64,000 nucleotides of DNA, from assembly GCF_001007935.1 (NCBI RefSeq), contig NZ_CP011451.1, positions 992,001-1,056,000 of the forward strand, read 5' to 3'. The notes under the pieces were generated by a model. It was not told the DNA's origin, searched no databases, and worked only from the letters and a program-made list of their open reading frames with translations. The translations under genes were made by a program, and so were the position numbers. Of this stretch, positions 1 through 64,000 are shown one piece after another (positions within the stretch are counted from its first letter, which is position 1; each line of letters opens with the position of its first letter). Origin of the DNA: Nitrosomonas communis. GTDB lineage: Bacteria; Pseudomonadota; Gammaproteobacteria; Burkholderiales; Nitrosomonadaceae.

Positions 1-559
1 AATCTGATCAAATATTTTGCCATCATGGTCGCTGGCGCCAGTCACACCAATATACTCAGGAATCGGCAGTGAGCCTGGTTGGCGGCGCCCTATGATATGG
101 ACCCGCACACCATGATAGTACAACTTCTTGGTAGAGCAGTAGCCCGAATCCGCCAACTGTTTCGCTACACACGCGTTAAACCGACGACCTTGCCTCGCAA
201 GGATGACCGGAAATGAATCAGTCAACCAAACCTGCCCGGCATTCCTGGTTTCCTGTTCTTGCTGAATCAGTGCTAATAAGGGTGCAAACACATCGGCTAC
301 CCGATTCAGACGCTGAACATAAGCCACATAACCTGGAAGTCGTGGAAACCAATCGCGTAAGTGGATCCGCATACTCATAAATACCTTTGATCTCTCGATG
401 CTTGTCCATTACACCGAACAGGAAGAGGGTAATGACTTCTTCGTCGCTAAAACTTAAATCCGCGTGGTTGCTCATTCTTTGACTATAAACCCAAAGATTT
501 TGCTGATAATGCTTGCAAACATAGAGATAAATCGTTATTAATCGATTTTGCCAGTTCAT
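1..559 (-). pseudogene. IS982-type transposase, frameshifted, 3' part outside window
   Basis: The start (MNWQNRLITIYLYVCKHYQQ) matches the intact 296-residue transposase encoded at 48619-49509. The frame breaks near position 364: two bases present in the other copies (GTGGCGATCC) are missing here (GTGGATCC). Downstream residues in the shifted frame still align with the intact copy (DSFP, ACVAKQLADSGYCSTRKLYYHG). The gene is therefore dead in this copy. The family assignment to IS982/DDE_Tnp_1 rests on overall pattern. Confidence 0.8.
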
Positions 560-653
560 TGGTTACTTTGATTGATTGAGGTTGGGTAGTGTCTTCCTCA
601 ATAGTTTAACGTTATTGATGGACTGGCTTCTATTTCAGCTCTTAATTCGCATT
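1..653 (-). mobile_element. IS982-type insertion sequence, right part, cut by window edge
   Basis: This is one end of an insertion sequence. The terminal motif GCGAATTAAGAGCTGAAATA (reverse strand) lies near 633-650, and the same end is found at 49583-49603 and 58544-58563. The rest of the element lies outside the window. Two longer copies occur at 48611-49603 and 58544-59540. Confidence 0.8.
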
Positions 654-841
654 TATATAGATATGTATCTAATAAAGCCTAATATTATGTTTCAGAACAA
701 GATAAACCCTGAATTTCAAGTAACAATTCGCTTCTGAAGCTAAATATTGCTTTTTGGCTGCTTCTCAATGTGTTCAATGGCATGCTAGATTCTCTGGTTC
801 ATCCTTTTTAAATATGGAAATTACTTTTTTATCCTACGCTT

Positions 842-1477
842 ATGTTTCTTATTGATTTTATTCTCCATATTGACAAGTATCTTCATGAACTCGCATCAGA
901 ATATGGGCTATGGCTTTATGGCATTCTGTTTTTGATTATATTTTGTGAGACCGGGCTTGTCGTGCTTCCCCTCTTGCCCGGTGATTCTCTATTATTCGCT
1001 GCAGGTTCTCTCGCATCGTTACCAAACTCACAACTCAATCCGCATTTTTTACTTGTTGGATTGTGCATCGCAGGTATTTTAGGGGACACTGTAAATTACT
1101 GGATCGGTAAAAAAGTTGGACCAAAAGTTTTTATCTCGCCAGAGTCTCGCTTCTTTAAACGCGATTATTTAGATAAGACCCACGCTTTTTACCTCAAACA
1201 CGGAAGTAAAACAATTATCATTGCTCGCTTTATTCCTATTATTCGCACATTCGCTCCATTTGTAGCGGGTATTGGAACCATGCCCTATCGTACTTTCATT
1301 GTATATAACATAATTGGTGCTGTACTGTGGGTAGGGTTATTTGTTTATGCCGGATATTATTTTGGGCAACTCGCATTTATTCAGAAAAACTTCAAATTTG
1401 TTATTTTTGCAATTATCATTCTGTCAATATCGCCGCCCATCATTGAATACCTCAAACATCGCTATAAAAAACAATGA
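842..1477 (+). CDS. DedA family membrane protein
   Basis: The 211-residue protein belongs to the DedA/SNARE-associated family, polytopic inner-membrane proteins linked to lipid carrier flipping and envelope homeostasis. Visible family marks are a conserved Glu at 36 in the first hydrophobic segment, [12 protein letters not shown] at 44-55, [13 protein letters not shown] at 81-93 and the re-entrant signature [16 protein letters not shown] at 128-143. Length is normal. The start is the first ATG; no clear Shine-Dalgarno sequence precedes it. It stands alone, with a MITE-like repeat just downstream. The exact substrate cannot be inferred. Confidence 0.93.
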
Positions 1478-1530
1478 AATAGATTGTAATGAATTAAGAT
1501 CTGAGTTTCTGCATTATCAAAAACCGATTT

Positions 1531-1633
1531 ATTCTATTTATAAATCACACCTGACTTTGTCGGCTTCACCTTCTTACATTATTGATAGTGTCTGAGGTTC
1601 ACCTCCGCGTCATGTTTGATCTGGAAATAGAAT
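1531..1633 (+). repeat. MITE-like repeat family 1, copy 1
   Basis: The ends form imperfect inverted repeats (ATTCTATTTATAAATCA and TTTGATCTGGAAATAGAAT). The core CTGACTTTGTCGGCTTCACC is shared with copies at 5857, 12359, 27209, 34538 and 35098. It carries no coding capacity of its own. Confidence 0.85.
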
Positions 1634-1692
1634 TACAATTTCAGATAATTGACAATGCGTTTCTCAGTAAAAAAGTTTAACGTAACCAAAAT

Positions 1693-4338
1693 TCATGATT
1701 TGGCATACTGAGCAGGCATCCGTAGCAGTGCTGGTAAGATGATGAGAGTACAAATCAACGTAAAAGCTAACCCAACAGTAAGTAACGCACCCATGCTGGC
1801 GGTACCTTTATGCGGTGAGAACATGAGGCTTGCAAAATCAACCAAGGCAGTTAAAGCACTATAAAAAATAGCGCGCGCAGTACTAGTGTGGATCAGGATT
1901 TCGCTTTCTTGATGGTTATCTATGCTTCGATGCACCATATGCAAGCTGCTATCAATACCCAGGCCAAGTAATAACGGCAAAGCGATAATATTGGCAAAGT
2001 TAAACGGTATATTCAGCAAGACAGTGAAAACACCAGTAAATACACTAGACAGCAAAAGTGGAATTAGCACAAGTAAAGTATATTTTATGCTGCGCAATAA
2101 TATCAGAAGGGCTACTGTAATTCCTATCAAGGCTAAAGAAAAAGCTTGAATGAATGCTTCTACTACTGCCTCACCTGCCTCAAGACTTACCACCGGCATT
2201 CCGGTTGCATGCGGCGCTATTTGCTGCACTGCTCTTACGAAGCGCGCCAATGCTTTATTGTCGCCGATATCTTCTGATGGGTATACCGCAATTCGATATT
2301 CTCCTGTATGGCTGAGCCAGCGTCTGCTGAGTGGTTCGGGCAGATCTTGTTCGCTAAAGGGTGTGGCTTCAACCGAAGTGCGTAAACGCTGAATGGCAAT
2401 AGGTAATGTATAAAGTAAATCCTCTTCTATTGAATGCAGTAATTTTTTCTTATCGCTGAGATCCATGCTGTCTAACAGGCTAAACAGCTTTGCAAGAGAT
2501 GTTTTGAGCGTACGCGCAGAATCAGATAGGGAGGATTCGGGGTGTTCCTTAATATAGTGACCTAATGCTGTACTCAAGGCATTTAATTCTTCGAGCTGCT
2601 GCATCACCATTTGCTTATCTGTCGAAGGCTCCGATAATGAGAGTATGAGTGGACCGATGATAAGTGCCATTTCCTCAATAACTGAAAGTTTCTCTTCCTG
2701 CTCCGTTGGTACAAAATCAAGAAATGTAATTATTTTGCCTACCTCAGGAAGCTCAGCCAAGCGCTCTTTTAATTGTCGCGCTTCTTCACGATCCTTGGTT
2801 AACACAATTGCATACCAGGGTGAATGTTCAGGGAGCGCTAGTAACTCCCGAAAAGTTTGTACCGCTTTTCCTTTCGGGTCTTGCATATTAAGTAAATTGT
2901 AGTCAAACCTTATCTGAGGCAATAAAGCGATAGCAATAAGTAGCAATACCAAAATAACGGCATACGTCAATTTGCGCCAATTTAAAGAAAACTCAAGTAC
3001 TTTTCCCAGAGAGCCCCTGTTGCTCGTTTCAGAAATAGGTCGTTTCGACAAATATCGTAACAGGGCAGGACCTATGATGAAGGTAACCAGCAAACTGATC
3101 AGCATACCCGTGCCGGAAATAATGCCTAATTCCGCTACTCCACTGTAACTGGTGGGTATAAATGCATAGAAACCAATCGCATTGGCAATTGTGCATGCAG
3201 CCAATGCACTCCCGGCTTCGCCACCCGCCTTATACATGGCTTCTGTTGAAATTTGACCATTCTCTAACACTTCACGATATCGTAACAAAAAGTGAATAGC
3301 GAAATCTGCGCCAAGACCTATGTATAGCACTGCAAAAGCAATAGAGATAACATTCAGTTGACCAATGGCAGCGGTAGCAAAGGCTGCTGTAAGCAACAAT
3401 CCTAACGTTAAGCAAAGCAATACTGCAAGCACCATACCAATTGAGCGCATTGCAAAATAGAGGACTATTGCCACCAGCACGAAGGTGATAATTCCAGCAT
3501 ATTCCATGCCACTGAGTGAGCTCTTGAGCTCATCATTAGCTAACGCCATATCACCCGTAACACGAAGCTGAATTGGACCATCTTCTGTTAAACCAATCTC
3601 TCTCGCCGCAGCATGAACTGCAGATATAGCCTGTTCACTTGCAAAAAGCTGTGAGTAATCTGGTCTTGGTTTTACCAAAATTATTTCTTGATAACTATTT
3701 TTCTGTGGTTCACCGCGAAAAAGTGTCTGCCAGGATAGCTGCTGTGGCTTCCCTGCAAGCCGCGCATCCAGAGTATCGCTCATACTTTTTAACACCGGCC
3801 CCAGCTCCAAGCTACGCCCTTTACTTAATTCTTTTATTGCTCCAGTAAGCACTGAGGCAAAAGTATGGAGTGATGGACTATCCGCAATACGCGCGATTAA
3901 TGGTTGTGCCTCTGCCAGGCGATCAGTAATGCGTCCGAGTTCTGAAATATTCTCGTAAAGTAAGCCATTGCGTTCAAAAAAAACATCAACATTGGGAGCA
4001 TAAACGTCGATAAAATTCTTAGGGTCTTTTTTCAAGCGCGCTGCAAGCTGACCAGCAGCAGAATAAGCCTGTTCCGGTGTAGGCGCATCCAACACGAGCA
4101 GCAGAATGTCCATCTCCTGGGGAAATGTTTTATTATAGTGTATGCTATTAACGCGAAATGGCAGATCCTCAGAGAGAATATCTGTAGTATCGGTATTCAT
4201 ACCGAGGTTGCGCACGACATATACAGTGCTAGCTATAGCTATCAGGAATGCCGCAAACAGAATCCAGGGAGCATAGTGGTAGGAGAAGCGGGCGCATCGG
4301 GCAAAGGCTCTATAGGTATAACTGTGTGAAGCTTCCAT
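1693..4338 (-). CDS. hpnN: HpnN-like MMPL/RND family transporter
   Basis: The 881-residue membrane protein has the two-fold RND/MMPL layout: an N-terminal membrane segment (about 25-45), a large periplasmic domain, a membrane cluster (about 270-430), a second lone segment (about 455-475), a second periplasmic domain and a final cluster (about 725-880). Conserved stretches are VLYIGLGADFAIHFLLRYRE in the first half and LLLGLGIDSSLHMVHRSI in the second. This pattern and length fit hopanoid-biosynthesis-associated RND transporters, which move hopanoids to the outer membrane. No other hpn gene is adjacent, so a different lipid substrate remains possible. Confidence 0.85.
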   Translation of the reverse strand: MEASHSYTYRAFARCARFSYHYAPWILFAAFLIAIASTVYVVRNLGMNTDTTDILSEDLPFRVNSIHYNKTFPQEMDILLLVLDAPTPEQAYSAAGQLAARLKKDPKNFIDVYAPNVDVFFERNGLLYENISELGRITDRLAEAQPLIARIADSPSLHTFASVLTGAIKELSKGRSLELGPVLKSMSDTLDARLAGKPQQLSWQTLFRGEPQKNSYQEIILVKPRPDYSQLFASEQAISAVHAAAREIGLTEDGPIQLRVTGDMALANDELKSSLSGMEYAGIITFVLVAIVLYFAMRSIGMVLAVLLCLTLGLLLTAAFATAAIGQLNVISIAFAVLYIGLGADFAIHFLLRYREVLENGQISTEAMYKAGGEAGSALAACTIANAIGFYAFIPTSYSGVAELGIISGTGMLISLLVTFIIGPALLRYLSKRPISETSNRGSLGKVLEFSLNWRKLTYAVILVLLLIAIALLPQIRFDYNLLNMQDPKGKAVQTFRELLALPEHSPWYAIVLTKDREEARQLKERLAELPEVGKIITFLDFVPTEQEEKLSVIEEMALIIGPLILSLSEPSTDKQMVMQQLEELNALSTALGHYIKEHPESSLSDSARTLKTSLAKLFSLLDSMDLSDKKKLLHSIEEDLLYTLPIAIQRLRTSVEATPFSEQDLPEPLSRRWLSHTGEYRIAVYPSEDIGDNKALARFVRAVQQIAPHATGMPVVSLEAGEAVVEAFIQAFSLALIGITVALLILLRSIKYTLLVLIPLLLSSVFTGVFTVLLNIPFNFANIIALPLLLGLGIDSSLHMVHRSIDNHQESEILIHTSTARAIFYSALTALVDFASLMFSPHKGTASMGALLTVGLAFTLICTLIILPALLRMPAQYAKS

Positions 4339-4787
4339 TTTTCAATTTCCTTCTGGAAACAGTCTGAGAAATTTAGCTTTAAACTGCCAGTGTGCCGGTG
4401 CTAATCCCATAATGATAGGATTTAAACGGGTTGCTGACAGTTTCTGCTGAAGAAAAAAGCTGAGAGTATTTCATAATAGGGGGCGTTATTCAAACCCTTA
4501 AGAAGCTCAGCAGCCATCATTAAGTTAAGGAAATATAGTCGACTGATTCGATTCTATTTAGCCAGATCAGTAACTTTCCAACGACCTGTTTGATAAAACT
4601 GTTAAATTGCCCTAGCGCTCCCATAAGCGCTAATTATTGAGTGTATTTATCAATGTTCCATCGTATTTATCGGACTACACTCATCAGCGTTAGAAATTTT
4701 TCATATAAGCTTATTACATAATATTATTTCTCATTTACCTTGAGCAAGACTATAGTGCCAGGCATTTAAGGCCATTAAGTTAAGCTC
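4339..4787. other. Intergenic region, divergent promoters presumed
   Basis: This 449-base AT-rich gap separates two divergent membrane-protein genes and must hold both promoters. A short inverted repeat (AGCGCTCCCATAAGCGCT) lies near 4612-4629. I see no gene or RNA. Confidence 0.5.
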
Positions 4788-5768
4788 ATGAAAATCCGCA
4801 ATTTAGACTTGACACTCAATCCGGTAAATGAAGAGCACCAACAATTTGGGCTACCACCTGTTGAAGATACGGTATCTCACTTAGAGGCACACCCCTTTTT
4901 ACGTGCTTCCGTCTGGTTTGCCGTCATTATTTTAATTTCGCTTATTTTATTTCTAATTGGTCGCTTCTTTCTTGCACAGGATTGGCTCGATAGTTGGTTA
5001 ATCATTAATGGGACGCTCGATAGCAGAGTTTTTTGGAGCGCTGTTGCCGTTGGTTTTCTCGCACAAGTAATCGATGGTGCATTGGGCATGGCCTATGGCA
5101 TTACAGCAACGACTTTTTTACTAGCATCAGGTGCAAATCCCGCAGCAGCTAGTGCTAGTGTCCATATTGCTGAGATTTTCACAACCGGGGTTTCAGGCAT
5201 TGCTCATGCCAAATTTGGCAATGTGAACAAACACCTCTTCACGCGCTTACTGTTACCAGGCATACTGGGCGGTATACTAGGAGCAGTATTAGTCACGCAT
5301 ATAGACGGTACATTATTTAAACCTTTTGTCTCGGCTTATCTGCTTCTGCTAGGAATTTATATCCTGAGTAAGGCTTTTCGTCAATTAAATATTCGAAAAG
5401 AAGCTCCAAAACATGTAGGTAAACTGGCACTTTTTGGTAGTTTTATGGATGCTGCTGGTGGCGGAGGTTGGGGACCGATTGTAACAACAACCTTGGTGGG
5501 CACAGGTAATGATCCCCGTACAACAATTGGCTCAGTCAATTTTGCGGAATTTTTCTTGACACTGACTAGTGCAGCCGTTTTCGCATTACTAATGGAAACT
5601 AATACTTGGCCAATTATTATCGGCTTGATATTCGGAGGTTTATTTGCAGCACCTTTTGCAGCTATCTTATGCAAGAAATTTCATGCACGCACATTACTCA
5701 TACTAGTAGGGATTTTGATTACTATCATTAGCTTATTTAATCTTTACAAGGCCTTTATCTCTTTATAA
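4788..5768 (+). CDS. TauE/SafE family sulfite exporter-like permease
   Basis: The 326-residue protein begins with a hydrophilic stretch and one membrane segment (about 40-62), followed by a TauE/SafE domain from about 84. The two internal family repeats are visible: FLAQVIDGALGMAYGITATT near 92-111 and a second with GSFMDAAGGGGWGPIVTTTL in the C-terminal half. The family exports sulfite, sulfoacetate or other small anions; the substrate is not readable. The gene is monocistronic, and a MITE-like repeat follows about 90 bases downstream. The N-terminal extension is longer than in minimal members. Confidence 0.9.
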   Translation: MKIRNLDLTLNPVNEEHQQFGLPPVEDTVSHLEAHPFLRASVWFAVIILISLILFLIGRFFLAQDWLDSWLIINGTLDSRVFWSAVAVGFLAQVIDGALGMAYGITATTFLLASGANPAAASASVHIAEIFTTGVSGIAHAKFGNVNKHLFTRLLLPGILGGILGAVLVTHIDGTLFKPFVSAYLLLLGIYILSKAFRQLNIRKEAPKHVGKLALFGSFMDAAGGGGWGPIVTTTLVGTGNDPRTTIGSVNFAEFFLTLTSAAVFALLMETNTWPIIIGLIFGGLFAAPFAAILCKKFHARTLLILVGILITIISLFNLYKAFISL

Positions 5769-6233
5769 AAAAGAAACATTCGGCAGAACCACATAGAATA
5801 GAATAAACTCATGACGATAAGAATGGTATTATGAGTTAGTTGTAACGACACTCGTTATTCCATTTCTAACTCAAAACTGACTTTGTCAGCTTCACTTTGC
5901 CGTATTATTGATGCCGTTTACGGCTCGCCTTCGCGTCTTTTTGATTTAGAATGGAATGACTGGAATTTTAGCAGTACACTGACACTTGGCAAACAGGTTA
6001 TAATCTGCAATTTTTGCATAATAAACTTGTCGCGGTCATTCTTGAATTCAGCCTGGTCGGCAAAAAATCTTAGTCATCCCGCGTAGCACACATAGGTCTC
6101 ACCTATGTAGCATCCCTGCTTATAACAGTAAATACGATGAGGAATGTATTCCCTTATTCTTGTCTAAATCTCTATGGCAATAAAATAATCGTTTTTAACA
6201 GTCAGCATTATCTTGCTCAATTAAGGACTAACT
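5769..6233. other. Intergenic region with MITE-like repeat
   Basis: This 465-base gap contains repeat family 1 copy 2. The rest is AT-rich sequence that should include the promoter of the universal stress gene. I see no further gene. Confidence 0.5.
5857..5957 (+). repeat. MITE-like repeat family 1, copy 2
   Basis: The element is bounded by ATTCCATTTCTAACTCAAAA and TTGATTTAGAATGGAAT and has core CTGACTTTGTCAGCTTCACT. At 101 bp it is the same length as the other copies. Confidence 0.9.
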
Positions 6234-6707
6234 ATGGCCGATTATCAGCATATTTTGTTAGCAGTCGATTTCTCAGATGAGGATACGTATGTTGCCCGCA
6301 AAGCTGAGCGTTTGGCGACCTTCTTCAACGCGAAACTGAGTGTTATCCACATACTGGATAATATTCCAATGCCAGATACCGCCTATGGCACAGAGATTCC
6401 ACTTTATTCGGATTCACCCTATGAGCTGCTTGAAATAGAAAAAAATAAATTGATCCATACGGCTAATCAATTAACGATTGATCCCACCAATCTATGGTTA
6501 ATCTGGGGCAAACCAGAAATAGAAATTATTCGAATTGCTAATAGAGAAGATATTGATTTGATTGTAGTAGGTTCGCATGGACGACACGGCCTTGCATTAC
6601 TTCTAGGATCGACTGCCAGTAGTGTGCTGCATCATGCCCAGTGCGATGTTTTGGCAGTCCGCTTACAAGATGAGTGGGCTGAGTCGACAATATTCGCTTA
6701 TTCCTAG
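6234..6707 (+). CDS. Universal stress protein (UspA family)
   Basis: The 157-residue cytoplasmic protein has the single-domain Usp fold signature: ILLAVDFSDED near the N-terminus, followed by the nucleotide-binding loop VVGSHGRHGLALLLGSTASS (G-x2-G-x9-G-S/T type) and the final strand CDVLAVR. The glycine pattern suggests the ATP-binding subgroup. The start ATG follows TTAAGGACTAACT, a usable ribosome binding site. It ends 33 bases before the convergent bamD gene. Confidence 0.92.
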   Translation: MADYQHILLAVDFSDEDTYVARKAERLATFFNAKLSVIHILDNIPMPDTAYGTEIPLYSDSPYELLEIEKNKLIHTANQLTIDPTNLWLIWGKPEIEIIRIANREDIDLIVVGSHGRHGLALLLGSTASSVLHHAQCDVLAVRLQDEWAESTIFAYS

Positions 6708-6740
6708 AAATACTCGCGCTCTCTCCAACAGGTCACGCGA

Positions 6741-7547
6741 TTACCATATTTTCCACCAGGATTCTTTCCCTAACGAATCTGAACCTGACAGGTATTCACT
6801 TTGAGGAAAATTCTTTCTCATGACCCTTTCCACATCTTCTCGTAAATCATTCATTCCCATTCTATCATAGGCTCTAGCCATGATATACAAGGCCTCTTCT
6901 GTAGCAGGGGTTTGCGGATATTCTTCCAGAACATATTGCGCGCGCCTGACCGCAGCGACATATGCTTTACGTTTCATATAATAGCGCGCAACATATATTT
7001 CACTTTTCGCGACCACGTTAACCAAATGTGCCATACGCTTAAGCGCATCAGGGGTATACTTGCTTTTCGGAAAGCGGGTAACCAGTTCTTTGAAATTTTC
7101 AAATGATTCACGCGATGCTTTCGAATCGCGCTCACTCATATCCTGATTAATAATTCTCGATGAGATATAGCCCAGGACACCCAAGTCATCATGAAAATTA
7201 GCTAACCCTTTAATATAATATGCATAGTCAACATTTGGGTGGTGTGGATAAAGCTGAATGAAACGATCTGCTGCCGCAATCGCCGAAGCCTGTTGCTGAT
7301 CTTTATAATAGGCATATGCAATTTCAAGTTGCGCTTGTTGCGCAAACCGCCCATAAGGATAGCGCGCTTCCAGTGCTTCAAATAATTTTACGGCAGCTTC
7401 ATAATTACCATTATTTAGTTCATTCTTAGCTTCAGAGTAAAATTTATTGGGAGACCATTGGCTATTGTCCGTTGTTTTTTCTTTCAATAAACCGCATGCT
7501 GATAACCCAAAAATTAAAATTAAAATTAAAATTAAACGATGCCACAT
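6741..7547 (-). CDS. bamD: BamD, outer-membrane assembly lipoprotein
   Basis: BamD is the essential lipoprotein of the BAM complex that inserts beta-barrels into the outer membrane. The preferred start (7547; 268 residues) follows TATAGGAAATTTC, a good ribosome binding site, and gives a signal peptide MWHRLILILILIFGLSAC with lipobox LSAC. An in-frame ATG at 7571 would add eight residues. TPR-like repeats follow: YSEAKNELNNGNYEAAVKLF, YAYYKDQQQASAIAAADRFI, RYYMKRKAYVAAVRRAQYVL. The hydrophobic core of the signal peptide is encoded by a tandem hexamer repeat. The start overlaps that of divergent rluD. Confidence 0.95.
   Translation of the reverse strand: MWHRLILILILIFGLSACGLLKEKTTDNSQWSPNKFYSEAKNELNNGNYEAAVKLFEALEARYPYGRFAQQAQLEIAYAYYKDQQQASAIAAADRFIQLYPHHPNVDYAYYIKGLANFHDDLGVLGYISSRIINQDMSERDSKASRESFENFKELVTRFPKSKYTPDALKRMAHLVNVVAKSEIYVARYYMKRKAYVAAVRRAQYVLEEYPQTPATEEALYIMARAYDRMGMNDLREDVERVMRKNFPQSEYLSGSDSLGKESWWKIW
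7508..7535. repeat. Hexanucleotide tandem repeat (AAAATT)n in the bamD signal sequence
   Basis: About four consecutive AAAATT units (AAATTAAAATTAAAATTAAA) encode the Leu-Ile core of the BamD signal peptide on the minus strand. They also form the DNA immediately upstream of the rluD start on the plus strand. Confidence 0.85.
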
Positions 7548-8583
7548 GAAATTTCCTATAGAAGCCAACAAACCTATCCAAGATTATAGCGTAACGCCAT
7601 CTTCATTCGCATTGGCTGGACAAACTGAATCGATTATTGAATTGGTTGCACCTCAAAATTGTATTGGGCTTCGTCTAGACTTTGTATTAGCACAATTACT
7701 GCCACAATGGTCGCGCAGCCGTTTACAATCATGGATACTTGAAAAACGTGTAAACATAGATGGCAAGATTGCCACACCCAAACAAAAAATTTGGGGGAAT
7801 GAAAAAATTAGTGTTAAACCTCATATTATACCAATCAACGAGACGCATGTTGCAGAAGCAATTTCACTTGAGATCCTTTATGAAGATAATCACCTACTTG
7901 TCATCAACAAACCAGCAGGGATAGTGGTACATCCTGGCAATGGGAATTGGCGGGGAACACTATTAAATGCACTCCTTCATCACTCCAAACAGCTTAATGA
8001 TATTCCCAGAGCGGGTATCGTCCATCGGCTAGACAAAGATACCAGTGGTTTACTCGTAGTCGCGAAAACCATAGAGGCCCAAACCAGTCTGGTGCGGCAA
8101 TTGCAAGAGCATAGCGTCGAGCGGAATTATTTAGCAATCGTATTAGGTGAGGTCAAACAGAACGGTCATATCGATGCTCCCATAGGGCGGCATCCCGTAC
8201 AGCGCACCAAGATGGCTGTAACTATCCATGGCAAGCCAGCACGTACTTATTATCAAATATTAGAATCATTCAACGGTTGCACTCTGCTTCGTTGCAGGCT
8301 GGAAACCGGACGTACTCATCAGATCCGCGTACACATGCACAATATGGGCCATCCGCTCGTGGGAGATCCGGTCTACACTGGCAAAACCAGGAAACTACCT
8401 ATGGAAATAACGCGATTGATTACACAATTTCCGAGACAAGCTTTGCATGCACAACAGCTAGCCTTGGCTCATCCGCTGCATGGCAAAACAATGATATGGA
8501 ATTCTGAACTACCGGAAGATATGAATATGTTGCTGCAGGGGCTACAACGATGTGGCATGCAGCCAAGTCTCTCATCATTTTAA
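7546..8583 (+). CDS. rluD: RluD-type 23S rRNA pseudouridine synthase
   Basis: The 345-residue enzyme converts uridines of 23S rRNA (helix 69 in E. coli RluD) to pseudouridine. An S4 RNA-binding domain spans about 41-92 (RLDFVLAQLL...RSRLQSWI), followed by the RluA catalytic domain with HRLDKDTSGLLVVAK at 160-174, catalytic Asp at about 163, and LETGRTHQIRVHM. The ATG at 7546 is preferred; an upstream TTG at 7447 would place 33 odd residues inside the bamD region. No clear Shine-Dalgarno sequence is present. The divergent bamD/rluD order is common in proteobacteria. RluC is the alternative, but the context favours RluD. Confidence 0.9.
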   Translation: MKFPIEANKPIQDYSVTPSSFALAGQTESIIELVAPQNCIGLRLDFVLAQLLPQWSRSRLQSWILEKRVNIDGKIATPKQKIWGNEKISVKPHIIPINETHVAEAISLEILYEDNHLLVINKPAGIVVHPGNGNWRGTLLNALLHHSKQLNDIPRAGIVHRLDKDTSGLLVVAKTIEAQTSLVRQLQEHSVERNYLAIVLGEVKQNGHIDAPIGRHPVQRTKMAVTIHGKPARTYYQILESFNGCTLLRCRLETGRTHQIRVHMHNMGHPLVGDPVYTGKTRKLPMEITRLITQFPRQALHAQQLALAHPLHGKTMIWNSELPEDMNMLLQGLQRCGMQPSLSSF

Positions 8584-8636
8584 TTTCTTGAAAGAGAACG
8601 AGCCTACTGAGATATACAAAAACTAAGAGGCAATAT

Positions 8637-8665
8637 AAGAAATGCACCGGCAAGGTGCATTTCTT
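8637..8665. terminator. Bidirectional hairpin between rluD and porin gene
   Basis: A perfect 12-bp stem (AAGAAATGCACC and GGTGCATTTCTT) closes a five-base loop between two convergent genes. The A/T-rich stem base supplies a short U tract in both directions. Confidence 0.8.
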
Positions 8666-8706
8666 GAATAATTTAACAACTGACTATCTCCTAGAAAAGT
8701 TTTAAA

Positions 8707-10086
8707 CTAGAAAGGTAATATTGCATCAAGTGATAATAAGACCTGATCATTGTTACCCCCAAATGGCCTATAAGATGAACCATGAAGGGGGTCTGCTACA
8801 TCGTAGCGAAAATTTGGTCGAATATTCAGTTGCCGCAGGCTATCGGTAAAATTAAACATTTTTCCTGGCTTCCAATTCAAACCCAGTGTTACAGCATAAT
8901 AGTCTGAAGGAGCACTAGTGGCAAGCTGAGTTGAGCCACCCAGTGCATAGCTCTGGCCCAAGTGATTGGTCGCAAGTGAAACCCGGCCTGGTGAAAATAC
9001 ACGGAAACCATCCCTATCACGAAACCACTCTCCCCGCACACCAATCGACAAGTCTGGTGTTACATCATAATAAAGGTGCATATTGATGCCATACCACTCG
9101 GCATTCTTGTTTACATTAGTAAAATGGAAGTTATTAAGCAGCACATTATCAGCAAAACCATGATCATGTTGCAAAACAAAATGAGTTTTTGAAGTAATCA
9201 TATGTTTCAGCACAATGCTGAACATGCCCCAGAAATCACTATGTCGAGTAGAAGTTGAGCTGCCCGTACCGCTGATATTGAGAGAGGTATCGCCATCGTC
9301 GCTCGTCCAGGTTATGCCACCTATAGCACCCCAATTAGCCAATTGCTTATCAAAATTACCATCCCAACCGCCTGTTCCACTCCCTGTCAGTGCCCCAGCA
9401 ATCACAGACCAATTATCGGTAATGGCATACTCACCCAATAGCCCGGTATGGGTGAAAGGCTCGGCATATTGCATGGTATAAGCATGGGTGTAGAAGAAAT
9501 TATTAGGTGCCGGAACCGATTCGTAACCAATTGGTGTGTAAAAGTGTCCAATCTTTACATTAACCCCTTTGTTGTCGGTAATGGGTGCATACACCTCTGC
9601 AAAGGCTTGGGGAAAGGCGATACCATAAGTACGACTAGAGTTACAACAAACATCCAGATCCCAATTACCTCGGTCACTTAAAGCCCTTCCATCATTTACA
9701 TCAAATGCAGGGTTTCCATAGGCTTGTGTAAAAATAGCATCTGTACCAAACATAAAATCCGCCCGGAATCCTATATCCCATGTATTTCCTTCTGACACGA
9801 CGGGTCGTTCAAAAAATAAGTTCAGTTGATTGAGCTGAAATCGGTTAGCCTGATCTGCAAAGGTGACCGGACCGTTAAATCCATCGGTTATGTACGGATT
9901 GAAGGTTGCACCCCCATGAATCCAGCCGCCAACTTTAAGCCCATATTGATCAAGATTAATTCCAGATTTATCAAGAAAATTCATGGCAGTATTTGCAACA
10001 ACAACGGTCGAATTCATACCAAATAATAATAATCCCATCACTGCAGCAGAGATTCTCTGCTTCCTGCATTTAGAATTAATTCTCAT
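8707..10086 (-). CDS. BBP2-type outer-membrane beta-barrel protein (putative porin)
   Basis: The 459-residue protein starts with a Sec signal peptide (basic start, hydrophobic stretch about 13-30). It continues as alternating polar/aromatic beta-strands and ends in the outer-membrane C-terminal Phe (SLDAILPF). Stretches such as GWIHGGATFN near 55, FQLNQLNLFFERPV and IGHFYTPIGYESVPAPNNFFYTHAYTMQYAEP (about 190-220) match the BBP2/OmpL-like porin family. The ATG follows GGGAAGAGGGGAAA. A paired Cys-Cys (about 145) inside a predicted loop is unusual. The substrate is unknown. Confidence 0.85.
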   Translation of the reverse strand: MRINSKCRKQRISAAVMGLLLFGMNSTVVVANTAMNFLDKSGINLDQYGLKVGGWIHGGATFNPYITDGFNGPVTFADQANRFQLNQLNLFFERPVVSEGNTWDIGFRADFMFGTDAIFTQAYGNPAFDVNDGRALSDRGNWDLDVCCNSSRTYGIAFPQAFAEVYAPITDNKGVNVKIGHFYTPIGYESVPAPNNFFYTHAYTMQYAEPFTHTGLLGEYAITDNWSVIAGALTGSGTGGWDGNFDKQLANWGAIGGITWTSDDGDTSLNISGTGSSTSTRHSDFWGMFSIVLKHMITSKTHFVLQHDHGFADNVLLNNFHFTNVNKNAEWYGINMHLYYDVTPDLSIGVRGEWFRDRDGFRVFSPGRVSLATNHLGQSYALGGSTQLATSAPSDYYAVTLGLNWKPGKMFNFTDSLRQLNIRPNFRYDVADPLHGSSYRPFGGNNDQVLLSLDAILPF

Positions 10087-10539
10087 TTTCCCCTCTTCCC
10101 TTGGATTTATAAATTAAAAATATAAAAATGAAAAGTTAATACCCTTATTCTGCACAAGGATTTGACTTTACACATAACATACGGCCGGGTCAATGTAAAA
10201 TCTATCCGACATAAAGTAAAGCGATTTAAACCATCAACACTAGGAGTTAATCACAAGAGATAGTGCAACAGTAAAAATGAAGGCAAGATTGGAATTTTAA
10301 TACTTATGCAGACTGTAGAGCCTTGGGATAAATTAGCAAACAAAGGAGAAGAGAGAAGCGCAGAAACACGCCAAGAGAGAGAAGGAAATTGCTCAAGTAT
10401 GCAATTTTAAAGCCGAGAGACCTCCACTGATGATTAAGAAAATAATGGAATATGTACTTCTTTCCCTATTAAAAAATTATCACCATAGTATAAATTTTTT
10501 AGTTTATATAATGAATATTAGATTTCTTTAATTCAGCAT
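10087..10539. other. Intergenic region upstream of porin gene
   Basis: This AT-rich region holds no open frame of note. It should carry the porin promoter. A purine-rich stretch at about 10335-10385 is the only compositional oddity. Confidence 0.4.
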
Positions 10540-10583
10540 AGAAAAATGCCGCACATCACTCCTTATGGTATAGAATGTGCGGC
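10540..10583 (-). terminator. Rho-independent terminator of the small peptide gene
   Basis: The minus strand reads GCCGCACATTC, a loop, then ATGTGCGGC followed directly by ATTTTTCT. The 9-bp GC-rich stem and the U run are typical of an intrinsic terminator. It lies about 50 bases after the stop of the 25-codon frame. Confidence 0.8.
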
Positions 10584-10631
10584 TATTATTACTAATAATA
10601 ATTTATCGATTGTTATATTTAAGCAATTATA

Positions 10632-10709
10632 TTAAGCAATCAATTCAAATATATTTAATAATAAAAGAATAGTCAAAATAACATAATATGCTGTTGGTAA
10701 TTTCATCAT
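10632..10709 (-). CDS. 25-residue single-pass membrane peptide
   Basis: A very short frame is preceded by an excellent ribosome binding site (TTAAAGGAGAAAA) directly before ATGATG. It begins MMKLPTAYYVILTILL, and almost all of the rest is hydrophobic with one Glu near the end, so it could form one membrane helix. An intrinsic terminator follows on the same strand. Together these mark a real transcription and translation unit. I do not recognise a family. A type I toxin-like peptide or a small envelope regulator are possibilities only. Confidence 0.65.
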   Translation of the reverse strand: MMKLPTAYYVILTILLLLNIFELIA

Positions 10710-10888
10710 TTTTCTCCTTTAAATTCTACTGCGCTTTGAGAAACCACACTGACTTTATGGTTCCCTTAAGAATGCATAGTACAGATAAAACTTTCAAATA
10801 ATAAGCATAGTAAAATGAGTCACATTGGCGCCTGTCAAGATACAATTAATATATAAAAATTTAATCTAATGTAAGTTCGACATGAGAA

Positions 10889-11440
10889 TCACACCACCGC
10901 TGGAAGAGCTTGAGAGAGTCTGATATTAAGCGAGGGTTTCTTTTCTGAGAGCATGTAAGCCGCCAGTCCGGCTATCAAATAAACAAGGAAGTTAGATAGA
11001 CCGCGATAGCGGAAATGCTCGATTTGCGAGATATTCTTCAATTGGTCATTGACAATATCAATAATCGAGCATTTACGTAACAGCAGCTTGTAAAACAGCA
11101 GCAACAGCTTGTTTTTCATATTCTCGCGTGCCTTGGTAACGAGCCGCATGCCCTGCTCCCAAAGTTGCTCAAAGGGTGGCTGTAAGAGATAACCCCGGTC
11201 ACCAAAGAGCTTGCCAAATAAGGAACGCGTCAACTCTGGTACCGGGTCACGGTCATCCACATTGCCCGCCGTGATTTTGACTGCCATCAATTCTCCTTGG
11301 TCAATGATGACCAGGTTCAGCTTGAACCCATAAAACCAATCTACTGGTCTTTCCCCGGGCAGCAAACTCTGCCATTATTTTATGCGACCCAATGCGGCGA
11401 TTGTGGCACACACTGATCTTGGTCGAATCAATGAAGCTGA
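10889..11440 (-). pseudogene. IS982 family transposase remnant
   Basis: The C-terminal half of an IS982 transposase is readable: FIDSTKISVCHNRRIGSHK at about 11380-11440, then GKTS, then VDWFYGFKLNLVI, GKLFGDRGYL and IEHFRYRGLSNFLVYLIAGL down to 10889. The frame shifts by one base near 11350, between the first and second DDE stretches. The N-terminal half is missing. A 40-base scrap of the same gene recurs at about 37395-37434. Confidence 0.85.
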
Positions 11441-11495
11441 TCTATTTACCACAATTTTTAACAGATTATGATTAGTACAATACAAAGAAATTGTA

Positions 11496-12008
11496 TTAGC
11501 GCCCCTGATTACGCTTTTCAGTAGATCCTTCTATAATATGTCTTAGCAATCCTTGGTTGGCATCTTCCACTAAATCAAGCACCAACTCGAATCCATGACT
11601 TCCCCCATAGTAAGGATCGGCTACTTCCTGATATCTATCCCATTGACTGCTATAGCTCATCAATAAGCCAAGTTTGTGACTATATTGCTGTGGACAACGA
11701 TCTTGGAGTATTGCGAGATTGTTTTTATCCATTGCTAGAATATAGTGAAACTCTTCAAAATCATTTAGTTGTACAGCGCGCGCACGTAACCCCTGCATGT
11801 TATACCCTCTTTTTAGTGCTGCTTTCTGGGCACGTTCATCAGGCGACTCATCGATATGGTAGGCGTGTGTGCCGGCTGAATCGACATAGATGTGTTTATC
11901 CAGGCCAGCAGCTTTCACTTGATGCTTAAATACTGCATCCGCAGTAGGTGATCTGCATATATTACCCATACAAACAAAGAGAACTTTAACTTTATTATCT
12001 TGCTTCAT
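11496..12008 (-). CDS. Low-molecular-weight protein tyrosine phosphatase
   Basis: The 170-residue cytoplasmic phosphatase has the P-loop CMGNICRSPTA (catalytic Cys13, Arg19) and the general-acid motif VADPYYGG in the C-terminal third. Length is normal for the family; the C-terminal ten residues are charged. Bacterial members dephosphorylate tyrosine kinases of capsule systems or act as general phosphatases. No kinase or capsule gene is adjacent. The upstream neighbour is an IS982 remnant, which suggests the original context was disturbed. Confidence 0.93.
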   Translation of the reverse strand: MKQDNKVKVLFVCMGNICRSPTADAVFKHQVKAAGLDKHIYVDSAGTHAYHIDESPDERAQKAALKRGYNMQGLRARAVQLNDFEEFHYILAMDKNNLAILQDRCPQQYSHKLGLLMSYSSQWDRYQEVADPYYGGSHGFELVLDLVEDANQGLLRHIIEGSTEKRNQGR

Positions 12009-12358
12009 TTTTGTTTCATCATTTCCAGTTCATTTTGAAAAATAGTACTAAAACCTATAAACACTTTTCTATAGTTATAAGGTCAATTTCACCTTTAATA
12101 AACACACCTCTCTATCCGTGCTAGACCAACAACGCTTGTCTGCCACTTCCAAAAGAATATTCTTAACGATTTTTCTTTTCCCATATTTACAAAACATCTC
12201 CTGAATCTTTATTAACCGGTTTGATATAAAGCGCCCTACTAATAACCAGCTCATAATGATAATCCCGCCCGACACTCGATCTACTGAGTCGTGTACTATA
12301 ACTGATTTCCTGAGCCTGTATCCTACACGCTGCCAGCATTTCTAAGGGAATCGACCTA

Positions 12359-12458
12359 ATTCCACTTACAAATCAAAAAATGACGCGAAGGCGAGCCGCA
12401 GCAATATAGATAATACGGCAAGGTAAAGCTGACAAAGCTAGTTTTGATTTAGCATGAA
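12359..12458 (-). repeat. MITE-like repeat family 1, copy 3
   Basis: The left end ATTCCACTTACAAATCAAAA and the core (minus strand AGCTTTGTCAGCTTTACCTT) match the family. The right end is degenerate (TTTGATTTAGCATGAAAC). Confidence 0.8.
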
Positions 12459-12534
12459 ACAACACGAAATTTGGGCCAAGGAAGTATCGTGGTCGAATCT
12501 TACGATACGGAATATTGGTCAATTAAATGCTTAT

Positions 12535-12925
12535 TCAGTTATCTCTGCCAAGCGCCACCCCTGGCGCCTCTAGTCTTAAATAACGAGCAAGCATTTCTAA
12601 ATGCGTTTCATTATATGGGGTGGGCAGCAAACTGACAATGACCGTTAAAAGTGGAATAATAACCGAGGCAATCCCTAAAGGCATCACATCAAGACATGAT
12701 CATCCAGATAACCAAGAATCAGAATAAATCTGGAATTAGATCAATTAGGCTGAACGCATAAGCAACCATAGCAGCAATAAGAAAATTAGCATATTTAGAG
12801 ATAGCAGAATCACGTACTGCAAAGCAAAGTGCAAAGGCTTCTGCTTTAAGACAAAATACAAGTTGTTTTAAATTTAAAAAATAATCTAGCACTACCGCTG
12901 ATACCGCAAAATCAACAATTTGCAA
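12535..12925 (-). pseudogene. DUF1232 (YkvA-like) protein, frameshifted
   Basis: The first frame (12719-12925) ends MVAYAFSLIDLIPDLF, the hallmark of DUF1232 membrane proteins (usually AYALSPIDLIPDFIP). The continuation ILGYLDDHVLM and then PLGIASVIIPLLTVIVSL is readable in other frames down to a stop at 12535. At least two indels separate the parts, so the gene is dead. DUF1232 proteins are small inner-membrane proteins of unknown role. Confidence 0.75.
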
Positions 12926-13609
12926 TGCCCTTCATATGTTTTAAGCATGAGCTTAGCGTCTTACGTAAGAAACTCACATTGGAAGACGGCATTACTGAAA
13001 GGCAAAGGCACAAAATTCTGACAGCCAAGCAGACGAATAAAGCAGGCAAATAAGATTTGATTATTTTTAAGGATAAGCTAAAAAAAATAACCCAGGGAGC
13101 AATGCATATAACTCACCGAGCTAGAAGGGATATGAGAATAGTAATGTCGAATCTTATTCCATTTTTAAATCTAAAGGATATTTATTAAATTATTTATTGA
13201 TGTAATTTTAATAACTTGCCATAGTTATAATTAACTTTTGATCTAGAAATGGAATTACATCTATCGATCCGATTATCGGCTAAAATTGAGAAAGCTTTAG
13301 CATCTTTTTAAAGCACTCGAAATAACCCTTATCCTTGCTCGACATAAAGCAGTTATTCACAAGTTTATTCACGAAAATTGTGGATAATAAAATTATAGTA
13401 TTCTCCATCTTAGTACTACTATTGCTAATAAGTCACAATTTTCACGTTCTATATACCCGCGCTCTATATCATTTTGTTTTCAATAGGATGAGCTGGTTGC
13501 TTAGTATCTTTAACTCCAAATGAGAGAATATGCAAAAATACCTCAATCTGAGGAAATCATTATCGAGCTCACTTTGACAGTTAATTTTAGATATAAACTC
13601 TGGTTAAAT
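12926..13609. other. Decayed region without intact gene
   Basis: A short plus-strand stretch (about 12950-13051) reads KHELSVLRKKLTLEDGITER and ends LTAKQTNKAGK before a stop. It looks like the tail of a lost gene. The degenerate repeat at 13156-13255 lies here. A hydrophobic frame at 13335-13523 begins only with TTG and lacks a ribosome binding site, so I do not call it. Confidence 0.45.
13156..13255. repeat. MITE-like element, divergent member
   Basis: The ends ATTCCATTTTTAAATCTAAA and TTTTGATCTAGAAATGGAAT are inverted repeats of the family 1 type, exactly 100 bp apart. The internal sequence differs from the other copies. Confidence 0.6.
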
Positions 13610-14152
13610 CTAAGCAAAATTCAACGCATAACACTTATATTCACAATTACCTACATGAATATCCCTCAGTTGATTATCTTCAACGTCTCCCTCAAAATAA
13701 GCAATAAATACCCGCATGGTTTCTTCATGAGCAATTACCATCAGTGTTTTATCCATCTGCTCTTTTAACCAATCAATGAATCGTAATACACGTTGCTTAT
13801 GATCCAGCAATGACTCACCACCATTCACGCGCATTCGTAACGGGTCATGGTTAATCGCCACAAAATAATCAGATACCGGCATCCCATCGAACCCTGAACG
13901 AATGTCAGCAAGGTCCGGATGCACCTCAATTGGTACTGAGTGGTAACAGTTTATTATCTCCGCCGTTTGATACGTCCGTGGCAGGGGCGAAACAATAATA
14001 CGCTCAAATGCTACATCACGCAGCGCCAAAGCTGCCGATTTCGCCTGTTCCATACCCATTACTGTTAAATGAACATCCCGGCGGGGATCATCGTTACACA
14101 AACCAAGATCATTATAATTAGTACGCCCATGGCGCATGAAGTAGATATTCAT
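13610..14152 (-). CDS. Histidine phosphatase family protein
   Basis: The 180-residue protein carries the catalytic RHG motif at residues 7-9 (FMRHGRTNYND) and the downstream phosphoglycerate-mutase-like features IIVSPLPRTYQTAEI and VIAHEETMRVFIAYF, where the second catalytic His sits. The length fits small phosphatases such as CobC, SixA or fructose-2,6-bisphosphatase-like enzymes; the substrate cannot be read. The gene stands alone between a decayed region and a ferritin-like gene. Confidence 0.9.
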   Translation of the reverse strand: MNIYFMRHGRTNYNDLGLCNDDPRRDVHLTVMGMEQAKSAALALRDVAFERIIVSPLPRTYQTAEIINCYHSVPIEVHPDLADIRSGFDGMPVSDYFVAINHDPLRMRVNGGESLLDHKQRVLRFIDWLKEQMDKTLMVIAHEETMRVFIAYFEGDVEDNQLRDIHVGNCEYKCYALNFA

Positions 14153-14600
14153 GTTGCAAATGACAATAAAAAGTAAGTTTAACTAAAATAGAAGTCGATC
14201 ATCCTGTATGAAGTAAATTGAACACCAAAAAAAATAGGATGGCAAATATTTGGCCGTTTGAATGTTATACATAATGTCATCCTCAAGGGAACTTTGGTTC
14301 ATATAGCGAAACAAATTGTAATCAGGATCAGGATCAGGATCTTAAATTTTATTCACGTAAAACATATTCGATAGATAAACAGCTTACTGATCAATTCATA
14401 GCCTATCAAATCGTTAGCAATGGGCAAAATTATGAGGAGCAATCATAAGTAGTCAACTACTACCAAATCTCACTATGATCATTAGCAAATGATCCATGGT
14501 ACTTACGATCGCAGTTGGATAACCTCATCAGCCATTAAGTATAGCAACAGATATGATATTATGGTTGACAGAGGTGCTATCTTTACAAGGAGGCATTTCA
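14153..14600. other. Intergenic region
   Basis: About 450 AT-rich bases hold divergent promoters. A short direct repeat (three ATCAGG units near 14323-14341) is visible. I see no gene. Confidence 0.4.
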
Positions 14601-15185
14601 ATGAAAGAAGACCAGAAGAACGAACTCTTGTACCAAGCTTTGGAAACAGAGAAAGGCGGTATCGAAGTCTATCAAATGGCGCTTCGTTGCGCGGTAGAAG
14701 AAGACCTAAAGGAGGAATGGGAAGAGTACCTGGAACAAACAAAAAAACACTATCAAATCCTGCTGGATGTTTTCCAGGAGCTGGGTCTGGATTCTGATGA
14801 AGAAACACCGGGACGAGAAGTGGTTCGCCATATTAGTGAATCGCTGGTAAAGGCAATGAAAATGGCTCTTGAAGCAGGTGATCCTAAAGCTGCTGAGCTT
14901 GTTGCCTGTGAATGCGTAGTTATGGCGGAGACCAAAGACCACCAGAACTGGAAGCTCATTGGTGAGGTTGCAAAAAAAGCAAAAAGTACCGAGGCCAAGG
15001 TGCTCAAAAACGCATATGACCAGGTAGAAGATGAAGAAGATGAGCATCTTTATCACACTATGGGCTGGTGTCGTGAGCTCTGGATCAGTTCTCTGGGCAT
15101 GAAAGCTGTCCTGCCTCCGCCTGAAGAGAAAAAGGATGTGCATACTGCCATCGGTGCAGCACGAGCGCAGAGCTCTCGTAAATAA
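14601..15185 (+). CDS. Ferritin-like domain protein
   Basis: The 194-residue protein consists of four long charged helices with the carboxylate/histidine spacing of ferritin-like di-iron proteins: LETEKGG at about 15, EEYLEQTKKHYQIL at about 42, ACECVVMAETKDHQNWKLIG in the middle and EDEEDEHLYHTMGWCRELW near the end. The ATG at 14601 follows a strong ribosome binding site (ACAAGGAGGCATTTCA). An upstream TTG at 14553 is unlikely. A role in iron or oxidative stress handling is inferred from the fold only. The C-terminal 30 residues are disordered and Ala-rich. Confidence 0.8.
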   Translation: MKEDQKNELLYQALETEKGGIEVYQMALRCAVEEDLKEEWEEYLEQTKKHYQILLDVFQELGLDSDEETPGREVVRHISESLVKAMKMALEAGDPKAAELVACECVVMAETKDHQNWKLIGEVAKKAKSTEAKVLKNAYDQVEDEEDEHLYHTMGWCRELWISSLGMKAVLPPPEEKKDVHTAIGAARAQSSRK

Positions 15186-16023
15186 ACGGCCTGCAGATAG
15201 TTGTTCAGGGTTACCGCAAATTTATCTGACCATCTTATCTGACCATCTATTGGTCTCCGTGCCGATTTTTGAGCCTTTGTGTTTTCATATTTTTTATTCT
15301 CGGTAACGGTTAGCTTCCTGGGGCCGGTTGGTCAGATCGTAGAATGCGACTCTCGATCCTCTCGTGGATTTAACCCTGGAATGTACGGTACTCGTACAAA
15401 AATACATATCTTATGCCAAGCTGAACAATTAACTAGTATGGAGTTAACAAAACTGGAGACAACGCATATTCCAATCCCGTCATCTGGGTTAAGAGTGACG
15501 TGAATGCGTACTGTCTGAACTGTCGCAGCCAAGTGATTTCAGTAAATTGGTTCTCTCTATATAGTAGATGGAAATATTTGGAACGAAGAAACTGGCAGCA
15601 TGGATAATTGCCACTAACAAATAAACTACTGGAAGCAACATAAGTTTTTTATGCTCATACCGAAGATCTCCTGTAAGGAAAGGCAATAGACCGAGTTTCT
15701 CCACTGGTCTTCGGCAAATGAAAAGAGAGCTAGGAAAAATAAATATCCATCCATTCGTTAGCTTTATTCTTGTTTGTTGCATTTTGTGGATTTTCTATCT
15801 TTGAGTGCCCTATAAATACCCATCCAAGCGGCCTAATGAATAACCGAATTAATTTAATTTTTTTATTTAAGGAAATTTGGCAGCAAAAATTACAGAAAGG
15901 GTTTTAAAATACCCTTCTAAAATTATCCCGTTAATTTATCTTAAGAATTCTAGATTCTAAGCCTTGTCATTCATTAATTATAACAAAATCATTATCACTA
16001 TCAGATAATGAAGATATAAAGAT
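15186..16023. other. Gene-poor region
   Basis: This 838-base stretch has a tandem CTGACCATCT motif at 15226-15248 and a weak minus-strand frame at 15489-15782 (97 codons, one hydrophobic segment) that I cannot assign and that lacks a ribosome binding site. No RNA gene was recognised. Confidence 0.4.
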
Positions 16024-16320
16024 TTATTTCCACATTACGTTAGACTCAGCTTTTGCTGCGGCAGTAAGTAGATCAATCAATGGCAATGCTCTATCAGCTA
16101 GATTCACAACCCGCTCATCTTCATCCTGGTCTTCAACTTGTGGTGAAGCCTTTTCTGCGTCAATAGCAGCTTTTAATCGATTTAGCGCCTCAGGAACATC
16201 TTCTGCCAAAATAGCACCGGGAACAGTTTTGCTATGACCCATCATTTCGAGCATGGTAAAGGCAATATCACCAAACATAGTTATGTCGGCATAAGCATCA
16301 GTTGAAAATGTTACAAGCAT
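16024..16320 (-). CDS. DUF1840 domain-containing protein
   Basis: The 98-residue protein starts MLVTFSTDAYADITMFGDIA and contains MMGHSKTVPGAILAEDVPEA, the hallmark of DUF1840, a small family mostly from betaproteobacteria with no known function. The ATG at 16320 follows GAGGAGAAATGT. A longer frame from 16356 would add 12 residues that do not fit the family. The middle is acidic and charged. This is one of the better lineage markers in the window. Confidence 0.9.
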   Translation of the reverse strand: MLVTFSTDAYADITMFGDIAFTMLEMMGHSKTVPGAILAEDVPEALNRLKAAIDAEKASPQVEDQDEDERVVNLADRALPLIDLLTAAAKAESNVMWK

Positions 16321-17144
16321 ACATTTCTCCTCAAATAAATTAAGATTGCACGACAAGACGTATTCGTCTTCTGGCCTGATCCCAGATTCCCTAGTAATAA
16401 GTTTTAGTCAATGCAAACCGTCCAAGGTTTTTCTAGAAACTTAATAATTTGGGCCGAGTTATAATACCTGATACTTTTTGTTGCGCAGCAATATGTATTT
16501 TCAACTCTGCCGTTGGGATATAACCAATCGGCTCCAGCAATCAATAGTGACTGAACCAATTCAACAGTACCGATCTATCGCCGTGTACCCAGGTGTTGCG
16601 TCACCAGTGCCAATTATGGTGGTATGCAACCTGCTTCTACGAGCCGATTATAAGGTTAAACATCTCCATCTCTTACGCCACTTGCAGCGTTACACTAGCA
16701 TCATCCATAGCTGGTTAAGTCGCAATACAAAAAACGGTCGATTAGCCCGATCGGCTGGTAACTAAGAAGACAACTAGCTACTTTTAATCTTCCTAGCCGA
16801 AGAATACAAATTGTATACAAATGCATTATTGCTCCTCTATTTGTTATCTCTTAACATCATTACTAAATAAAGCTGAATCAGTTTTGAAAATTATGGATAT
16901 ACATAGATGGGAGAGCAGATATTGGCGATTCTATTTTGTAGATCACGTTCACGTAGTGTTGTGTTATTGTTGCTTTTATATTTATAGATAACATGCGAAC
17001 TGACGCGTTGAGCTTAGATTAACAGCAAAGCTATCTGAAATTCCTCGCTTAATCCGAAAACGTTGCCGTTGCGTTGTATTGCAAGGAGCAAGATCTTATC
17101 AATATTAGCTGTTGAATTAAATAAAACAAATCTGAGGAGAGACT
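16321..17144. other. Intergenic region without recognisable gene
   Basis: This 824-base gap contains only an unsupported 95-codon frame at 16478-16765. The sequence upstream of the HiPIP gene is AT-rich and presumably contains its promoter. Confidence 0.4.
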
Positions 17145-17429
17145 ATGAAGTATGATCAAAAGAAGTTCTCCCGTCGTCAGGTAATAAAGATTATAGCGTT
17201 TGGTGCCACTCTTCCTTTAATGGGCACTTTAATTGATAAAGCAGAAGCAGCAAAAGCAGCGAAAGAGTTAATGAAGTATCAAGATAAGCCGAATGGGAAT
17301 GAGAAATGCAGTAATTGCATACAGTTCATTCCAGGTAAAACACCTGAGGCTGATGGCGAATGTAAAGTAGTAGAAGGCAGTATCAGTCCTCAAGGTTGGT
17401 GTACTGCTTACTCACCAGAATCAAAATAG
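17145..17429 (+). CDS. High-potential iron-sulfur protein (HiPIP)
   Basis: This is a small periplasmic electron carrier with one [4Fe-4S] cluster. The 94-residue precursor has a Tat signal (SRRQVIK at 9-15, then a hydrophobic stretch) ending near AEAAKAA. Four cluster cysteines are present at 55, 58, 73 and 86 (KCSNC, GECK, GWCTAYSP), the HiPIP spacing. A good ribosome binding site (CTGAGGAGAGACT) precedes the ATG. It is monocistronic. In respiratory proteobacteria HiPIPs carry electrons between bc1 complexes and terminal enzymes; that role here is inferred. Confidence 0.94.
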   Translation: MKYDQKKFSRRQVIKIIAFGATLPLMGTLIDKAEAAKAAKELMKYQDKPNGNEKCSNCIQFIPGKTPEADGECKVVEGSISPQGWCTAYSPESK

Positions 17430-17680
17430 ATTACCCATTTTTCGATTTCTCGCTTACCTATGAGGAATAGCAAGAAGAGCACTATCACTATTTAATAAAT
17501 GCTCATTTTCTATAAATTACCTTAGGTATGAGATTTTTTTCTTATCCGGTGATTAATTTGGTGAGTTCTATTTTTATCAACGAATTATACCGCTACATTT
17601 TGAATCATCATCCAATATGATCATATATTTAATTATATGTTGCTACATCTAATTTGGAACTAAAAGTAAGGAGAATTACC

Positions 17681-17848
17681 ATGTTAAACCTCGCAGTTGT
17701 TTTTTTAGTTATCGCAATAATTGCAGCTATTTTAGGGGCGACCGGGGTAATGGGGATGGCGATGGATATGGCCTGGATTTTGTTTGTAGTTGGAATTGTT
17801 CTTGCCATCATCTTCTGGTTAATAGGAAGACGTCCACCACCCGTCTAA
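17681..17848 (+). CDS. DUF1328 (YtjA-like) small membrane protein, copy 1
   Basis: The 55-residue protein has two hydrophobic segments ([38 protein letters not shown]) and a basic-proline tail GRRPPPV. This is the DUF1328/YtjA pattern. The ATG at 17681 follows AAGGAGAATTACC; an upstream ATG at 17654 lacks one. A close paralogue with the same tail is encoded at 33848-34015. The family is often induced by envelope or osmotic stress; function is unknown. Confidence 0.88.
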   Translation: MLNLAVVFLVIAIIAAILGATGVMGMAMDMAWILFVVGIVLAIIFWLIGRRPPPV

Positions 17849-18153
17849 CTTTATTATGTAGAAATTTAGTGCTTATCAGCTTCCTCACATAATCAATTTA
17901 GAGATAGGTTATATTCGTCATATGTAGTGCAGTTCAATTTATTTTTCGAAGGTCTTATATCTAAGTTAATAGTGAGAAACTGTGCTTGGCACTCTCACTC
18001 CTGTCATAGTTTGATCAAAATTTAAATGTGCTGAATTTAATTTGCGAGATTCTTTTCTCTACCATCTTATTTATTACACATTTGAGTATTGAGTGCTTAT
18101 ACAGGAGCGATATATATTTTTTGGAAACAAATTATCAACTTAAGGAAGAAGCT

Positions 18154-19239
18154 ATGAAATTAACGCATGAGTATAGGTTAGCTATTTCAACTAAAAAACT
18201 TTCTATGATCATTAGCTTATTTGCAATCCTAGGATTGGCTAGTTGTCAAAAAGAAGGCTCAACAGAAAAAACTGGAAAAGAGATAGATCGTTCAGCTGAG
18301 CATACTGAACAAAAGGTTGAGCAGGGAACAGAAAAAACAGAAAGTAAACTTGAGGAGATAAAGGAAACGATAGTTGAGAAAACTGAAGAAAGTGCTCAGT
18401 ACCTCGATGATTCGTTTATTACCATGAAAGTTAAGGCAGCCATTTTAAATGACTCCCTGCTTAAGGTAACTGATATTAAAGTGACTACGGTTGATGGCCT
18501 AGTACAGCTGAGCGGTACAGTGGACTCCCAGCAAAGCATCGACAGAGCGATTGAGGTAGCTCAAAGTCAGGATGGCGTGAAATCTGTGCAAAGCACCCTT
18601 ATTGTATATGTACCTGAGAATACTGAGCAGAAGATTGAGCAGGGAACAGAAGAAACAAACAGTAAACTTGAGGAGGTAAAAGAGACAATAGTCGAGAAAA
18701 CTGAAAAAGGTGCTCAGTACCTCGATGATTCATTTATTACCATGAAAGTTAAGGCCGCTATTTTAAATGACTCCCTGCTTAAGGTAACTGATATTAAAGT
18801 GACTACGGTTGATGGCGTAGTACAGCTGAGCGGTACAGTGGATTCCCAGCAAAGTATCGACAGAGCTATCGAGGTTACCCAAAATCAGGACGGCGTGAAA
18901 TCAGTGGAAAGCGACCTTATTGTATATATACCAGATAGTGCCGAACAAAAGGTTGAGCAAACAACAAAAGAAACAGAAAGTAAACTTGAGGAGAAAACTG
19001 AAGAAGGCGCTCAATATTCTGATGATTCGGTTATTACTATGAAAGTTAAGACGGCCATTTTAGATGACCCCATGCTTAAGATAGCTGATATTAAAGTGAC
19101 TACGGTTGATGGCATAGTACAGCTGAGCGGTACAGTGGATTCCCAGCAAATTATTGACAGAGCTATCGAGGTTGCCCAAAGTCAGGACGGCGTGAAATCA
19201 GTGGAAAGCGACCTTATTGTAGATGCACCCAATGACTGA
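18154..19239 (+). CDS. Lipoprotein with three tandem BON domains
   Basis: The 361-residue protein starts with a lipoprotein signal (SMIISLFAILGLASC). Three near-identical repeat units follow, each a charged Glu/Lys helix (KVEQGTEKTESKLEEIKETI) plus a BON domain (ITMKVKAAILNDSLLKVTDI, VDGLVQLSGTVDSQQ). BON domains bind phospholipid or serve as attachment modules in OsmY-like stress proteins. The ATG at 18154 follows AAGGAAGAAGCT; an upstream TTG-type start at 18028 is unlikely. The repeats are nearly identical in DNA, pointing to recent internal duplication. Confidence 0.88.
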   Translation: MKLTHEYRLAISTKKLSMIISLFAILGLASCQKEGSTEKTGKEIDRSAEHTEQKVEQGTEKTESKLEEIKETIVEKTEESAQYLDDSFITMKVKAAILNDSLLKVTDIKVTTVDGLVQLSGTVDSQQSIDRAIEVAQSQDGVKSVQSTLIVYVPENTEQKIEQGTEETNSKLEEVKETIVEKTEKGAQYLDDSFITMKVKAAILNDSLLKVTDIKVTTVDGVVQLSGTVDSQQSIDRAIEVTQNQDGVKSVESDLIVYIPDSAEQKVEQTTKETESKLEEKTEEGAQYSDDSVITMKVKTAILDDPMLKIADIKVTTVDGIVQLSGTVDSQQIIDRAIEVAQSQDGVKSVESDLIVDAPND

Positions 19240-19307
19240 ATTATTACTTGCAAAAAGTGGGTATGATTTAGTAATCACTATTTGATGGAATCAATATAAT
19301 TATTCAA

Positions 19308-22022
19308 CTACGTTGAGGAGCATTCATCTAGCCGAGTTAATTGAGCACCCAAACCGGCATAGTCAGCCGGATTGCAGCTCAGTATGATGACTTGCAATCC
19401 GCGTTCAGCAGCTAAATCCAGCATACGCTGAAGTGTTCTGACACGCTCCGGATCAGAATAAGCAAAGGCATCATCAAACACAATCGGTAACTTGCCATCG
19501 TGGTCAGCAGCCAAAAGTTCGGCCATGGCTAAGCGAACTGCAGCAGCGACTTGTTCTCGGGTACCACCACTGAGACTATCGAAAGATAGAGAAACAGTAT
19601 CACTTGGTCGAATAACCTGAATGTCACGGAATTTACCCTCATCCATGGTGATCGAAACCTTGGTTCCGGCGCCATATAATCCTTGTAGATAAGCTGAAAT
19701 TTTGTCTGCAAGGGGTTGACTGAATCGATCAGAAAGTTGTTTTTGCTGTTGCTGAAACAATTGATGCAGCAGTTTGATAGCTTCGGCCTTACGTTTGACA
19801 TGTGTAAATTGCTCGCGCGCATTTTGCAATCGTGCATGTGCCATAGACCAGGCTGCCTGGGGATCTTCAGAACCATCCAGACGTAATGCAGCCTGACTAA
19901 CAGCACGTTGCATGATAGCTGCTTGCCGGCTTTGTTCCTGCATGGCTAATGCGCGTTCGATACGCATTTGGTCTCGCTCAAGTTGCTCCGGTTGCAAAGT
20001 TTCCAGAGCTTGGCAGGTTTGCTCCAGACGTACTTTGGTTTGTTGTTTAGCGTATTGGGTCTGTTGCAACAGTTTTGCACGATGGGCATCATCACCATAC
20101 ATTTCCAACGCTAAATTCAGTCTGACTTGTTTCTCGGTAATCTGCTGGTCATTTGTCGTAAGATCGCTAATGCCTGTCTGAAAGTCCAACTCAGCTTGGT
20201 GAAATTGTTTTGCCAGTATGTCATGCTCTGCTTTTGTTTCGAATTCTTCCGTATCAGCCTGTTGTAGTTTATACCGCAGGTTATCAAAATAATCAGCAGC
20301 CTCCGACCGCGTTGCCGGCGCAATATATTCAGGCAGCTGTTCGGCGCGTCGGTTTATTTCGGCCGTTACCTTGCTCAGCTTATCTTTAATATGGATATAG
20401 TCCTCGTTCAGCTTGCCATCATCCAATATTTTCAGGGCACTCTGGAGAGTTGAAATTTTTTGTTCGATCTGATTACGTTTAGCTATTATGGTCGCAGCCT
20501 GCTCAAGGGATTCAATTGCGTAGCTATCTAATGTGCTGTTCAATTGTTTTTGTAGGGTTTGTACTTGCTGCCGTGTGGTTTCCAGACTTCCCCCACCCCC
20601 TGGTTGTATGCGTAGATGAGTTAAATTATCAAGCCAGATGTCAGTGGGTGCATTGAGATGGAAGCTGTTACCAGATTTTGCTTCTTCTTCGCCCACGCGG
20701 ATCACATGCTCAGACGCAATCACTTCGATACCGACTGCCATCGCTTTTAACGCCGCCTGTGCTCCACTTAATTGCTCTTGAATTTCACGCATGGACTGCA
20801 AAGCGTTTTCATTGATTGGAGATAATTTGTTCAATGCTTCTTTATATCGCTCGATTTCATTTTGTTGCTGCTGTACTTTCTGGTGTTTTGTAGATAGTGT
20901 ATCGGAATGATCTTGGAATTCGAATCGAGCCACCCAAAGCTGAGCCAAGTCATGCTGTTGTCGTATAGCGCGAGCTTTCTGGATAGTCAATTGATATTTT
21001 TCTGATGCTTGGGTAACTCGCTGCTTAAGTTCGGCAAGTGCTAGTTGCAATCGGTTTGATTTATCCCGCTTGGGCGCTAATTCAGCAGTACGTTGATTGA
21101 GCTCACCTCTTAAGTCCAGAATTGTCTGGTTAGCTTGCTGCAATTCCTTCTCCTGCTGCTCCTCACGAGTATAGGTATCAATTTGCTGATTTTTTAGACT
21201 TTGTAATTGCTTGACTTGCTCGATGTTACTATCAATCTTTTTTTTCTGCTGTCCTAATTGACTTAATTCAGCATCAGCTTCAGCAATGGTTTGTTCCGAA
21301 CTTTCAAAATCCAAGGTTGCTTGCTCAAGCCGTTGCATACGCTCTTTACACATGCGTTCTTTTTCTTCTGCTTCGATACATGCTTTTTCGGCTTCATTCG
21401 CCTCCGAGCCCGCTCTGAATTTGCCATTTTGCGTAAAAACTTGCTCGTATTGGCGTGCAAAATAGGCAGCTACACGGGAATCTCGATCAGACTGCATGAT
21501 AGCTGCGCTACTTCCATTCTGCAGACGTTGCAAGATAGCATGGTGTTCTGAAGCTGCATCCCGGGTGGGATCATTGCCGCTTTTCCCTTGCCAGACCCAC
21601 AAATGAGCCCATTGCTGCATGATACGTTCGGTTAATCCACGCCCACCGCCCTTATCATCCACTTTGAGAAGTCTGTTCAGTTCGGATTCTGCCTCTTCAC
21701 CATGCCAGACATTTCCGCCAACCTCGACAAGCTGGGTAATTCCACTTTGTCCGCTGAATCGTTTGTTGACTCTGAAGGTCTTTCCGGCGACTGAGAATTC
21801 AATATCCACTTCTGGATGACCCGCATGATGAAGCGACATCATGCTTTTTTGCGTATCGCCAGTGACACGGGCTTTAAGAAACAATCCGCGGTGTATGGCC
21901 TCAATTAAAGTGCTTTTGCCAGATTCATTAACACCACCAATCAATGACCGATGTTCATCAAACCGGACTGTGGTCTCACGATGTATTCGATAATTACGAA
22001 CGGTTGCAGAAATCAATTTCAT
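19308..22022 (-). CDS. SbcC/Rad50-like AAA ATPase (YhaN type)
   Basis: The protein has 904 residues from the ATG at 22022; a TTG two codons upstream is also possible. It has a split ABC ATPase head: Walker A GGVNESGKST near residue 30-40, a long coiled coil, then signature LSGGTREQVAAAVRLA near 817 and Walker B LPIVFDDAFAYSDPE near 847. It lies just downstream of the SbcD-like nuclease, so the two should form a Mre11-Rad50-type complex that processes DNA ends. I see no CxxC zinc hook in the coiled-coil middle, which favours the YhaN group over classical SbcC. Confidence 0.87.
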   Translation of the reverse strand: MKLISATVRNYRIHRETTVRFDEHRSLIGGVNESGKSTLIEAIHRGLFLKARVTGDTQKSMMSLHHAGHPEVDIEFSVAGKTFRVNKRFSGQSGITQLVEVGGNVWHGEEAESELNRLLKVDDKGGGRGLTERIMQQWAHLWVWQGKSGNDPTRDAASEHHAILQRLQNGSSAAIMQSDRDSRVAAYFARQYEQVFTQNGKFRAGSEANEAEKACIEAEEKERMCKERMQRLEQATLDFESSEQTIAEADAELSQLGQQKKKIDSNIEQVKQLQSLKNQQIDTYTREEQQEKELQQANQTILDLRGELNQRTAELAPKRDKSNRLQLALAELKQRVTQASEKYQLTIQKARAIRQQHDLAQLWVARFEFQDHSDTLSTKHQKVQQQQNEIERYKEALNKLSPINENALQSMREIQEQLSGAQAALKAMAVGIEVIASEHVIRVGEEEAKSGNSFHLNAPTDIWLDNLTHLRIQPGGGGSLETTRQQVQTLQKQLNSTLDSYAIESLEQAATIIAKRNQIEQKISTLQSALKILDDGKLNEDYIHIKDKLSKVTAEINRRAEQLPEYIAPATRSEAADYFDNLRYKLQQADTEEFETKAEHDILAKQFHQAELDFQTGISDLTTNDQQITEKQVRLNLALEMYGDDAHRAKLLQQTQYAKQQTKVRLEQTCQALETLQPEQLERDQMRIERALAMQEQSRQAAIMQRAVSQAALRLDGSEDPQAAWSMAHARLQNAREQFTHVKRKAEAIKLLHQLFQQQQKQLSDRFSQPLADKISAYLQGLYGAGTKVSITMDEGKFRDIQVIRPSDTVSLSFDSLSGGTREQVAAAVRLAMAELLAADHDGKLPIVFDDAFAYSDPERVRTLQRMLDLAAERGLQVIILSCNPADYAGLGAQLTRLDECSST

Positions 22023-22031
22023 GAACAAAGC

Positions 22032-23198
22032 TCATGGAGCTGCCGAGTGCAGCATTCTCAGTGCCAAGGACGCGATGACGGCTGTCTCACTATCTGCCTG
22101 ATTATTTTGAGCGAGTAGTTGCTGTGCAACGCTTGAGATTAATGGATCTGAAATGCTGTGCATTAGCTGGTCGAGTTCATCCTCTGATGGAGCAATAGAT
22201 ACATTGTTCTTTAGTTTCAGCCGCAAAAGCCGAGCCTCAAGGGATTCGATTAATGCATCAAGCCGGGAGGTTGCGGCAATTCCTAGAGAACCAGCCAGGG
22301 TCAGCTTTAATAAATCTTCATTGACGCGCTGGCTAAGAAGATCGTTCATTTGCCTGGCAAATTGCTCGATACTGTCGTCGTTGCTGAATTCAAAAGTGGC
22401 TTCCTGCCAGTTTAAGTGGCCAGTAGCAACAACCTTTACAATCGGGTTTTCTCCTCGTTTGCTTTGAACGATAAGCGTTTGGCCCGGTTGATTTTCTTCA
22501 CTTTTAGGAAAACGATCAACTTCCGGTGTACCAGAATACCAGGCTTTCAATCCAACCTGCTTGGTCCCGTGCCAGTCGCCAAGGGCAATGTAATCAATTT
22601 CATCCATAGGTAAGCGATCAATATCGATACGATTTGAGGATAAAATAGTGGTTTCCTCATCATCGCCTTCACTTTGAAATACCTGAGTACTGCCATGTGC
22701 CATGACGATACGGGCTTTATTTGATAGAGCTGCCCGGAATACTTCTGAGTCACGCAACCATGCCGATGGATCATCTGCATGTGATCGATTTTTTAATGGA
22801 CATGGATAAATTACGGCATAATCCAGTTCCAGCGCTTTATTCCCCAAGAGAATGTGTAAATTGGGAGCTAGTGCTGATTGTTCTCTTAAAAAAAATGCCT
22901 GTTCCCAAATACTACCCGCACCTGCATGGTCATGATTGCCCGGAATCACGATCACGGGCACTTCCATCTGGCCAATAGCGCTACAAGCGGCAGCCACCGT
23001 GGACTTATCAGGTGTATTAGAATCAAAGAGATCCCCCGCCACTAAAACAAAACTAGCTTGATATTCTTTCACAAGATCGCTAATGCGTTTGAGGACATCT
23101 AATCGAGTCCGTTGGGCTAAAGATCGTTTATGCTGATCACTAATATTGCCAAAAGGTTTACCTAGCTGCCAGTCTGCCGTGTGTATAAAACAAGTCAT
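22032..23198 (-). CDS. SbcD/Mre11-like DNA repair exonuclease (YhaO type)
   Basis: The 388-residue calcineurin-like nuclease carries metal-binding motifs in order: IHTADWQLGKPF (residues 5-16), VLVAGDLFDSN (about 52), VIVIPGNHDHAG (about 82), MAHGST (about 170) and YIALGDWHGTK (about 205). A good ribosome binding site (AAGGAAAAGCAGTA) precedes the ATG. It is translationally coupled to the SbcC-like ATPase, with a gap of about 9 bases. The complex should cut hairpins and blocked DNA ends. IS110 copy 1 lies just upstream. Confidence 0.9.
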   Translation of the reverse strand: MTCFIHTADWQLGKPFGNISDQHKRSLAQRTRLDVLKRISDLVKEYQASFVLVAGDLFDSNTPDKSTVAAACSAIGQMEVPVIVIPGNHDHAGAGSIWEQAFFLREQSALAPNLHILLGNKALELDYAVIYPCPLKNRSHADDPSAWLRDSEVFRAALSNKARIVMAHGSTQVFQSEGDDEETTILSSNRIDIDRLPMDEIDYIALGDWHGTKQVGLKAWYSGTPEVDRFPKSEENQPGQTLIVQSKRGENPIVKVVATGHLNWQEATFEFSNDDSIEQFARQMNDLLSQRVNEDLLKLTLAGSLGIAATSRLDALIESLEARLLRLKLKNNVSIAPSEDELDQLMHSISDPLISSVAQQLLAQNNQADSETAVIASLALRMLHSAAP

Positions 23199-23375
23199 TA
23201 CTGCTTTTCCTTATACAAATTTTATCTTTCCTTTATTAATTTTGGCGTAGTTGGAAATGTTAACCTTTATCTGTTAGCCAGAATAATCTTTACCTTGAGG
23301 TATTTCCTATTTTAGGTAGATATACAATTCACACTTTCAAGAAACAAATGTAACACAATGATTTTACAGCAAATA

Positions 23376-24707
23376 TTAAGTAGCCTCAGGAACAGGGGTA
23401 AGATTAAACCCCAGCTTCCGAGCGCGAACAGTCAGATGATGCAACACGCGTTGACGATATCGCTCCTCATAGTACTCCTGCCCTTTATCGACGTACTCGG
23501 TTCCTTTCGTTAGCATCGTGTAGATCAAGCGCGCCAGTTTGTGTGCTGTCGCTGTGATTGCCTTTGCCTTGTCGAGTCTGCCACATAATCTTCTGTAATA
23601 GGCACCCAGTGCAGACTGGCTGGATTTCAATGAAACTGCCGCCATGCGCAGTGCCTGAGCCGCACGGTTCGCTGTGCGCTTGCTTGCCCCCGATAGCACT
23701 TTTCCGCCCGATATCTTTGTTCCAGGACACAACCCAAGCCACGAGGCAAACTGCTTCGCACTCTTGAACCTGCTCATGTCAGCGCCCACTTCACTCAGGA
23801 CTTTCATCGCAGTCGTCACTTCGATGCCGTCAATTCGCGTCAAATCAACCCCACACATGCCAATCAGATGGGCACGCAAATCAAATTTGGGAGCGTTCTT
23901 GACATTGGAGCGGCGCTTCTTCTGGCAGATCTCTACCTTGTGCACCTGAAGTGCCGCCAGCATGGTTTCAAGCTGCCGGTCACATTCGGTGAGTCGTTCG
24001 CTGTAGGCGTCATAGAGTGACATCGCTTGCTTGAGTGCAAACAGGTGTTCTTCCCGCCAATTCCCGATTAACGATTTCTCAATCTCGTCTTTGCCAGCCC
24101 GGATGCGATTGCTCTTGAGATTCGCCAGGATGTGCCCATCTCTCTCACCAGTAATGATGGCACGAACGATCTTTTGACCGGTTTCGCCCACAATATCCGA
24201 AATCACGTTCGCCAATTGTATGTTCATTTGCGCCAGAGCCTTTTGCATATGTTGCACATGTCGCGCCTGATAACGGATCAGCATATCGCGTTGACGAGAT
24301 ATGGCTCGTAGTGCACATATCTCATCTTTCGGACGGAATGCGCCAGACAACAACCCAAAGCTCATCAGTTGCTGTAACCATTGGCAGTCCAGTACATCCG
24401 ACTTCCGGCCAGAAACATTTCTGACGTGCCGCGCATTTACTAGATACACAGTCAGCCCGCGCGACTCCAAAAGTTCATACAGTGGAATCCAGTATACCCC
24501 CGTCGATTCCATTGCCACAGTGTCAATTTCACAGGCCTCTAACCAGTCCGCTAAACCATTCAGGTCTGCGGTGAAACTCTTGAATTCCCTTACCGGCTTG
24601 TTATCTCGATCCGGCGGTACCGCCACAAAATGGCTCGCAGAGCCAATATCAATCCCCGCTGCATTCGGATGGATTAACTCCAATTTACTTCGCTTGAACT
24701 TTGCCAT
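23376..24707 (-). CDS. IS110 family transposase, copy 1
   Basis: The 443-residue DEDD recombinase has an N-terminal RuvC-like domain (AAGIDIGSASHFVAV, VAMESTGVYWIPLYELLE, KSDVLDCQWLQQLMSFG). The C-terminal transposase_20 domain contains the catalytic-Ser region (IDGIEVTTAMKVLSEVG, FASWLGLCPGTKISGGK). The ATG at 24707 follows TGGAGGATGTC; the open frame running upstream to 24854 is the noncoding end. It differs from copy 2 by only a few residues (for example Leu/Met and Thr/Met changes). It appears intact. Confidence 0.95.
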   Translation of the reverse strand: MAKFKRSKLELIHPNAAGIDIGSASHFVAVPPDRDNKPVREFKSFTADLNGLADWLEACEIDTVAMESTGVYWIPLYELLESRGLTVYLVNARHVRNVSGRKSDVLDCQWLQQLMSFGLLSGAFRPKDEICALRAISRQRDMLIRYQARHVQHMQKALAQMNIQLANVISDIVGETGQKIVRAIITGERDGHILANLKSNRIRAGKDEIEKSLIGNWREEHLFALKQAMSLYDAYSERLTECDRQLETMLAALQVHKVEICQKKRRSNVKNAPKFDLRAHLIGMCGVDLTRIDGIEVTTAMKVLSEVGADMSRFKSAKQFASWLGLCPGTKISGGKVLSGASKRTANRAAQALRMAAVSLKSSQSALGAYYRRLCGRLDKAKAITATAHKLARLIYTMLTKGTEYVDKGQEYYEERYRQRVLHHLTVRARKLGFNLTPVPEAT

Positions 24708-24960
24708 GACATCCTCCATTATCTCTATTGGAATGTCGCGCTGGTTCAGGTACGTCGTTGTACTCACTCTTTCAAACGGGATGTCCGTTGCCACGGACTC
24801 ACCAATGTCGCCGACGTGACCCATGACCACGCTAAAAAACGGGCGGATTAGCACCAGTGATGTGTCGGTCTTCTCCAGCGCGACATTCCAACTTTATTCC
24901 TCAAGCTCTGACGCCGCTTGTTTCTTCTGCGCGCCTTGCCGCCTCTAGCGGATTACTACG
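24708..24960 (-). ncRNA. Candidate IS110 bridge RNA region, copy 1
   Basis: IS110 group elements encode a structured bridge RNA in the noncoding end upstream of the transposase. Here 253 bases without a credible gene lie exactly there and are conserved in the second copy. The call rests on position; I have not folded the sequence. Confidence 0.5.
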
Positions 24961-24967
24961 CTAAAAA

Positions 24968-25399
24968 GATTAATTCAATATGTGTCAGCGCTGATTCTTC
25001 GCTTTAATTTCCCGGCTTTATGGACACAGCCCGGCTAGCTGCGAGTTTTGCCCGTATTATTGCTTCGGATTCTGGTTGCGGAGGCGTTGAGTGGGGTCTC
25101 TATAATGAATCGTTTGCTCATGGTATATTTCGAAGAGGAAAAATTGCAAATAACAGAAAATATACCACCGAAGCGTACATATTTTCGCAGCAATTGTGGA
25201 ATAAAAATTAGAGCTAGCCCTATCAAGTAAGGTATTTATTGCGATTTTTCGTTGTAGTTGTATCTAATTCCGTTTATTTTGTTTAAGTCTGTTAATCGAA
25301 AATAGCGCTTCATATTGAAGTATGCCAAATTCTGTGGTGAGAAATAGACAGACGTATATGGGCCCCGCTTTTTGTGAAGCGATCGATTGCGCCACCATA
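24968..25399. other. Intergenic region between IS110 and glpK
   Basis: About 430 bases with no supported gene. Overlapping short frames on both strands at 25020-25230 lack ribosome binding sites. Confidence 0.4.
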
Positions 25400-26887
25400 T
25401 TAATCCCTTCCCCACGGATTACACCCCCTTACTACCCTACTCCAATTGAACATGCTCTGCGCTGCTTCATCACGCGAAATCATCGGCTCGAAGATGCGAT
25501 CGGTCTGCCAATGCTCGGCGATTTCTTCGATGCTATTCCATATACCTGCAGTCAATCCCGCAAGATATGCAGTACCAAGCGCAGTGGTTTCGATAATGCG
25601 TGGACGTACGACGGGGACGCCAAGTAAATCGGCTTGATGCTGCATAAGTAAATTATTCACCGCTGCCCCGCCATCAACGCGCAATTCTTTGATCGGAAGT
25701 GCGGCGTCCTTTTGCATTGCGAGTAATAATTCAGCGGACTGATAACCGATGGCTTCGAGTGCAGCGCGTGCGATATGTGCGTGGGTAGTACCACGCGTTA
25801 AACCAAAAATCGCACCACGTGCGTGCGGGTCCCAATGTGGCGAGCCAAGGCCCGTGAATGCGGGCACAAAATACACACCACCGCTATCAGGTACCGATGT
25901 TGCAAGCGTTTCGATTTCTGCCGAATTTTTGATAATACTGAGACTATCGCGCAACCATTGAATGACAGCACCACAGATAAACACACTGCCTTCAAGTGCA
26001 AACACCGGTTGCTTATCAAGTTGTGCCGCGCTTGTTGTGAGCAAACCATGCTGCGATTCGCAGGCATGTTCACCTGTTTGCATAAGCATGAAGCAGCCTG
26101 TGCCGTAAGTATTTTTCACCATGCCAGGCGCATGACATGCCTGCCCAAACAATGCGGCCTGCTGATCGCCCGCGACGCTTCCAATCAAAATTGATGCACC
26201 GAATAAATCGGGTGCGGTGTAACCATAATCAGCGCTCGAAGCATAAACCTGTGGCAATACTTGTGCAGGAATATTAAACACATCGAGCAATTCATCGTCC
26301 CAGCGATTGCGATGAATATCGAACAGCAGTGTGCGCGATGCATTCGTGACATCAGTGACGTGCATTTTACCGCGCGTCAAATTCCACAGCAGCCACGTAT
26401 CGACTGTGCCGAAAGCAAGCTCACCATTTTCCGCGCGCTTGCGTGTGCCCTCATAATGATCAAGCAACCATGCGAGCTTAGTTGCAGAAAAGTACGGATC
26501 AAGCAGCAACCCCGTGCGCTTGCGAAATAATTGCCCATGCTGTGATTTTAATTGCGCACAGAAATCCGCCGTGCGGCGATCCTGCCAGACAATAGCATTG
26601 CCGATTGGCTCACCAGTATGCCGATCCCACAATAATGTCGTCTCGCGCTGATTCGTAATGCCAATTGCTGTGACATCGCGCGCAGTGATACCTGCTTTGA
26701 CAAGTGCCTGCTGCGCTACCGCTAGCTGGCTTTGCCAAATATTTTGCGGATCGTGCTCGACCCAGCCCGGCTGCGGATACAGCTGCCGATATTCCTGCTG
26801 CGCAATAGCGTGAATGCGCACGTCATCATCGAACACGATCGCACGCGAACTCGTAGTGCCCTGATCCATCGCCAGTATATAGTGCAT
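25400..26887 (-). CDS. glpK: Glycerol kinase
   Basis: The 495-residue FGGY kinase phosphorylates glycerol to glycerol-3-phosphate. Motifs are the phosphate loop [10 protein letters not shown] (7-16), [14 protein letters not shown] (76-89), the substrate region [22 protein letters not shown] and [15 protein letters not shown], and the C-terminal [14 protein letters not shown]. The length is standard. The start follows AGAGAGGCACAT. No glpF, glpD or regulator is adjacent, so it is an isolated copy. It is more GC-rich than the surrounding noncoding DNA. Confidence 0.97.
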
Positions 26888-27208
26888 ATGTGCCTCTCTT
26901 TTTATATCAACTTCTTTTTATTTAAGCACATCTTTATCAATTAGTAGTGGCTTAGTGCGCGCTCGCGATTGGGTACACCATAACTGCACTCACCACTTTC
27001 ATCAATTTTTTCCACTTGCGCCAAGCACTACAAGCCTACGGCAAAGATTGGCAAAATATCATCGGAATCGATTCTCATGCGTAGAATTCTTTTGAATGTT
27101 TTTCTAACACTGAATTTTGAGCGAACAGAACGCTTCATTGGCAAGATGAGTTGAAGTGTGCCGTCAAATAGACAAAATAAGATAACAGGAATTAAAGGTG
27201 ACTGGCTA

Positions 27209-27311
27209 ATTCCATATCCCAATCAAAATTGACGGGGAGGCGAGCCGCAAACAGTATGAATAATACGTCAAGGTGAAGCCGACAAAGTCACTTTTGATTT
27301 AAAAATGGAAT
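27209..27311 (-). repeat. MITE-like repeat family 1, copy 4
   Basis: The element is bounded by ATTCCATATCCCAATCAAAA and TTTTGATTTAAAAATGGAAT. The minus-strand core reads GACTTTGTCGGCTTCACC. Length 103 bp. Confidence 0.88.
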
Positions 27312-27340
27312 AGCTTAACTGGAAACTGCAAGCAAATACT

Positions 27341-27382
27341 AAAAAGGCCGCGTATCGGTAATTGATATGCGACCTATTTTTT
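27341..27382. terminator. Hairpin with flanking A and T runs
   Basis: An 11-bp stem (GGCCGCGTATC with GATATGCGACC, two wobble pairs) is preceded by AAAAA and followed by TATTTTTT, so it could stop transcription in either direction. Confidence 0.65.
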
Positions 27383-27464
27383 AGCATTTCGAACAGCTAG
27401 AACATGAATGCTTTCTTCCAAATGAGTATTTACTTTATCGAAAGTTTATGAGAATTTATTCTGT

Positions 27465-27861
27465 TCATTCATTAAATAAGCTGAGAGATCGTTTTTGTTC
27501 ATCTAGTGCCATTTTTCTATGGATGGCTGCTTGTTTCATATTTTCTTTGATAGAATTTTCTAAATATCGGATATTAGCGGTGGTATGGGACTGAAGGTTT
27601 TGTCCTTTTCGTCCATAATATAATAGTAACTATGTTCTTCATATTCTGCGAGCAGTTTCTTCTTAGCCCGCAGTTTCAATTTCATCTCATTAGCCATATC
27701 TTCATAATGTTTAGCTACAGCATTTGATTATTAGGGTCTATGGAATGTAATTCAGCGCTATCTTCATTATTCCGAGTGTTCGCTATCGGGCTTATTTGCG
27801 CGCATCTAGACAAGAGAATAAGCGCCAATCCACTTACCAACAAAATATTCGTTTTCATCAT
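27465..27861 (-). pseudogene. Small lipoprotein gene, two frameshifts
   Basis: The reading starts MMKTNILLVSGLALILLSRC, a lipoprotein signal, and continues to SIDPNNQ. It resumes in a second frame as AVAKHYEDMANEMKLKLRAK and in a third as YYGRKGQNLQSHTTANIRYL, ending KRSLSLFNE. The three parts join naturally into a ~130-residue helical lipoprotein. Two single-base indels make it dead, unless the sequence contains errors. The function is unknown. Confidence 0.7.
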
Positions 27862-28060
27862 AGCACTTCCATTAACCAACTTTAGCTTCACTTATTTACT
27901 TCTTAATAGACTTCTACAAAATATTCCGTAAGCATCCCAATTATAACAACTCCACTCTTTATACGTTCTTTACACGATACATTCTTATGGCAACTTATCC
28001 CTTGATTACTGTATCCTGCTTTAATCAAAAAACTATCATAGTTAATAATACATCTAATAA

Positions 28061-28582
28061 TATAGCAGATCCCATATAAAATGATTTAAATTTCATAAGC
28101 GGCAAAGAGCTGCTCGATGGAACAACCTTCCCTTTTTCTGATGGCTTTGGCCTGGGCCCATTTGGGTTCAATGCCATTAAAGTCTGGAGAATAAGACGGT
28201 AGTATTCAAGCGTATGCCCGGCATTGGCAAAGGCGATTTGGATATCCTGTCGCTTGTGGAACATCGCCTTGTCTATGACGATCACGCAAGTGCTGACTCC
28301 CAGCCGTTTGATGCGCTCGTACTGATACGCGTCCGGATAACCTATGACGTCCTGCGAACATCTCCATGTCGATCCTGGTTGCATTGCAGGTTTGTTGCGG
28401 GTTGTCTTGGGGGATCAGGAGTATTGATCCAACGCATCACGCTGGCCACACCTACGCAAAAACGCTTGGCCACTTGCGCAATTGAGAGGTTCTCCTTTTC
28501 ACGAACGGATAATACTTTACGGCGAAATAATATCGGATAGGTCATCTGTAAATTATAATCAATTTATAGGAGACATGCTATA
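28061..28582 (-). mobile_element. IS630 family element, internally deleted (copy a)
   Basis: The ends TATAGCAGATCCCATATAAA and (reverse) TATAGCATGTCTCCTATAAA are the IS630-type terminal repeats also seen at 55730-57500. TA flanks both ends. The transposase is broken: the HTH part (MTYPILFRRKVLSVREKENL) is followed by a frameshift, and the frame resumes at YQYERIKRLGVS. It then jumps directly to TCVIVIDKAMFHKRQD, losing about 100 codons of the catalytic core. Confidence 0.85.
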
Positions 28583-29314
28583 TTATGTTTTTTTAATGCA
28601 TTAACCTTATTTAGCAATTAGAAAAATTCCTTAAAATAAAGAATGACGAATCAATACACTAAAAATAAGCAACAAATTAGAATTTATTTGTATCATATTT
28701 GGTTACAAATAATTACGCAGAGCTTTCAGCTTAAAATTTTTAATTAAATGAATGAGGAGAAAGGTTGTATTTGAATAGCTTCATAAGCTTGAAACAATAC
28801 TTATCTCAATAATCGTAATTTATGTAAGTATTTCTTTAGCGCCTAATCATAAATACGGACACGCAGCACACTGATTTGTCTAAATAATCAACTATTTAAA
28901 GTTACATAATATTCAAAAAGCAAATTATGTCGAGGTCTGTTATAGCTAAATTTTTGTTTGATTCAAACCAAATGCCTCAATCTCCATCTAAATAAGCATA
29001 AATGAAGCTTTAAAGCTTTCTTTAAATAACAAAATATGAAACATGAATTATTACTTGAGTATAACGATGACATTAATTTGAAAGAGGTATTTCAAGAGAT
29101 GGTTTTTAGTAAATACTTATTATAGAGAAGCGAAAGAAAGATTTTGAACTCGGACATGGAATGGATGACTGCTTAGAAGCCGAGTTGGGAATAACGAACA
29201 ATTATCGATCTTGATTTGAATAAGCTGCAAGATGCATTAAATTGTTCTGAATAACATTGCCGTTCTGAGGTACCAGAACTTGTACATTCTATAACATTCG
29301 AGGTATTAGAAACT
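28583..29314. other. Gene-free AT-rich region
   Basis: About 730 AT-rich bases lie between the IS630 remnant and the OmpA-like gene. No coding frame or RNA is supported. Confidence 0.4.
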
Positions 29315-29962
29315 ATGAATCTATCACAATTTCGTCCGTTTACCGAATTATTCATCTGCACGTCTCTGCTGTCGTGGGCATGCTTAACTACAGCGCTTGC
29401 GCAAGAAACTCAAGCCCCGCTCGAGATCCAAAAGAAGCGGCTAGAGCTCGATAGGCAGCAGCTCGAGTTGGATAAGAAACAACTAGATAAACAGCAGCTC
29501 GAGCTGGATAAGAAACAGCTCGAGTTGCAACGCAAACAACTGCAAATCGAAGAAACCGACCGCAAGGAACTTCAGCTAAAGGAAACCGAAAAAGCCGTCA
29601 ACATGAAACTTGAAGGCGACGTAGTTTTTGATTTCGGTAAAGCCCAGATTAATTCCAAGGCGGAGCAGATTCTCGACAAAGTGGGGACAGTGATCTCGCA
29701 GTTCCCCGAGGGCAAAATACTCATTGAAGGACACACCGATTCCAGAGGCTCGCAAAAAGCAAACCTTGAGCTTTCAAATCGGCGCGCCCAGGCAGTGAAA
29801 GACTGGCTCGTTAGAAATAAGGGTATTGACGAATCAAGCATTACAACCTACGGCTACGGTGAAACTAAGCCCATTGCGCCGAACACCAATCCCGACGGCA
29901 GCGACAATTCACAGGGTCGCCAGCAGAATAGGCGCGTTGAGATCACAGTCGAAAAGAATTGA
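29315..29962 (+). CDS. OmpA-family peptidoglycan-binding protein with coiled coil
   Basis: The 215-residue protein has a signal peptide (hydrophobic 12-29, ending TTALAQ) and a coiled-coil stretch at about 38-85 built from repeated (L)ELDKKQL units. An OmpA C-terminal domain follows (about 95-215), with VVFDFGKAQINSKAEQIL, ILIEGHTDSRGSQKANLELS and NRRAQAVKDWL. The domain binds diaminopimelate in peptidoglycan, so the protein probably tethers envelope layers. GAGGTATTAGAAACT precedes the ATG. The coiled-coil DNA is repetitive. Confidence 0.92.
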   Translation: MNLSQFRPFTELFICTSLLSWACLTTALAQETQAPLEIQKKRLELDRQQLELDKKQLDKQQLELDKKQLELQRKQLQIEETDRKELQLKETEKAVNMKLEGDVVFDFGKAQINSKAEQILDKVGTVISQFPEGKILIEGHTDSRGSQKANLELSNRRAQAVKDWLVRNKGIDESSITTYGYGETKPIAPNTNPDGSDNSQGRQQNRRVEITVEKN

Positions 29963-30695
29963 TCGAAATTTATATTGGTGCTGAACTACAAGGAAATACC
30001 AAATTTTAGGGCATTGACCAGAAAAATACTGCTACCACAGAAGCAAGCCAGCGCAAAACATTGCTGCTGTTTCAGCACAGAATAATCTGAGTGAATTCGA
30101 TCTGTTCAACGAGAAACTGGCAGCAGGTTGGGAGCGTATCATTGGTTCACTGATAGCTCTCATCCTGGCCTTGGTTACCAGCGTAGAGGAATTTGAGATT
30201 TCCAAAAAGGCATAGTCAAGCCGATTGAATCAATCAACACTCACAATTAAGCAATACGCTCATCCAAGGACACGATTGATCAGGATATTGATGGAAACCT
30301 ACCTGTTCACAATCAATAGCAAAGCGAGTGGGAGATTGGGCATTTATTTAGAGTATGGCCAGTTTCATAAAATCGGTGATGCTCTCATCACCATTTGGCG
30401 GTAATTACTCTGATGAAGTAACGTACCTGAAGTTATTCTGCAGCAACCCCAGCAAACAGCCGATCAAGCACAATGGTGGCGCTTCCTTCCACTCATAGGC
30501 AGCAGAAACCCAAATGAAATGATATTCCAATAAAGATTATGAAAAAAGAATCAAGCCAGCCAGGAAAATATGATGATCCTAAAAATAAAAAACCTCTGGA
30601 CTGCAAACTGATCCAATTTTATTACAGACCTGCCTATATTAATTATCTATCAAGAAAGTAGCTACAGAAGAAAAACAAGAACAAGTAACGGTAGG
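29963..30695. other. Decayed region
   Basis: No intact gene is present. The frame 30057-30215 reads NIAAVSAQNNLSEFDLFNEK and later WERIIGSLIALILALVTSVE before a stop; it looks like a remnant with one hydrophobic segment that I cannot assign. Confidence 0.4.
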
Positions 30696-30726
30696 TGTCA
30701 ACATACTTTTCGCCTGAATACATTAT

Positions 30727-31815
30727 TTAAGCAACCTTTTCCATCGTGGTTTTTGGTTGCGTATTACCGGGATTAAGCCTGACTGTTGATTCGTGTGACC
30801 AGTTTCGGGTTTCGCCTGACCAACGTTCCGGATGCTTCTTTTTCGCTTCCTCATAGAGACGTTTTCGCTGTTCAAGAAGAGTCACATCATCACCATGATG
30901 GCGCTGTGTTGGTGTCACATATTTTATGCCGCCATGGCGATGACAGTGGTTATACCAGTCAACAAAATGCAGCACCCATTGGCGTGCCTCGTCAAGACTT
31001 TCAAAAGGTTTGGATGGATAAGCAGGTGTATATTTCAAAGTTTTGAATAATGCCTCTGAATACGGATTATCGTTACTCACCGAAGGGCGGCTGAATGATG
31101 GAACAACACCCAGCTTCTGCATTGTTACCAGCATGGTGGCCCCTTTCATCGGGCTGCCATTATCTGAATGTAATACCACCTTCTGGTGGATGGGTAATAC
31201 TTCAGTCAACCGGGTTTTTCGCAAAACATCAGCAGCTCGTTCCGATGATTCATTCTCATAGACTTCCCAGCCTACAATTTTACGACTATAGATATCCATG
31301 AACAGATACAGGTAAAAGAATACGCCTTTGAGCGTACTGGCCAGATAGGTAATGTCCCATGACCACACCTGATTGGGTCCATCTGCCATATAGGTTGTCG
31401 GTTTCTTTGTCGTGTCTGGATTGGCCGTACGGCCTCGGCGATGCAATTGGCCAGCATTACGTAAAATGCGGTAGAAACTGCTTTCTGACGCCAGATAAAT
31501 AGCTTTGTCTGCTAGGGCAGGGACAATCTGTTTAGGTGTCTGGCTGCAGAATTCTTTACTGTTACAAACGTCGAGGATATGCTTTCTTTCCTGCTCACTG
31601 AGTTTATTGGCAGGCGTTTTCTCGACTATCTGCCGACGATCTTCCAGGCCAATGTGATGCCAGTATTGCAGCGTGCGGCTGCTGATGCCGATCACCTCAC
31701 AGGCCAATCGTTGCCGTACACCTTGATTCACTGCTTCTGTTATTAATTGTATGGCCATCTGACGATCCTGCGCGCAGATCAATCTTCCTCGCTCACCCCC
31801 CAGATGGCTTCGCAC
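30727..31815 (-). CDS. IS3 transposase OrfB (catalytic part)
   Basis: The ~360-residue integrase-type protein shows the DDE core: QVWSWDITYLASTLKGVFFY (first Asp), VLHSDNGSPMKGATM (second Asp) and NPYSEALFKTLKYTPAYP (Glu). It is normally made as an OrfA-OrfB fusion. The slippery heptamer A-AAA-AAG (minus strand of 31815-31821) lies where OrfA reads SKKC and OrfB continues VRSHLGGERGRLIC, so a -1 shift joins them. The frame is intact. Confidence 0.9.
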   Translation of the reverse strand: MRSHLGGERGRLICAQDRQMAIQLITEAVNQGVRQRLACEVIGISSRTLQYWHHIGLEDRRQIVEKTPANKLSEQERKHILDVCNSKEFCSQTPKQIVPALADKAIYLASESSFYRILRNAGQLHRRGRTANPDTTKKPTTYMADGPNQVWSWDITYLASTLKGVFFYLYLFMDIYSRKIVGWEVYENESSERAADVLRKTRLTEVLPIHQKVVLHSDNGSPMKGATMLVTMQKLGVVPSFSRPSVSNDNPYSEALFKTLKYTPAYPSKPFESLDEARQWVLHFVDWYNHCHRHGGIKYVTPTQRHHGDDVTLLEQRKRLYEEAKKKHPERWSGETRNWSHESTVRLNPGNTQPKTTMEKVA

Positions 31816-32282
31816 TTTTTTGACAGCACCAGCAGCGCGGCTGTTTCTGCCAGTGCTTTTTCTTTGCGTCTGAGTTCAGCTTCCAGACGCTTTATCTGCT
31901 TCCGCTCTTCCTGACGATAGCGATTCTTTTCTTTCTCAGCCTGGGCATGGCGTTGATACCCTGACAGTGCTGCCGTTTTCCATTGATCAATCTGTTCTGA
32001 GTACAAGCCTTTACTGCGGCAATATTCACTCAGTTGTGCGCTATTCAAACCAGCTGTTTCTATTACAACCGCCAGCTTATCTTCTGCTGTCCAGTCATCT
32101 GCTTTACTGTTATCTCCCGGCACTGCGATCCCCCTATTCCTGTATTCTTTTCTCCATTTATACAGCGTAACATCAGATACGCCTGTTTCTTTACACAATT
32201 GGGGAACAGATACCGCATTGGGTGGCATCATCTTCTTGATGACTGATTCCTTAAATTCTTTTGAATAACTCTTTTGCTTCAT
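31779..32282 (-). CDS. IS3 transposase OrfA
   Basis: The 167-residue protein has an N-terminal helix-turn-helix (SYSKEFKESVIKKMM, VPQLCKETGVSDVTLYKWRK) and a C-terminal leucine-zipper-like coiled coil (RQEERKQIKRLEAELRRKEK). It overlaps orfB by 37 bases with the A6G frameshift signal inside the overlap. Apparently intact. Confidence 0.88.
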   Translation of the reverse strand: MKQKSYSKEFKESVIKKMMPPNAVSVPQLCKETGVSDVTLYKWRKEYRNRGIAVPGDNSKADDWTAEDKLAVVIETAGLNSAQLSEYCRSKGLYSEQIDQWKTAALSGYQRHAQAEKEKNRYRQEERKQIKRLEAELRRKEKALAETAALLVLSKKCEAIWGVSEED

Positions 32283-32630
32283 GTCCTCTCACTTCGCCCT
32301 TCAAGTTTTTAGGTTTCAACTGCGGTGAAAGGTATCCTGACACATAGGGGTAACCCAAATAAAACAAGAATTAGACACAAAGCGTCTGTTGAAATTTTTT
32401 CATAAAAACAAAGAATACTGCAATCTTCAGAAGAACTGTATTTTTTAAAGTTGATATTAACCAGTTCAACTAAGCTATGCAAATAATAGCTGGCAAAAAG
32501 CCGAATTAAGTAAGCATAAGTATCTAAAAACATGCAATCATAACTTATGTTCGGTAACGAACAGACATATTTTCAACGATAAATTATCTTTCTTATTGGT
32601 TTCGCTCCATATCAAAAGAGGGAGTATTCA

Positions 32631-32804
32631 ATGAAAAGCTTAAATTTATTTTTGCTAGTCATATTGGGTATAGGGTTGAGTGGATGCTTATCCATTCATT
32701 CGGAGACTCGCGAACCACAAACACCAAGTGAAAAGGAAAAGGTCATTGTCGTACCTGACACGACCGACAAAGAAATCAAGGTAGTACCAGAAAAATCATA
32801 CTAA
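32631..32804 (+). CDS. Small lipoprotein, 57 residues
   Basis: A short frame follows a good ribosome binding site (AAAGAGGGAGTATTCA). It encodes a lipoprotein signal MKSLNLFLLVILGIGLSGC, with lipobox LSGC, and a short Pro/Lys/Glu-rich tail with a VIVVPDTTDKEIKVVPEK pattern. Small entericidin-like or YgdI-like envelope lipoproteins have this layout, but I do not recognise a family. It lies 0.2 kb upstream of the DUF4112 gene on the same strand. Confidence 0.75.
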   Translation: MKSLNLFLLVILGIGLSGCLSIHSETREPQTPSEKEKVIVVPDTTDKEIKVVPEKSY

Positions 32805-32998
32805 AGAAGAAGCTTATCAAACATATAGTTTTGCAAATTGTGTCTATTGGTTTTACTGAAAAGAAAGTATATCTTAACTTGCAGGAACTATTTACCACAA
32901 ACTTTTTTCCGGCATTCTAATGATTAGCCAGCCGCACTACCTATCGGACAGTAATTCACACGGCCCGGCGGTAGAAATTAAATAATAAAGGAGTAAAC

Positions 32999-33568
32999 AT
33001 GCCTAAAAACATCGATATTGGACCGGGCGATCATGAACCTTCTGTAGAACCCAGTTTTTCCCATTACCAAAATACTCCACCTTCTCAAAAGCATGTTTCA
33101 AGACAGAGAGAACAATTAAAAAATAAATTAAATAGACTAGCTTGGCTGATGGATAACTCTTTCCGTATTCCAGGAACGCAGCTACGTTTTGGCATTGATG
33201 GATTGATAGGATTATTTCCGGGACTTGGTGATGCGCTTGGTGCATTGATTTCAAGCCATATTATATCCCAGGCAGCTCAAATGGGAGTCCCAAAATCTAT
33301 TCTTCTGAAAATGGCGTTCAATGTCGCAATAGATGCTCTTTTGGGCATATTTCCTGTGATAGGAGATATGTCAGACTTTATTTGGAAAGCTAATTATAGA
33401 AACGTTAAATTGCTGAATGATTACGTAGAAGAACCTCAAAAAACTAAAACTTACAGCCGATTTTTTGTTGGAATAATAGGTTTATTAGTGATTGGCGTAG
33501 TAGTTTTGATTGGAGCATTTGGGTTTCTGTTAATGCGCTGGCTGTGGTATTCGGTACAAGGAAATTAA
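32999..33568 (+). CDS. DUF4112 membrane protein
   Basis: The 189-residue protein contains the DUF4112 core LAWLMDNSFRIPGTQLRFGI and DGLIGLFPGLGDALGALISS (about 47-90), then DALLGIFPVIGDMSDFIWKAN (about 112-132), followed by one clear membrane segment at about 155-178. The function is unknown; the family is found in many proteobacteria. AAAGGAGTAAAC precedes the ATG. The neighbours (small lipoprotein, DUF1328) suggest an envelope-stress context. Confidence 0.9.
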   Translation: MPKNIDIGPGDHEPSVEPSFSHYQNTPPSQKHVSRQREQLKNKLNRLAWLMDNSFRIPGTQLRFGIDGLIGLFPGLGDALGALISSHIISQAAQMGVPKSILLKMAFNVAIDALLGIFPVIGDMSDFIWKANYRNVKLLNDYVEEPQKTKTYSRFFVGIIGLLVIGVVVLIGAFGFLLMRWLWYSVQGN

Positions 33569-33783
33569 GTTAATTGCATATAGGGTAATTAACGTACAAT
33601 GGATAAGCTATGCTCCATCATAAACAGAGTTATTTTTAATCAGTAAACCTGTGTAGAAGAAACAATTCTGCGGCAGAGCAAATAACCCACATCTCTACAC
33701 AACTACACTAATTGAGGTTGGAAGAAAAACTGAAGCCCAGAAAACATTTCACTAAATTTATCTTAGAAGTTCAATTAGTTATT

Positions 33784-33823
33784 GATAGCTAAGTTTCATA
33801 AGGTTCAATAAAACTTAGCTATC
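33784..33823. terminator. Hairpin between convergent DUF4112 and DUF1328 genes
   Basis: A perfect 13-bp stem (GATAGCTAAGTTT and AAACTTAGCTATC) closes a 14-base loop, placed between two convergent genes. No long U tract follows, so termination is inferred from its placement. Confidence 0.6.
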
Positions 33824-33847
33824 TTCTGTAGCCAACAATACTGGCTA

Positions 33848-34015
33848 TTAGACGGGGGGCGGACGTCTGCCCATTACATAGAAAACTATTGCGATAATAA
33901 GACCAACTACAAATAAAATCCATGCTATATGCGCAGACGTTCCAGCAACTCCGGTCAAACCTAGTACGCCAGCAATAATAGCGATAATTAGAAATATAAC
34001 CGCCCAATTAAACAT
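33848..34015 (-). CDS. DUF1328 (YtjA-like) small membrane protein, copy 2
   Basis: The 55-residue protein starts [20 protein letters not shown] and continues [20 protein letters not shown], ending RRPPPV. It is a clear paralogue of the product of 17681-17848, with the same length and the same C-terminal motif. A strong ribosome binding site (AAGGAGGAATAAATC) precedes the ATG. It converges on the DUF4112 gene with a hairpin between them. Confidence 0.88.
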
Positions 34016-34789
34016 GATTTATTCCTCCTTATTCAATGACATCTGCAATATAAAATAGAAAATTTTTGTTGCAGAAGAATTAAAAGACTGAACAAAACTT
34101 AAAGGAACATTATTTCAATCAAAGCGAAACTTAAAGAATTTAATGTTCTATAAGTTTCTTTCCTCAAAAATCGATTTAGAATTTATCAATCGAAGTTTTA
34201 TTGTTATGTTCCTTTAAATTTACAAATAAGTCGGTGCGATAGCGAACATTGTAGTTATTTATAGCATTTGAGTTGAGGGTTAATCACTCGCCACAGTTGG
34301 AATTTTTCCCAACTGGAAAGAGGTCATGTACTTGATCTTTTTTTTTTGAACTTTATGTTGCCGCCTTGTTTACATCCTACATCCGAAAATTCGGTTTTAT
34401 CCCAATTTAGCGGGATGAATTTTCACATTTCACATTCCACCACGAACTGGATAAGGGCATGCCTTAAAACATTGACAAGCCTTTTATGAATTTGCCCGGT
34501 AGTTTGGGGTTGATGCTTGCGCCATCGAATATTAATACCCTTTTCCAAATCAAAAATGACGCGAAGGCAAGCTGCAGACAGTATCAATAATATGGCAAGG
34601 TGAAGCCGACAAAGTCAGATTTGATGTAGAAATGGAATAATATGGTACCCGCTTACTGTCTGGCTGTTCAAACAACCCCTAGCTGCACCAAACCGTAGAC
34701 TACCATGATAATGGTAATGTGTGCCCAGCGATGAAGTGTTTGAATAGTGTGTAATTTATTCACATTGAAAATTATATCTAAACATTTAT
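34016..34789. other. Intergenic region with MITE-like repeat
   Basis: About 770 bases with no supported gene. Repeat copy 5 lies at 34538-34637. Confidence 0.45.
34538..34637 (-). repeat. MITE-like repeat family 1, copy 5
   Basis: The core (minus strand GACTTTGTCGGCTTCACCTT) and the right end TTTGATGTAGAAATGGAAT match the family; the left end (CTTTTCCAAATCAAAAATGA) is degenerate. Confidence 0.85.
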
Positions 34790-35068
34790 ATGTATTCGTT
34801 AGAAGATTTACTGAATATTATTCAATGGCTCGCCATGGTTACTACTATCACGGCAACATGGTATGTAGCTGCAGAAAGGAAAGATAATCGTAATTGGGGA
34901 TTTTGGCTCTTTCTACTAAGCAACTTGCTATGGTTTATCTGGGCTATTCCCAATAGAGCCTGGGCATTAGCTACAATGCAAGTAATTTTAGCAGGAATGA
35001 ATATCAGAGGAGTTAAGAAATCAGAGCTAAAACAAGCCAAAAAATCCAAAAAGGTAAATGCTAAATAA
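34790..35068 (+). CDS. Small membrane protein, 92 residues
   Basis: The protein has about three hydrophobic segments (LNIIQWLAMVTTITATWYVA, WGFWLFLLSNLLWFIWAIPN, ALATMQVILAGMNIRG) and a Lys-rich tail. The Trp/Asn pattern recalls PnuC- or SWEET-like small membrane proteins, but the match is weak. No strong ribosome binding site is seen. Repeat copies lie on both sides. Confidence 0.6.
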   Translation: MYSLEDLLNIIQWLAMVTTITATWYVAAERKDNRNWGFWLFLLSNLLWFIWAIPNRAWALATMQVILAGMNIRGVKKSELKQAKKSKKVNAK

Positions 35069-35097
35069 CGCGCGACCTTATACCTTGTCTACACTTT

Positions 35098-35203
35098 ATT
35101 CCATTTCTAAATCAAGCCTGACTTTGTCGGCTTTTCACTTTGCCGTATTATTGATACTGTCTGCAGCTCGCCTCCGCGTCAATTTTGATTTAAAAATGAA
35201 ATT
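35098..35203 (+). repeat. MITE-like repeat family 1, copy 6
   Basis: The element is bounded by ATTCCATTTCTAAATCAAGC and TTTTGATTTAAAAATGAAAT. The core CTGACTTTGTCGGCTTTTCA is close to copies 1, 2 and 5. Confidence 0.88.
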
Positions 35204-35264
35204 AAGACTGATCTCTCCGTCTAGGCAAAAGTTAGAGCTCGCTGTAATTCATCATTCCATAAAA

Positions 35265-37109
35265 TTAGCGAATCCCATCACACATCGCTTCCTCCACTAC
35301 CTTCAGGAATTGATTACCATAGCGCGCTAACTTGGCTTGACCTACCCCACTGATACACCCCAGTTCAGTAAGATTACCCGGGCGTTGATGGAAAATTTCA
35401 AGCAAGGTACTATCATGAAAGATAACATAAGGCGGCACCCCTTGCTCACGAGCAAGCTGCATGCGCATGGCTTTGAGTGCTTGCCAAAGCGGATCTTCAT
35501 TAGCAGCAGCAAAAGCTTCACGTGTGCGTGATGCACGCTCGGCATGGCTCGTAGTATGTTTGATAGTCTCCCGGTCTTGGCGCAACCATACTTTCTTCTC
35601 ACCCCGAAGTATCGGGCGCGCTTCTTCCGTTAAATTAAGCCCACCATAAGCTTCCATCTCCACCTGTAGCAAGCCACCTGCCACGATTTGCCGGAAAACG
35701 CTACTCCATTGTTGCTGTGTTAATGCTTTGCCAATACCAAAAGTACTAAGTTGCTGGTGGCTGAACCTTTCTACTTGAGGTGTCATTTTGCCGCGCAGTA
35801 CATCAATCAGATGGCCAGCACCAAAGCGTTGCCCAGTGCGATAGACGCAGGAAAGAGCCATGCGCACCGCCTCGGTTGCATCCCAAGTATCTGCCGGGCG
35901 GAGGCAATTATCACACTGTCCACAATTGCCGGGATGTACTTCACCAAAATAACGCAGAACAGTCTGATGGCGGCAAGCAGTGGATTCACAAAAGCCCAGG
36001 AGTGCATCCAGCTTTTGCCGTTCAATACGCTTGCGGTCTTCGGAGGCATCTCCAGAATTGAGCATCTGCCGCATAGCGACGACATCACCTAAACTATAAA
36101 TCATCCATGCAGTTGCGGGCAAACCATCCCGACCGGCACGGCCAGTTTCCTGATAATAACTCTCCATGCTTTTAGGTAAATCCAGGTGAACCACAAAGCG
36201 CACGTTAGGCTTATCTATCCCCATGCCAAAAGCTACGGTTGCCACCATGATCACCCCTTCCTCACGTAGAAATCTGCGTTGATATTGGTTACGCGTTGCA
36301 TTATCAAGACCTGCATGATAAGGCAATGCTTTCCAGCCGCGCGCTTGCAGCCATATTGCTGTTTCCTCTACCTTTTTACGCGACAAGCAATACACAATAC
36401 CCGCATCGTTGGCGTGCTCAGCTTCTAAAAAGGCTTGCAATTGCTGACGTGGATTGCTCTTGATGGCAACCCGATAACAAATATTTGGCCGGTCAAAACT
36501 AGCAATAAACTGTCGGGCATTTTCTAATGCCAAGCGTTCAATAATCTCTGCACGTGTTGGGGCATCAGCAGTAGCTGTCAATGCGATGCGCGGCACACTT
36601 GGAAAACGCTGATGTAAGACTATCAACTCACGATACTCTGGACGGAAATCATGACCCCATTGCGAGACGCAATGGGCCTCATCAATAGCAAATAATGCCA
36701 AGCTCTCACGCGCCTGTAAGCGCTCTAACAGATTCAGGAAACCCTCTGTTAACAGGCGCTCAGGTGCGACATATAGCAACTTGAGTTCGCCATTCATCAA
36801 ACGGCTGGACACTTCCCTTGCTGCTCTAGCATCCAGACTGGAATTTAAAAACTCGGCTTGCACATCAAGCTGTTTAAGGGTCTCAACCTGATCCTGCATC
36901 AATGCGATTAATGGTGAAACGACAATAGTTACCCCTTGCCGAAGTAAAGCGGGAATCTGATAGCACAGGGATTTACCTCCGCCGGTTGGCATCAATACTA
37001 GCGCATCTCCTCCTGAAGAAACATGCTCGACAATCTTTTGCTGCTCGCCCCGAAAATCCGAGTAACCGAATACCTCACTAAGAATTTGCTCTGCGGAAGG
37101 ACTGGACAT
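35265..37109 (-). CDS. recQ: ATP-dependent DNA helicase RecQ
   Basis: The 614-residue SF2 helicase has Walker [18 protein letters not shown] (about 39-55), [25 protein letters not shown] and motif [13 protein letters not shown] RecQ-Ct zinc site follows ([21 protein letters not shown]), then an RQC winged helix and a C-terminal HRDC domain ([20 protein letters not shown]). It unwinds recombination intermediates, and with the SbcCD-like pair it forms part of the repair complement in this window. No ribosome binding site is evident. It is intact and of normal length. Confidence 0.97.
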
Positions 37110-37432
37110 TATTAAACTAGATAACTTATAAACTTATTTCTGGCACTTTATTGTAAACCCATTAGGATGTCAGCTTGCGTAAATATTTATGGTAGGGTAT
37201 TAGGAAATTAAGCAGTTACAAAAGTGTCAGCTTGCTGAGATGAAATTTAAAAATATGTGTTGATTCTAGAATCAGAGAAGCAAAATTTGGGTAGTTTTTC
37301 GCCGAATTTTAACGCGACCAATACAATCTCATTGACCAGTATTTCTGTCCGATCTGCCAATACCATTTACCTTAAGGTGCGACAGTAAATTAAATTGATC
37401 ATTGACGATCTCAATATTCGAGCATTTACGTA
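37110..37432. other. Intergenic region ending in IS982 scrap
   Basis: No gene is supported. The last 40 bases (about 37395-37434, GAGCATTTACGTAA) match part of the IS982 transposase remnant at 11040-11085. Confidence 0.5.
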
Positions 37433-37678
37433 AAGTCTACTCAAAAAGTATTTCTTGTAATTTCGTTTAAAATTTATTGTCCATAATATATTGTTTTATA
37501 AAGAATATTATTTATAACAGTATGCGATTTAATAAAAATAGATCAAATTGAGGTGAGCTTGAGTTCAAATCAAGTGCAAGGGTTTCTGCATAATTTATTC
37601 AAAAATCTTGTACTTAAAAATTGATTTTCACGATATTTTCACGTAAAAACAATTTATTACACTTCCCGAGTAAGCTCT
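37433..37678 (+). repeat. MITE-like repeat family 2, copy 1
   Basis: A ~246-bp element has inverted terminal repeats AAGTCTACTCAAAAAGT and ACTTCCCGAGTAAGCTCT. It is noncoding and very AT-rich, and matches 45312-45558 over its whole length. Confidence 0.85.
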
Positions 37679-38038
37679 AAATGTCCGGTAACACGATAAA
37701 TGAAACCCTACCATGATTAGTCATGACTTCACTTAGACACGCTCTCCTCGTCGCCGATGCCGTTTTAGCGATAACTCCGACAGCGCCGATCTCACCACGG
37801 CTTAAACCCTTTACTCATCATAAGGAAATCAGATTGCCTTTGCTGCTTTTCTGGTTCCGAACTCACGTTCACGTTAAACAACAACTAACAATATTGAAAT
37901 ATTGGACTCAAATTTATGCTGGTTTACTACATCTCCTATATAAATTATTTGTTAATATTATGTGAACTTTTTGTAAAGAATTTCTTCTAAAAATTCAGAA
38001 AAACATTATTAATAAATTAATTTATTGGAGAGTTATAA
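37679..38038. other. Region upstream of the 65-residue gene
   Basis: About 360 bases with no recognised gene; presumably includes the promoter of the downstream small gene. Confidence 0.4.
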
Positions 38039-38236
38039 ATGAAAACGAATCAAGTTAGCAGAAACACAGTAATAAGCCTTAGTCTTGTTTTACTTAGTGT
38101 TCTAGCTTCAATCGGTTTGATTTTATTTGTGGATGTACCTACAGGCGCATTATTTTTTCTGGGATATTGGATAATTGCTGCAATTAGTAGCACTTTTAAA
38201 AACAAAAGATATTCTTCTCCTAGAGTTGTAGCTTAA
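38039..38236 (+). CDS. Small two-helix membrane protein, 65 residues
   Basis: The protein starts MKTNQVSRNTVISLSLVLLS, has two hydrophobic segments (about 10-30 and 35-50) and ends FKNKRYSSPRVVA. The ribosome binding site GGAGAGTTATAA precedes the ATG, and an intrinsic terminator follows. A dead paralogue in opposite orientation lies at 44969-45166. The family is unknown to me. The gene, its terminator and a nearby MITE-like element occur in both places. Confidence 0.7.
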   Translation: MKTNQVSRNTVISLSLVLLSVLASIGLILFVDVPTGALFFLGYWIIAAISSTFKNKRYSSPRVVA

Positions 38237-38254
38237 GTTACCTTAAACTCTGAC

Positions 38255-38286
38255 AAGACCAATATTAACTTTAGTATTGGTCTTTA
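38255..38286 (+). terminator. Terminator of the 65-residue gene
   Basis: A 10-bp stem (AAGACCAATA and TATTGGTCTT) is followed by TTAAAT. The same hairpin follows the paralogous pseudogene at 44894-44928. Confidence 0.8.
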
Positions 38287-38496
38287 AATACATACAAAAT
38301 TATAAATTAAAGTTTTATCTCGGTTTATCTCAGCATTAATTTGGCACCGTAAAAATGTCAACAGAACCTAGTCTCAAACGAAAAAAGACATTTCATCTGC
38401 TTAATTATAATAAATGAACCCAGAGTTTATTAATACTGCTCTAACTCCACCCGTAAAATAGCAGAATTACCTTTTTGCTTAGTTTTACAAATTGTG

Positions 38497-38709
38497 TCAG
38501 AAAGATTCAAAGTCGGAAAAAAAGTCTACTAAACTAGTTGCCAACCAAACCATCCACGGTGGTACTAAAATTTTTATAGAGCCTTGTATGAACGACCTCA
38601 AATTTTTTGGATTTCCTGTCGCAGTCAATACCAGATCTGATATTTTCCATAACAAAGGAAGAGTTACTGCTATTAGCAATATCAATACAATCTCTAACAT
38701 TAATTGCAT
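38497..38709 (-). CDS. Small membrane protein, 70 residues
   Basis: A very strong ribosome binding site (AGAAAGGAGGTCATTA) precedes the ATG. The product has one hydrophobic N-terminal helix (LMLEIVLILLIAVTLPLLW) and a second amphipathic region (IKILVPPWMVWLATSLVDFF). I cannot assign a family. Supporting features are the ribosome binding site and the balanced amino acid use. It is flanked by a terminator and an IS. Confidence 0.6.
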   Translation of the reverse strand: MQLMLEIVLILLIAVTLPLLWKISDLVLTATGNPKNLRSFIQGSIKILVPPWMVWLATSLVDFFSDFESF

Positions 38710-38874
38710 TAATGACCTCCTTTCTATCTGTTGTTAAATATTGTCATATACAAAATAAAGAAATTACTCATAAAACACGACAACATAAAGAGACAGATAA
38801 CTATTCAGGTGATGGTTATCTGCAGATCACGAATATTTATCAAGATATATAGTTTACAGCGAAGTATTTACTTC

Positions 38875-39985
38875 ACTAATGTTACGCGATCTTCATTTTT
38901 TGCAATTCAGCATAGGCTATCTGATTGGCTTTAATGAAAAGTTTTGCTCGCAATGCAAAATGATTGGCCTTGTGTTTGATCTTCAAGCATTCCAGCTTGA
39001 ACACGGCATAGACGGCAATGAAAACAGGGTTATTCTGCGTGGTTACCGTACGGGTTGGCGATTTCGCCAATCCCGCATTGGATTTCAGAGACTTATGAAA
39101 TTCTTCAACTTTCCACCGTTCCTGGTAGATCGTTACAACATCTTCGCCATCGCACGTCAAATCACTGCACACCAGATTCAACCAACCGGTGCTGCCGTCT
39201 TTGTTTGTAAAGATTTGCCGCACTAACAGCACTTCCTGTTCGAAGCCCCTCAGCCAGCCGCGCACCGCTTGCTTATCCGCTAAGTCCAGTTCACTGATCC
39301 GTACAAAGCGCCCTTGTTTCTTGTCTTCCCGGCTGAGCGCCACCAGACGAATGTCTTTTAATGCAGCAATAAAGAGCTTCTTTTGCTTCAAAATCAATTC
39401 AAAGTTTTCCTGCGACGCAAACCAGCTATCCATCAGGACATAACGGAACTTTATCGCATTCAGCACACAGGTATTCAGCCTCTCCCGCATCAGTTCATTT
39501 TTGAGTCGCCACGCTGGCACGCTTGGCTTGCCGTGTCGTTACATCATAAAACTGAATCGGTTTGTGGATCACTCTAAAGGCGACCGGTACTGATACTTCA
39601 CCATTGTAATACCAGGGCATTGAGCACGTTAATGCCTTTTACCGCTCGTCCTTTGCTATGATCATAATGCCAGCACATGGTCTCGTTCTCATCCGTCCAT
39701 TCTTTCTCTTGAATCGTGTCATCAAAAATCAGACAACCGGCCTCGCGCTCAACTTGTCGCACGGTCGATTTAACCTGCCGCCATAAGTCTTTCGAGGTGT
39801 AATTCTTCCTCCGATAAAAAACGCATCATCTGGTCATGACTGATTTCGCCAGCCAGCATTGCCGATAAGCCTGTCGCTGTTGCATAACCGTTGTTGCTGA
39901 TCAGATAATCAGTATATAGCTCAAGCTTTTCTTTTTTCATGACTAAAATGATAAGCTTTTTTTCGGCGGCCTGCGTAATATCAGT
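38875..39985 (-). mobile_element. IS701/IS4-like element, copy A (decayed)
   Basis: The ends (TAATGTTACGCGATC near 38877 and, reversed, CTGATATTACGCAGGCC near 39983) are variants of the family terminal repeat ACTGATGTTACGCAGCC. It encloses a broken transposase. Confidence 0.8.
38882..39940 (-). pseudogene. IS701/IS4-like transposase, copy A, frameshifted
   Basis: The N-terminus is MKKEKLELYTDYLISNNGYA, followed by DDTIQEKEWTDENETMCWHY in another frame and the intact C-terminal half (KFRYVLMDSWFASQENFELI, IFTNKDGSTGWLNLVCSDLT, IYQERWKVEEFHKSLKSNAG). At least two indels (near 39510 and 39610-39780) break the gene. Family naming is tentative; the DDE pattern is clear. Confidence 0.85.
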
Positions 39986-40286
39986 TACTTCAATACAAAG
40001 CACCAACAGATCCAGATCAGCATCGATGGTAAGAGTTACTACTATAATTATATTTTTGTTTTATGACTTTGGCGGACAGTTAAGTACGAGCTTTTATATA
40101 TCAAAGAGTTCAATGACCTGAAGGAGGTAAAGAAAAATCTAATCACATGGTTTGATTGCTAAGGCAGATAATTTATAAATTGATTACTCAGGGTTTTCCT
40201 AGGAATTCTGTGGAGGCTTCTACATCAATACTGCGAAGCATTAGCAACACTCTCTAGTTCAACTACTCTGTACAATCAGTTCTGAC
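39986..40286. other. Intergenic region between IS copy and hicB-like gene
   Basis: About 300 AT-rich bases with no supported gene. A short plus-strand stretch near 40096-40160 resembles a transposase tail but is too short to call. Confidence 0.35.
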
Positions 40287-40574
40287 CTAGCCCACCTTAT
40301 CAGATAATTTTGTCAGATCAATTGTAACGGTCGCCCATGCCCATCCAATGTATTCAAGATTGGCCTGGTGCGTAATAATCGTTTTTGGCTCTGGTATGAT
40401 GGTGCCACCATCATCAATAATGATTTCTAGCCAAAGCTCTATGGCTTCCTTGGCATTAACAATCGCTTCATCAATAGTATCCCCTGCTGAAAAACATCCG
40501 GGAAGGTCGGGCACGACCATGCTAAAAGCGTGTTTATCATCATTACTTAGTCCAATAGCAATGGTGTTTTTCAT
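40287..40574 (-). CDS. HicB-like antitoxin, orphan
   Basis: The 95-residue protein has the HicB/UPF0150 partial RNase H-like fold: FSMVVPDLPGCFSAGDTIDE followed by AIVNAKEAIELWLEIIIDDG. HicB proteins neutralise the mRNA-cutting HicA toxin, normally encoded next to them. No HicA lies on either side: IS copy A is downstream and IS copy B ends 40 bases upstream. The partner was probably lost to IS activity, or the protein acts alone. No C-terminal DNA-binding domain is present. Confidence 0.82.
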   Translation of the reverse strand: MKNTIAIGLSNDDKHAFSMVVPDLPGCFSAGDTIDEAIVNAKEAIELWLEIIIDDGGTIIPEPKTIITHQANLEYIGWAWATVTIDLTKLSDKVG

Positions 40575-40614
40575 AAATCCCTTCTACTTAAGTCCAACTT
40601 TTTCTAGTTATTTA

Positions 40615-41719
40615 ACTGATGTTACGCAGCCTTTAACTTTTGCAACTCCGCATAAGCCTGTTGGGTTGCCTTAATAGATAGCTTCGCCCGCAGGGCGAAA
40701 TGGTTGGCCTTATGCTTGATCTTCAAATATTCCAGCTTAAATACGGCGTAAATGGACATGAACACGTGGTTACATTGCGTGGTTACCCCGTCCGGGTCGG
40801 CGGCTTTGCTAGCGCCGCATTGGATTTCAACGACTTGTGAAACGCTTCGACTTTCCACCGTTTTTGGTAGATCGCCGCTATTTGTCCACCTTCGCAGAAA
40901 AAGCTACTCTAAACCAGAATCAACGTGCCTGTGCTGCCGTCCTTGTTGGTAAAGACCCGCCGTACCAAAAGCACTTCCTGATCGAAGCCTTTCAGCCAGC
41001 CGCGCACTGCCTGCCGATCCGATAACGCCAGTTCGCTTACCTTGACGAAATGGCCTTGTTGTTTATCTTCCAGCGTCAGTGCTACCTGCCGGTTATCCTT
41101 CAACGCCGCCACGAAATGCTTACCTGAACGCAGTACCGCCTCAAAGTTCTCTGTCGCCGCGAACCAGATATCAGCACATAACGAAATTTAAGTGGGTTGT
41201 TCACGCATGTCTTGAGCATGTCTCGCAGCAACTCGTTCTTGTTGACCTCACTGGTGCGCTTGATTTGGTGCGTTTTGACGGCGCAATATTGCAACGGCTT
41301 GCGAATCATTTCGAAAGCCACCGGGATCGATACCTCATCATTGTAATACAGCGCATTCAAAGGCTAATGCCCCTGACTGTCTGCCCTTTGCAAGGGTCAT
41401 AATGCCAGCAAACAACCTCGTTCTCGTCTGTCCACGCTTTCTGCTGCACCGACTCATCAAAAATCAGATAGCCTTCCTCCTGCTCGATTTGCCGCACTAC
41501 TGACTTCACTTCCCGCCACAAGTCCCTGGATGTGTATTTTCGTTCCGACAAAAACCGTGTCACTTGATCATGACTCATCTCCCCGTCTAACATGGCCGAT
41601 AATTCGGTCGCCCTCGCGTAGCCGGTAGTGCTGATCAAATAATCCGTGTATAAATCTAAATATTTTGCTTTCATGCCAGGAATGATACATTATCAATGTG
41701 GGGCTGCGTAACATCAGTT
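40615..41719 (-). mobile_element. IS701/IS4-like element, copy B
   Basis: Perfect or near-perfect terminal repeats (ACTGATGTTACGCAGCC at 40615 and its reverse at 41703-41719) bound a ~1.1-kb element. It is nearly identical to copy C at 47635-48610, including the inactivating lesions. Confidence 0.9.
40622..41674 (-). pseudogene. IS701/IS4-like transposase, copy B
   Basis: The frame begins MKAKYLDLYTDYLISTTGYA and reads to GQTVRGISL, where one base is missing before NALYYNDEVSIPVAFEMIRK. A further 4-base loss follows FRYVL (before the expected D-W-F), and an amber stop follows TLNLV. All three lesions are shared with copy C, so they predate the duplication. Confidence 0.88.
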
Positions 41720-42157
41720 AGGTAGTATGCCTGGTGCTAAGTCCTTAGAACTTAATCAATATTATGTTCATCCGCAAAATCAGTTTTGGCGTTTTATGGT
41801 GATATTTTCGGCGCATCACCATCTATGCCTTATGAAAAGCGCATTAAAGTCCTAAAGCAGAAGGGTATTGCCGTTTGGGGTGTTTCAAAAGCATGCAGCC
41901 GCTACGGTAGTATGGACGCTGATATTACTCGGTCGTTAATGACTTTGAGCGTTTTTATCAGGATAATCCTTCGATCAAACTGGTTATTTTTGATAGCAGT
42001 TTAGCAGAAAACTTTTACGAGCGTTTGGTTCAACCAACCTTGTCCAAAAAGTTAATCTACCGTCGTGTCCCTTCTCCAAGTCCTGCTCATGCGCGAATGA
42101 ATTATAAAGCTAAACGAATTTTATGGACGGAAGCATTATCCGATAGGATTGTATAAA
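41720..42157 (+). pseudogene. DNA-deoxyinosine glycosylase-like gene, truncated and frameshifted
   Basis: The sequence directly after the IS end reads GSMPGAKSLELNQYYVHPQN, then QFWRFM, then a second frame GDIFGASPSMPYEKRIKVLK and WGV, then a third frame DFERFYQDNPSIKLVIFDSS, ending LIYRRVPSPSPAHARMNYKA. This order is that of the mug/deoxyinosine uracil-DNA glycosylase family. The N-terminus has been replaced by IS copy B, and at least two indels occur. Confidence 0.78.
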
Positions 42158-42634
42158 GAAATTCTTTTAAAAAATAGGTAGTAACATAAAAAGTGTTCAT
42201 AAATCGCAAGATGCGATGTGTTCACTATAGAAATAAGGGTTATGAAAAGATTCACATTTTTAGAATCTCTAATACAAATTAGAGTGCTGTTTCCTCATAC
42301 CTATTAACTCTTCTATATTTCGTGAATAATAAATTATCGGCACTTATATCCTGTTTTAATTGCTCCTCCAAGGGCTTAGAGCATTCGATAATTTTCATTT
42401 TAGCGCTCAACGCGTGCGAAGAAGACGAGTTCGTGGTGCCGTTTGCTCACCCTTTATTTGTATTATGCTTATTATTTTTAAACATAACTAAATATATGAG
42501 GTCAATTTTATTAATGCAAATAAAGAAGAGTTTTCCATTTAAAAATACCAAGCAGTCAGCGCAGGAATAATAGCCTTGAATCATAAACCAACTCAGGTTT
42601 TGCTTTATGTAAGCCTTTATTTTTGGAGGATGAG
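42158..42634. other. Intergenic region
   Basis: About 475 bases with no supported gene; presumably holds the promoter of the PA2169-type gene. Confidence 0.4.
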
Positions 42635-43099
42635 ATGAATAATACAGAAATTGCAACTTTATTAAATGGACTTGTCGAAATTTCGCGCGATCGCGCAGAC
42701 AGTTTTAAAACATGTGCAAACAATGTGAGTGACCCTGCCTTGAAATTATTCTTCGTGGATCGTGCGCAAAGTTGTGAAGAAGCCGTTAAAGCTTTAAGTG
42801 TCGAGGTAATACATTATAGCGGTAACCCAGATGCAAGTAGATCTACTGAAGAGGGCTTGCTCCGTATTCTAACTAACCTTAAGACGGTGTTTACCAAGAA
42901 AAATAATCTCGCGGTACTGGAGGAATGTGAGATGGGTGAAGCTGCGGCAGTTATGGCCTATGAAAATGCGCTGAGGCAAGAAATACCTGACAGTCTTCGT
43001 GCGCTTCTAGAGCGACTATATGAAGGAGTTAAAAGAAATCACGAGCATGTTGTGCGCCAACTGAGAGACGAAGCAAGAAATAATCCAAACCTTGCTTGA
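42635..43099 (+). CDS. PA2169 family four-helix-bundle protein (DUF2383)
   Basis: The 154-residue protein begins MNNTEIATLLNGLVEISRDR and contains FKTCANNVSDPALKLFFVDR and EEGLLRILTNLKTVFTKKNN, followed by ENALRQEIPDSLRALLERLY. This is the DUF2383/PA2169 pattern, a ferritin-like four-helix protein linked to stress. The ATG at 42635 follows TTTGGAGGATGAG. It is alone, between a truncated gene and IS remnants. Confidence 0.88.
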   Translation: MNNTEIATLLNGLVEISRDRADSFKTCANNVSDPALKLFFVDRAQSCEEAVKALSVEVIHYSGNPDASRSTEEGLLRILTNLKTVFTKKNNLAVLEECEMGEAAAVMAYENALRQEIPDSLRALLERLYEGVKRNHEHVVRQLRDEARNNPNLA

Positions 43100-43316
43100 T
43101 CCTTGTTACATATCTCTATTTAATCATTTTTAGAAATAATCTTAATAAAAAACCGAAATGTAATCTCATCCTTGCGACTTAACCCGCTTTATGCTGCTAA
43201 AATCTTTGTAGAAATACCATACACAAAATACAGAACCTCTTATTTTGAATGACTCCATGATGTGCCATAAAATAAATTTATCTTTATAAGATAATGAATA
43301 AATTAATAAAATCTAT

Positions 43317-43544
43317 TTATTTCTTCTGATTATTAATCCCATTTATGAGCAATTTTGCTCCAAAAGGTACTAGAGATTTCATCACACTTATAGCTTCTTT
43401 TTGTAATGTTGTAGATATGCTTGAACCTTTGGCCAGCTTATTAAGTTCTGCCGCAATCAGAAAAAAAAGTTCATCCGGGAATTGCGTACGTAGCAGCTTA
43501 AAGAGATGATAGAAAAGTAAGGCAAGATAGATTGAAATAACCAC
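43317..43544 (-). CDS. Hypothetical protein, 75 residues
   Basis: A GTG-started frame has a hydrophobic N-terminus (MVISIYLALLFYHLFKLL) and a charged middle (LLRTQFPDELFFLIAAELNK). No convincing ribosome binding site or family is visible. It may be the remnant of a gene whose start was lost to the ISL3 fragment upstream. Confidence 0.35.
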   Translation of the reverse strand: MVISIYLALLFYHLFKLLRTQFPDELFFLIAAELNKLAKGSSISTTLQKEAISVMKSLVPFGAKLLINGINNQKK

Positions 43545-43572
43545 TATTTTCTACTCATGGGGTTATATCAAA

Positions 43573-43930
43573 ATGTCGACGAGTTTGCTCTATCACGCTT
43601 TTGGCATAATTGATTATTTTTATCAAAGCACCCGTTATATTGCGAACGCTATTGTAGTTGCGGTAAGAGAGGATCAGTGGCATCCCAAATGCCCCGTTTG
43701 CCGAAATCGCAACGTTATTGTGTCGAGGAAAAGTGATCCGCCGCTTTCGAATGATACCGATAGGTCAAAAGGCTGTTTATATTGATCTTCCAGTCCAGCA
43801 GGTAGAATGGGCCAAGTGCCAGACAGTACGCCAGGTAAAGGTACCGTTTGCCGATGAACGTAAAGGTTATACCCGTGCGTTTGAAAGATTGGTACTGGAA
43901 TTCTCCCGGTATATGACCATTCATGGGATA
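43573..43930 (+). pseudogene. ISL3 family transposase, N-terminal fragment
   Basis: The sequence starts MSTSLLYHAFGIIDYFYQST with a zinc-binding start of the ISL3 type (CPVCRNRNVIV). After a frameshift it continues VIRRFRMIPIGQKAVYIDLP and VRQVKVPFADERKGYTRAFE to SRYMTIHGI. It is cut by IS630 copy b at a TA. The catalytic part does not continue on the far side. Confidence 0.85.
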
Positions 43931-44730
43931 TAGCCGATCCTATATAAAATAGTTCAAATTTCATAAACGGCAAAGAGCTGCTCGATGGAACATCCTTCCC
44001 TTTTTCTAATGGCTTTGGCCTGGGCCCATTTTGGTTCAATGTCATTTAAGCCTGGGGAATAAGGCGGCAGATATTCAAGTGTATGCCCGGGCATTGGCAA
44101 TAGCGGTTTGGATATCCAGCCGTTTATGAAAGGTTGCGTTGTCCATGACAATCACGCAAGCGGGCAGAAGTTTAGGCAAAAGGTCCTGCGTCACTCACGC
44201 ATAGAAAATATCGGCGGTAACATTGGCTATGAATAGGCTTATGGTCAGGAGCGTCTTCCCGATCAGGGCGCCAATGACATTAGTTCGGCCAGTTGCATAG
44301 CCAATACAATGACGCGGCCTTCGCGCTCATAGCCTTTAACTTTTTGCTGAAAGATACGTCGCTCTTCTTCGCTGGCTTTGGGATGGCGCAGGCTTTTTTT
44401 TTATAAGCCACGCCCAGACGCTTTAAAACGTGATTAATGCCTTGCTTGCTGACTCCCAGACGCTTGGCGCTCGTACTGATACGCGTCCGGATAATTCTTG
44501 ACGTCCTGCGCCAACATTTCCATGTTGATCCTGGTGGCAGGCTTGTTGCGGGTGGATCCTGGGATCAGGAGTCTTGATCCAACGCGTCACACTGGCCACA
44601 CCTACGCAAAAACGCTTGGCCACTTGCGCGATAGTAAGATTCTCCTTCTCTCGAACGGATAATACTTTACGACGAAATGATATCGGATAGGCCATCCGTA
44701 AATTATAATCAATTTATAGGGTGTATTCTA
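43931..44730 (-). mobile_element. IS630 family element, copy b (decayed)
   Basis: The left end TAGCCGATCCTATATAAAAT is the family repeat; the right end is degenerate (GGGTGTATTCTATA). Fragments of the transposase are readable on the minus strand (MAYPISFRRKVLSVREKENL at 44695, LEYLPPYSPGLNDIEPKWAQ near 44070), with several frameshifts. A run of nine T's near 44394-44402 matches the slippage site of the other copies. Confidence 0.85.
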
Positions 44731-44893
44731 TATAGCAAAATCAGTTAATAATGATTTAAAGAGTATTCTCATTGTCTTACCGAACACAAATGGAAGCAGA
44801 CCAAAGCACTGGGTAGACAACAAAACAAAAAACCATCGATATATTCTTCAAATTCTAAACCTTACTAATCATTATTAACTGGTTAGGCTATAT

Positions 44894-44928
44894 AAAAAAA
44901 GACCAATACTAGAATTAATATTGGTCTT
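44894..44928 (-). terminator. Terminator of dead paralogue
   Basis: The minus strand reads AAGACCAATATTAATTCTAG, then TATTGGTC and TTTTTTT. It is the counterpart of the hairpin at 38255-38286, with a longer U run. Confidence 0.8.
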
Positions 44929-44968
44929 GTCAGAGTTTAAGTTAACTTAGGCTACACAACTAAGGCAA

Positions 44969-45166
44969 CTTAGGTTACAGCTCTAGGAGAAGAGCATCCT
45001 TATTTTTGAAAATGCTACTAACTGTAGCAATTATCAAATATCCCATAAAGTAATAATGTGCTAGTAGACATATCTACCCATAAAAGCAAATCCATTGAAG
45101 CTAGAGCACCAAGTAAAACAAGACCAAGAATTATTGCTGCGCTACTGCTAACCTGGTTCCTTCTAA
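44969..45166 (-). pseudogene. Degenerate inverted paralogue of the 65-residue membrane protein
   Basis: The minus strand reads NQVSSSAAIILGLVLLGALA and so on to SSPRAVT, aligned with the product of 38039-38236. The start codon region has changed (ATAAATTAGAAGGAAC in place of ATAAATGAAAACGAAT), and stops occur in the middle. The preceding GGAGAGTTAT and the downstream terminator are kept. Confidence 0.75.
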
Positions 45167-45311
45167 TTTATAACTCTCCAATAAATTAATTTTAAAAATA
45201 TTATCGAAAATATAAACTTCACAAAATTTTCCCAGTATTTTAACAAAAACTTTACAAATTAGAAGCAAAACTTCACAAAAAGTTCACATTTTATTCACAA
45301 ATAATTTACAT

Positions 45312-45558
45312 AGAGTCTACTCAAAAAGTATTTCTTGTAATTTCGTGTAAAATTTATTATCCATAATATATTGTTTTCTAAACAATATTATTCATAAAAG
45401 TATGCGGTTTAATAAAAATTGATCGAACTCAGGTGAGTTTGAGGTCAAATCAAGTGCAAGGGTTTCTGCATAATTTATTCAAAAACCTTGCACTTAAAAA
45501 GTGATTTTTACAATATTCTTAAGTAAAAACTATTCTTTATACTTTCTGAGTAAACTCT
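45312..45558 (+). repeat. MITE-like repeat family 2, copy 2
   Basis: The terminal repeats are AGAGTCTACTCAAAAAGT and ACTTTCTGAGTAAACTCT (inverted, 15 of 18 matching). The element is 247 bp and matches copy 1 throughout, with scattered substitutions. It lies upstream of the dead paralogue, as copy 1 lies upstream of the live gene, but in the opposite orientation relative to it. Confidence 0.88.
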
Positions 45559-45800
45559 ACATATATAAAATTGTATTAGAACGGCTTAAATTTGAGCTCA
45601 ATATTTCAGTGTTTTAATTGTTGTTTAGGTATTGCATGATTAAACAGATTTCACATCCTGCTGAGAAATAATGGAAGTGACCTTTATTGACGTCGTTATA
45701 TTTTATCAAAATACACTTAGGAACAAGGATTCAATAACTCCAGAGCTTTGAGTTGTAAATTAAGTTGCCGCTGATAGAGTATTTCGGTTATGTTCTGACA

Positions 45801-46990
45801 ATGAAGATAACCACCTATGCCCCGGAAGTCGAAGCGCAAATGCGCAATTTTTATCACAGCTTATCGGAAAAAGACCGCCGCCGCTATGCTGCCGTTGAGG
45901 CGGCAAAGCTGGGTCACGGAGGGATCACCTACCTTTGTCAGGTATTACACTGCGATGAAGGCACCGTTAGCCGTGGCCTGAAAGAGTTAAAGATGCCGTT
46001 GCTTGAAAAGGAGAAACGTATTCGGCAAGCAGGAGGTGGGCGAAAGTCAGTTGTGGAGACGATGGCAGGGCTGGATGAAGCTTTTTTAGAGATGTTAAAA
46101 AATCATACTGCCGGCTCACCAATGGATGAATCCGTAAAGTGGTCAAATTTGAGCCGCAACGAAATGGCTGAGAAGCTAAAACAGTGCGGATTTAGCGTGA
46201 GTGTGACCGTTATTGATCAATTGCTCGACAAACATCATTTTCGCCGCCGTCAAGCCTTCAAGGTTGAAGCCGGGAAAAAGAACCTGCCGCATCGGGACGA
46301 GCAGTTCAAAAATATCGAGCGCCTCAAAGAAGAGTACCGGGTCCAGGGTAATCCGGTGATGAGTATGGACGTTAAAAAAAAGAATTGATCGGTAATTTTT
46401 ATCGCCCCGGAAAGCTCTATACCACTGAGGTCGTGCGGGTCAATGATCATGATTTTGCATCCCTGGCAGACAGTAAAATTGTGCCTCATGGGCTGTATGA
46501 CATCCATCGCAAAAGCGGCTATATCGTATTAGGCACGAGCCATGATACCTCTGAATTCGCTTGCGCCTGTATCCGGCACTGGTGGTTGAACTATGGTCAA
46601 CTGGACTATCCAAAGGCGACGAGTATTTTATTGCTCTGCGACTGTGGAGGCAGCAATAATGCACGCCACGCTATCTTTAAAGAGGAGTTACAGAAATTGG
46701 CAGATGAATTGGCTATTGAGATTCGTATCGCTCACTATCCCCCGTACACGTCAAAATATAATCCCATAGAGCATCGATTATTTCCTCATATCACCAAAGC
46801 TTGTAGTGGAGTTATTTTTACCAGTGTCGAGCGGGTCAAAGCAGTCATGAGTAAAGCAAAAACTTCTCAGGGACTAAAGGTTTTTATCTCAATTATGGAT
46901 AGGGTATTTGAAACTGGGCGCAAAGTGGCGGATGGCTTTAAAGAAAATATCACCATTGAGTTTGACCCGTTTTTACCGAAATGGAATTAG
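45801..46990 (+). CDS. ISAzo13 family transposase, two frames
   Basis: The first frame (45801-46388) begins MKITTYAPEVEAQMRNFYHS and carries the DNA-binding part and NPVMSMDVKKKN before a stop. The second frame (to 46990) continues LIGNFYRPGKLYTTEVVRVN, LLCDCGGSNNARHAIFKEEL and YPPYTSKYNPIEHRLFPHIT. They overlap at an A8G run (46374-46382), where a -1 slip restores VKKKELIGNF. This is either programmed frameshifting or a one-base loss. Otherwise the gene is full length. Confidence 0.82.
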
Positions 46991-47634
46991 GTTGCAATTC
47001 CATCTGCTTGCATAATTTCTGCAGTTATTAAATCCTGATTCCTTAGAAGAGAGCATCATAATAAGTACGAGAAAATGTATCATGTATGTTCTATTGCCGT
47101 CTTATTCTGATCTGACAATTTTATTAACCTTGGCCAACGGTCATGTATCCAATGATACTGGGATGGAGTCTCTTCGGTGACAATATAGAGACCTTGTGCT
47201 CGTCATTTCTCTCGGCAAGTAGAGCCTGAATTAACATCCCTGATTCGAGTTTTATCCAGTAGAATTGCTTATCGTGATTTTTTTCTAAAAACCTATCTGC
47301 CGGAATTAATACTGGTCGGGGATGTCATGGTTTCCATTTTCCCGCTTTGATTGAATCAAGCCTTGCCCAACCACCGTTGGGAAATTTCCCTGGCCCTTCA
47401 TTTTGACGTTTACCCCATAACACCCAGATTACTCCGCCATATCGTAGCATTACTGGCAGTTTGGCAATTGGGTGAAGGAAAATAGATTTTCTAATTCCGA
47501 TATTGGATACCGCCACACATGAAGGAATTATAGCGGGTATGAATATTGTATGAGAATGGATAACTGGAATTGGTATGCTAATCATAATGGAATTAATTAT
47601 CCAGTAGCGATTATACGTAAAGTAATTATTACCT
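46991..47634. other. Region without recognised gene
   Basis: About 640 bases. A minus-strand frame near 47325-47470 ends IWVLWGKRQNEGPGKFPNGG and GWARLDSIKAGKWKP; it may be the tail of a lost gene but I cannot name it. Confidence 0.4.
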
Positions 47635-48610
47635 GATGTTACGCAGCCCCACACTGATAACGTATCATTCCTGGCATGAAAGCAAAGTATTTAGATTTAT
47701 ACACGGATTATTTGATCAGCACTACCGGCTACGCGAGGGCGACCGAATTATCGGCCATGTTAGACGGGGAGATGAGTCATGATCAAGTGACACGGTTTTT
47801 GTCGGAACGAAAATACACATCCAGGGACTTGTGGCGGGAAGTGAAGTCAGTAGTGCGGCAAATCGAGCAGGAGGAAGGCTATCTGATTTTTGATGAGTCG
47901 GTGCAGCAGAAAGCGTGGACAGACGAGAACGAGGTTGTTTGCTGGCATTATGACCCTTGCAAAGGGCAGACAGTCAGGGGCATTAGCCTTTGAATGCGCT
48001 GTATTACAATGATGAGGTATCGATCCCGGTGGCTTTCGAAATGATTCGCAAGCCGTTGCAATATTGCGCCGTCAAAACGCACCAAATCAAGCGCACCAGT
48101 GAGGTCAACAAGAACGAGTTGCTGCGAGACATGCTCAAGACATGCGTGAACAACCCACTTAAATTTCGTTATGTGCTGATATCTGGTTCGCGGCGACAGA
48201 GAACTTTGAGGCGGTACTGCGTTCAGGTAAGCATTTCGTGGCGGCGTTGAAGGATAACCGGCAGGTAGCGCTGACGCTGGAAGACAAACAACAAGGTCAT
48301 TTCGTCAAGGTAAGCGAACTGACGTTATTGGATCGGCAGGCAGTGCGCGGCTGGCTGAAAGGCTTCGATCAGGAAGTGCTTTTGGTACGGCGGGTCTTTA
48401 CCAACAAGGACGGCAGCACAGGCACGTTGAATCTGGTTTAGAGTAGCCTCTTCTGCGAAGATGGACAAGTAGCGGCGATCTACCAAAAACGGTGGAAAGT
48501 CGAAGCGTTTCACAAGTCGTTGAAATCCAATGCGGCGCTGGCAAAGCCGCCGACTCGGACGGCAACCACGCAATGTAACCACGTGTTCATATCCATTTAC
48601 GCCGTATTTA
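47635..48610 (+). mobile_element. IS701/IS4-like element, copy C, cut by IS982-type element
   Basis: The left terminal repeat CCTGATGTTACGCAGCCCCA (47635) leads into the same sequence as copy B in opposite orientation. At 48610 the element stops inside the codons for SIYAVFK, where the IS982-type copy begins. The rest is not found beyond that IS. Confidence 0.88.
47676..48610 (+). pseudogene. IS701/IS4-like transposase, copy C
   Basis: The gene carries the same one-base loss after GISL, the same 4-base loss after FRYVL and the same amber codon after TLNLV as copy B, so it was already dead when duplicated. The last part (AAIYQKRWKVEAFHKSLKSN) is cut at SIYAVFK by the neighbouring IS. Confidence 0.88.
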
Positions 48611-49603
48611 AATGCGAATTAAGATCTAACTCTCAAAAAATTCCAAAAAAACAGAGCCGCAGCCAGCTTTCCAAAGACATGCACCATCAGTCCCTTATAA
48701 GAACGAACTTTGCTGGCACATTCAATGCCTGTTTTTTCTTCAATCCAGGCAAATAAGGCTTCAATCGGTTGCCGAACGCGAGATATCGCTGTAGACAACC
48801 ATTGATCCTGTGGTTCCAGATGGTGTTGCCCTGTTTGTTTTTTAACCGGTGTCAGGACAGTCAGATTCTGGGCTTGCCTGACCTCTTCGGCGTCTGGCCG
48901 TTGATAAGCTTTATCCCCATACAGTTCGTTGTTGTGCAATTGTGGCCGAATCTGATCAAATATCTTGCCATCATGATCGCTGGCGCCAGTCACACCGATA
49001 TACTCAGGGATCGGCAATGAGCCTGGTTGGCGGCTTCCTATGATATGAACCCGCACACCATGATAGTACAACTTCCTGGTTGAGCAGTAGCCTGAATCCG
49101 CCAACTCTTTCGCTACACACGCGTTAAACCGATGGCCTTGCCTGGCTAATATCACCGGAAATGAATCGATCAACCAAGCTTGCCCTAAGTTCTTGACTTC
49201 CTGTTCCTGCTGAATTAGTGCCAATAAGGGCGCAAACACATCAACCACCTGATTCAAGCGCTGAACATAAGCCACATAACCAGGAAGTCGTGGAAACCAA
49301 TCGCGTAAGTGGCGATCCGCATATTCGTAAATACCTTTGATTTCTCTATGCTTGTCCATTACACCGAACAGGAAGAGAGTAAGGACCTCTTCGTCACTAA
49401 AGCTTAAATCCGCGTAATTACTCATTCTTTGACTATGAATCCAAAGATTTTGCTGATAATGCTTGCAAACATGGAGATAAATCGTTATTAATCGGTTTTG
49501 CCAGTTCATTGGTTACTTTGATTGATTGAGGTTGGGTAGTGTCTTCCTCAATAGTTTAACGTTATTGATGAACTGGCTTCTATTTCAGCTCTTAATTCGC
49601 ATT
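48611..49603 (-). mobile_element. IS982-type element, complete copy
   Basis: The ends AATGCGAATTAAGATCTAAC and (reverse) AATGCGAATTAAGAGCTGAA are inverted repeats around one intact transposase. The left flank is IS copy C; the right flank is unrelated, so a deletion has followed insertion. Confidence 0.88.
48619..49509 (-). CDS. IS982-type transposase, intact
   Basis: The 296-residue DDE transposase includes WLIDSFPVILARQGHRFNAC (first Asp), YCSTRKLYYHGVRVHIIGSR, IFDQIRPQLHNNELYGDKAY (second Asp) and SRVRQPIEALFAWIEEKTGI (Glu). It is the only intact copy of the three in the window. The family name is by pattern (IS982 or related IS5-like). Confidence 0.87.
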   Translation of the reverse strand: MNWQNRLITIYLHVCKHYQQNLWIHSQRMSNYADLSFSDEEVLTLFLFGVMDKHREIKGIYEYADRHLRDWFPRLPGYVAYVQRLNQVVDVFAPLLALIQQEQEVKNLGQAWLIDSFPVILARQGHRFNACVAKELADSGYCSTRKLYYHGVRVHIIGSRQPGSLPIPEYIGVTGASDHDGKIFDQIRPQLHNNELYGDKAYQRPDAEEVRQAQNLTVLTPVKKQTGQHHLEPQDQWLSTAISRVRQPIEALFAWIEEKTGIECASKVRSYKGLMVHVFGKLAAALFFWNFLRVRS

Positions 49604-49660
49604 GTAGAAAAATATTTCACAATGCTGCCAAGTTTATGCTGTGGCCAAATACATGTTTAC

Positions 49661-50098
49661 TTAGGAAGACATAGAATTGAATTGAGCAGCGAGATCTTCT
49701 AACAATTTTATATACATATCGTTCATAAATTTTATGGCCTCTGTTTCATTTGATTCCCATCTGCCGCTCCATTCCACAAATGTTTTTCCCTCTGAAGTAA
49801 TCGGTAATAGATGTAGATCACCTACATAGTTACGAATGTTTTCTGGAGAAATAGGAGGAGGTGCATTATCAATGGAATAGGTAATACGATGATCTAATGA
49901 ACTATAAGCAATTAATGTATCTAAGAAACTCCCGTTCAAAAGCCGCTTTGCACCGACAGATGTTCCTCCCATGCTTCCCACGTTCTCACACTGCTTTATG
50001 ATAGATGGTGCCCACGAGAAATCATGAAAATCTGAGATACGCTTCCATACCACCTCAATGGGTGCGTTAATAACAATAGAGTTATAGACACTAGGCAT
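49661..50098 (-). CDS. SRPBCC family protein
   Basis: The 145-residue protein starts MPSVYNSIVINAPIEVVWKR with DFHDFSWAPSI soon after, the typical start of polyketide-cyclase/START-like (SRPBCC) ligand-binding proteins. LLPITSEGKTFVEWSGRWES lies in the C-terminal half. The start at 50098 fits the family; an ATG six codons upstream is possible. The ligand is unknown. It is a surviving host gene between two IS clusters. Confidence 0.82.
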   Translation of the reverse strand: MPSVYNSIVINAPIEVVWKRISDFHDFSWAPSIIKQCENVGSMGGTSVGAKRLLNGSFLDTLIAYSSLDHRITYSIDNAPPPISPENIRNYVGDLHLLPITSEGKTFVEWSGRWESNETEAIKFMNDMYIKLLEDLAAQFNSMSS

Positions 50099-50422
50099 TA
50101 TAAAAGTCCATCCCATTTCATGTAATAATTGGATGATATATCACTTTGCCAAGAATAATTCAGGCTCGTTCTATATAAATGATATGCGTACCGGTTTGAT
50201 CATAATATCAAGTTACGATGGGTAATGTTTTTATCTTTGCTTTCTATTTCATACTTTCATTTTACCAAATGATAAACTTAATATTTGGGAGTACATATCA
50301 CGTTTTGTTATTTCCTGTATTAAATAGAAACTTCTACTTTCTATAATTTATATCTTTTTTATTACTTTCTTCCATTATTAAGAGGTTATTTCTTATCTAG
50401 TGCGAAAGAGAGCTGGTCTAAA
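50099..50422. other. Intergenic region
   Basis: About 320 AT-rich bases hold no gene. They end with TAAA (50419-50422), the target duplication of the IS5 element. Confidence 0.5.
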
Positions 50423-50472
50423 GGGCACCTCTTTCAAGAAACAAATGTAACACAATGGTTTTACAGCAAATA

Positions 50473-51804
50473 TTAAGTAGCCTCAGGAACAGGGGTAAGA
50501 TTAAACCCCAGCTTCCGAGCGCGAACAGTCAGATGATGCAACACGCGTTGACGATATCGCTCCTCATAGTACTCCTGCCCTTTATCGACGTACTCGGTTC
50601 CTTTCGTTAGCATCGTGTAGATCAAGCGCGCCAGTTTGTGTGCTGTCGCTGTGATTGCCTTTGCCTTGTCGAGTCTGCCACATAATCTTCTGTAATAGGC
50701 ACCCAGTGCAGACTGGCTGGATTTCAATGAAACTGCCGCCATGCGCAGTGCCTGAGCCGCACGGTTCGCTGTGCGCTTGCTTGCCCCCGATAGCACTTTT
50801 CCGCCCGATATCTTTGTTCCAGGACACAACCCAAGCCACGAGGCAAACTGCTTCGCACTCTTGAACCTGCTCATGTCAGCGCCCACTTCACTCAGGACTT
50901 TCATCGCAGTCATCACTTCGATGCCGTCAATTCGCGTCAAATCAACCCCACACATGCCAATCAGATGGGCACGCAAATCAAATTTGGGAGCGTTCTTGAC
51001 ATTGGAGCGGCGCTTCTTCTGGCAGATCTCTACCTTGTGCACCTGAAGTGCCGCCAGCATGGTTTCAAGCTGCCGGTCACATTCGGTGAGTCGTTCGCTG
51101 TAGGCGTCATAGAGTGACATCGCTTGCTTGAGTGCAAACAGGTGTTCTTCCCGCCAATTCCCGACTAACGATTTCTCAATCTCGTCTTTGCCAGCCCGGA
51201 TGCGATTGCTCTTGAGATTCGCCAGGATGTGCCCATCTCTCTCACCAGTAATGATGGCACGAACGATCTTTTGACCGGTTTCGCCCACAATATCCGAAAT
51301 CACGTTCGCCAATTGTATGTTCATTTGCGCCAGAGCCTTTTGCATATGTTGCACATGTCGCGCCTGATAACGGATCAGCATATCGCGTTGACGAGATATG
51401 GCTCGTAGTGCACATATCTCATCTTTCGGACGGAATGCGCCAGACATCAACCCAAAGCTCATCAGTTGCTGTAACCATTGGCAGTCCAGTACATCCGACT
51501 TCCGGCCAGAAACATTTCTAACGTGCCGCGCATTTACTAGATACACAGTCAGCCCGCGCGACTCCAAAAGTTCATACAGTGGAATCCAGTATACCCCCGT
51601 CGATTCCATTGCCACAGTGTCAATTTCACAGGCCTCTAACCAGTCCGCTAAACCATTCAGGTCTGCGGTGAAACTCTTGAATTCCCTTACCGGCTTGTTA
51701 TCTCGATCCGGCGGTACCGCCACAAAATGGCTCGCAGAGCCAATATCAATCCCCGCTGCATTCGGATGGATTAACTCCAATTTACTTTGCTTGAACTTTG
51801 CCAT
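50473..51804 (-). CDS. IS110 family transposase, copy 2
   Basis: This 443-residue DEDD transposase is the twin of that at 23376-24707, with changes such as Arg to Gln near the N-terminus, SFGLLSG to SFGLMSG, SLIGN to SLVGN, and EVTTA to EVMTA. All catalytic motifs (GIDIGSASH, AMESTGVYW, KSDVLDCQWL) are retained. The ATG at 51804 follows TGGAGGATGTC. Confidence 0.95.
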   Translation of the reverse strand: MAKFKQSKLELIHPNAAGIDIGSASHFVAVPPDRDNKPVREFKSFTADLNGLADWLEACEIDTVAMESTGVYWIPLYELLESRGLTVYLVNARHVRNVSGRKSDVLDCQWLQQLMSFGLMSGAFRPKDEICALRAISRQRDMLIRYQARHVQHMQKALAQMNIQLANVISDIVGETGQKIVRAIITGERDGHILANLKSNRIRAGKDEIEKSLVGNWREEHLFALKQAMSLYDAYSERLTECDRQLETMLAALQVHKVEICQKKRRSNVKNAPKFDLRAHLIGMCGVDLTRIDGIEVMTAMKVLSEVGADMSRFKSAKQFASWLGLCPGTKISGGKVLSGASKRTANRAAQALRMAAVSLKSSQSALGAYYRRLCGRLDKAKAITATAHKLARLIYTMLTKGTEYVDKGQEYYEERYRQRVLHHLTVRARKLGFNLTPVPEAT

Positions 51805-52057
51805 GACATCCTCCATTATCTCTATTGGAATGTCGCGCTGGTTCAGGTACGTCGTTGTACTCACTCTTTCAAACGGGATGTCCGTTGCCACGGACTCACC
51901 AATGTCGCCGACGTGACCCATGACCACGCTAAAAAACGGGCGGATTAGCACCAGTGATGTGTCGGTCTTCTCCAGCGCGACATTCCAACTTTACTCCTCA
52001 AGCTCTGACGCCGCTTGTTTCTTCTGCGCGCCTTGCCGCCTCTAGCGGATTACTACG
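51805..52057 (-). ncRNA. Candidate IS110 bridge RNA region, copy 2
   Basis: The 253-base noncoding end upstream of the transposase is the location used by IS110 elements for the bridge RNA. It differs from copy 1 by very few bases. Not folded here. Confidence 0.5.
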
Positions 52058-52194
52058 CTAAAAATACCTAAAAAAAGCAAATCAATTCAACCAGGAGGGC
52101 AATTTCACTTGATTCTCAAAGTTTTTCTGTCCAATAATTAAATTTTTCTAAATTCAAGGTGATTCGGGTTGTTATCTTCTCGTTTTTGCTCCCT

Positions 52195-53256
52195 TTAAGC
52201 CATTTCGGGCGCACTAACCCTATCGAAACTGAAATACCCTTTTCGAATCAGCGTCGCTACACGCTTGATGTTATAGACGAGGTTGAGTAAGCCTATTTGT
52301 ACTTTTGCTCTCCCATAACCTATGGTACGAATCGTGATTCCGCCCAGTTCATTCGTCATCGAACCAAACACATGCTCGACTCGTGCACGCACCCGTGATT
52401 TCTCTTTGTTACTGGATTTTTGTGCTTGCGTGAGGGGATGATTGCGAGCGCCTTTTTCGTGAATCTGACTCGTGTATTTTGAGGTGACCAGACTTTCTTC
52501 CTGTGCATTGCTGCGGTATGCTGAGTCCGCATAAATATCTGCGCCTCCCACTTCAGGGGATTGCAGCACTTCTTCCAAAACCTGACTGTCATGAATTTGC
52601 GCTGAAGTAACTTCCCATGTGGTTATCAGCTTGGTATCGCGATCCATATTGACGTGATCTTTGTAACCATAAAACGATTCGCTGTTCTTCTTCGTCCAAC
52701 GCGCATCAATGTCTTTTTGCGCCAGTTTGTGGGGATTCTGTCCCCATTCAATCGGAACGGCATCTTCTTTAATCATCTTGTTTTCTTCACGTGTATTGCG
52801 TTGTTTAGGCACACTCACAAAGGTCGCATCAATGATCTGACCTGACTTCAGTTCTACCTCCAACTCTCGTAAACATTCATCGAATCTTGCAAACAGACGA
52901 TCCATCAGATGGTTCTCTTTCAACTCTTCCCGGAACGACCACATGGTCTTTGCGTCAGGCACTACCCCTGCCAGACCAAGTCCCAAAAACCGCATGAAAC
53001 TCAACCGGTCCCGGACTTGATACTCCAGCCGATCATCCGACAGATTATTCATTCTTTGTAATACCAGCATTTTGAATAGCATCACCCGATCAAAGGGTTT
53101 GCGGCCTGCTTCACTTTTCCGGGGCTTCATCGTTGTCTCTGCAAGAAGATCAGCGAATAGATTCCAATCGATTATGCGATTCAGCTCTTCAAGCGGATCA
53201 TTTAACTTACTTAGCTGAGCATATCGATTGTCAAGGTCAAAAAAACCGAGTTGCAT
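52195..53256 (-). CDS. IS5 family transposase
   Basis: The 353-residue DDE transposase contains FDRVMLFKMLVLQRMNNLSD, GQIIDATFVSVPKQRNTRE (first Asp), VGGADIYADSAYRS (second Asp) and RVRARVEHVFGSMTNELGGI (Glu). It is intact and of normal length. IS110 copy 2 lies downstream, between this gene and the left terminal repeat, so it does not touch the coding sequence. Confidence 0.93.
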   Translation of the reverse strand: MQLGFFDLDNRYAQLSKLNDPLEELNRIIDWNLFADLLAETTMKPRKSEAGRKPFDRVMLFKMLVLQRMNNLSDDRLEYQVRDRLSFMRFLGLGLAGVVPDAKTMWSFREELKENHLMDRLFARFDECLRELEVELKSGQIIDATFVSVPKQRNTREENKMIKEDAVPIEWGQNPHKLAQKDIDARWTKKNSESFYGYKDHVNMDRDTKLITTWEVTSAQIHDSQVLEEVLQSPEVGGADIYADSAYRSNAQEESLVTSKYTSQIHEKGARNHPLTQAQKSSNKEKSRVRARVEHVFGSMTNELGGITIRTIGYGRAKVQIGLLNLVYNIKRVATLIRKGYFSFDRVSAPEMA

Positions 53257-53408
53257 GGTGAGGACTCATATCGGGGAGCATAATCTCATTATTATACATT
53301 TGAAACAACGTGTTATCCTGGACAAATCAAGAAAATACTACTTTCTCCTAACGCGCCTCATTTTATAGCTTGAATTTTTAGAGGTGCCCTAAAATAGTTA
53401 GATTCTCT

Positions 53409-54297
53409 CAGAAACTGTTTGGAAACTCCTGTTTTATGTCAAGCGCCTCAACATAATGCGGGTCATGGCGATGTAAACCCAGGATTCATCCGTCCGGGTG
53501 AGGCGCTCATAGCTTTTACTAAGCCTAAGCCTGCGTGAATGGTTCAGCCAGCCAAAAGTACGCTCGACTACTCAGCGACGAGGCAATAGCACAAATTTCC
53601 TGGCTTCCCTGGGGCCCAACACCACCTCGAAACAGAATTTAAACCGTTGTGCGACCCAGGCTACTAAACGCCCGCCATAGCCACCATCCACCCAAATACT
53701 CCTCAATTTTTTGCATTCTCCCGACAGGTAATGCAACAAGCAGGCGAGCACCGTCACGATCCTGCACACTGGCAGCAGTCACTGCCACCATCAACAGTAA
53801 CCCCAGTGTGTCTACCAGAATGTGGCGTTTACGACCATGGATCTTCTTACCTGCATCGAAACCACGTTGCCCAGGAACTGCACTACATTTGACGCTTTGA
53901 CTGTCCAGGCAGCCTGCCGTCGGCGTTTATGTCGGCCACATTTTTCTCGCAAGCGAGAGCGCAATAAATGATGAAGACGTTTCCATGTCCCGTTATAGGA
54001 CCAGCGGTAGAAATAGTAATAAACTGAGCTCCAGACCAGGAATTCACGAGGCAATTGTCGCCATTGACAACCTGTTTTTAGAACATACAAAATCGCATTT
54101 ACCACCTGACGCATACTCAACTCTCGTGGCCTTCCCACGGCTGATACTGGCAGATGGGGTTTCAAATAACGCCATGCTCCATCACTCAGGTTGCTCGGAT
54201 AACGTTCCTTTCGTTTTTTGTTGATTCATGATGTTGCTTACTAATAGCAAAAAGACGCTACATTAACCCAGAATTCACAATTTCCAAACGGTTTCTT
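53409..54297 (-). mobile_element. IS5-type (IS427-like) element, decayed
   Basis: The terminal repeats AGAAACTGTTTGGAAA (left) and, reversed, AGAAACCGTTTGGAAA (right) bound a broken transposase. It lies inside, or fused to, IS701/IS4-like copy D. Confidence 0.82.
53437..54232 (-). pseudogene. IS5-type transposase, several frameshifts
   Basis: The readable parts in order are YPSNLSDGAWRYLKPHLPVS, MRQVVNAILYVLKTGCQWRQ, REFLVWSSVYYYFYRWSYNG, a broken catalytic region, VDGGYGGRLVAWVAQRFKFC and ERTFGWLNHSRRLRLSKSYE with the end TRIMLRRLT. At least three indels or stops separate them. Confidence 0.82.
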
Positions 54298-54995
54298 AGA
54301 GTGATGCACAAACCGATCCAGTTCTGTGATGTAACGACACGGCAAGTCAAGCGTGCCAGCGTGGCGACTCAAAAATGAACTGATGCGACAGATGTTAAAT
54401 ACCTGTGTGCTGAATGCGATAAAGTTTCGTTATATCCTGATGGATAACTGGTTTGCGTCGCAAGAGAACTTTGAATTTATTTTGAAGAAAAAGAAGCACT
54501 TTATTGCTGCATTAAAAGACAATCGTCTGGTGGCGCTCAGTCGGGAAGACAAGAAACAAGGGCGCTTTGTACGGATCAGTGAACTGGGTTTAACGGATAA
54601 GCAAGCGGTGCGCGGCTGGCTGAGGGGCTTCGAACAGGAAGTGCTGTTAGTGCGGCAAATCTTTACAAACAAAGACGGCAGCACCGGTTGGTTGAATCTG
54701 GTGTGCAGTGATTTGACGTGCGATGGCGAATACGCCGCAACAATCTACCAGAAATGGTGGAAAGTTGAAGAATTTCATAAGTCTCCAAAATCCAATGCGG
54801 GATTGCGAAATCGCCAACCCGTACGGTAACCACGCAGAACAACCGTGTTTTCATGGCCATCTATGCCGTGTTCAAACTGGAATGCTTGAAGATCAAACAC
54901 AAGGCCAATCATTTGCATTGCGAGCAAAACTTTTCATTAAAGCCAATCAGATAGCCTATACTGAATTGAAAAAATAAAGATCGCGTAACATCAGT
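54298..54995 (+). pseudogene. IS701/IS4-like transposase, copy D, 5'-truncated
   Basis: The sequence picks up mid-gene (CDVTTRQVKRASVATQK, then shifted frame NELMRQMLNTCVLNAIKFRY) and reads IFTNKDGSTGWLNLVCSDLT and KVEEFHKSPKSNAG before another shift. It ends at the right terminal repeat GCGTAACATCAGT. It is closest to copy A, including the shift at SVATQK/NELM. The 5' half is missing beyond the IS5-type element. Confidence 0.85.
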
Positions 54996-55729
54996 TCCTA
55001 AGACCCTTTGGTGGTCGTTATCGAGTATATAACGCATCTATTACGGTACCATCCATTGGAGCCGTCTCGATAGGAAGCCAACTTGTTGTTACATCACCTG
55101 TAATCTTGATAGCGTTCACAGGAAATTCTTCAAGACATCCATCTTCTTTCTGAACTATTCCATAAACTAAATTTGGCTCTATATGAATTTTAGTGGGTAT
55201 GGCATTATTGAATAATGAATAATGGAACCTTGTTTAGTCTGGCTTTAGGCCTTCAGTCTCCTTGGGAAGTTAAAGAAATAAAGTTTGTTCATGCTGAATC
55301 AAAGCGAAAAGAGTTACACCTACAGATTGGTTTTGCAGTAGGGACACGATTTGCAGATGAGGCAGGAAATCTTTGTGGTGTTTATGACACAGTGGAGCGG
55401 ACATGGCAGCACCTTAACTTCTTTGAGCATACTTGTTATTTGCATTGCGCGGTTCCCCGCATTACAACATCGTCAGGTAAGGTAGTTAATGTAGCGGTAC
55501 CGTGGGCACGTGCCAACAGTGGTTTTACCTTGTTGTTTGAAGCCCTGGCTTTAGCGATGATTGAACGGGAAATGCCGGTCAATCGAGTTGCTGAGCTAAT
55601 GCAAGTCAATCCACAACGCATCTGGACGATATTCAACCATTGGGTAGGCAAAGCGTTGCGTGCAGATGATCCTTCTGCTATCAGCCAGCTGGGTATCGAT
55701 GAAACCTCTACGCGCAAAGGGCACAACTA

Positions 55730-55783
55730 TAGCATGTCCCCTATAAATTGATTATATAGCATGTCCCCTATAAATTGATTATA
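55730..55783 (+). repeat. Tandem duplication of the IS630 left end
   Basis: A 27-bp unit starting TAGCATGTCCCCTATAAATT is present twice in a row. Each unit contains the whole left terminal repeat of the IS630 element. Confidence 0.95.
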
Positions 55784-56640
55784 ATTTACAGATGACCTAT
55801 CCGATATTATTTCGCCATAAAGTATTATCCGTTCGTGAGAAGGAGAACCTCTCAATCGCGCAAGTGGCCAAGCGTTTTGGTGTAGGGGTCGCCAGCGTGA
55901 TGCGTTGGATCAAAACTCCCGATCCCAAGACCACCCGCAACAAACCTGCCACCAGGATCAACATGGAAATGTTGGCGCAGGACATCAAGAATTATCCGGA
56001 CGCGTATCAGTACGAGCGCGCCAAACGGTTGGGTGTCAGCAAGCAAGGCATTAACCATGCTTTAAAGCGTCTGGGCGTGACTTATAAAAAAAAGCCTGTG
56101 TCACCCCAAAGCCAGCGAAAAAGAGCGGCGTATCTTCCAGCAAAAAATTGAAGACTATGAGCGAGCAGGCCGCGTTATCGTCTACCTTGATGAAAGCGGC
56201 TTTGCGCACGACATGCCACGCACGCATGGCTATGCGCCAGTGGGTGAGCGCGTCCATGGCGTAAAAGACTGGCATGCACGAGGTCGAACCAATGTGATTG
56301 GCGCCCTGATCGGAAAGACGCTGCTGACTATAAGTCTGTTCATCGCCAATATCACCGCTGACATTTTCTATGCGTGGATAACGCAGGACCTGTTGCCTAA
56401 ACTTTTGCCCGCTTGCGTGATTGTCATGGACAACGCAACCTTTCATAAACGGCAGGATATCCAAACCGCCATTGCCAATGCCGGGCATACACTTGAATAC
56501 CTGCCGCCTTATTCCCCTGACTTAAATGACATTGAACCCAAATGGGCTCAGGCCAAAGCCATCAGAAAAAAGGAAGGTTGTTCCATCGAGCAGCTCTTTG
56601 CCGCTTATGAAATTTAAATCATTTTATATGGGATCTGCTA
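55757..56640 (+). mobile_element. IS630 family element, copy c
   Basis: The left end TAGCATGTCCCCTATAAATT and right end (reverse) TAGCAGATCCCATATAAAAT bound one transposase. It is directly followed by copy d, which has no left repeat of its own. Confidence 0.9.
55792..56617 (+). pseudogene. IS630 transposase, copy c, one-base frameshift
   Basis: The gene is identical to copy d except for a few bases. At about 56084-56091 it has eight A's where copy d has seven, which shifts the frame after GVTYKKK. The rest reads on in the next frame (GRVIVYLDESGFAHDMPRTH, VIVMDNATFHKRQDIQTAIA, YLPPYSPDLNDIEPKWAQAK) to 56617. Restoring one base would restore the protein; the catalytic Glu of YLDES is present here but is Lys in copy d. 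Confidence 0.9.
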
Positions 56641-57498
56641 TAATTTACAGATGACCTATCCGATATTATTTCGCCATAAAGTATTATCCGTTCGTGAGAA
56701 GGAGAACCTCTCAATCGCGCAAGTGGCCAAGCGTTTTGGTGTAGGGGTCGCCAGCGTGATGCGTTGGATCAAAACTCCCGATCCCAAGACCACCCGCAAC
56801 AAACCTGCCACCAGGATCAACATGGAAATGCTGGCGCAGGACATCAAGAATTATCCGGACGCGCATCAGTACGAGCGCGCCAAACGGTTGGGTGTCAGCA
56901 AGCAAAGCATTAATCATGCTTTAAAGCGTCTGAGTGTGACTTATAAAAAAAGCCTGTGTCACCCCAAAGCCAGCGAAGAAGAGCGGCGTATCTTCCAGCA
57001 AAAAATTGAAGACTATGAGCGAGCAGGCCGCGTTATCGTCTACCTTGATAAAAGCGGCTTTGCGCACGACATGCCACGCACGCATGGCTATGCGCCAGTG
57101 GGTGAGCGCGTCCATGGCGTAAAAAACTGGCATGCACGAGGTCGAACCAATGTGATTGGCGCTCTCATCGGAAAGACGCTGCTGACCATAAGTCTGTTCA
57201 TCGCCAATATCACCGCTGACATTTTCTATGCGTGGATAACGCACGACCTGTTGCCTATACTTCTGCCCGCTTGCGTGATTGTCATGGACAACGCAACCTT
57301 TCATAAACGGCAGGATATCCAAACCGCCATTGCCAATGCCGGGCATACACTTGAATACCTGCCGCCTTATTCCCCGGACTTAAATGACATTGAACCCAAA
57401 TGGGCTCAGGCCAAAGCCATCAGAAAAAGGGAAGGTTGTTCCATCGAGCAGCTCTTTGCCGCTTATGAAATTTAAATCATTTTATATGGGATCTGCTA
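56641..57498 (+). mobile_element. IS630 family element, copy d (left repeat missing)
   Basis: Copy d starts at TAATTTACAG directly after copy c and ends GGATCTGCTA before TATGTCACGG of the ISL3 gene. The 27-bp left end is absent. Confidence 0.9.
56651..57475 (+). CDS. IS630 transposase, copy d, full-length frame
   Basis: The 274-residue protein has an HTH (SVREKENLSIAQVAKRFGVG) and a DDE domain: VIVYLDKSGFAHDMPRTHGY (first Asp), CVIVMDNATFHKRQDIQTAI (second Asp) and YSPDLNDIEPKWAQAKAIRK (third acidic site). The frame depends on a seven-A run at 56943-56949. It is the only open copy of four in the window. The Lys in YLDKSG, where copy c has Glu, may affect activity. Confidence 0.92.
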   Translation: MTYPILFRHKVLSVREKENLSIAQVAKRFGVGVASVMRWIKTPDPKTTRNKPATRINMEMLAQDIKNYPDAHQYERAKRLGVSKQSINHALKRLSVTYKKSLCHPKASEEERRIFQQKIEDYERAGRVIVYLDKSGFAHDMPRTHGYAPVGERVHGVKNWHARGRTNVIGALIGKTLLTISLFIANITADIFYAWITHDLLPILLPACVIVMDNATFHKRQDIQTAIANAGHTLEYLPPYSPDLNDIEPKWAQAKAIRKREGCSIEQLFAAYEI

Positions 57499-58337
57499 TA
57501 TGTCACGGTGGGAGTTGATATGGAAAGTGAACGTGTGATTTATGTGAATGAAGGAAAAGGCAAACAAGCCGTTCAAGCTATTGGCGAGCATTTGCAAGCA
57601 AAAGGGGCTCAGGCAGAGCAAATTCAGCAGGTCAGCATGGATTTATCGCCTGCTTTCATTGCCGGCGTCAAAGATGCTTTCCCCTGTGCACAGATTACCT
57701 TCGATCGTTTCCCTATCGTCAAACTGCTCAATCAAGCAATGGATGCAGTGCGCAAAGCTGAACGCAAGGAACACGATGCGCTTAAAGGCCACCAATACAC
57801 TCTTCTAAAAAACCGCGAATCACTCTCAGAAACACAACAGCAACAATTAACTGACATACTTCGCCTCTACCCTACCTTGGGAGAGGCCTACCGCCTCAAA
57901 ATACTGTTCAATGATCGATGGAGCATGCCGGATAAGATCAGTGCCCACGCTTTTCTCACGCAGTGGTGCAATGAGGTTAAGCAAGCCGGCATTCCAGCTT
58001 TCCAGGCTTTTGCTAATACGGTCACTTCTCACTGGAACGGGATTATTCACTTTGTTGAATCCCGTCTGACCAACGGCATTCTTGAGGGCATCAATAACAA
58101 GATTCAGCTTGCCAAACGGCGCGCCAGAGGCTATCGGAATATTAACAACTTCATCAATATGATTTATTTCTTATGTGGAAAACTTCGGTTTACTTACCCA
58201 CGGTATTTCACATAGAACCCTAAATTTGAACCAAGCTGATCTCTTCCAGCACAGAAGCCCAATAAGCATCCATTTAACATGGCGCCATCTTTTAGTAATT
58301 TAACTTTCTTGCTGGCTGTTGAATTTTGTTGATTCAT

Positions 58338-58543
58338 GCGAACGTTGCCTCCACGTTTTTAGCTTTCATGCCAAAAGTATAATAACCGAGAAGTTATCGC
58401 AACCATTCAATGTCAAAGCTGACTGTATATAGACCTATTTAGTTGGGTTACCTGGCTCTCTTCTCCTGCATTTGTGGCACAGTAGAGCATTCATGACTCT
58501 GCATCTGGCTATGCCGTGTGTCAAGTTCCATTTCTACTACTTT
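58338..58543. promoter_or_regulatory. Upstream region of the phage-type gene with inverted repeat
   Basis: The minus strand holds ATAAC-TTCTCG-GTTAT (about 58381-58397) overlapping a possible -10 TATACT, an operator-like arrangement upstream of the DUF551-like gene. This is suggestive only. Confidence 0.35.
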
Positions 58544-59540
58544 TAAATGCGAATTAAGAGCTGAAATAGAAGCCAGTTCATCAATAACGTTAAACTATTG
58601 AGGAAGACACTACCCAACCTCAATCAATCAAAGTAGCCAATGAACTGGCAAAACAGATTAATAACGATTTATCTCTATGTTTGCAAACATTATCAACAGA
58701 AGCTTTGGGCTTATAGTCAAAGAATGAGTAATTACGCGGATTTAAGCTTTAGTGACGAAGAAGTCATTACTCTCTTCCTGTTCGGTGTAATGGACAAGCA
58801 TCGAGAAATCAAAGGTATTTATGAGTATGCGGATCGCCATTTACGCGATTGGTTTCCACGACTTCCAGGTTATGTGGCTTATGTTTAGCGCCTGAATCGA
58901 GTAGCCGATGTGTTTGCACCCTTATTAGCACTGATTCAGCAAGAACAGGAAACCGGGAATTCCGGACAAGCTTGGCTGATCGATTCATTTCCAGTAGCGT
59001 TGGCCAAGCAGGGTCACCGGTTTAACGCGTGTGTAGCGAAACAGTTGGCGGATTCAGGTTACTGCTCAACCAGGAAATTGTACTATCATGGTGTGCGGGT
59101 TCATATCATAGGACGCCGTCAACCAGGCTCATTGCCGATCCCTGAGTACATTGGTGTAACCGGCGCTAGCGACCATGATGGCAAGATATTTGATCAGATT
59201 CGGCCACAATTGCACAACAACGAACTGTATGGGGATAAAGCTTATCAACGGCCTGACGCTGAATGCATCAGGCGAGCTCAGAATCTGACCGTCTTGACAC
59301 CGGTTAAAAAACAAAAAGGGCAGCACCATCTGGAACCACAGGATCAATGGTTATCGACAGCGGTTTCTCGCGTTCGGCAACCGATTGAAGCCTTATTTGC
59401 CTGGATTGAAGAAAAAACAGGCATTGAATGTGCCAGCAAAGTTCGTTCTTATAAGGGACTGATGGTGCATGTCTTTGGAAAGCTGGCTGCGGCTCTGTTT
59501 TTTTGGAATTTTTTGAGAGTTAGATCTTAATTCGCATTTA
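58544..59540 (+). mobile_element. IS982-type element, third copy
   Basis: The terminal repeats AAATGCGAATTAAGAGCTGA (left) and (reverse) AAATGCGAATTAAGATCTAA (right) bound a transposase gene with one nonsense codon. Confidence 0.9.
58640..59530 (+). pseudogene. IS982-type transposase with in-frame amber stop
   Basis: The frame matches the intact 296-residue protein along its whole length. A TAG at 58886-58888 follows LPGYVAYV, where the intact copy has CAG (Gln). A single C-to-T change therefore inactivates the gene; the rest (FAPLLALIQQEQETGNSGQA onward) remains open to 59530. Confidence 0.92.
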
Positions 59541-59544
59541 AACT

Positions 59545-60126
59545 TTAGACTACTGCCGCTTCCAAAGAATCCCCAACAGCAATAGCCAGATCATCTAAAC
59601 TGCCATCATTGTGGATAGTAAGATCAATGTACTTCTGGTCCAGATCTTTCTCTGATTCGTGAGATGATTTAATTTTGAATGGATTGTTTTGTCTTTCGAT
59701 CCTCCAGATAACACCGCCATTCCTTTTGATCAACTGCGCTTCATTCTCAAACCGAACATCAGAAACGACGATATCAAGAAGAGATTGTGTTTTTAGTTTT
59801 GAGTAAGTTTTTATTTTTAACTCAGTAGGTCTAACAAATGCATCAGGATCAATTGATCGAACCCAACCGCTAAATGAAAACTTAACTTCTCGAGGCGTAA
59901 GCCCCCCTAGTAATTCATTAGATTTATCCTTTAGCTCTTGATCATAGAAAAGATTGAGATATATTTCATAATCAGGATGACGATCACAAATACCAAGTGA
60001 TAGAAATATTCTTCTGACAAACTCAGCTTTAAACGTGATCTCTTTATAACCATATTTATCAGAAAGAAACCGCGCTGTTTCACTCTTCCCAGAACCGATT
60101 GCGCCGTTTAAACCGATTAATTTCAT
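59545..60126 (-). CDS. Phage-type deoxynucleoside monophosphate kinase
   Basis: The 193-residue kinase has the P-loop GLNGAIGSGKSETARFL (6-22), VRRIFLSLGI, LTPREVKFSFSGWVRSIDPD and SDVRFENEAQLIKRNGGVIW (the second Arg region). This order fits dNMP kinases of the T4 gene 1 type, which convert dNMPs to dNDPs during phage DNA synthesis. The protein looks intact. It probably belongs to the same phage-derived block as the DUF551-like gene and the helicase scrap. Confidence 0.85.
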   Translation of the reverse strand: MKLIGLNGAIGSGKSETARFLSDKYGYKEITFKAEFVRRIFLSLGICDRHPDYEIYLNLFYDQELKDKSNELLGGLTPREVKFSFSGWVRSIDPDAFVRPTELKIKTYSKLKTQSLLDIVVSDVRFENEAQLIKRNGGVIWRIERQNNPFKIKSSHESEKDLDQKYIDLTIHNDGSLDDLAIAVGDSLEAAVV

Positions 60127-60161
60127 TCTAAAACCTACCTCATTTTTGATTTGTTGATAGT

Positions 60162-60296
60162 TCAGTTACTTTTATGAATATCGTCCTTGTCCGTCTGAAT
60201 ATTTATATCAACCTCCAGAATTCCAACCATCCACAAAATAGCTCCAAACCCAACAACAACCAGCACCACAAAACCAACTATTTCCAAAATATTCAT
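60162..60296 (-). CDS. 44-residue single-pass membrane protein
   Basis: A short frame directly upstream of the kinase gene on the same strand starts MNILEIVGFVVLVVVGFGAI and ends with a charged tail (IQTDKDDIHKSN). One membrane helix is clear. No Shine-Dalgarno sequence precedes the ATG, so translation is uncertain. Small proteins of this kind are common in phage early regions. Confidence 0.45.
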   Translation of the reverse strand: MNILEIVGFVVLVVVGFGAILWMVGILEVDINIQTDKDDIHKSN

Positions 60297-60357
60297 TTTA
60301 TTTATTTTTAATATTAAAGGCTCTAGACTAGCAGAAACAATCTATTAATTTAATAAG

Positions 60358-60660
60358 ATGTTAAGAAACAGTAAATCAAGTCATTATTCCATTCAAAAAA
60401 TCATTCAATGTTTTAGCATTGATATACCAGCCAGTAAAGCAGCTCTGCTGTTAGGTGAAAACCATAACCCGATTAATCGGTGGTATGGCATTTTCAGGCA
60501 AGTAATATATCGCCATCAGACTGCCCTTAAAGACAAGTTATTAGGTAGAGTAAAAGTCGATGAAGGCTATTTTGGTGCGAAACAGCATCGTTGATATCAT
60601 GGCAAACTCAAACGCGGCCGCGGTACAATAAAACAACCTGTAACCCTAAGAGAGTTATCA
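60358..60660 (+). pseudogene. IS1595 family transposase, N-terminal fragment
   Basis: The frame reads SIDIPASKAALLLGENHNPI, FRQVIYRHQTALKDKLLGRV and VDEGYFGAKQHR before a stop, then HGKLKRGRGTIKQP. This is the region around the first DDE Asp of IS1595/ISXO2-type transposases. The rest is missing. Confidence 0.8.
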
Positions 60661-60850
60661 AATTAATGGCAATTCTCAACTGGGCCATAAAACCTTTGCT
60701 GTTCTCACACAGCGCAATGTTATCCTCCTGCCGTACCGAACTCTTCAGGAACTCGCCCATAAGGCGAACTTTAGACCACTCACGACCTTTTGCCTTATGA
60801 ATCGTAGGAATAGTAATATTGCATATTTTCTCATCAACAGTGTGATTTAG
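60661..60850 (-). pseudogene. UvrD-like superfamily 1 helicase fragment
   Basis: The minus strand reads DEKICNITIPTIHKAKGREW and KVRLMGEFLKSS. T-I-H-K-A-K-G-x-E-W is motif V of UvrD/Rep and phage F-box-type helicases. Both ends are missing; the IS1595 fragment lies at its 3' side. Confidence 0.65.
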
Positions 60851-61133
60851 TGCCTACGTTATATAATATTTTGCTCATGAAATAAAAACTGCCCTTCGCG
60901 AGGCGATTTGGATGATTAAAAAAGTTTTAGTAATATTACTTGAAGACCATGATGAGGCGAGATTACACCTAGCATAGGCGCCCTCGTAGTGGCAACGTCA
61001 GTAACGACGGTAATAACCGCAATGATGACGAAGCAGATATATCAGCATGAGCGACGGATGGGTAAAATACAGCCAATAGCGATTGAAGGAAATAGGCCAT
61101 TATTATAATAAAGTAAAAAAAGAATAACTTCAA
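60851..61133. other. Region left of the ISNCY element
   Basis: A short plus-strand frame starting MIKKVLVILLEDHDEARLHL at 60911 stops after 22 codons. Another stretch reads RSGNVSNDGNNRNDDEADIS. Neither is assignable. Confidence 0.35.
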
Positions 61134-61148
61134 ACACCAGTAGCCATA

Positions 61149-62504
61149 TGTAGAGAACAAATAAACTGTCCGGACTTGTAGCAAATGATCTGTCCGGTTT
61201 ATATGGAATCCTGGGAGGATTTCAGATGAAACGGACAGAATGGCTACAGGAGACCAGGAAGATGAGATTTGAAGAAGCGTATGAAAGCTATAGAAAAAGG
61301 AGCCTTACGCAATCGGAAGCGGCGTTATTGCTTGGAGTATGTGATCGCACATTCCGGCGCTATATGAACCGGTATGATGAGGATGGTTTGGATGCGTTAT
61401 TAGATAGGCGTCTTGTGCAGGTATCACACCGACGGGCACCAGTAGATGAAGTCATGCGGTTGGTCGAGCACTATCGCAATCGCCACATGGGTTGGAATGC
61501 CAAGCACTTCTATGCCTGGTATCGTTCTGGCGGTGGTAATCGCAGTCATACGTGGGTTAAAAACCGGCTACAGGAAGCCGGACTGATTGAACATACCAAG
61601 AAGCGAGGCACGCACCGTAAGAAGCGTGAGCGGGCTCCTTTGATTGGTATGATGATTCATCAAGATGGCAGTACGCATGAATGGGTTTTGGGACAGAAAT
61701 GGGATTTGATTGTCACGATGGATGATGCCACCAGTGAGCACTACTCGATGTTTTTCGTTGAGGAAGAAAGCACTATGAGCAGCTTCCAGGGCGTACAGGA
61801 AGTCATTGAGAAGCACGGGTTATTTGCCTCATTTTACTCCGATCGTGGCAGCCACTACTGGTACACGCCAGAAGCAGGAGGCAAGGTTGACAAACAGAAT
61901 CTCACTCAATTTGGACAGGCCATGAAACGATTAGGAATCGAGATGATTGCAGCCTATTCGCCAGAAGCACGCGGACGCAGTGAACGCATGTTTCGCACGC
62001 ACCAGGAACGTCTGCCTAAAGAACTAGTATTAGCTGGGATTACCGATATGACAGCAGCTAATCGGTATCTGAAAGAAGTCTATATGCCTACTTTCAATGC
62101 CGAGTTCGTACAACCGGCATCCGAGGAAGGTAGTGCTTTTGTACCATGGATTGGTGGAGAGCTTGCGGACATCCTCTGTGAGCGTCATGAGCGCGTTGTT
62201 GGCTATGATAACTGTGTTAGCTTTGAAGGTTTAAAGCTTCAAATCCCGGCAGATCGTCATCGCTGCCATTATGTGAAAGCAAAAGTCATCGTACTGCGCT
62301 ATCCAAATGGACAAATAGCTATCACGCACGGCCCAAGGAAGCTTGCGACATATGATTCGTCTGGCAAGGAAATAAAACTGAACAGTACAGTTGTTGCGTA
62401 AATCCGCCGCCACAACTGCGCAATGAATTAATAGACAATTCATTGCGTTTCAAAGTGGACAATTTATTTGCTACAAAACCGGACAATTCTATTTGTTGCT
62501 AACA
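61149..62504 (+). mobile_element. ISNCY (IS1202-like) element with 15-bp target duplication
   Basis: The ends TGTAGAGAACAAATAAACTG and (reverse) TGTTAGCAACAAATAGAATT continue into matching TGTCCGG and TTTGTAGCAAAT repeats. ACACCAGTAGCCATA occurs exactly at both flanks (61134-61148 and 62505-62519). Length 1356 bp. Confidence 0.9.
61226..62401 (+). CDS. ISNCY family transposase
   Basis: The 391-residue protein has an HTH start (LTQSEAALLLGVCDRTFRRY) and a DDE core: DLIVTMDDATSEHYSMFFVE (first Asp), FASFYSDRGSHYWYTPEAGG (second Asp) and SPEARGRSERMFRTHQERLP (Glu). A C-terminal beta-rich domain follows. The ATG follows CTGGGAGGATTTCAG. It is intact, and with its sharp target duplication it may be a recent arrival. 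Confidence 0.92.
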   Translation: MKRTEWLQETRKMRFEEAYESYRKRSLTQSEAALLLGVCDRTFRRYMNRYDEDGLDALLDRRLVQVSHRRAPVDEVMRLVEHYRNRHMGWNAKHFYAWYRSGGGNRSHTWVKNRLQEAGLIEHTKKRGTHRKKRERAPLIGMMIHQDGSTHEWVLGQKWDLIVTMDDATSEHYSMFFVEEESTMSSFQGVQEVIEKHGLFASFYSDRGSHYWYTPEAGGKVDKQNLTQFGQAMKRLGIEMIAAYSPEARGRSERMFRTHQERLPKELVLAGITDMTAANRYLKEVYMPTFNAEFVQPASEEGSAFVPWIGGELADILCERHERVVGYDNCVSFEGLKLQIPADRHRCHYVKAKVIVLRYPNGQIAITHGPRKLATYDSSGKEIKLNSTVVA

Positions 62505-62519
62505 ACACCAGTAGCCATA

Positions 62520-63739
62520 CTGCGTGAATTTATTGCTCGAATTGGTTCATTTAAACCTTTCTATATAATATTTAATGGTTGTAGTTATGCACACCCAAAA
62601 TCAGTGCTACAGCTTAGCGAATGGCTTGAGGCTGGACACTACTCATCTTTAAATTATTGAAACGTTTGTTGTTTAGATAACGCTTAGTCGATAGTCATAT
62701 TAATAATACGGTTTCGGTACGCAATTGTTATTTCTCCCGATTCCTCAGTAAGCAGTTGTGTACCGGTTTCTCATCATGGCCTTTTCAAGATGCATAATTG
62801 TTTTGTTCCTTTTATACCCTTTTACTACCTTGTGCACCTTTTTTTGGTGCATTGTGCACACCCCCCAATCAGCGCTACAGCATAACGTTTGGCTTGAGGC
62901 CAAGAACAGCTCATCAATAAATCATTGAAACTTTTATCGTTTTTGTAGTTCTTATTGTTAACTCTTTGCTAAAAGGGTTACGGTACACAGCTATAAATTT
63001 ATAGCCTCTTGTCGTTATAGTTGTGTACCAGACTTTCATAGTTATGATCTTTTGATGTGGTGCACATGTGAATATCTCCCCTCTTCACTTTGTGCACCCA
63101 TTTTTTAATTTTCGTGAAAATATGTTGCATTTGCAAATGAAAACAATTATCATTTGCACATCCATTGTTAAAAAAGAGCATGGGTATAAACCTGCAACCC
63201 TCCTCTCTCCTTGTTATACAGGTACGTATCGGCTCCTCAATGGATATTTTCCTCCCATGGTGCACATTGTTTCTCTCTTATCTTTTCTTTGTGCACCATT
63301 CTTCTATTTAAAAAATAATTCATAACGTTTTCCTTATTTGTTCATTACAAGCTTTTACATGTACCTTAGTACAATGGAATAAAGCATGCATAAAGTTGGA
63401 TAATTTACTTGTAGCGCTTGAGCTACTGATTTTGTTTCGTGAAGTGCATATTTACGAAGCTGAGTCATTTAATTTGTACCCATTGTTGAAGTATTTTGAC
63501 GGTGCATAATTGCAGACATTGCTGGGAGGATTTTGTGATTTTGCACCGTCATTTTTTAAATTGTTGCAGAATACTCTTTCATATATCTCTAAATTGGGTG
63601 CTTGGTGCAAAAAAGTAAAAAGGAACGACAGCAGAGAGATAACAATAAGCAATTCATAAGAAAAAATTTCATAAAGTGATCCTTATTTATTAACCACAAA
63701 TTTTAAGGGTTATTGAATTCGTCATCGAATCTATCCCAG
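62520..63739. other. Noncoding tract with an array of long inverted repeats
   Basis: About 1.2 kb has no supported gene. At least six imperfect inverted repeats of 30-54 bases with GGTRCAC/GTGYACC ends lie at 62715-62765, 62831-62860, 62981-63030, 63059-63098, 63257-63299 and 63497-63551. A block starting TGCACACCC and containing GCTACAGC and GGCTTGAGGC is present twice (about 62587-62665 and 62855-62935). It lies downstream of a rolling-circle-type replication gene, so a replication, packaging or recombination role is possible. Confidence 0.6.
62981..63030. repeat. Strongest inverted repeat of the array
   Basis: GGTACACAGCTATAA and TTATAGTTGTGTACC pair over 15 positions with one mismatch around an 18-base loop. 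The inner CTATAAATTTATAG is itself a perfect palindrome. Confidence 0.85.
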
Positions 63740-64000
63740 TCAGGAGGAGAAAACTGGTTTAAGCTCGACGACGTGAACCTTGGTGGGGAATTTAGTGACG
63801 TTGCACGGTTCGGTTATATCAAGACCATATTCACGTAGAATCTTGGCGTGTCGGTAAAGGGTTCCGTTTGACATGATGGTACGTAAATCTTCACCTGCCA
63901 ACCAAGCGGCAGCCGTCATACGGTAGCGAGTAGGTATAGAATCTAGTATGTCGGTCATCGCTGCGAACAACACGGCGGAAAATCTCGGTTTCTGATGCGA
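63740..64000 (-). CDS. Phage/plasmid replication protein, gene II/X type, C-terminal part
   Basis: The frame runs off the window. The visible 86 residues read RFSAVLFAAMTDILDSIPTR, AAAWLAGEDLRTIMSNGTLY and RHAKILREYGLDITEPCNVT, ending KVHVVELKPVFSS. This matches the C-terminal region of gene II/X-type rolling-circle replication initiators of filamentous phages and related plasmids. The catalytic region lies outside the window, so function is inferred from the tail alone. Confidence 0.72.
   Translation of the reverse strand, partial: SHQKPRFSAVLFAAMTDILDSIPTRYRMTAAAWLAGEDLRTIMSNGTLYRHAKILREYGLDITEPCNVTKFPTKVHVVELKPVFSS

Follow-up and report, generated by a model that had tools for sequence, protein, structure and literature searches.

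Three tandem copies of a structure-conserved element, probably small RNA genes, in an inovirus remnant of Nitrosomonas

The hairpin array at positions 62520-63739 of the window (the whole 64,000-nucleotide stretch analysed, bases 992001-1056000 of a 4.07-Mb single-contig genome) is most probably part of an inovirus remnant in which a structure-conserved, multi-copy element is present three times in tandem; the copies are likely small regulatory RNA (sRNA) genes read from the + strand. A family of sRNA genes is the simplest account because the fold is strand-specific, the hairpins have a T-rich side, an upstream motif recurs, and copies are found in three kinds of location. The host, an ammonia-oxidising Nitrosomonas, shares the region with Nitrosomonas communis Nm44 and Nitrosomonas sp. 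Nm34. The features that define the locus are these:

61226..62401, + strand: ISNCY-family transposase gene adjoining the array (342 bits, cut-off 250)
63661..63704, minus strand: 3' end of the rep remnant, present again in diverged form at 63312-63355
63740..64000, continuing beyond the window edge, minus strand: inovirus gene II/X replication protein, C-terminal remnant (PF05155, E 1.9e-9)

Judged by its sequence, the locus is a leftover of a filamentous (inovirus) prophage. The rolling-circle replication gene that the original prediction placed beside the hairpins does belong to the gene II/X family; what survives of it is only the C-terminal remnant, whose match is interrupted by stops. The idea of an inovirus-like element gains from Nm44, where the array lies between a Rep with G2P N- and C-terminal domains and a gene for Inovirus coat protein B. 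The order on one strand at that locus (L017) is RstB-like protein, Rep, array, Inovirus coat protein B, further genes and a Zot-family gene, the match to the last being split across two frames. The inovirus order of gene II/X Rep, coat protein and Zot-family gene is found complete in L017; the window keeps the Rep remnant only. The ISNCY element occupies the side of the window array on which the coat gene would be expected, and the coat side has been lost. In the corresponding Nm34 contig, C134 (L018), the sequence stops within the coat gene. The right-hand part of the window consists largely of insertion sequences (open reading frames judged by eye, two of them confirmed as members of the ISNCY and IS630 families); an IS630-family transposase region at 55792-57475 comprises two near-identical tandem copies, one of them split.

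A stem-loop counter finds 8 stem-loops in 62520-63739 against 1.50 in 60 dinucleotide shuffles (sd 0.94, maximum 3), which upholds the earlier report of at least six inverted repeats; a stricter score gives 4 against 0.18, and single-strand DNA folding of 62560-63340 yields a z of -5.24 (20 shuffles). The particulars given at that time also hold: the 15-position stem with one mismatch is 62982-63029, its mismatch being a G-T pair; hairpin 63497-63551 has its perfect 10-bp end stem; and the duplicated blocks of ~80 bp are 62594-62674 and 62862-62942, 75% identical. Hairpin 63126-63164 is a Fur-box-like palindrome, and hairpin 63497-63551 belongs to a separate module that is also found alone near mdh. 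The array was described as free of genes, and in a minus-strand frame, left open in a relative, substitutions are indeed not in excess at third positions in any of four comparisons (27, 26, 26 in the window against 39, 14, 89 in the rep gene, which served as control); a protein-coding reading was rejected on this ground.

Most hairpins of the array fall into three tandem units at 62.7-63.3 kb. On the + strand of the window (the phage rep and coat genes are on the other strand), a unit reads hairpin B' (GGTACAC..GTGTACC), hairpin A' (GGTGCAC..GTGCACC) and a T-rich tail, with a small hairpin ahead of B' in most units. It was recognised by aligning five arrays and by searching for the hairpin ends across genomes. 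Twelve aligned copies (alignment A3) preceded model R2, with which the genomes of the genus were searched, and alignment A4 adds further copies and leads to model R3.

62715..62852, + strand: unit U3; B' 62715-62765, A' about 62790-62840, T7; 94 bits with R2, 89.4 with R3 (U3 trained both); aligned in A3
62981..63112, + strand: unit U2; B' 62982-63029, A' 63059-63098, T6; 103.7 bits with R2, 93.3 with R3
63182..63312, + strand: unit U1; B' from about 63184, A' 63257-63299, T-rich tail; 108.5 bits with R2, 102 with R3

Units also occur away from inoviruses. A solitary B'-A' pair lies just downstream of lipA (TIGR00510) in the source genome and in Nm44, convergent with lipA, and the same B' is present in Nm34. 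With R2, units were found in temperate prophages as well: one near a CI-like repressor gene in the source genome and one in Nm34 beside RecE, RecT and CI genes, the latter with another copy in tandem that can be seen by eye; R2 also located a second inovirus remnant, in genome G077, with a Rep end adjoining. R3 has 30 hits, distributed over 5 of the 85 Nitrosomonas genomes; 23 of them, in 4 genomes, reach 50 bits (source 6, Nm44 6, Nm34 10, G077 1); 16 of these 23 trained the model, 4 are close orthologues of training copies, and 3 are new places (source 2428803, Nm44 C71 and Nm34 C128). Seven further R3 hits were inspected, with two above 50 bits besides C128. The source genome, with 6 hits at 50 bits or more and 9 at E up to 0.01, has the several homologous copies that are looked for in sibling sRNAs. 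The single hit in the fifth genome (G070) resembles an unrelated 32-nt hairpin. The pattern GGTACAC..GTGTACC mostly finds a different hairpin of 32-35 nt, present in 1-3 copies in many Nitrosomonas genomes, and weak R2 or R3 hits in G075, G070, G023, G050, G062 and G065, which stand outside the strong count, look like this hairpin (several of them by coordinates or sequence). The GGTACACCGGCTGTCTTGCGACAGTGGTGTACC-type hairpin occurs in one to three copies per genome where it is found, in many Nitrosomonas (e.g., G033:C1:379069-379101).

Compensatory change was assessed in both alignments. Among the 16 copies of A4, 39 cells differ at both positions of a pair where shuffles give 14.4; double changes affect 12 pairs (6.9 in shuffles), and 90.0% of cells are paired, compared with 83.6% when shuffled and 20-52% when the pairing is slid; the number of pair types is not enriched (28 against 27.5 in shuffles). 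In A3 there are 20 double-changed cells against 7.7, distributed over 6 pairs against 4.5 (114 of 500 shuffles reach 6), and the pair types are not more numerous than in shuffles (18 against 21.3). Wobbles point to one strand: on the + strand G-T exceeds A-C by 19 to 7 in A3 (one-sided p 0.0145, for copies that are not independent) and by 10 to 1 in the A' arms of 21 copies, and because of this excess the strand that carries the CU-rich loops is taken to be the one that folds. Covariation and wobble asymmetry together constitute the conserved one-strand RNA fold that sibling sRNAs should have. Of 14 hand-picked loops, 13 are 66-91% pyrimidine, the mdh-type loop h8 standing at 45%; CTCC is found in 10 and CCTCC in 5 of these. 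When nine Nm44 phage genes were scored as pairing targets, none stood out (z from -2.3 to +1.6, the start of zot being an estimate).

The 14 nt that follow A' contain on average 8.42 T on the + side and 3.16 on the other, in a count of 19 A'-like hairpins that includes four of the mdh type and h8 and leaves the temperate-prophage copies aside. The original statement that terminators do not explain the hairpins must be qualified to this extent, that T-rich sequence follows the counted A' hairpins, and does so mainly on one strand. Terminator loops of 20 nt or more are unusual, and a terminator scan that allowed loops up to 8 detected none of the array hairpins. The temperate-prophage copies have other sequence, and no T-run, directly after A'; two of them (L301; Nm34 C128) have a GC-rich hairpin some 40-50 nt further on.

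The sequence upstream of B' is also shared. The following lines give the candidate promoter elements of the window units:

62660..62686, + strand: weak RpoE-like motif before U3; AAACGT-N15-CGCTTA, 8/12, no better than shuffles
62928..62954, + strand: predicted RpoE-like promoter of U2; AAACTT-N15-TTCTTA, 10/12
63125..63153, + strand: predicted U1 promoter; TTGCAT-N17-TATCAT by eye, overlapping the Fur-box-like palindrome 63138-63152 (12/14)

A motif GAACTT-N15/16-GTCTTA is matched at 10 or more of its 12 positions in 18 of 28 copies, against 3.75% of dinucleotide shuffles and 1 of 28 downstream stretches, figures to be read with the motif's origin in these same copies and the choice of its final form (scanned as N15..18) after all 28 had been seen. 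Its placement is nearly fixed: in 17 of these copies the motif starts between -52 and -57 relative to B', in one at -64, and all spacers are 15 or 16. A first, stricter regular expression matched 9 of 18 copies (0.45% of mononucleotide shuffles); a variant of it matched 2 of 7 newly fetched copies and the final form 5 of these 7, two of the five (source 2428803 and Nm44 C71) looking orthologous. The motif is lacking in 10 of the 28: the five U1 copies, U3 of the window, caudo_a, C92, own_3284252 and C128. Its -10 half (GTCTTA) resembles the -10 element of RpoE promoters. GGAACTT is given as the -35 box of E. coli RpoE (PMC8103513). The source genome encodes RpoE (330 bits, cut-off 236), and the best motif match in the 3.6-kb rpoE locus (10/12) starts 66 nt before the longest rpoE frame.

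Unit U1 is different. All five U1 copies match the RpoE-like motif at just 7-8 of 12 positions and have a Fur-box-like palindrome instead, at 12/14 in four of them and 14/14 in Nm34 C134 (9-10/14 at six other loci); three of the five look orthologous. In the five-array alignment 17 of 20 columns of the palindrome are invariant, and the window match taken alone is near chance (2 in 64 kb, 0.72 expected). A sigma-70 scan reports no + strand promoter in the window and does find the L017 counterpart of the U1 promoter, again overlapped by the Fur-like palindrome.

Searches for relatives beyond the genus returned little. The array and four other unit loci have no Rfam match at the gathering threshold; a scan of the window gave two matches below the threshold (E 1.2 and 4.6), and the one to tracrRNA overlaps the array. 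Assignment to a known RNA family was dropped, there being no match at the gathering threshold in the loci scanned and only a C4 RNA elsewhere: at L056:7172-7253, an Rfam C4 antisense RNA match lies upstream of an inovirus rep gene. By blastn, no relative of the array was seen among named phages and plasmids, and a Rep search of viral contigs likewise found none. The sole viral contig retrieved with a hairpin-with-CCTCC pattern (L305) was set aside when its hairpin was judged, on reading, to be coincidental. Among the papers that literature searches listed, none dealt with the array or with comparable Nitrosomonas sRNAs.

Ff-type inoviruses have several hairpins beside gene II in an intergenic region of about the size of the interval that holds the array (525 nt from Rep stop to coat ATG in Nm44 C114, 515 nt in Nm34 C134), and the array resembles that region in placing several hairpins next to gene II of a filamentous phage. 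The DNA folds well, the array sits inside the phage between rep and coat in the two fuller prophages, and the original prediction named replication-initiator, packaging or single-strand recombination sites. Such hairpins should be present in phages of the same Rep family, and whether they always accompany gene II/X rep genes was among the checks proposed with it. Rep homologues are present in 25 of the 125 genomes of the family; of 22 Rep-coat intervals judged by eye (that of L070 ends short of its coat gene), only C114 of Nm44 and C134 of Nm34 contain the array, and four further remnant loci (the window, Nm34 C28, Nm44 C141 and G077 C50) retain it wholly or partly. The 20 intervals without it include one in Nm34 itself (C62), 89 nt long, whose Rep is 87% identical. 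Absence beside homologous rep genes, named in the original prediction as a refuting outcome, is what most of these intervals show, and replication, packaging or recombination sites are not supported. Unlike the Ff region, the array is missing from most related intervals and its units exist outside inoviruses, beside lipA and near CI, RecE and RecT genes; for these two reasons it was rejected as a general replication or packaging array. The T-rich side and the wobble asymmetry, moreover, indicate the strand opposite to the phage genes, so that cis-acting single-strand sites of the phage (minus- or plus-strand origins or a packaging signal) are quite unlikely to be what the hairpins are.

A repeat of the REP or MITE type, spreading through the genome and making no RNA, would account for the number of strong copies (6 to 10 per genome in three genomes, several in prophage regions) and for hairpins with similar ends. 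It would not be expected to keep an upstream motif at nearly fixed distance in copies that have diverged, or a strand-specific wobble bias and a T-rich side, and we consider it rather unlikely. The one-sided T-rich sequence is also what plain terminators would have if they halted antisense or convergent transcripts in a densely packed phage genome, with B' incidental, and the copy that lies just after lipA and converges on it fits that notion. B' is nevertheless conserved and covarying in its own right (7 of its 14 pairs in A4 have double changes), and the upstream motif recurs; terminators of this sort are a very unlikely explanation, marginally behind phage cis sites in our estimation.

If the units are sRNA genes, each would start at its RpoE-like promoter, U1 instead at a Fur-controlled one, and the RNA would end at the A' hairpin or slightly past it. 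The UCUCC or CCUCC loops may pair with Shine-Dalgarno regions of host or phage mRNAs, and with siblings under two promoters, iron limitation and envelope stress would feed the same kind of RNA. For the position of the array between rep and coat one can only guess at a reason: control of the coat gene or of a host envelope gene during phage secretion. A tentative scenario, to which we give limited credence, is that a filamentous phage captured stress- and iron-controlled sibling sRNAs of its host and amplified them to 2-3 copies in tandem, placed between rep and coat on the strand opposite to those genes; as anti-Shine-Dalgarno RNAs they might set host envelope and iron metabolism, or the phage's own coat output, during secretion, and the family would have spread to temperate prophages of the same bacteria. 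Filamentous phage genomes measure a few kilobases. An sRNA block of ~400 nt, if that is what the array is, would imply that regulatory RNAs shared with the host are carried by phages as small as these, and that ammonia oxidisers have an sRNA family, without Rfam match in the scanned loci, distributed across host loci and two kinds of prophage. A direct test would then be at hand, since RNAs of one kind would have an RpoE-like promoter next to lipA and a Fur-like one in the phage.

If the units act as proposed, their nearest described counterparts in function are the tandem sibling sRNAs NmsRA and NmsRB of Neisseria, which pair through UC-rich anti-Shine-Dalgarno stretches (PMC5362039). The likeness lies in tandem related sRNAs of a betaproteobacterium, with stem-loops exposing the UC-rich stretch and a predicted terminator; the Neisseria pair are two tandem chromosomal RNAs, whereas the predicted units number 6-10 strong copies in each of three genomes and one in G077, lie in prophages as well as host loci, and have RpoE-like or Fur-like upstream motifs. 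MicA, RybB and MicL are RpoE-driven sRNAs with the -35 box GGAACTT (PMC8103513); the comparison is with the promoter, not with sRNA sequence, and the use of RpoE at GAACTT-N15/16-GTCTTA is presumed. The Fur-like box over the predicted U1 promoter is comparable to that of NrrF, a Fur-controlled sRNA (PMC5586341), with the difference that the array and the four other unit loci lack an Rfam match above threshold. CisR also bears on a filamentous phage, as an RNA from a host 3'UTR that represses an mRNA of CTXphi (PMC13250501); it is host-encoded, whereas the predicted sRNA units are inside phages. A review of sibling sRNAs does not contain the words 'phage', 'mobile' or 'horizontal'.

The ~80-bp blocks upstream of U3 and U2 have a separate affinity on the minus strand, where they look like diverged copies of an element that directly precedes the coat gene in other Nitrosomonas inoviruses:

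62594..62674, minus strand: putative coat-leader variant E', second copy; its + strand is the U3 upstream region
62862..62942, minus strand: putative coat-leader variant E', nearer copy; its + strand is the U2 upstream region

This identification is suggested by position and by a reading of the fold; model R1 of the coat-leader element does not detect the blocks. The element itself (ATTYCAGC, a freely varying stem, GGTGCAATYYCGCACC) forms two hairpins that lie after the upstream stop codon and ahead of the coat gene (e.g., L055:7143-7195, L065:4549-4599 and other A2 loci). In 16 sequences 97.9% of cells pair, 51 cells are double-changed against 15.5 in shuffles, and G-T wobbles outnumber A-C by 19 to 1; the loci scanned have no Rfam match at the gathering threshold. 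Within the family, R1 has 21 hits, spread over 16 of 125 genomes; 20 lie no more than 700 nt from a Rep hit, and the remaining one is at G013:C57. In wider searches it matches 4 genomes out of 399 at the level of the order and 3 out of 398 at that of the phylum, G215 being in both sets. The element was at first taken as the likely source of the array, but R1 has no significant hit in the window or in the phages that carry the array (lowest E 2.2), so shared descent of the element and the array hairpins is unproven. Among 80 viral contigs listed by a pattern of the element itself, R1 has at least 15 hits of 30 bits or more in at least 14 contigs; the next open reading frames in ten R1-positive contigs are Inovirus coat protein B in 5, a beta-clamp in 1 and without Pfam family in 4. 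The beta-clamp case is L107:3751-3806, where the gene that follows the element has a DNA polymerase III beta-clamp domain. Two contigs carry the element twice (L142:502-553 and 768-818; L132:77-121 and 1675-1725), followed by open reading frames that are not coat-like, the second in L132 having no Pfam family match.

Between U1 and the rep remnant lies the module to which hairpin 63497-63551 belongs:

63360..63565, + strand: mdh-type module, a relative of those near mdh; TGTACCTTAGTACA, stem-loops, hairpin 63497-63551 and T6

The modules near mdh consist of CTGTACCTTAGTAC (in tandem in the chromosomal copies), then stem-loops and a T-run. Besides the relative in the window array, modules of this type are located at L004:7177-7400, L019:5040-5640 (two copies) and L020:889-1100.
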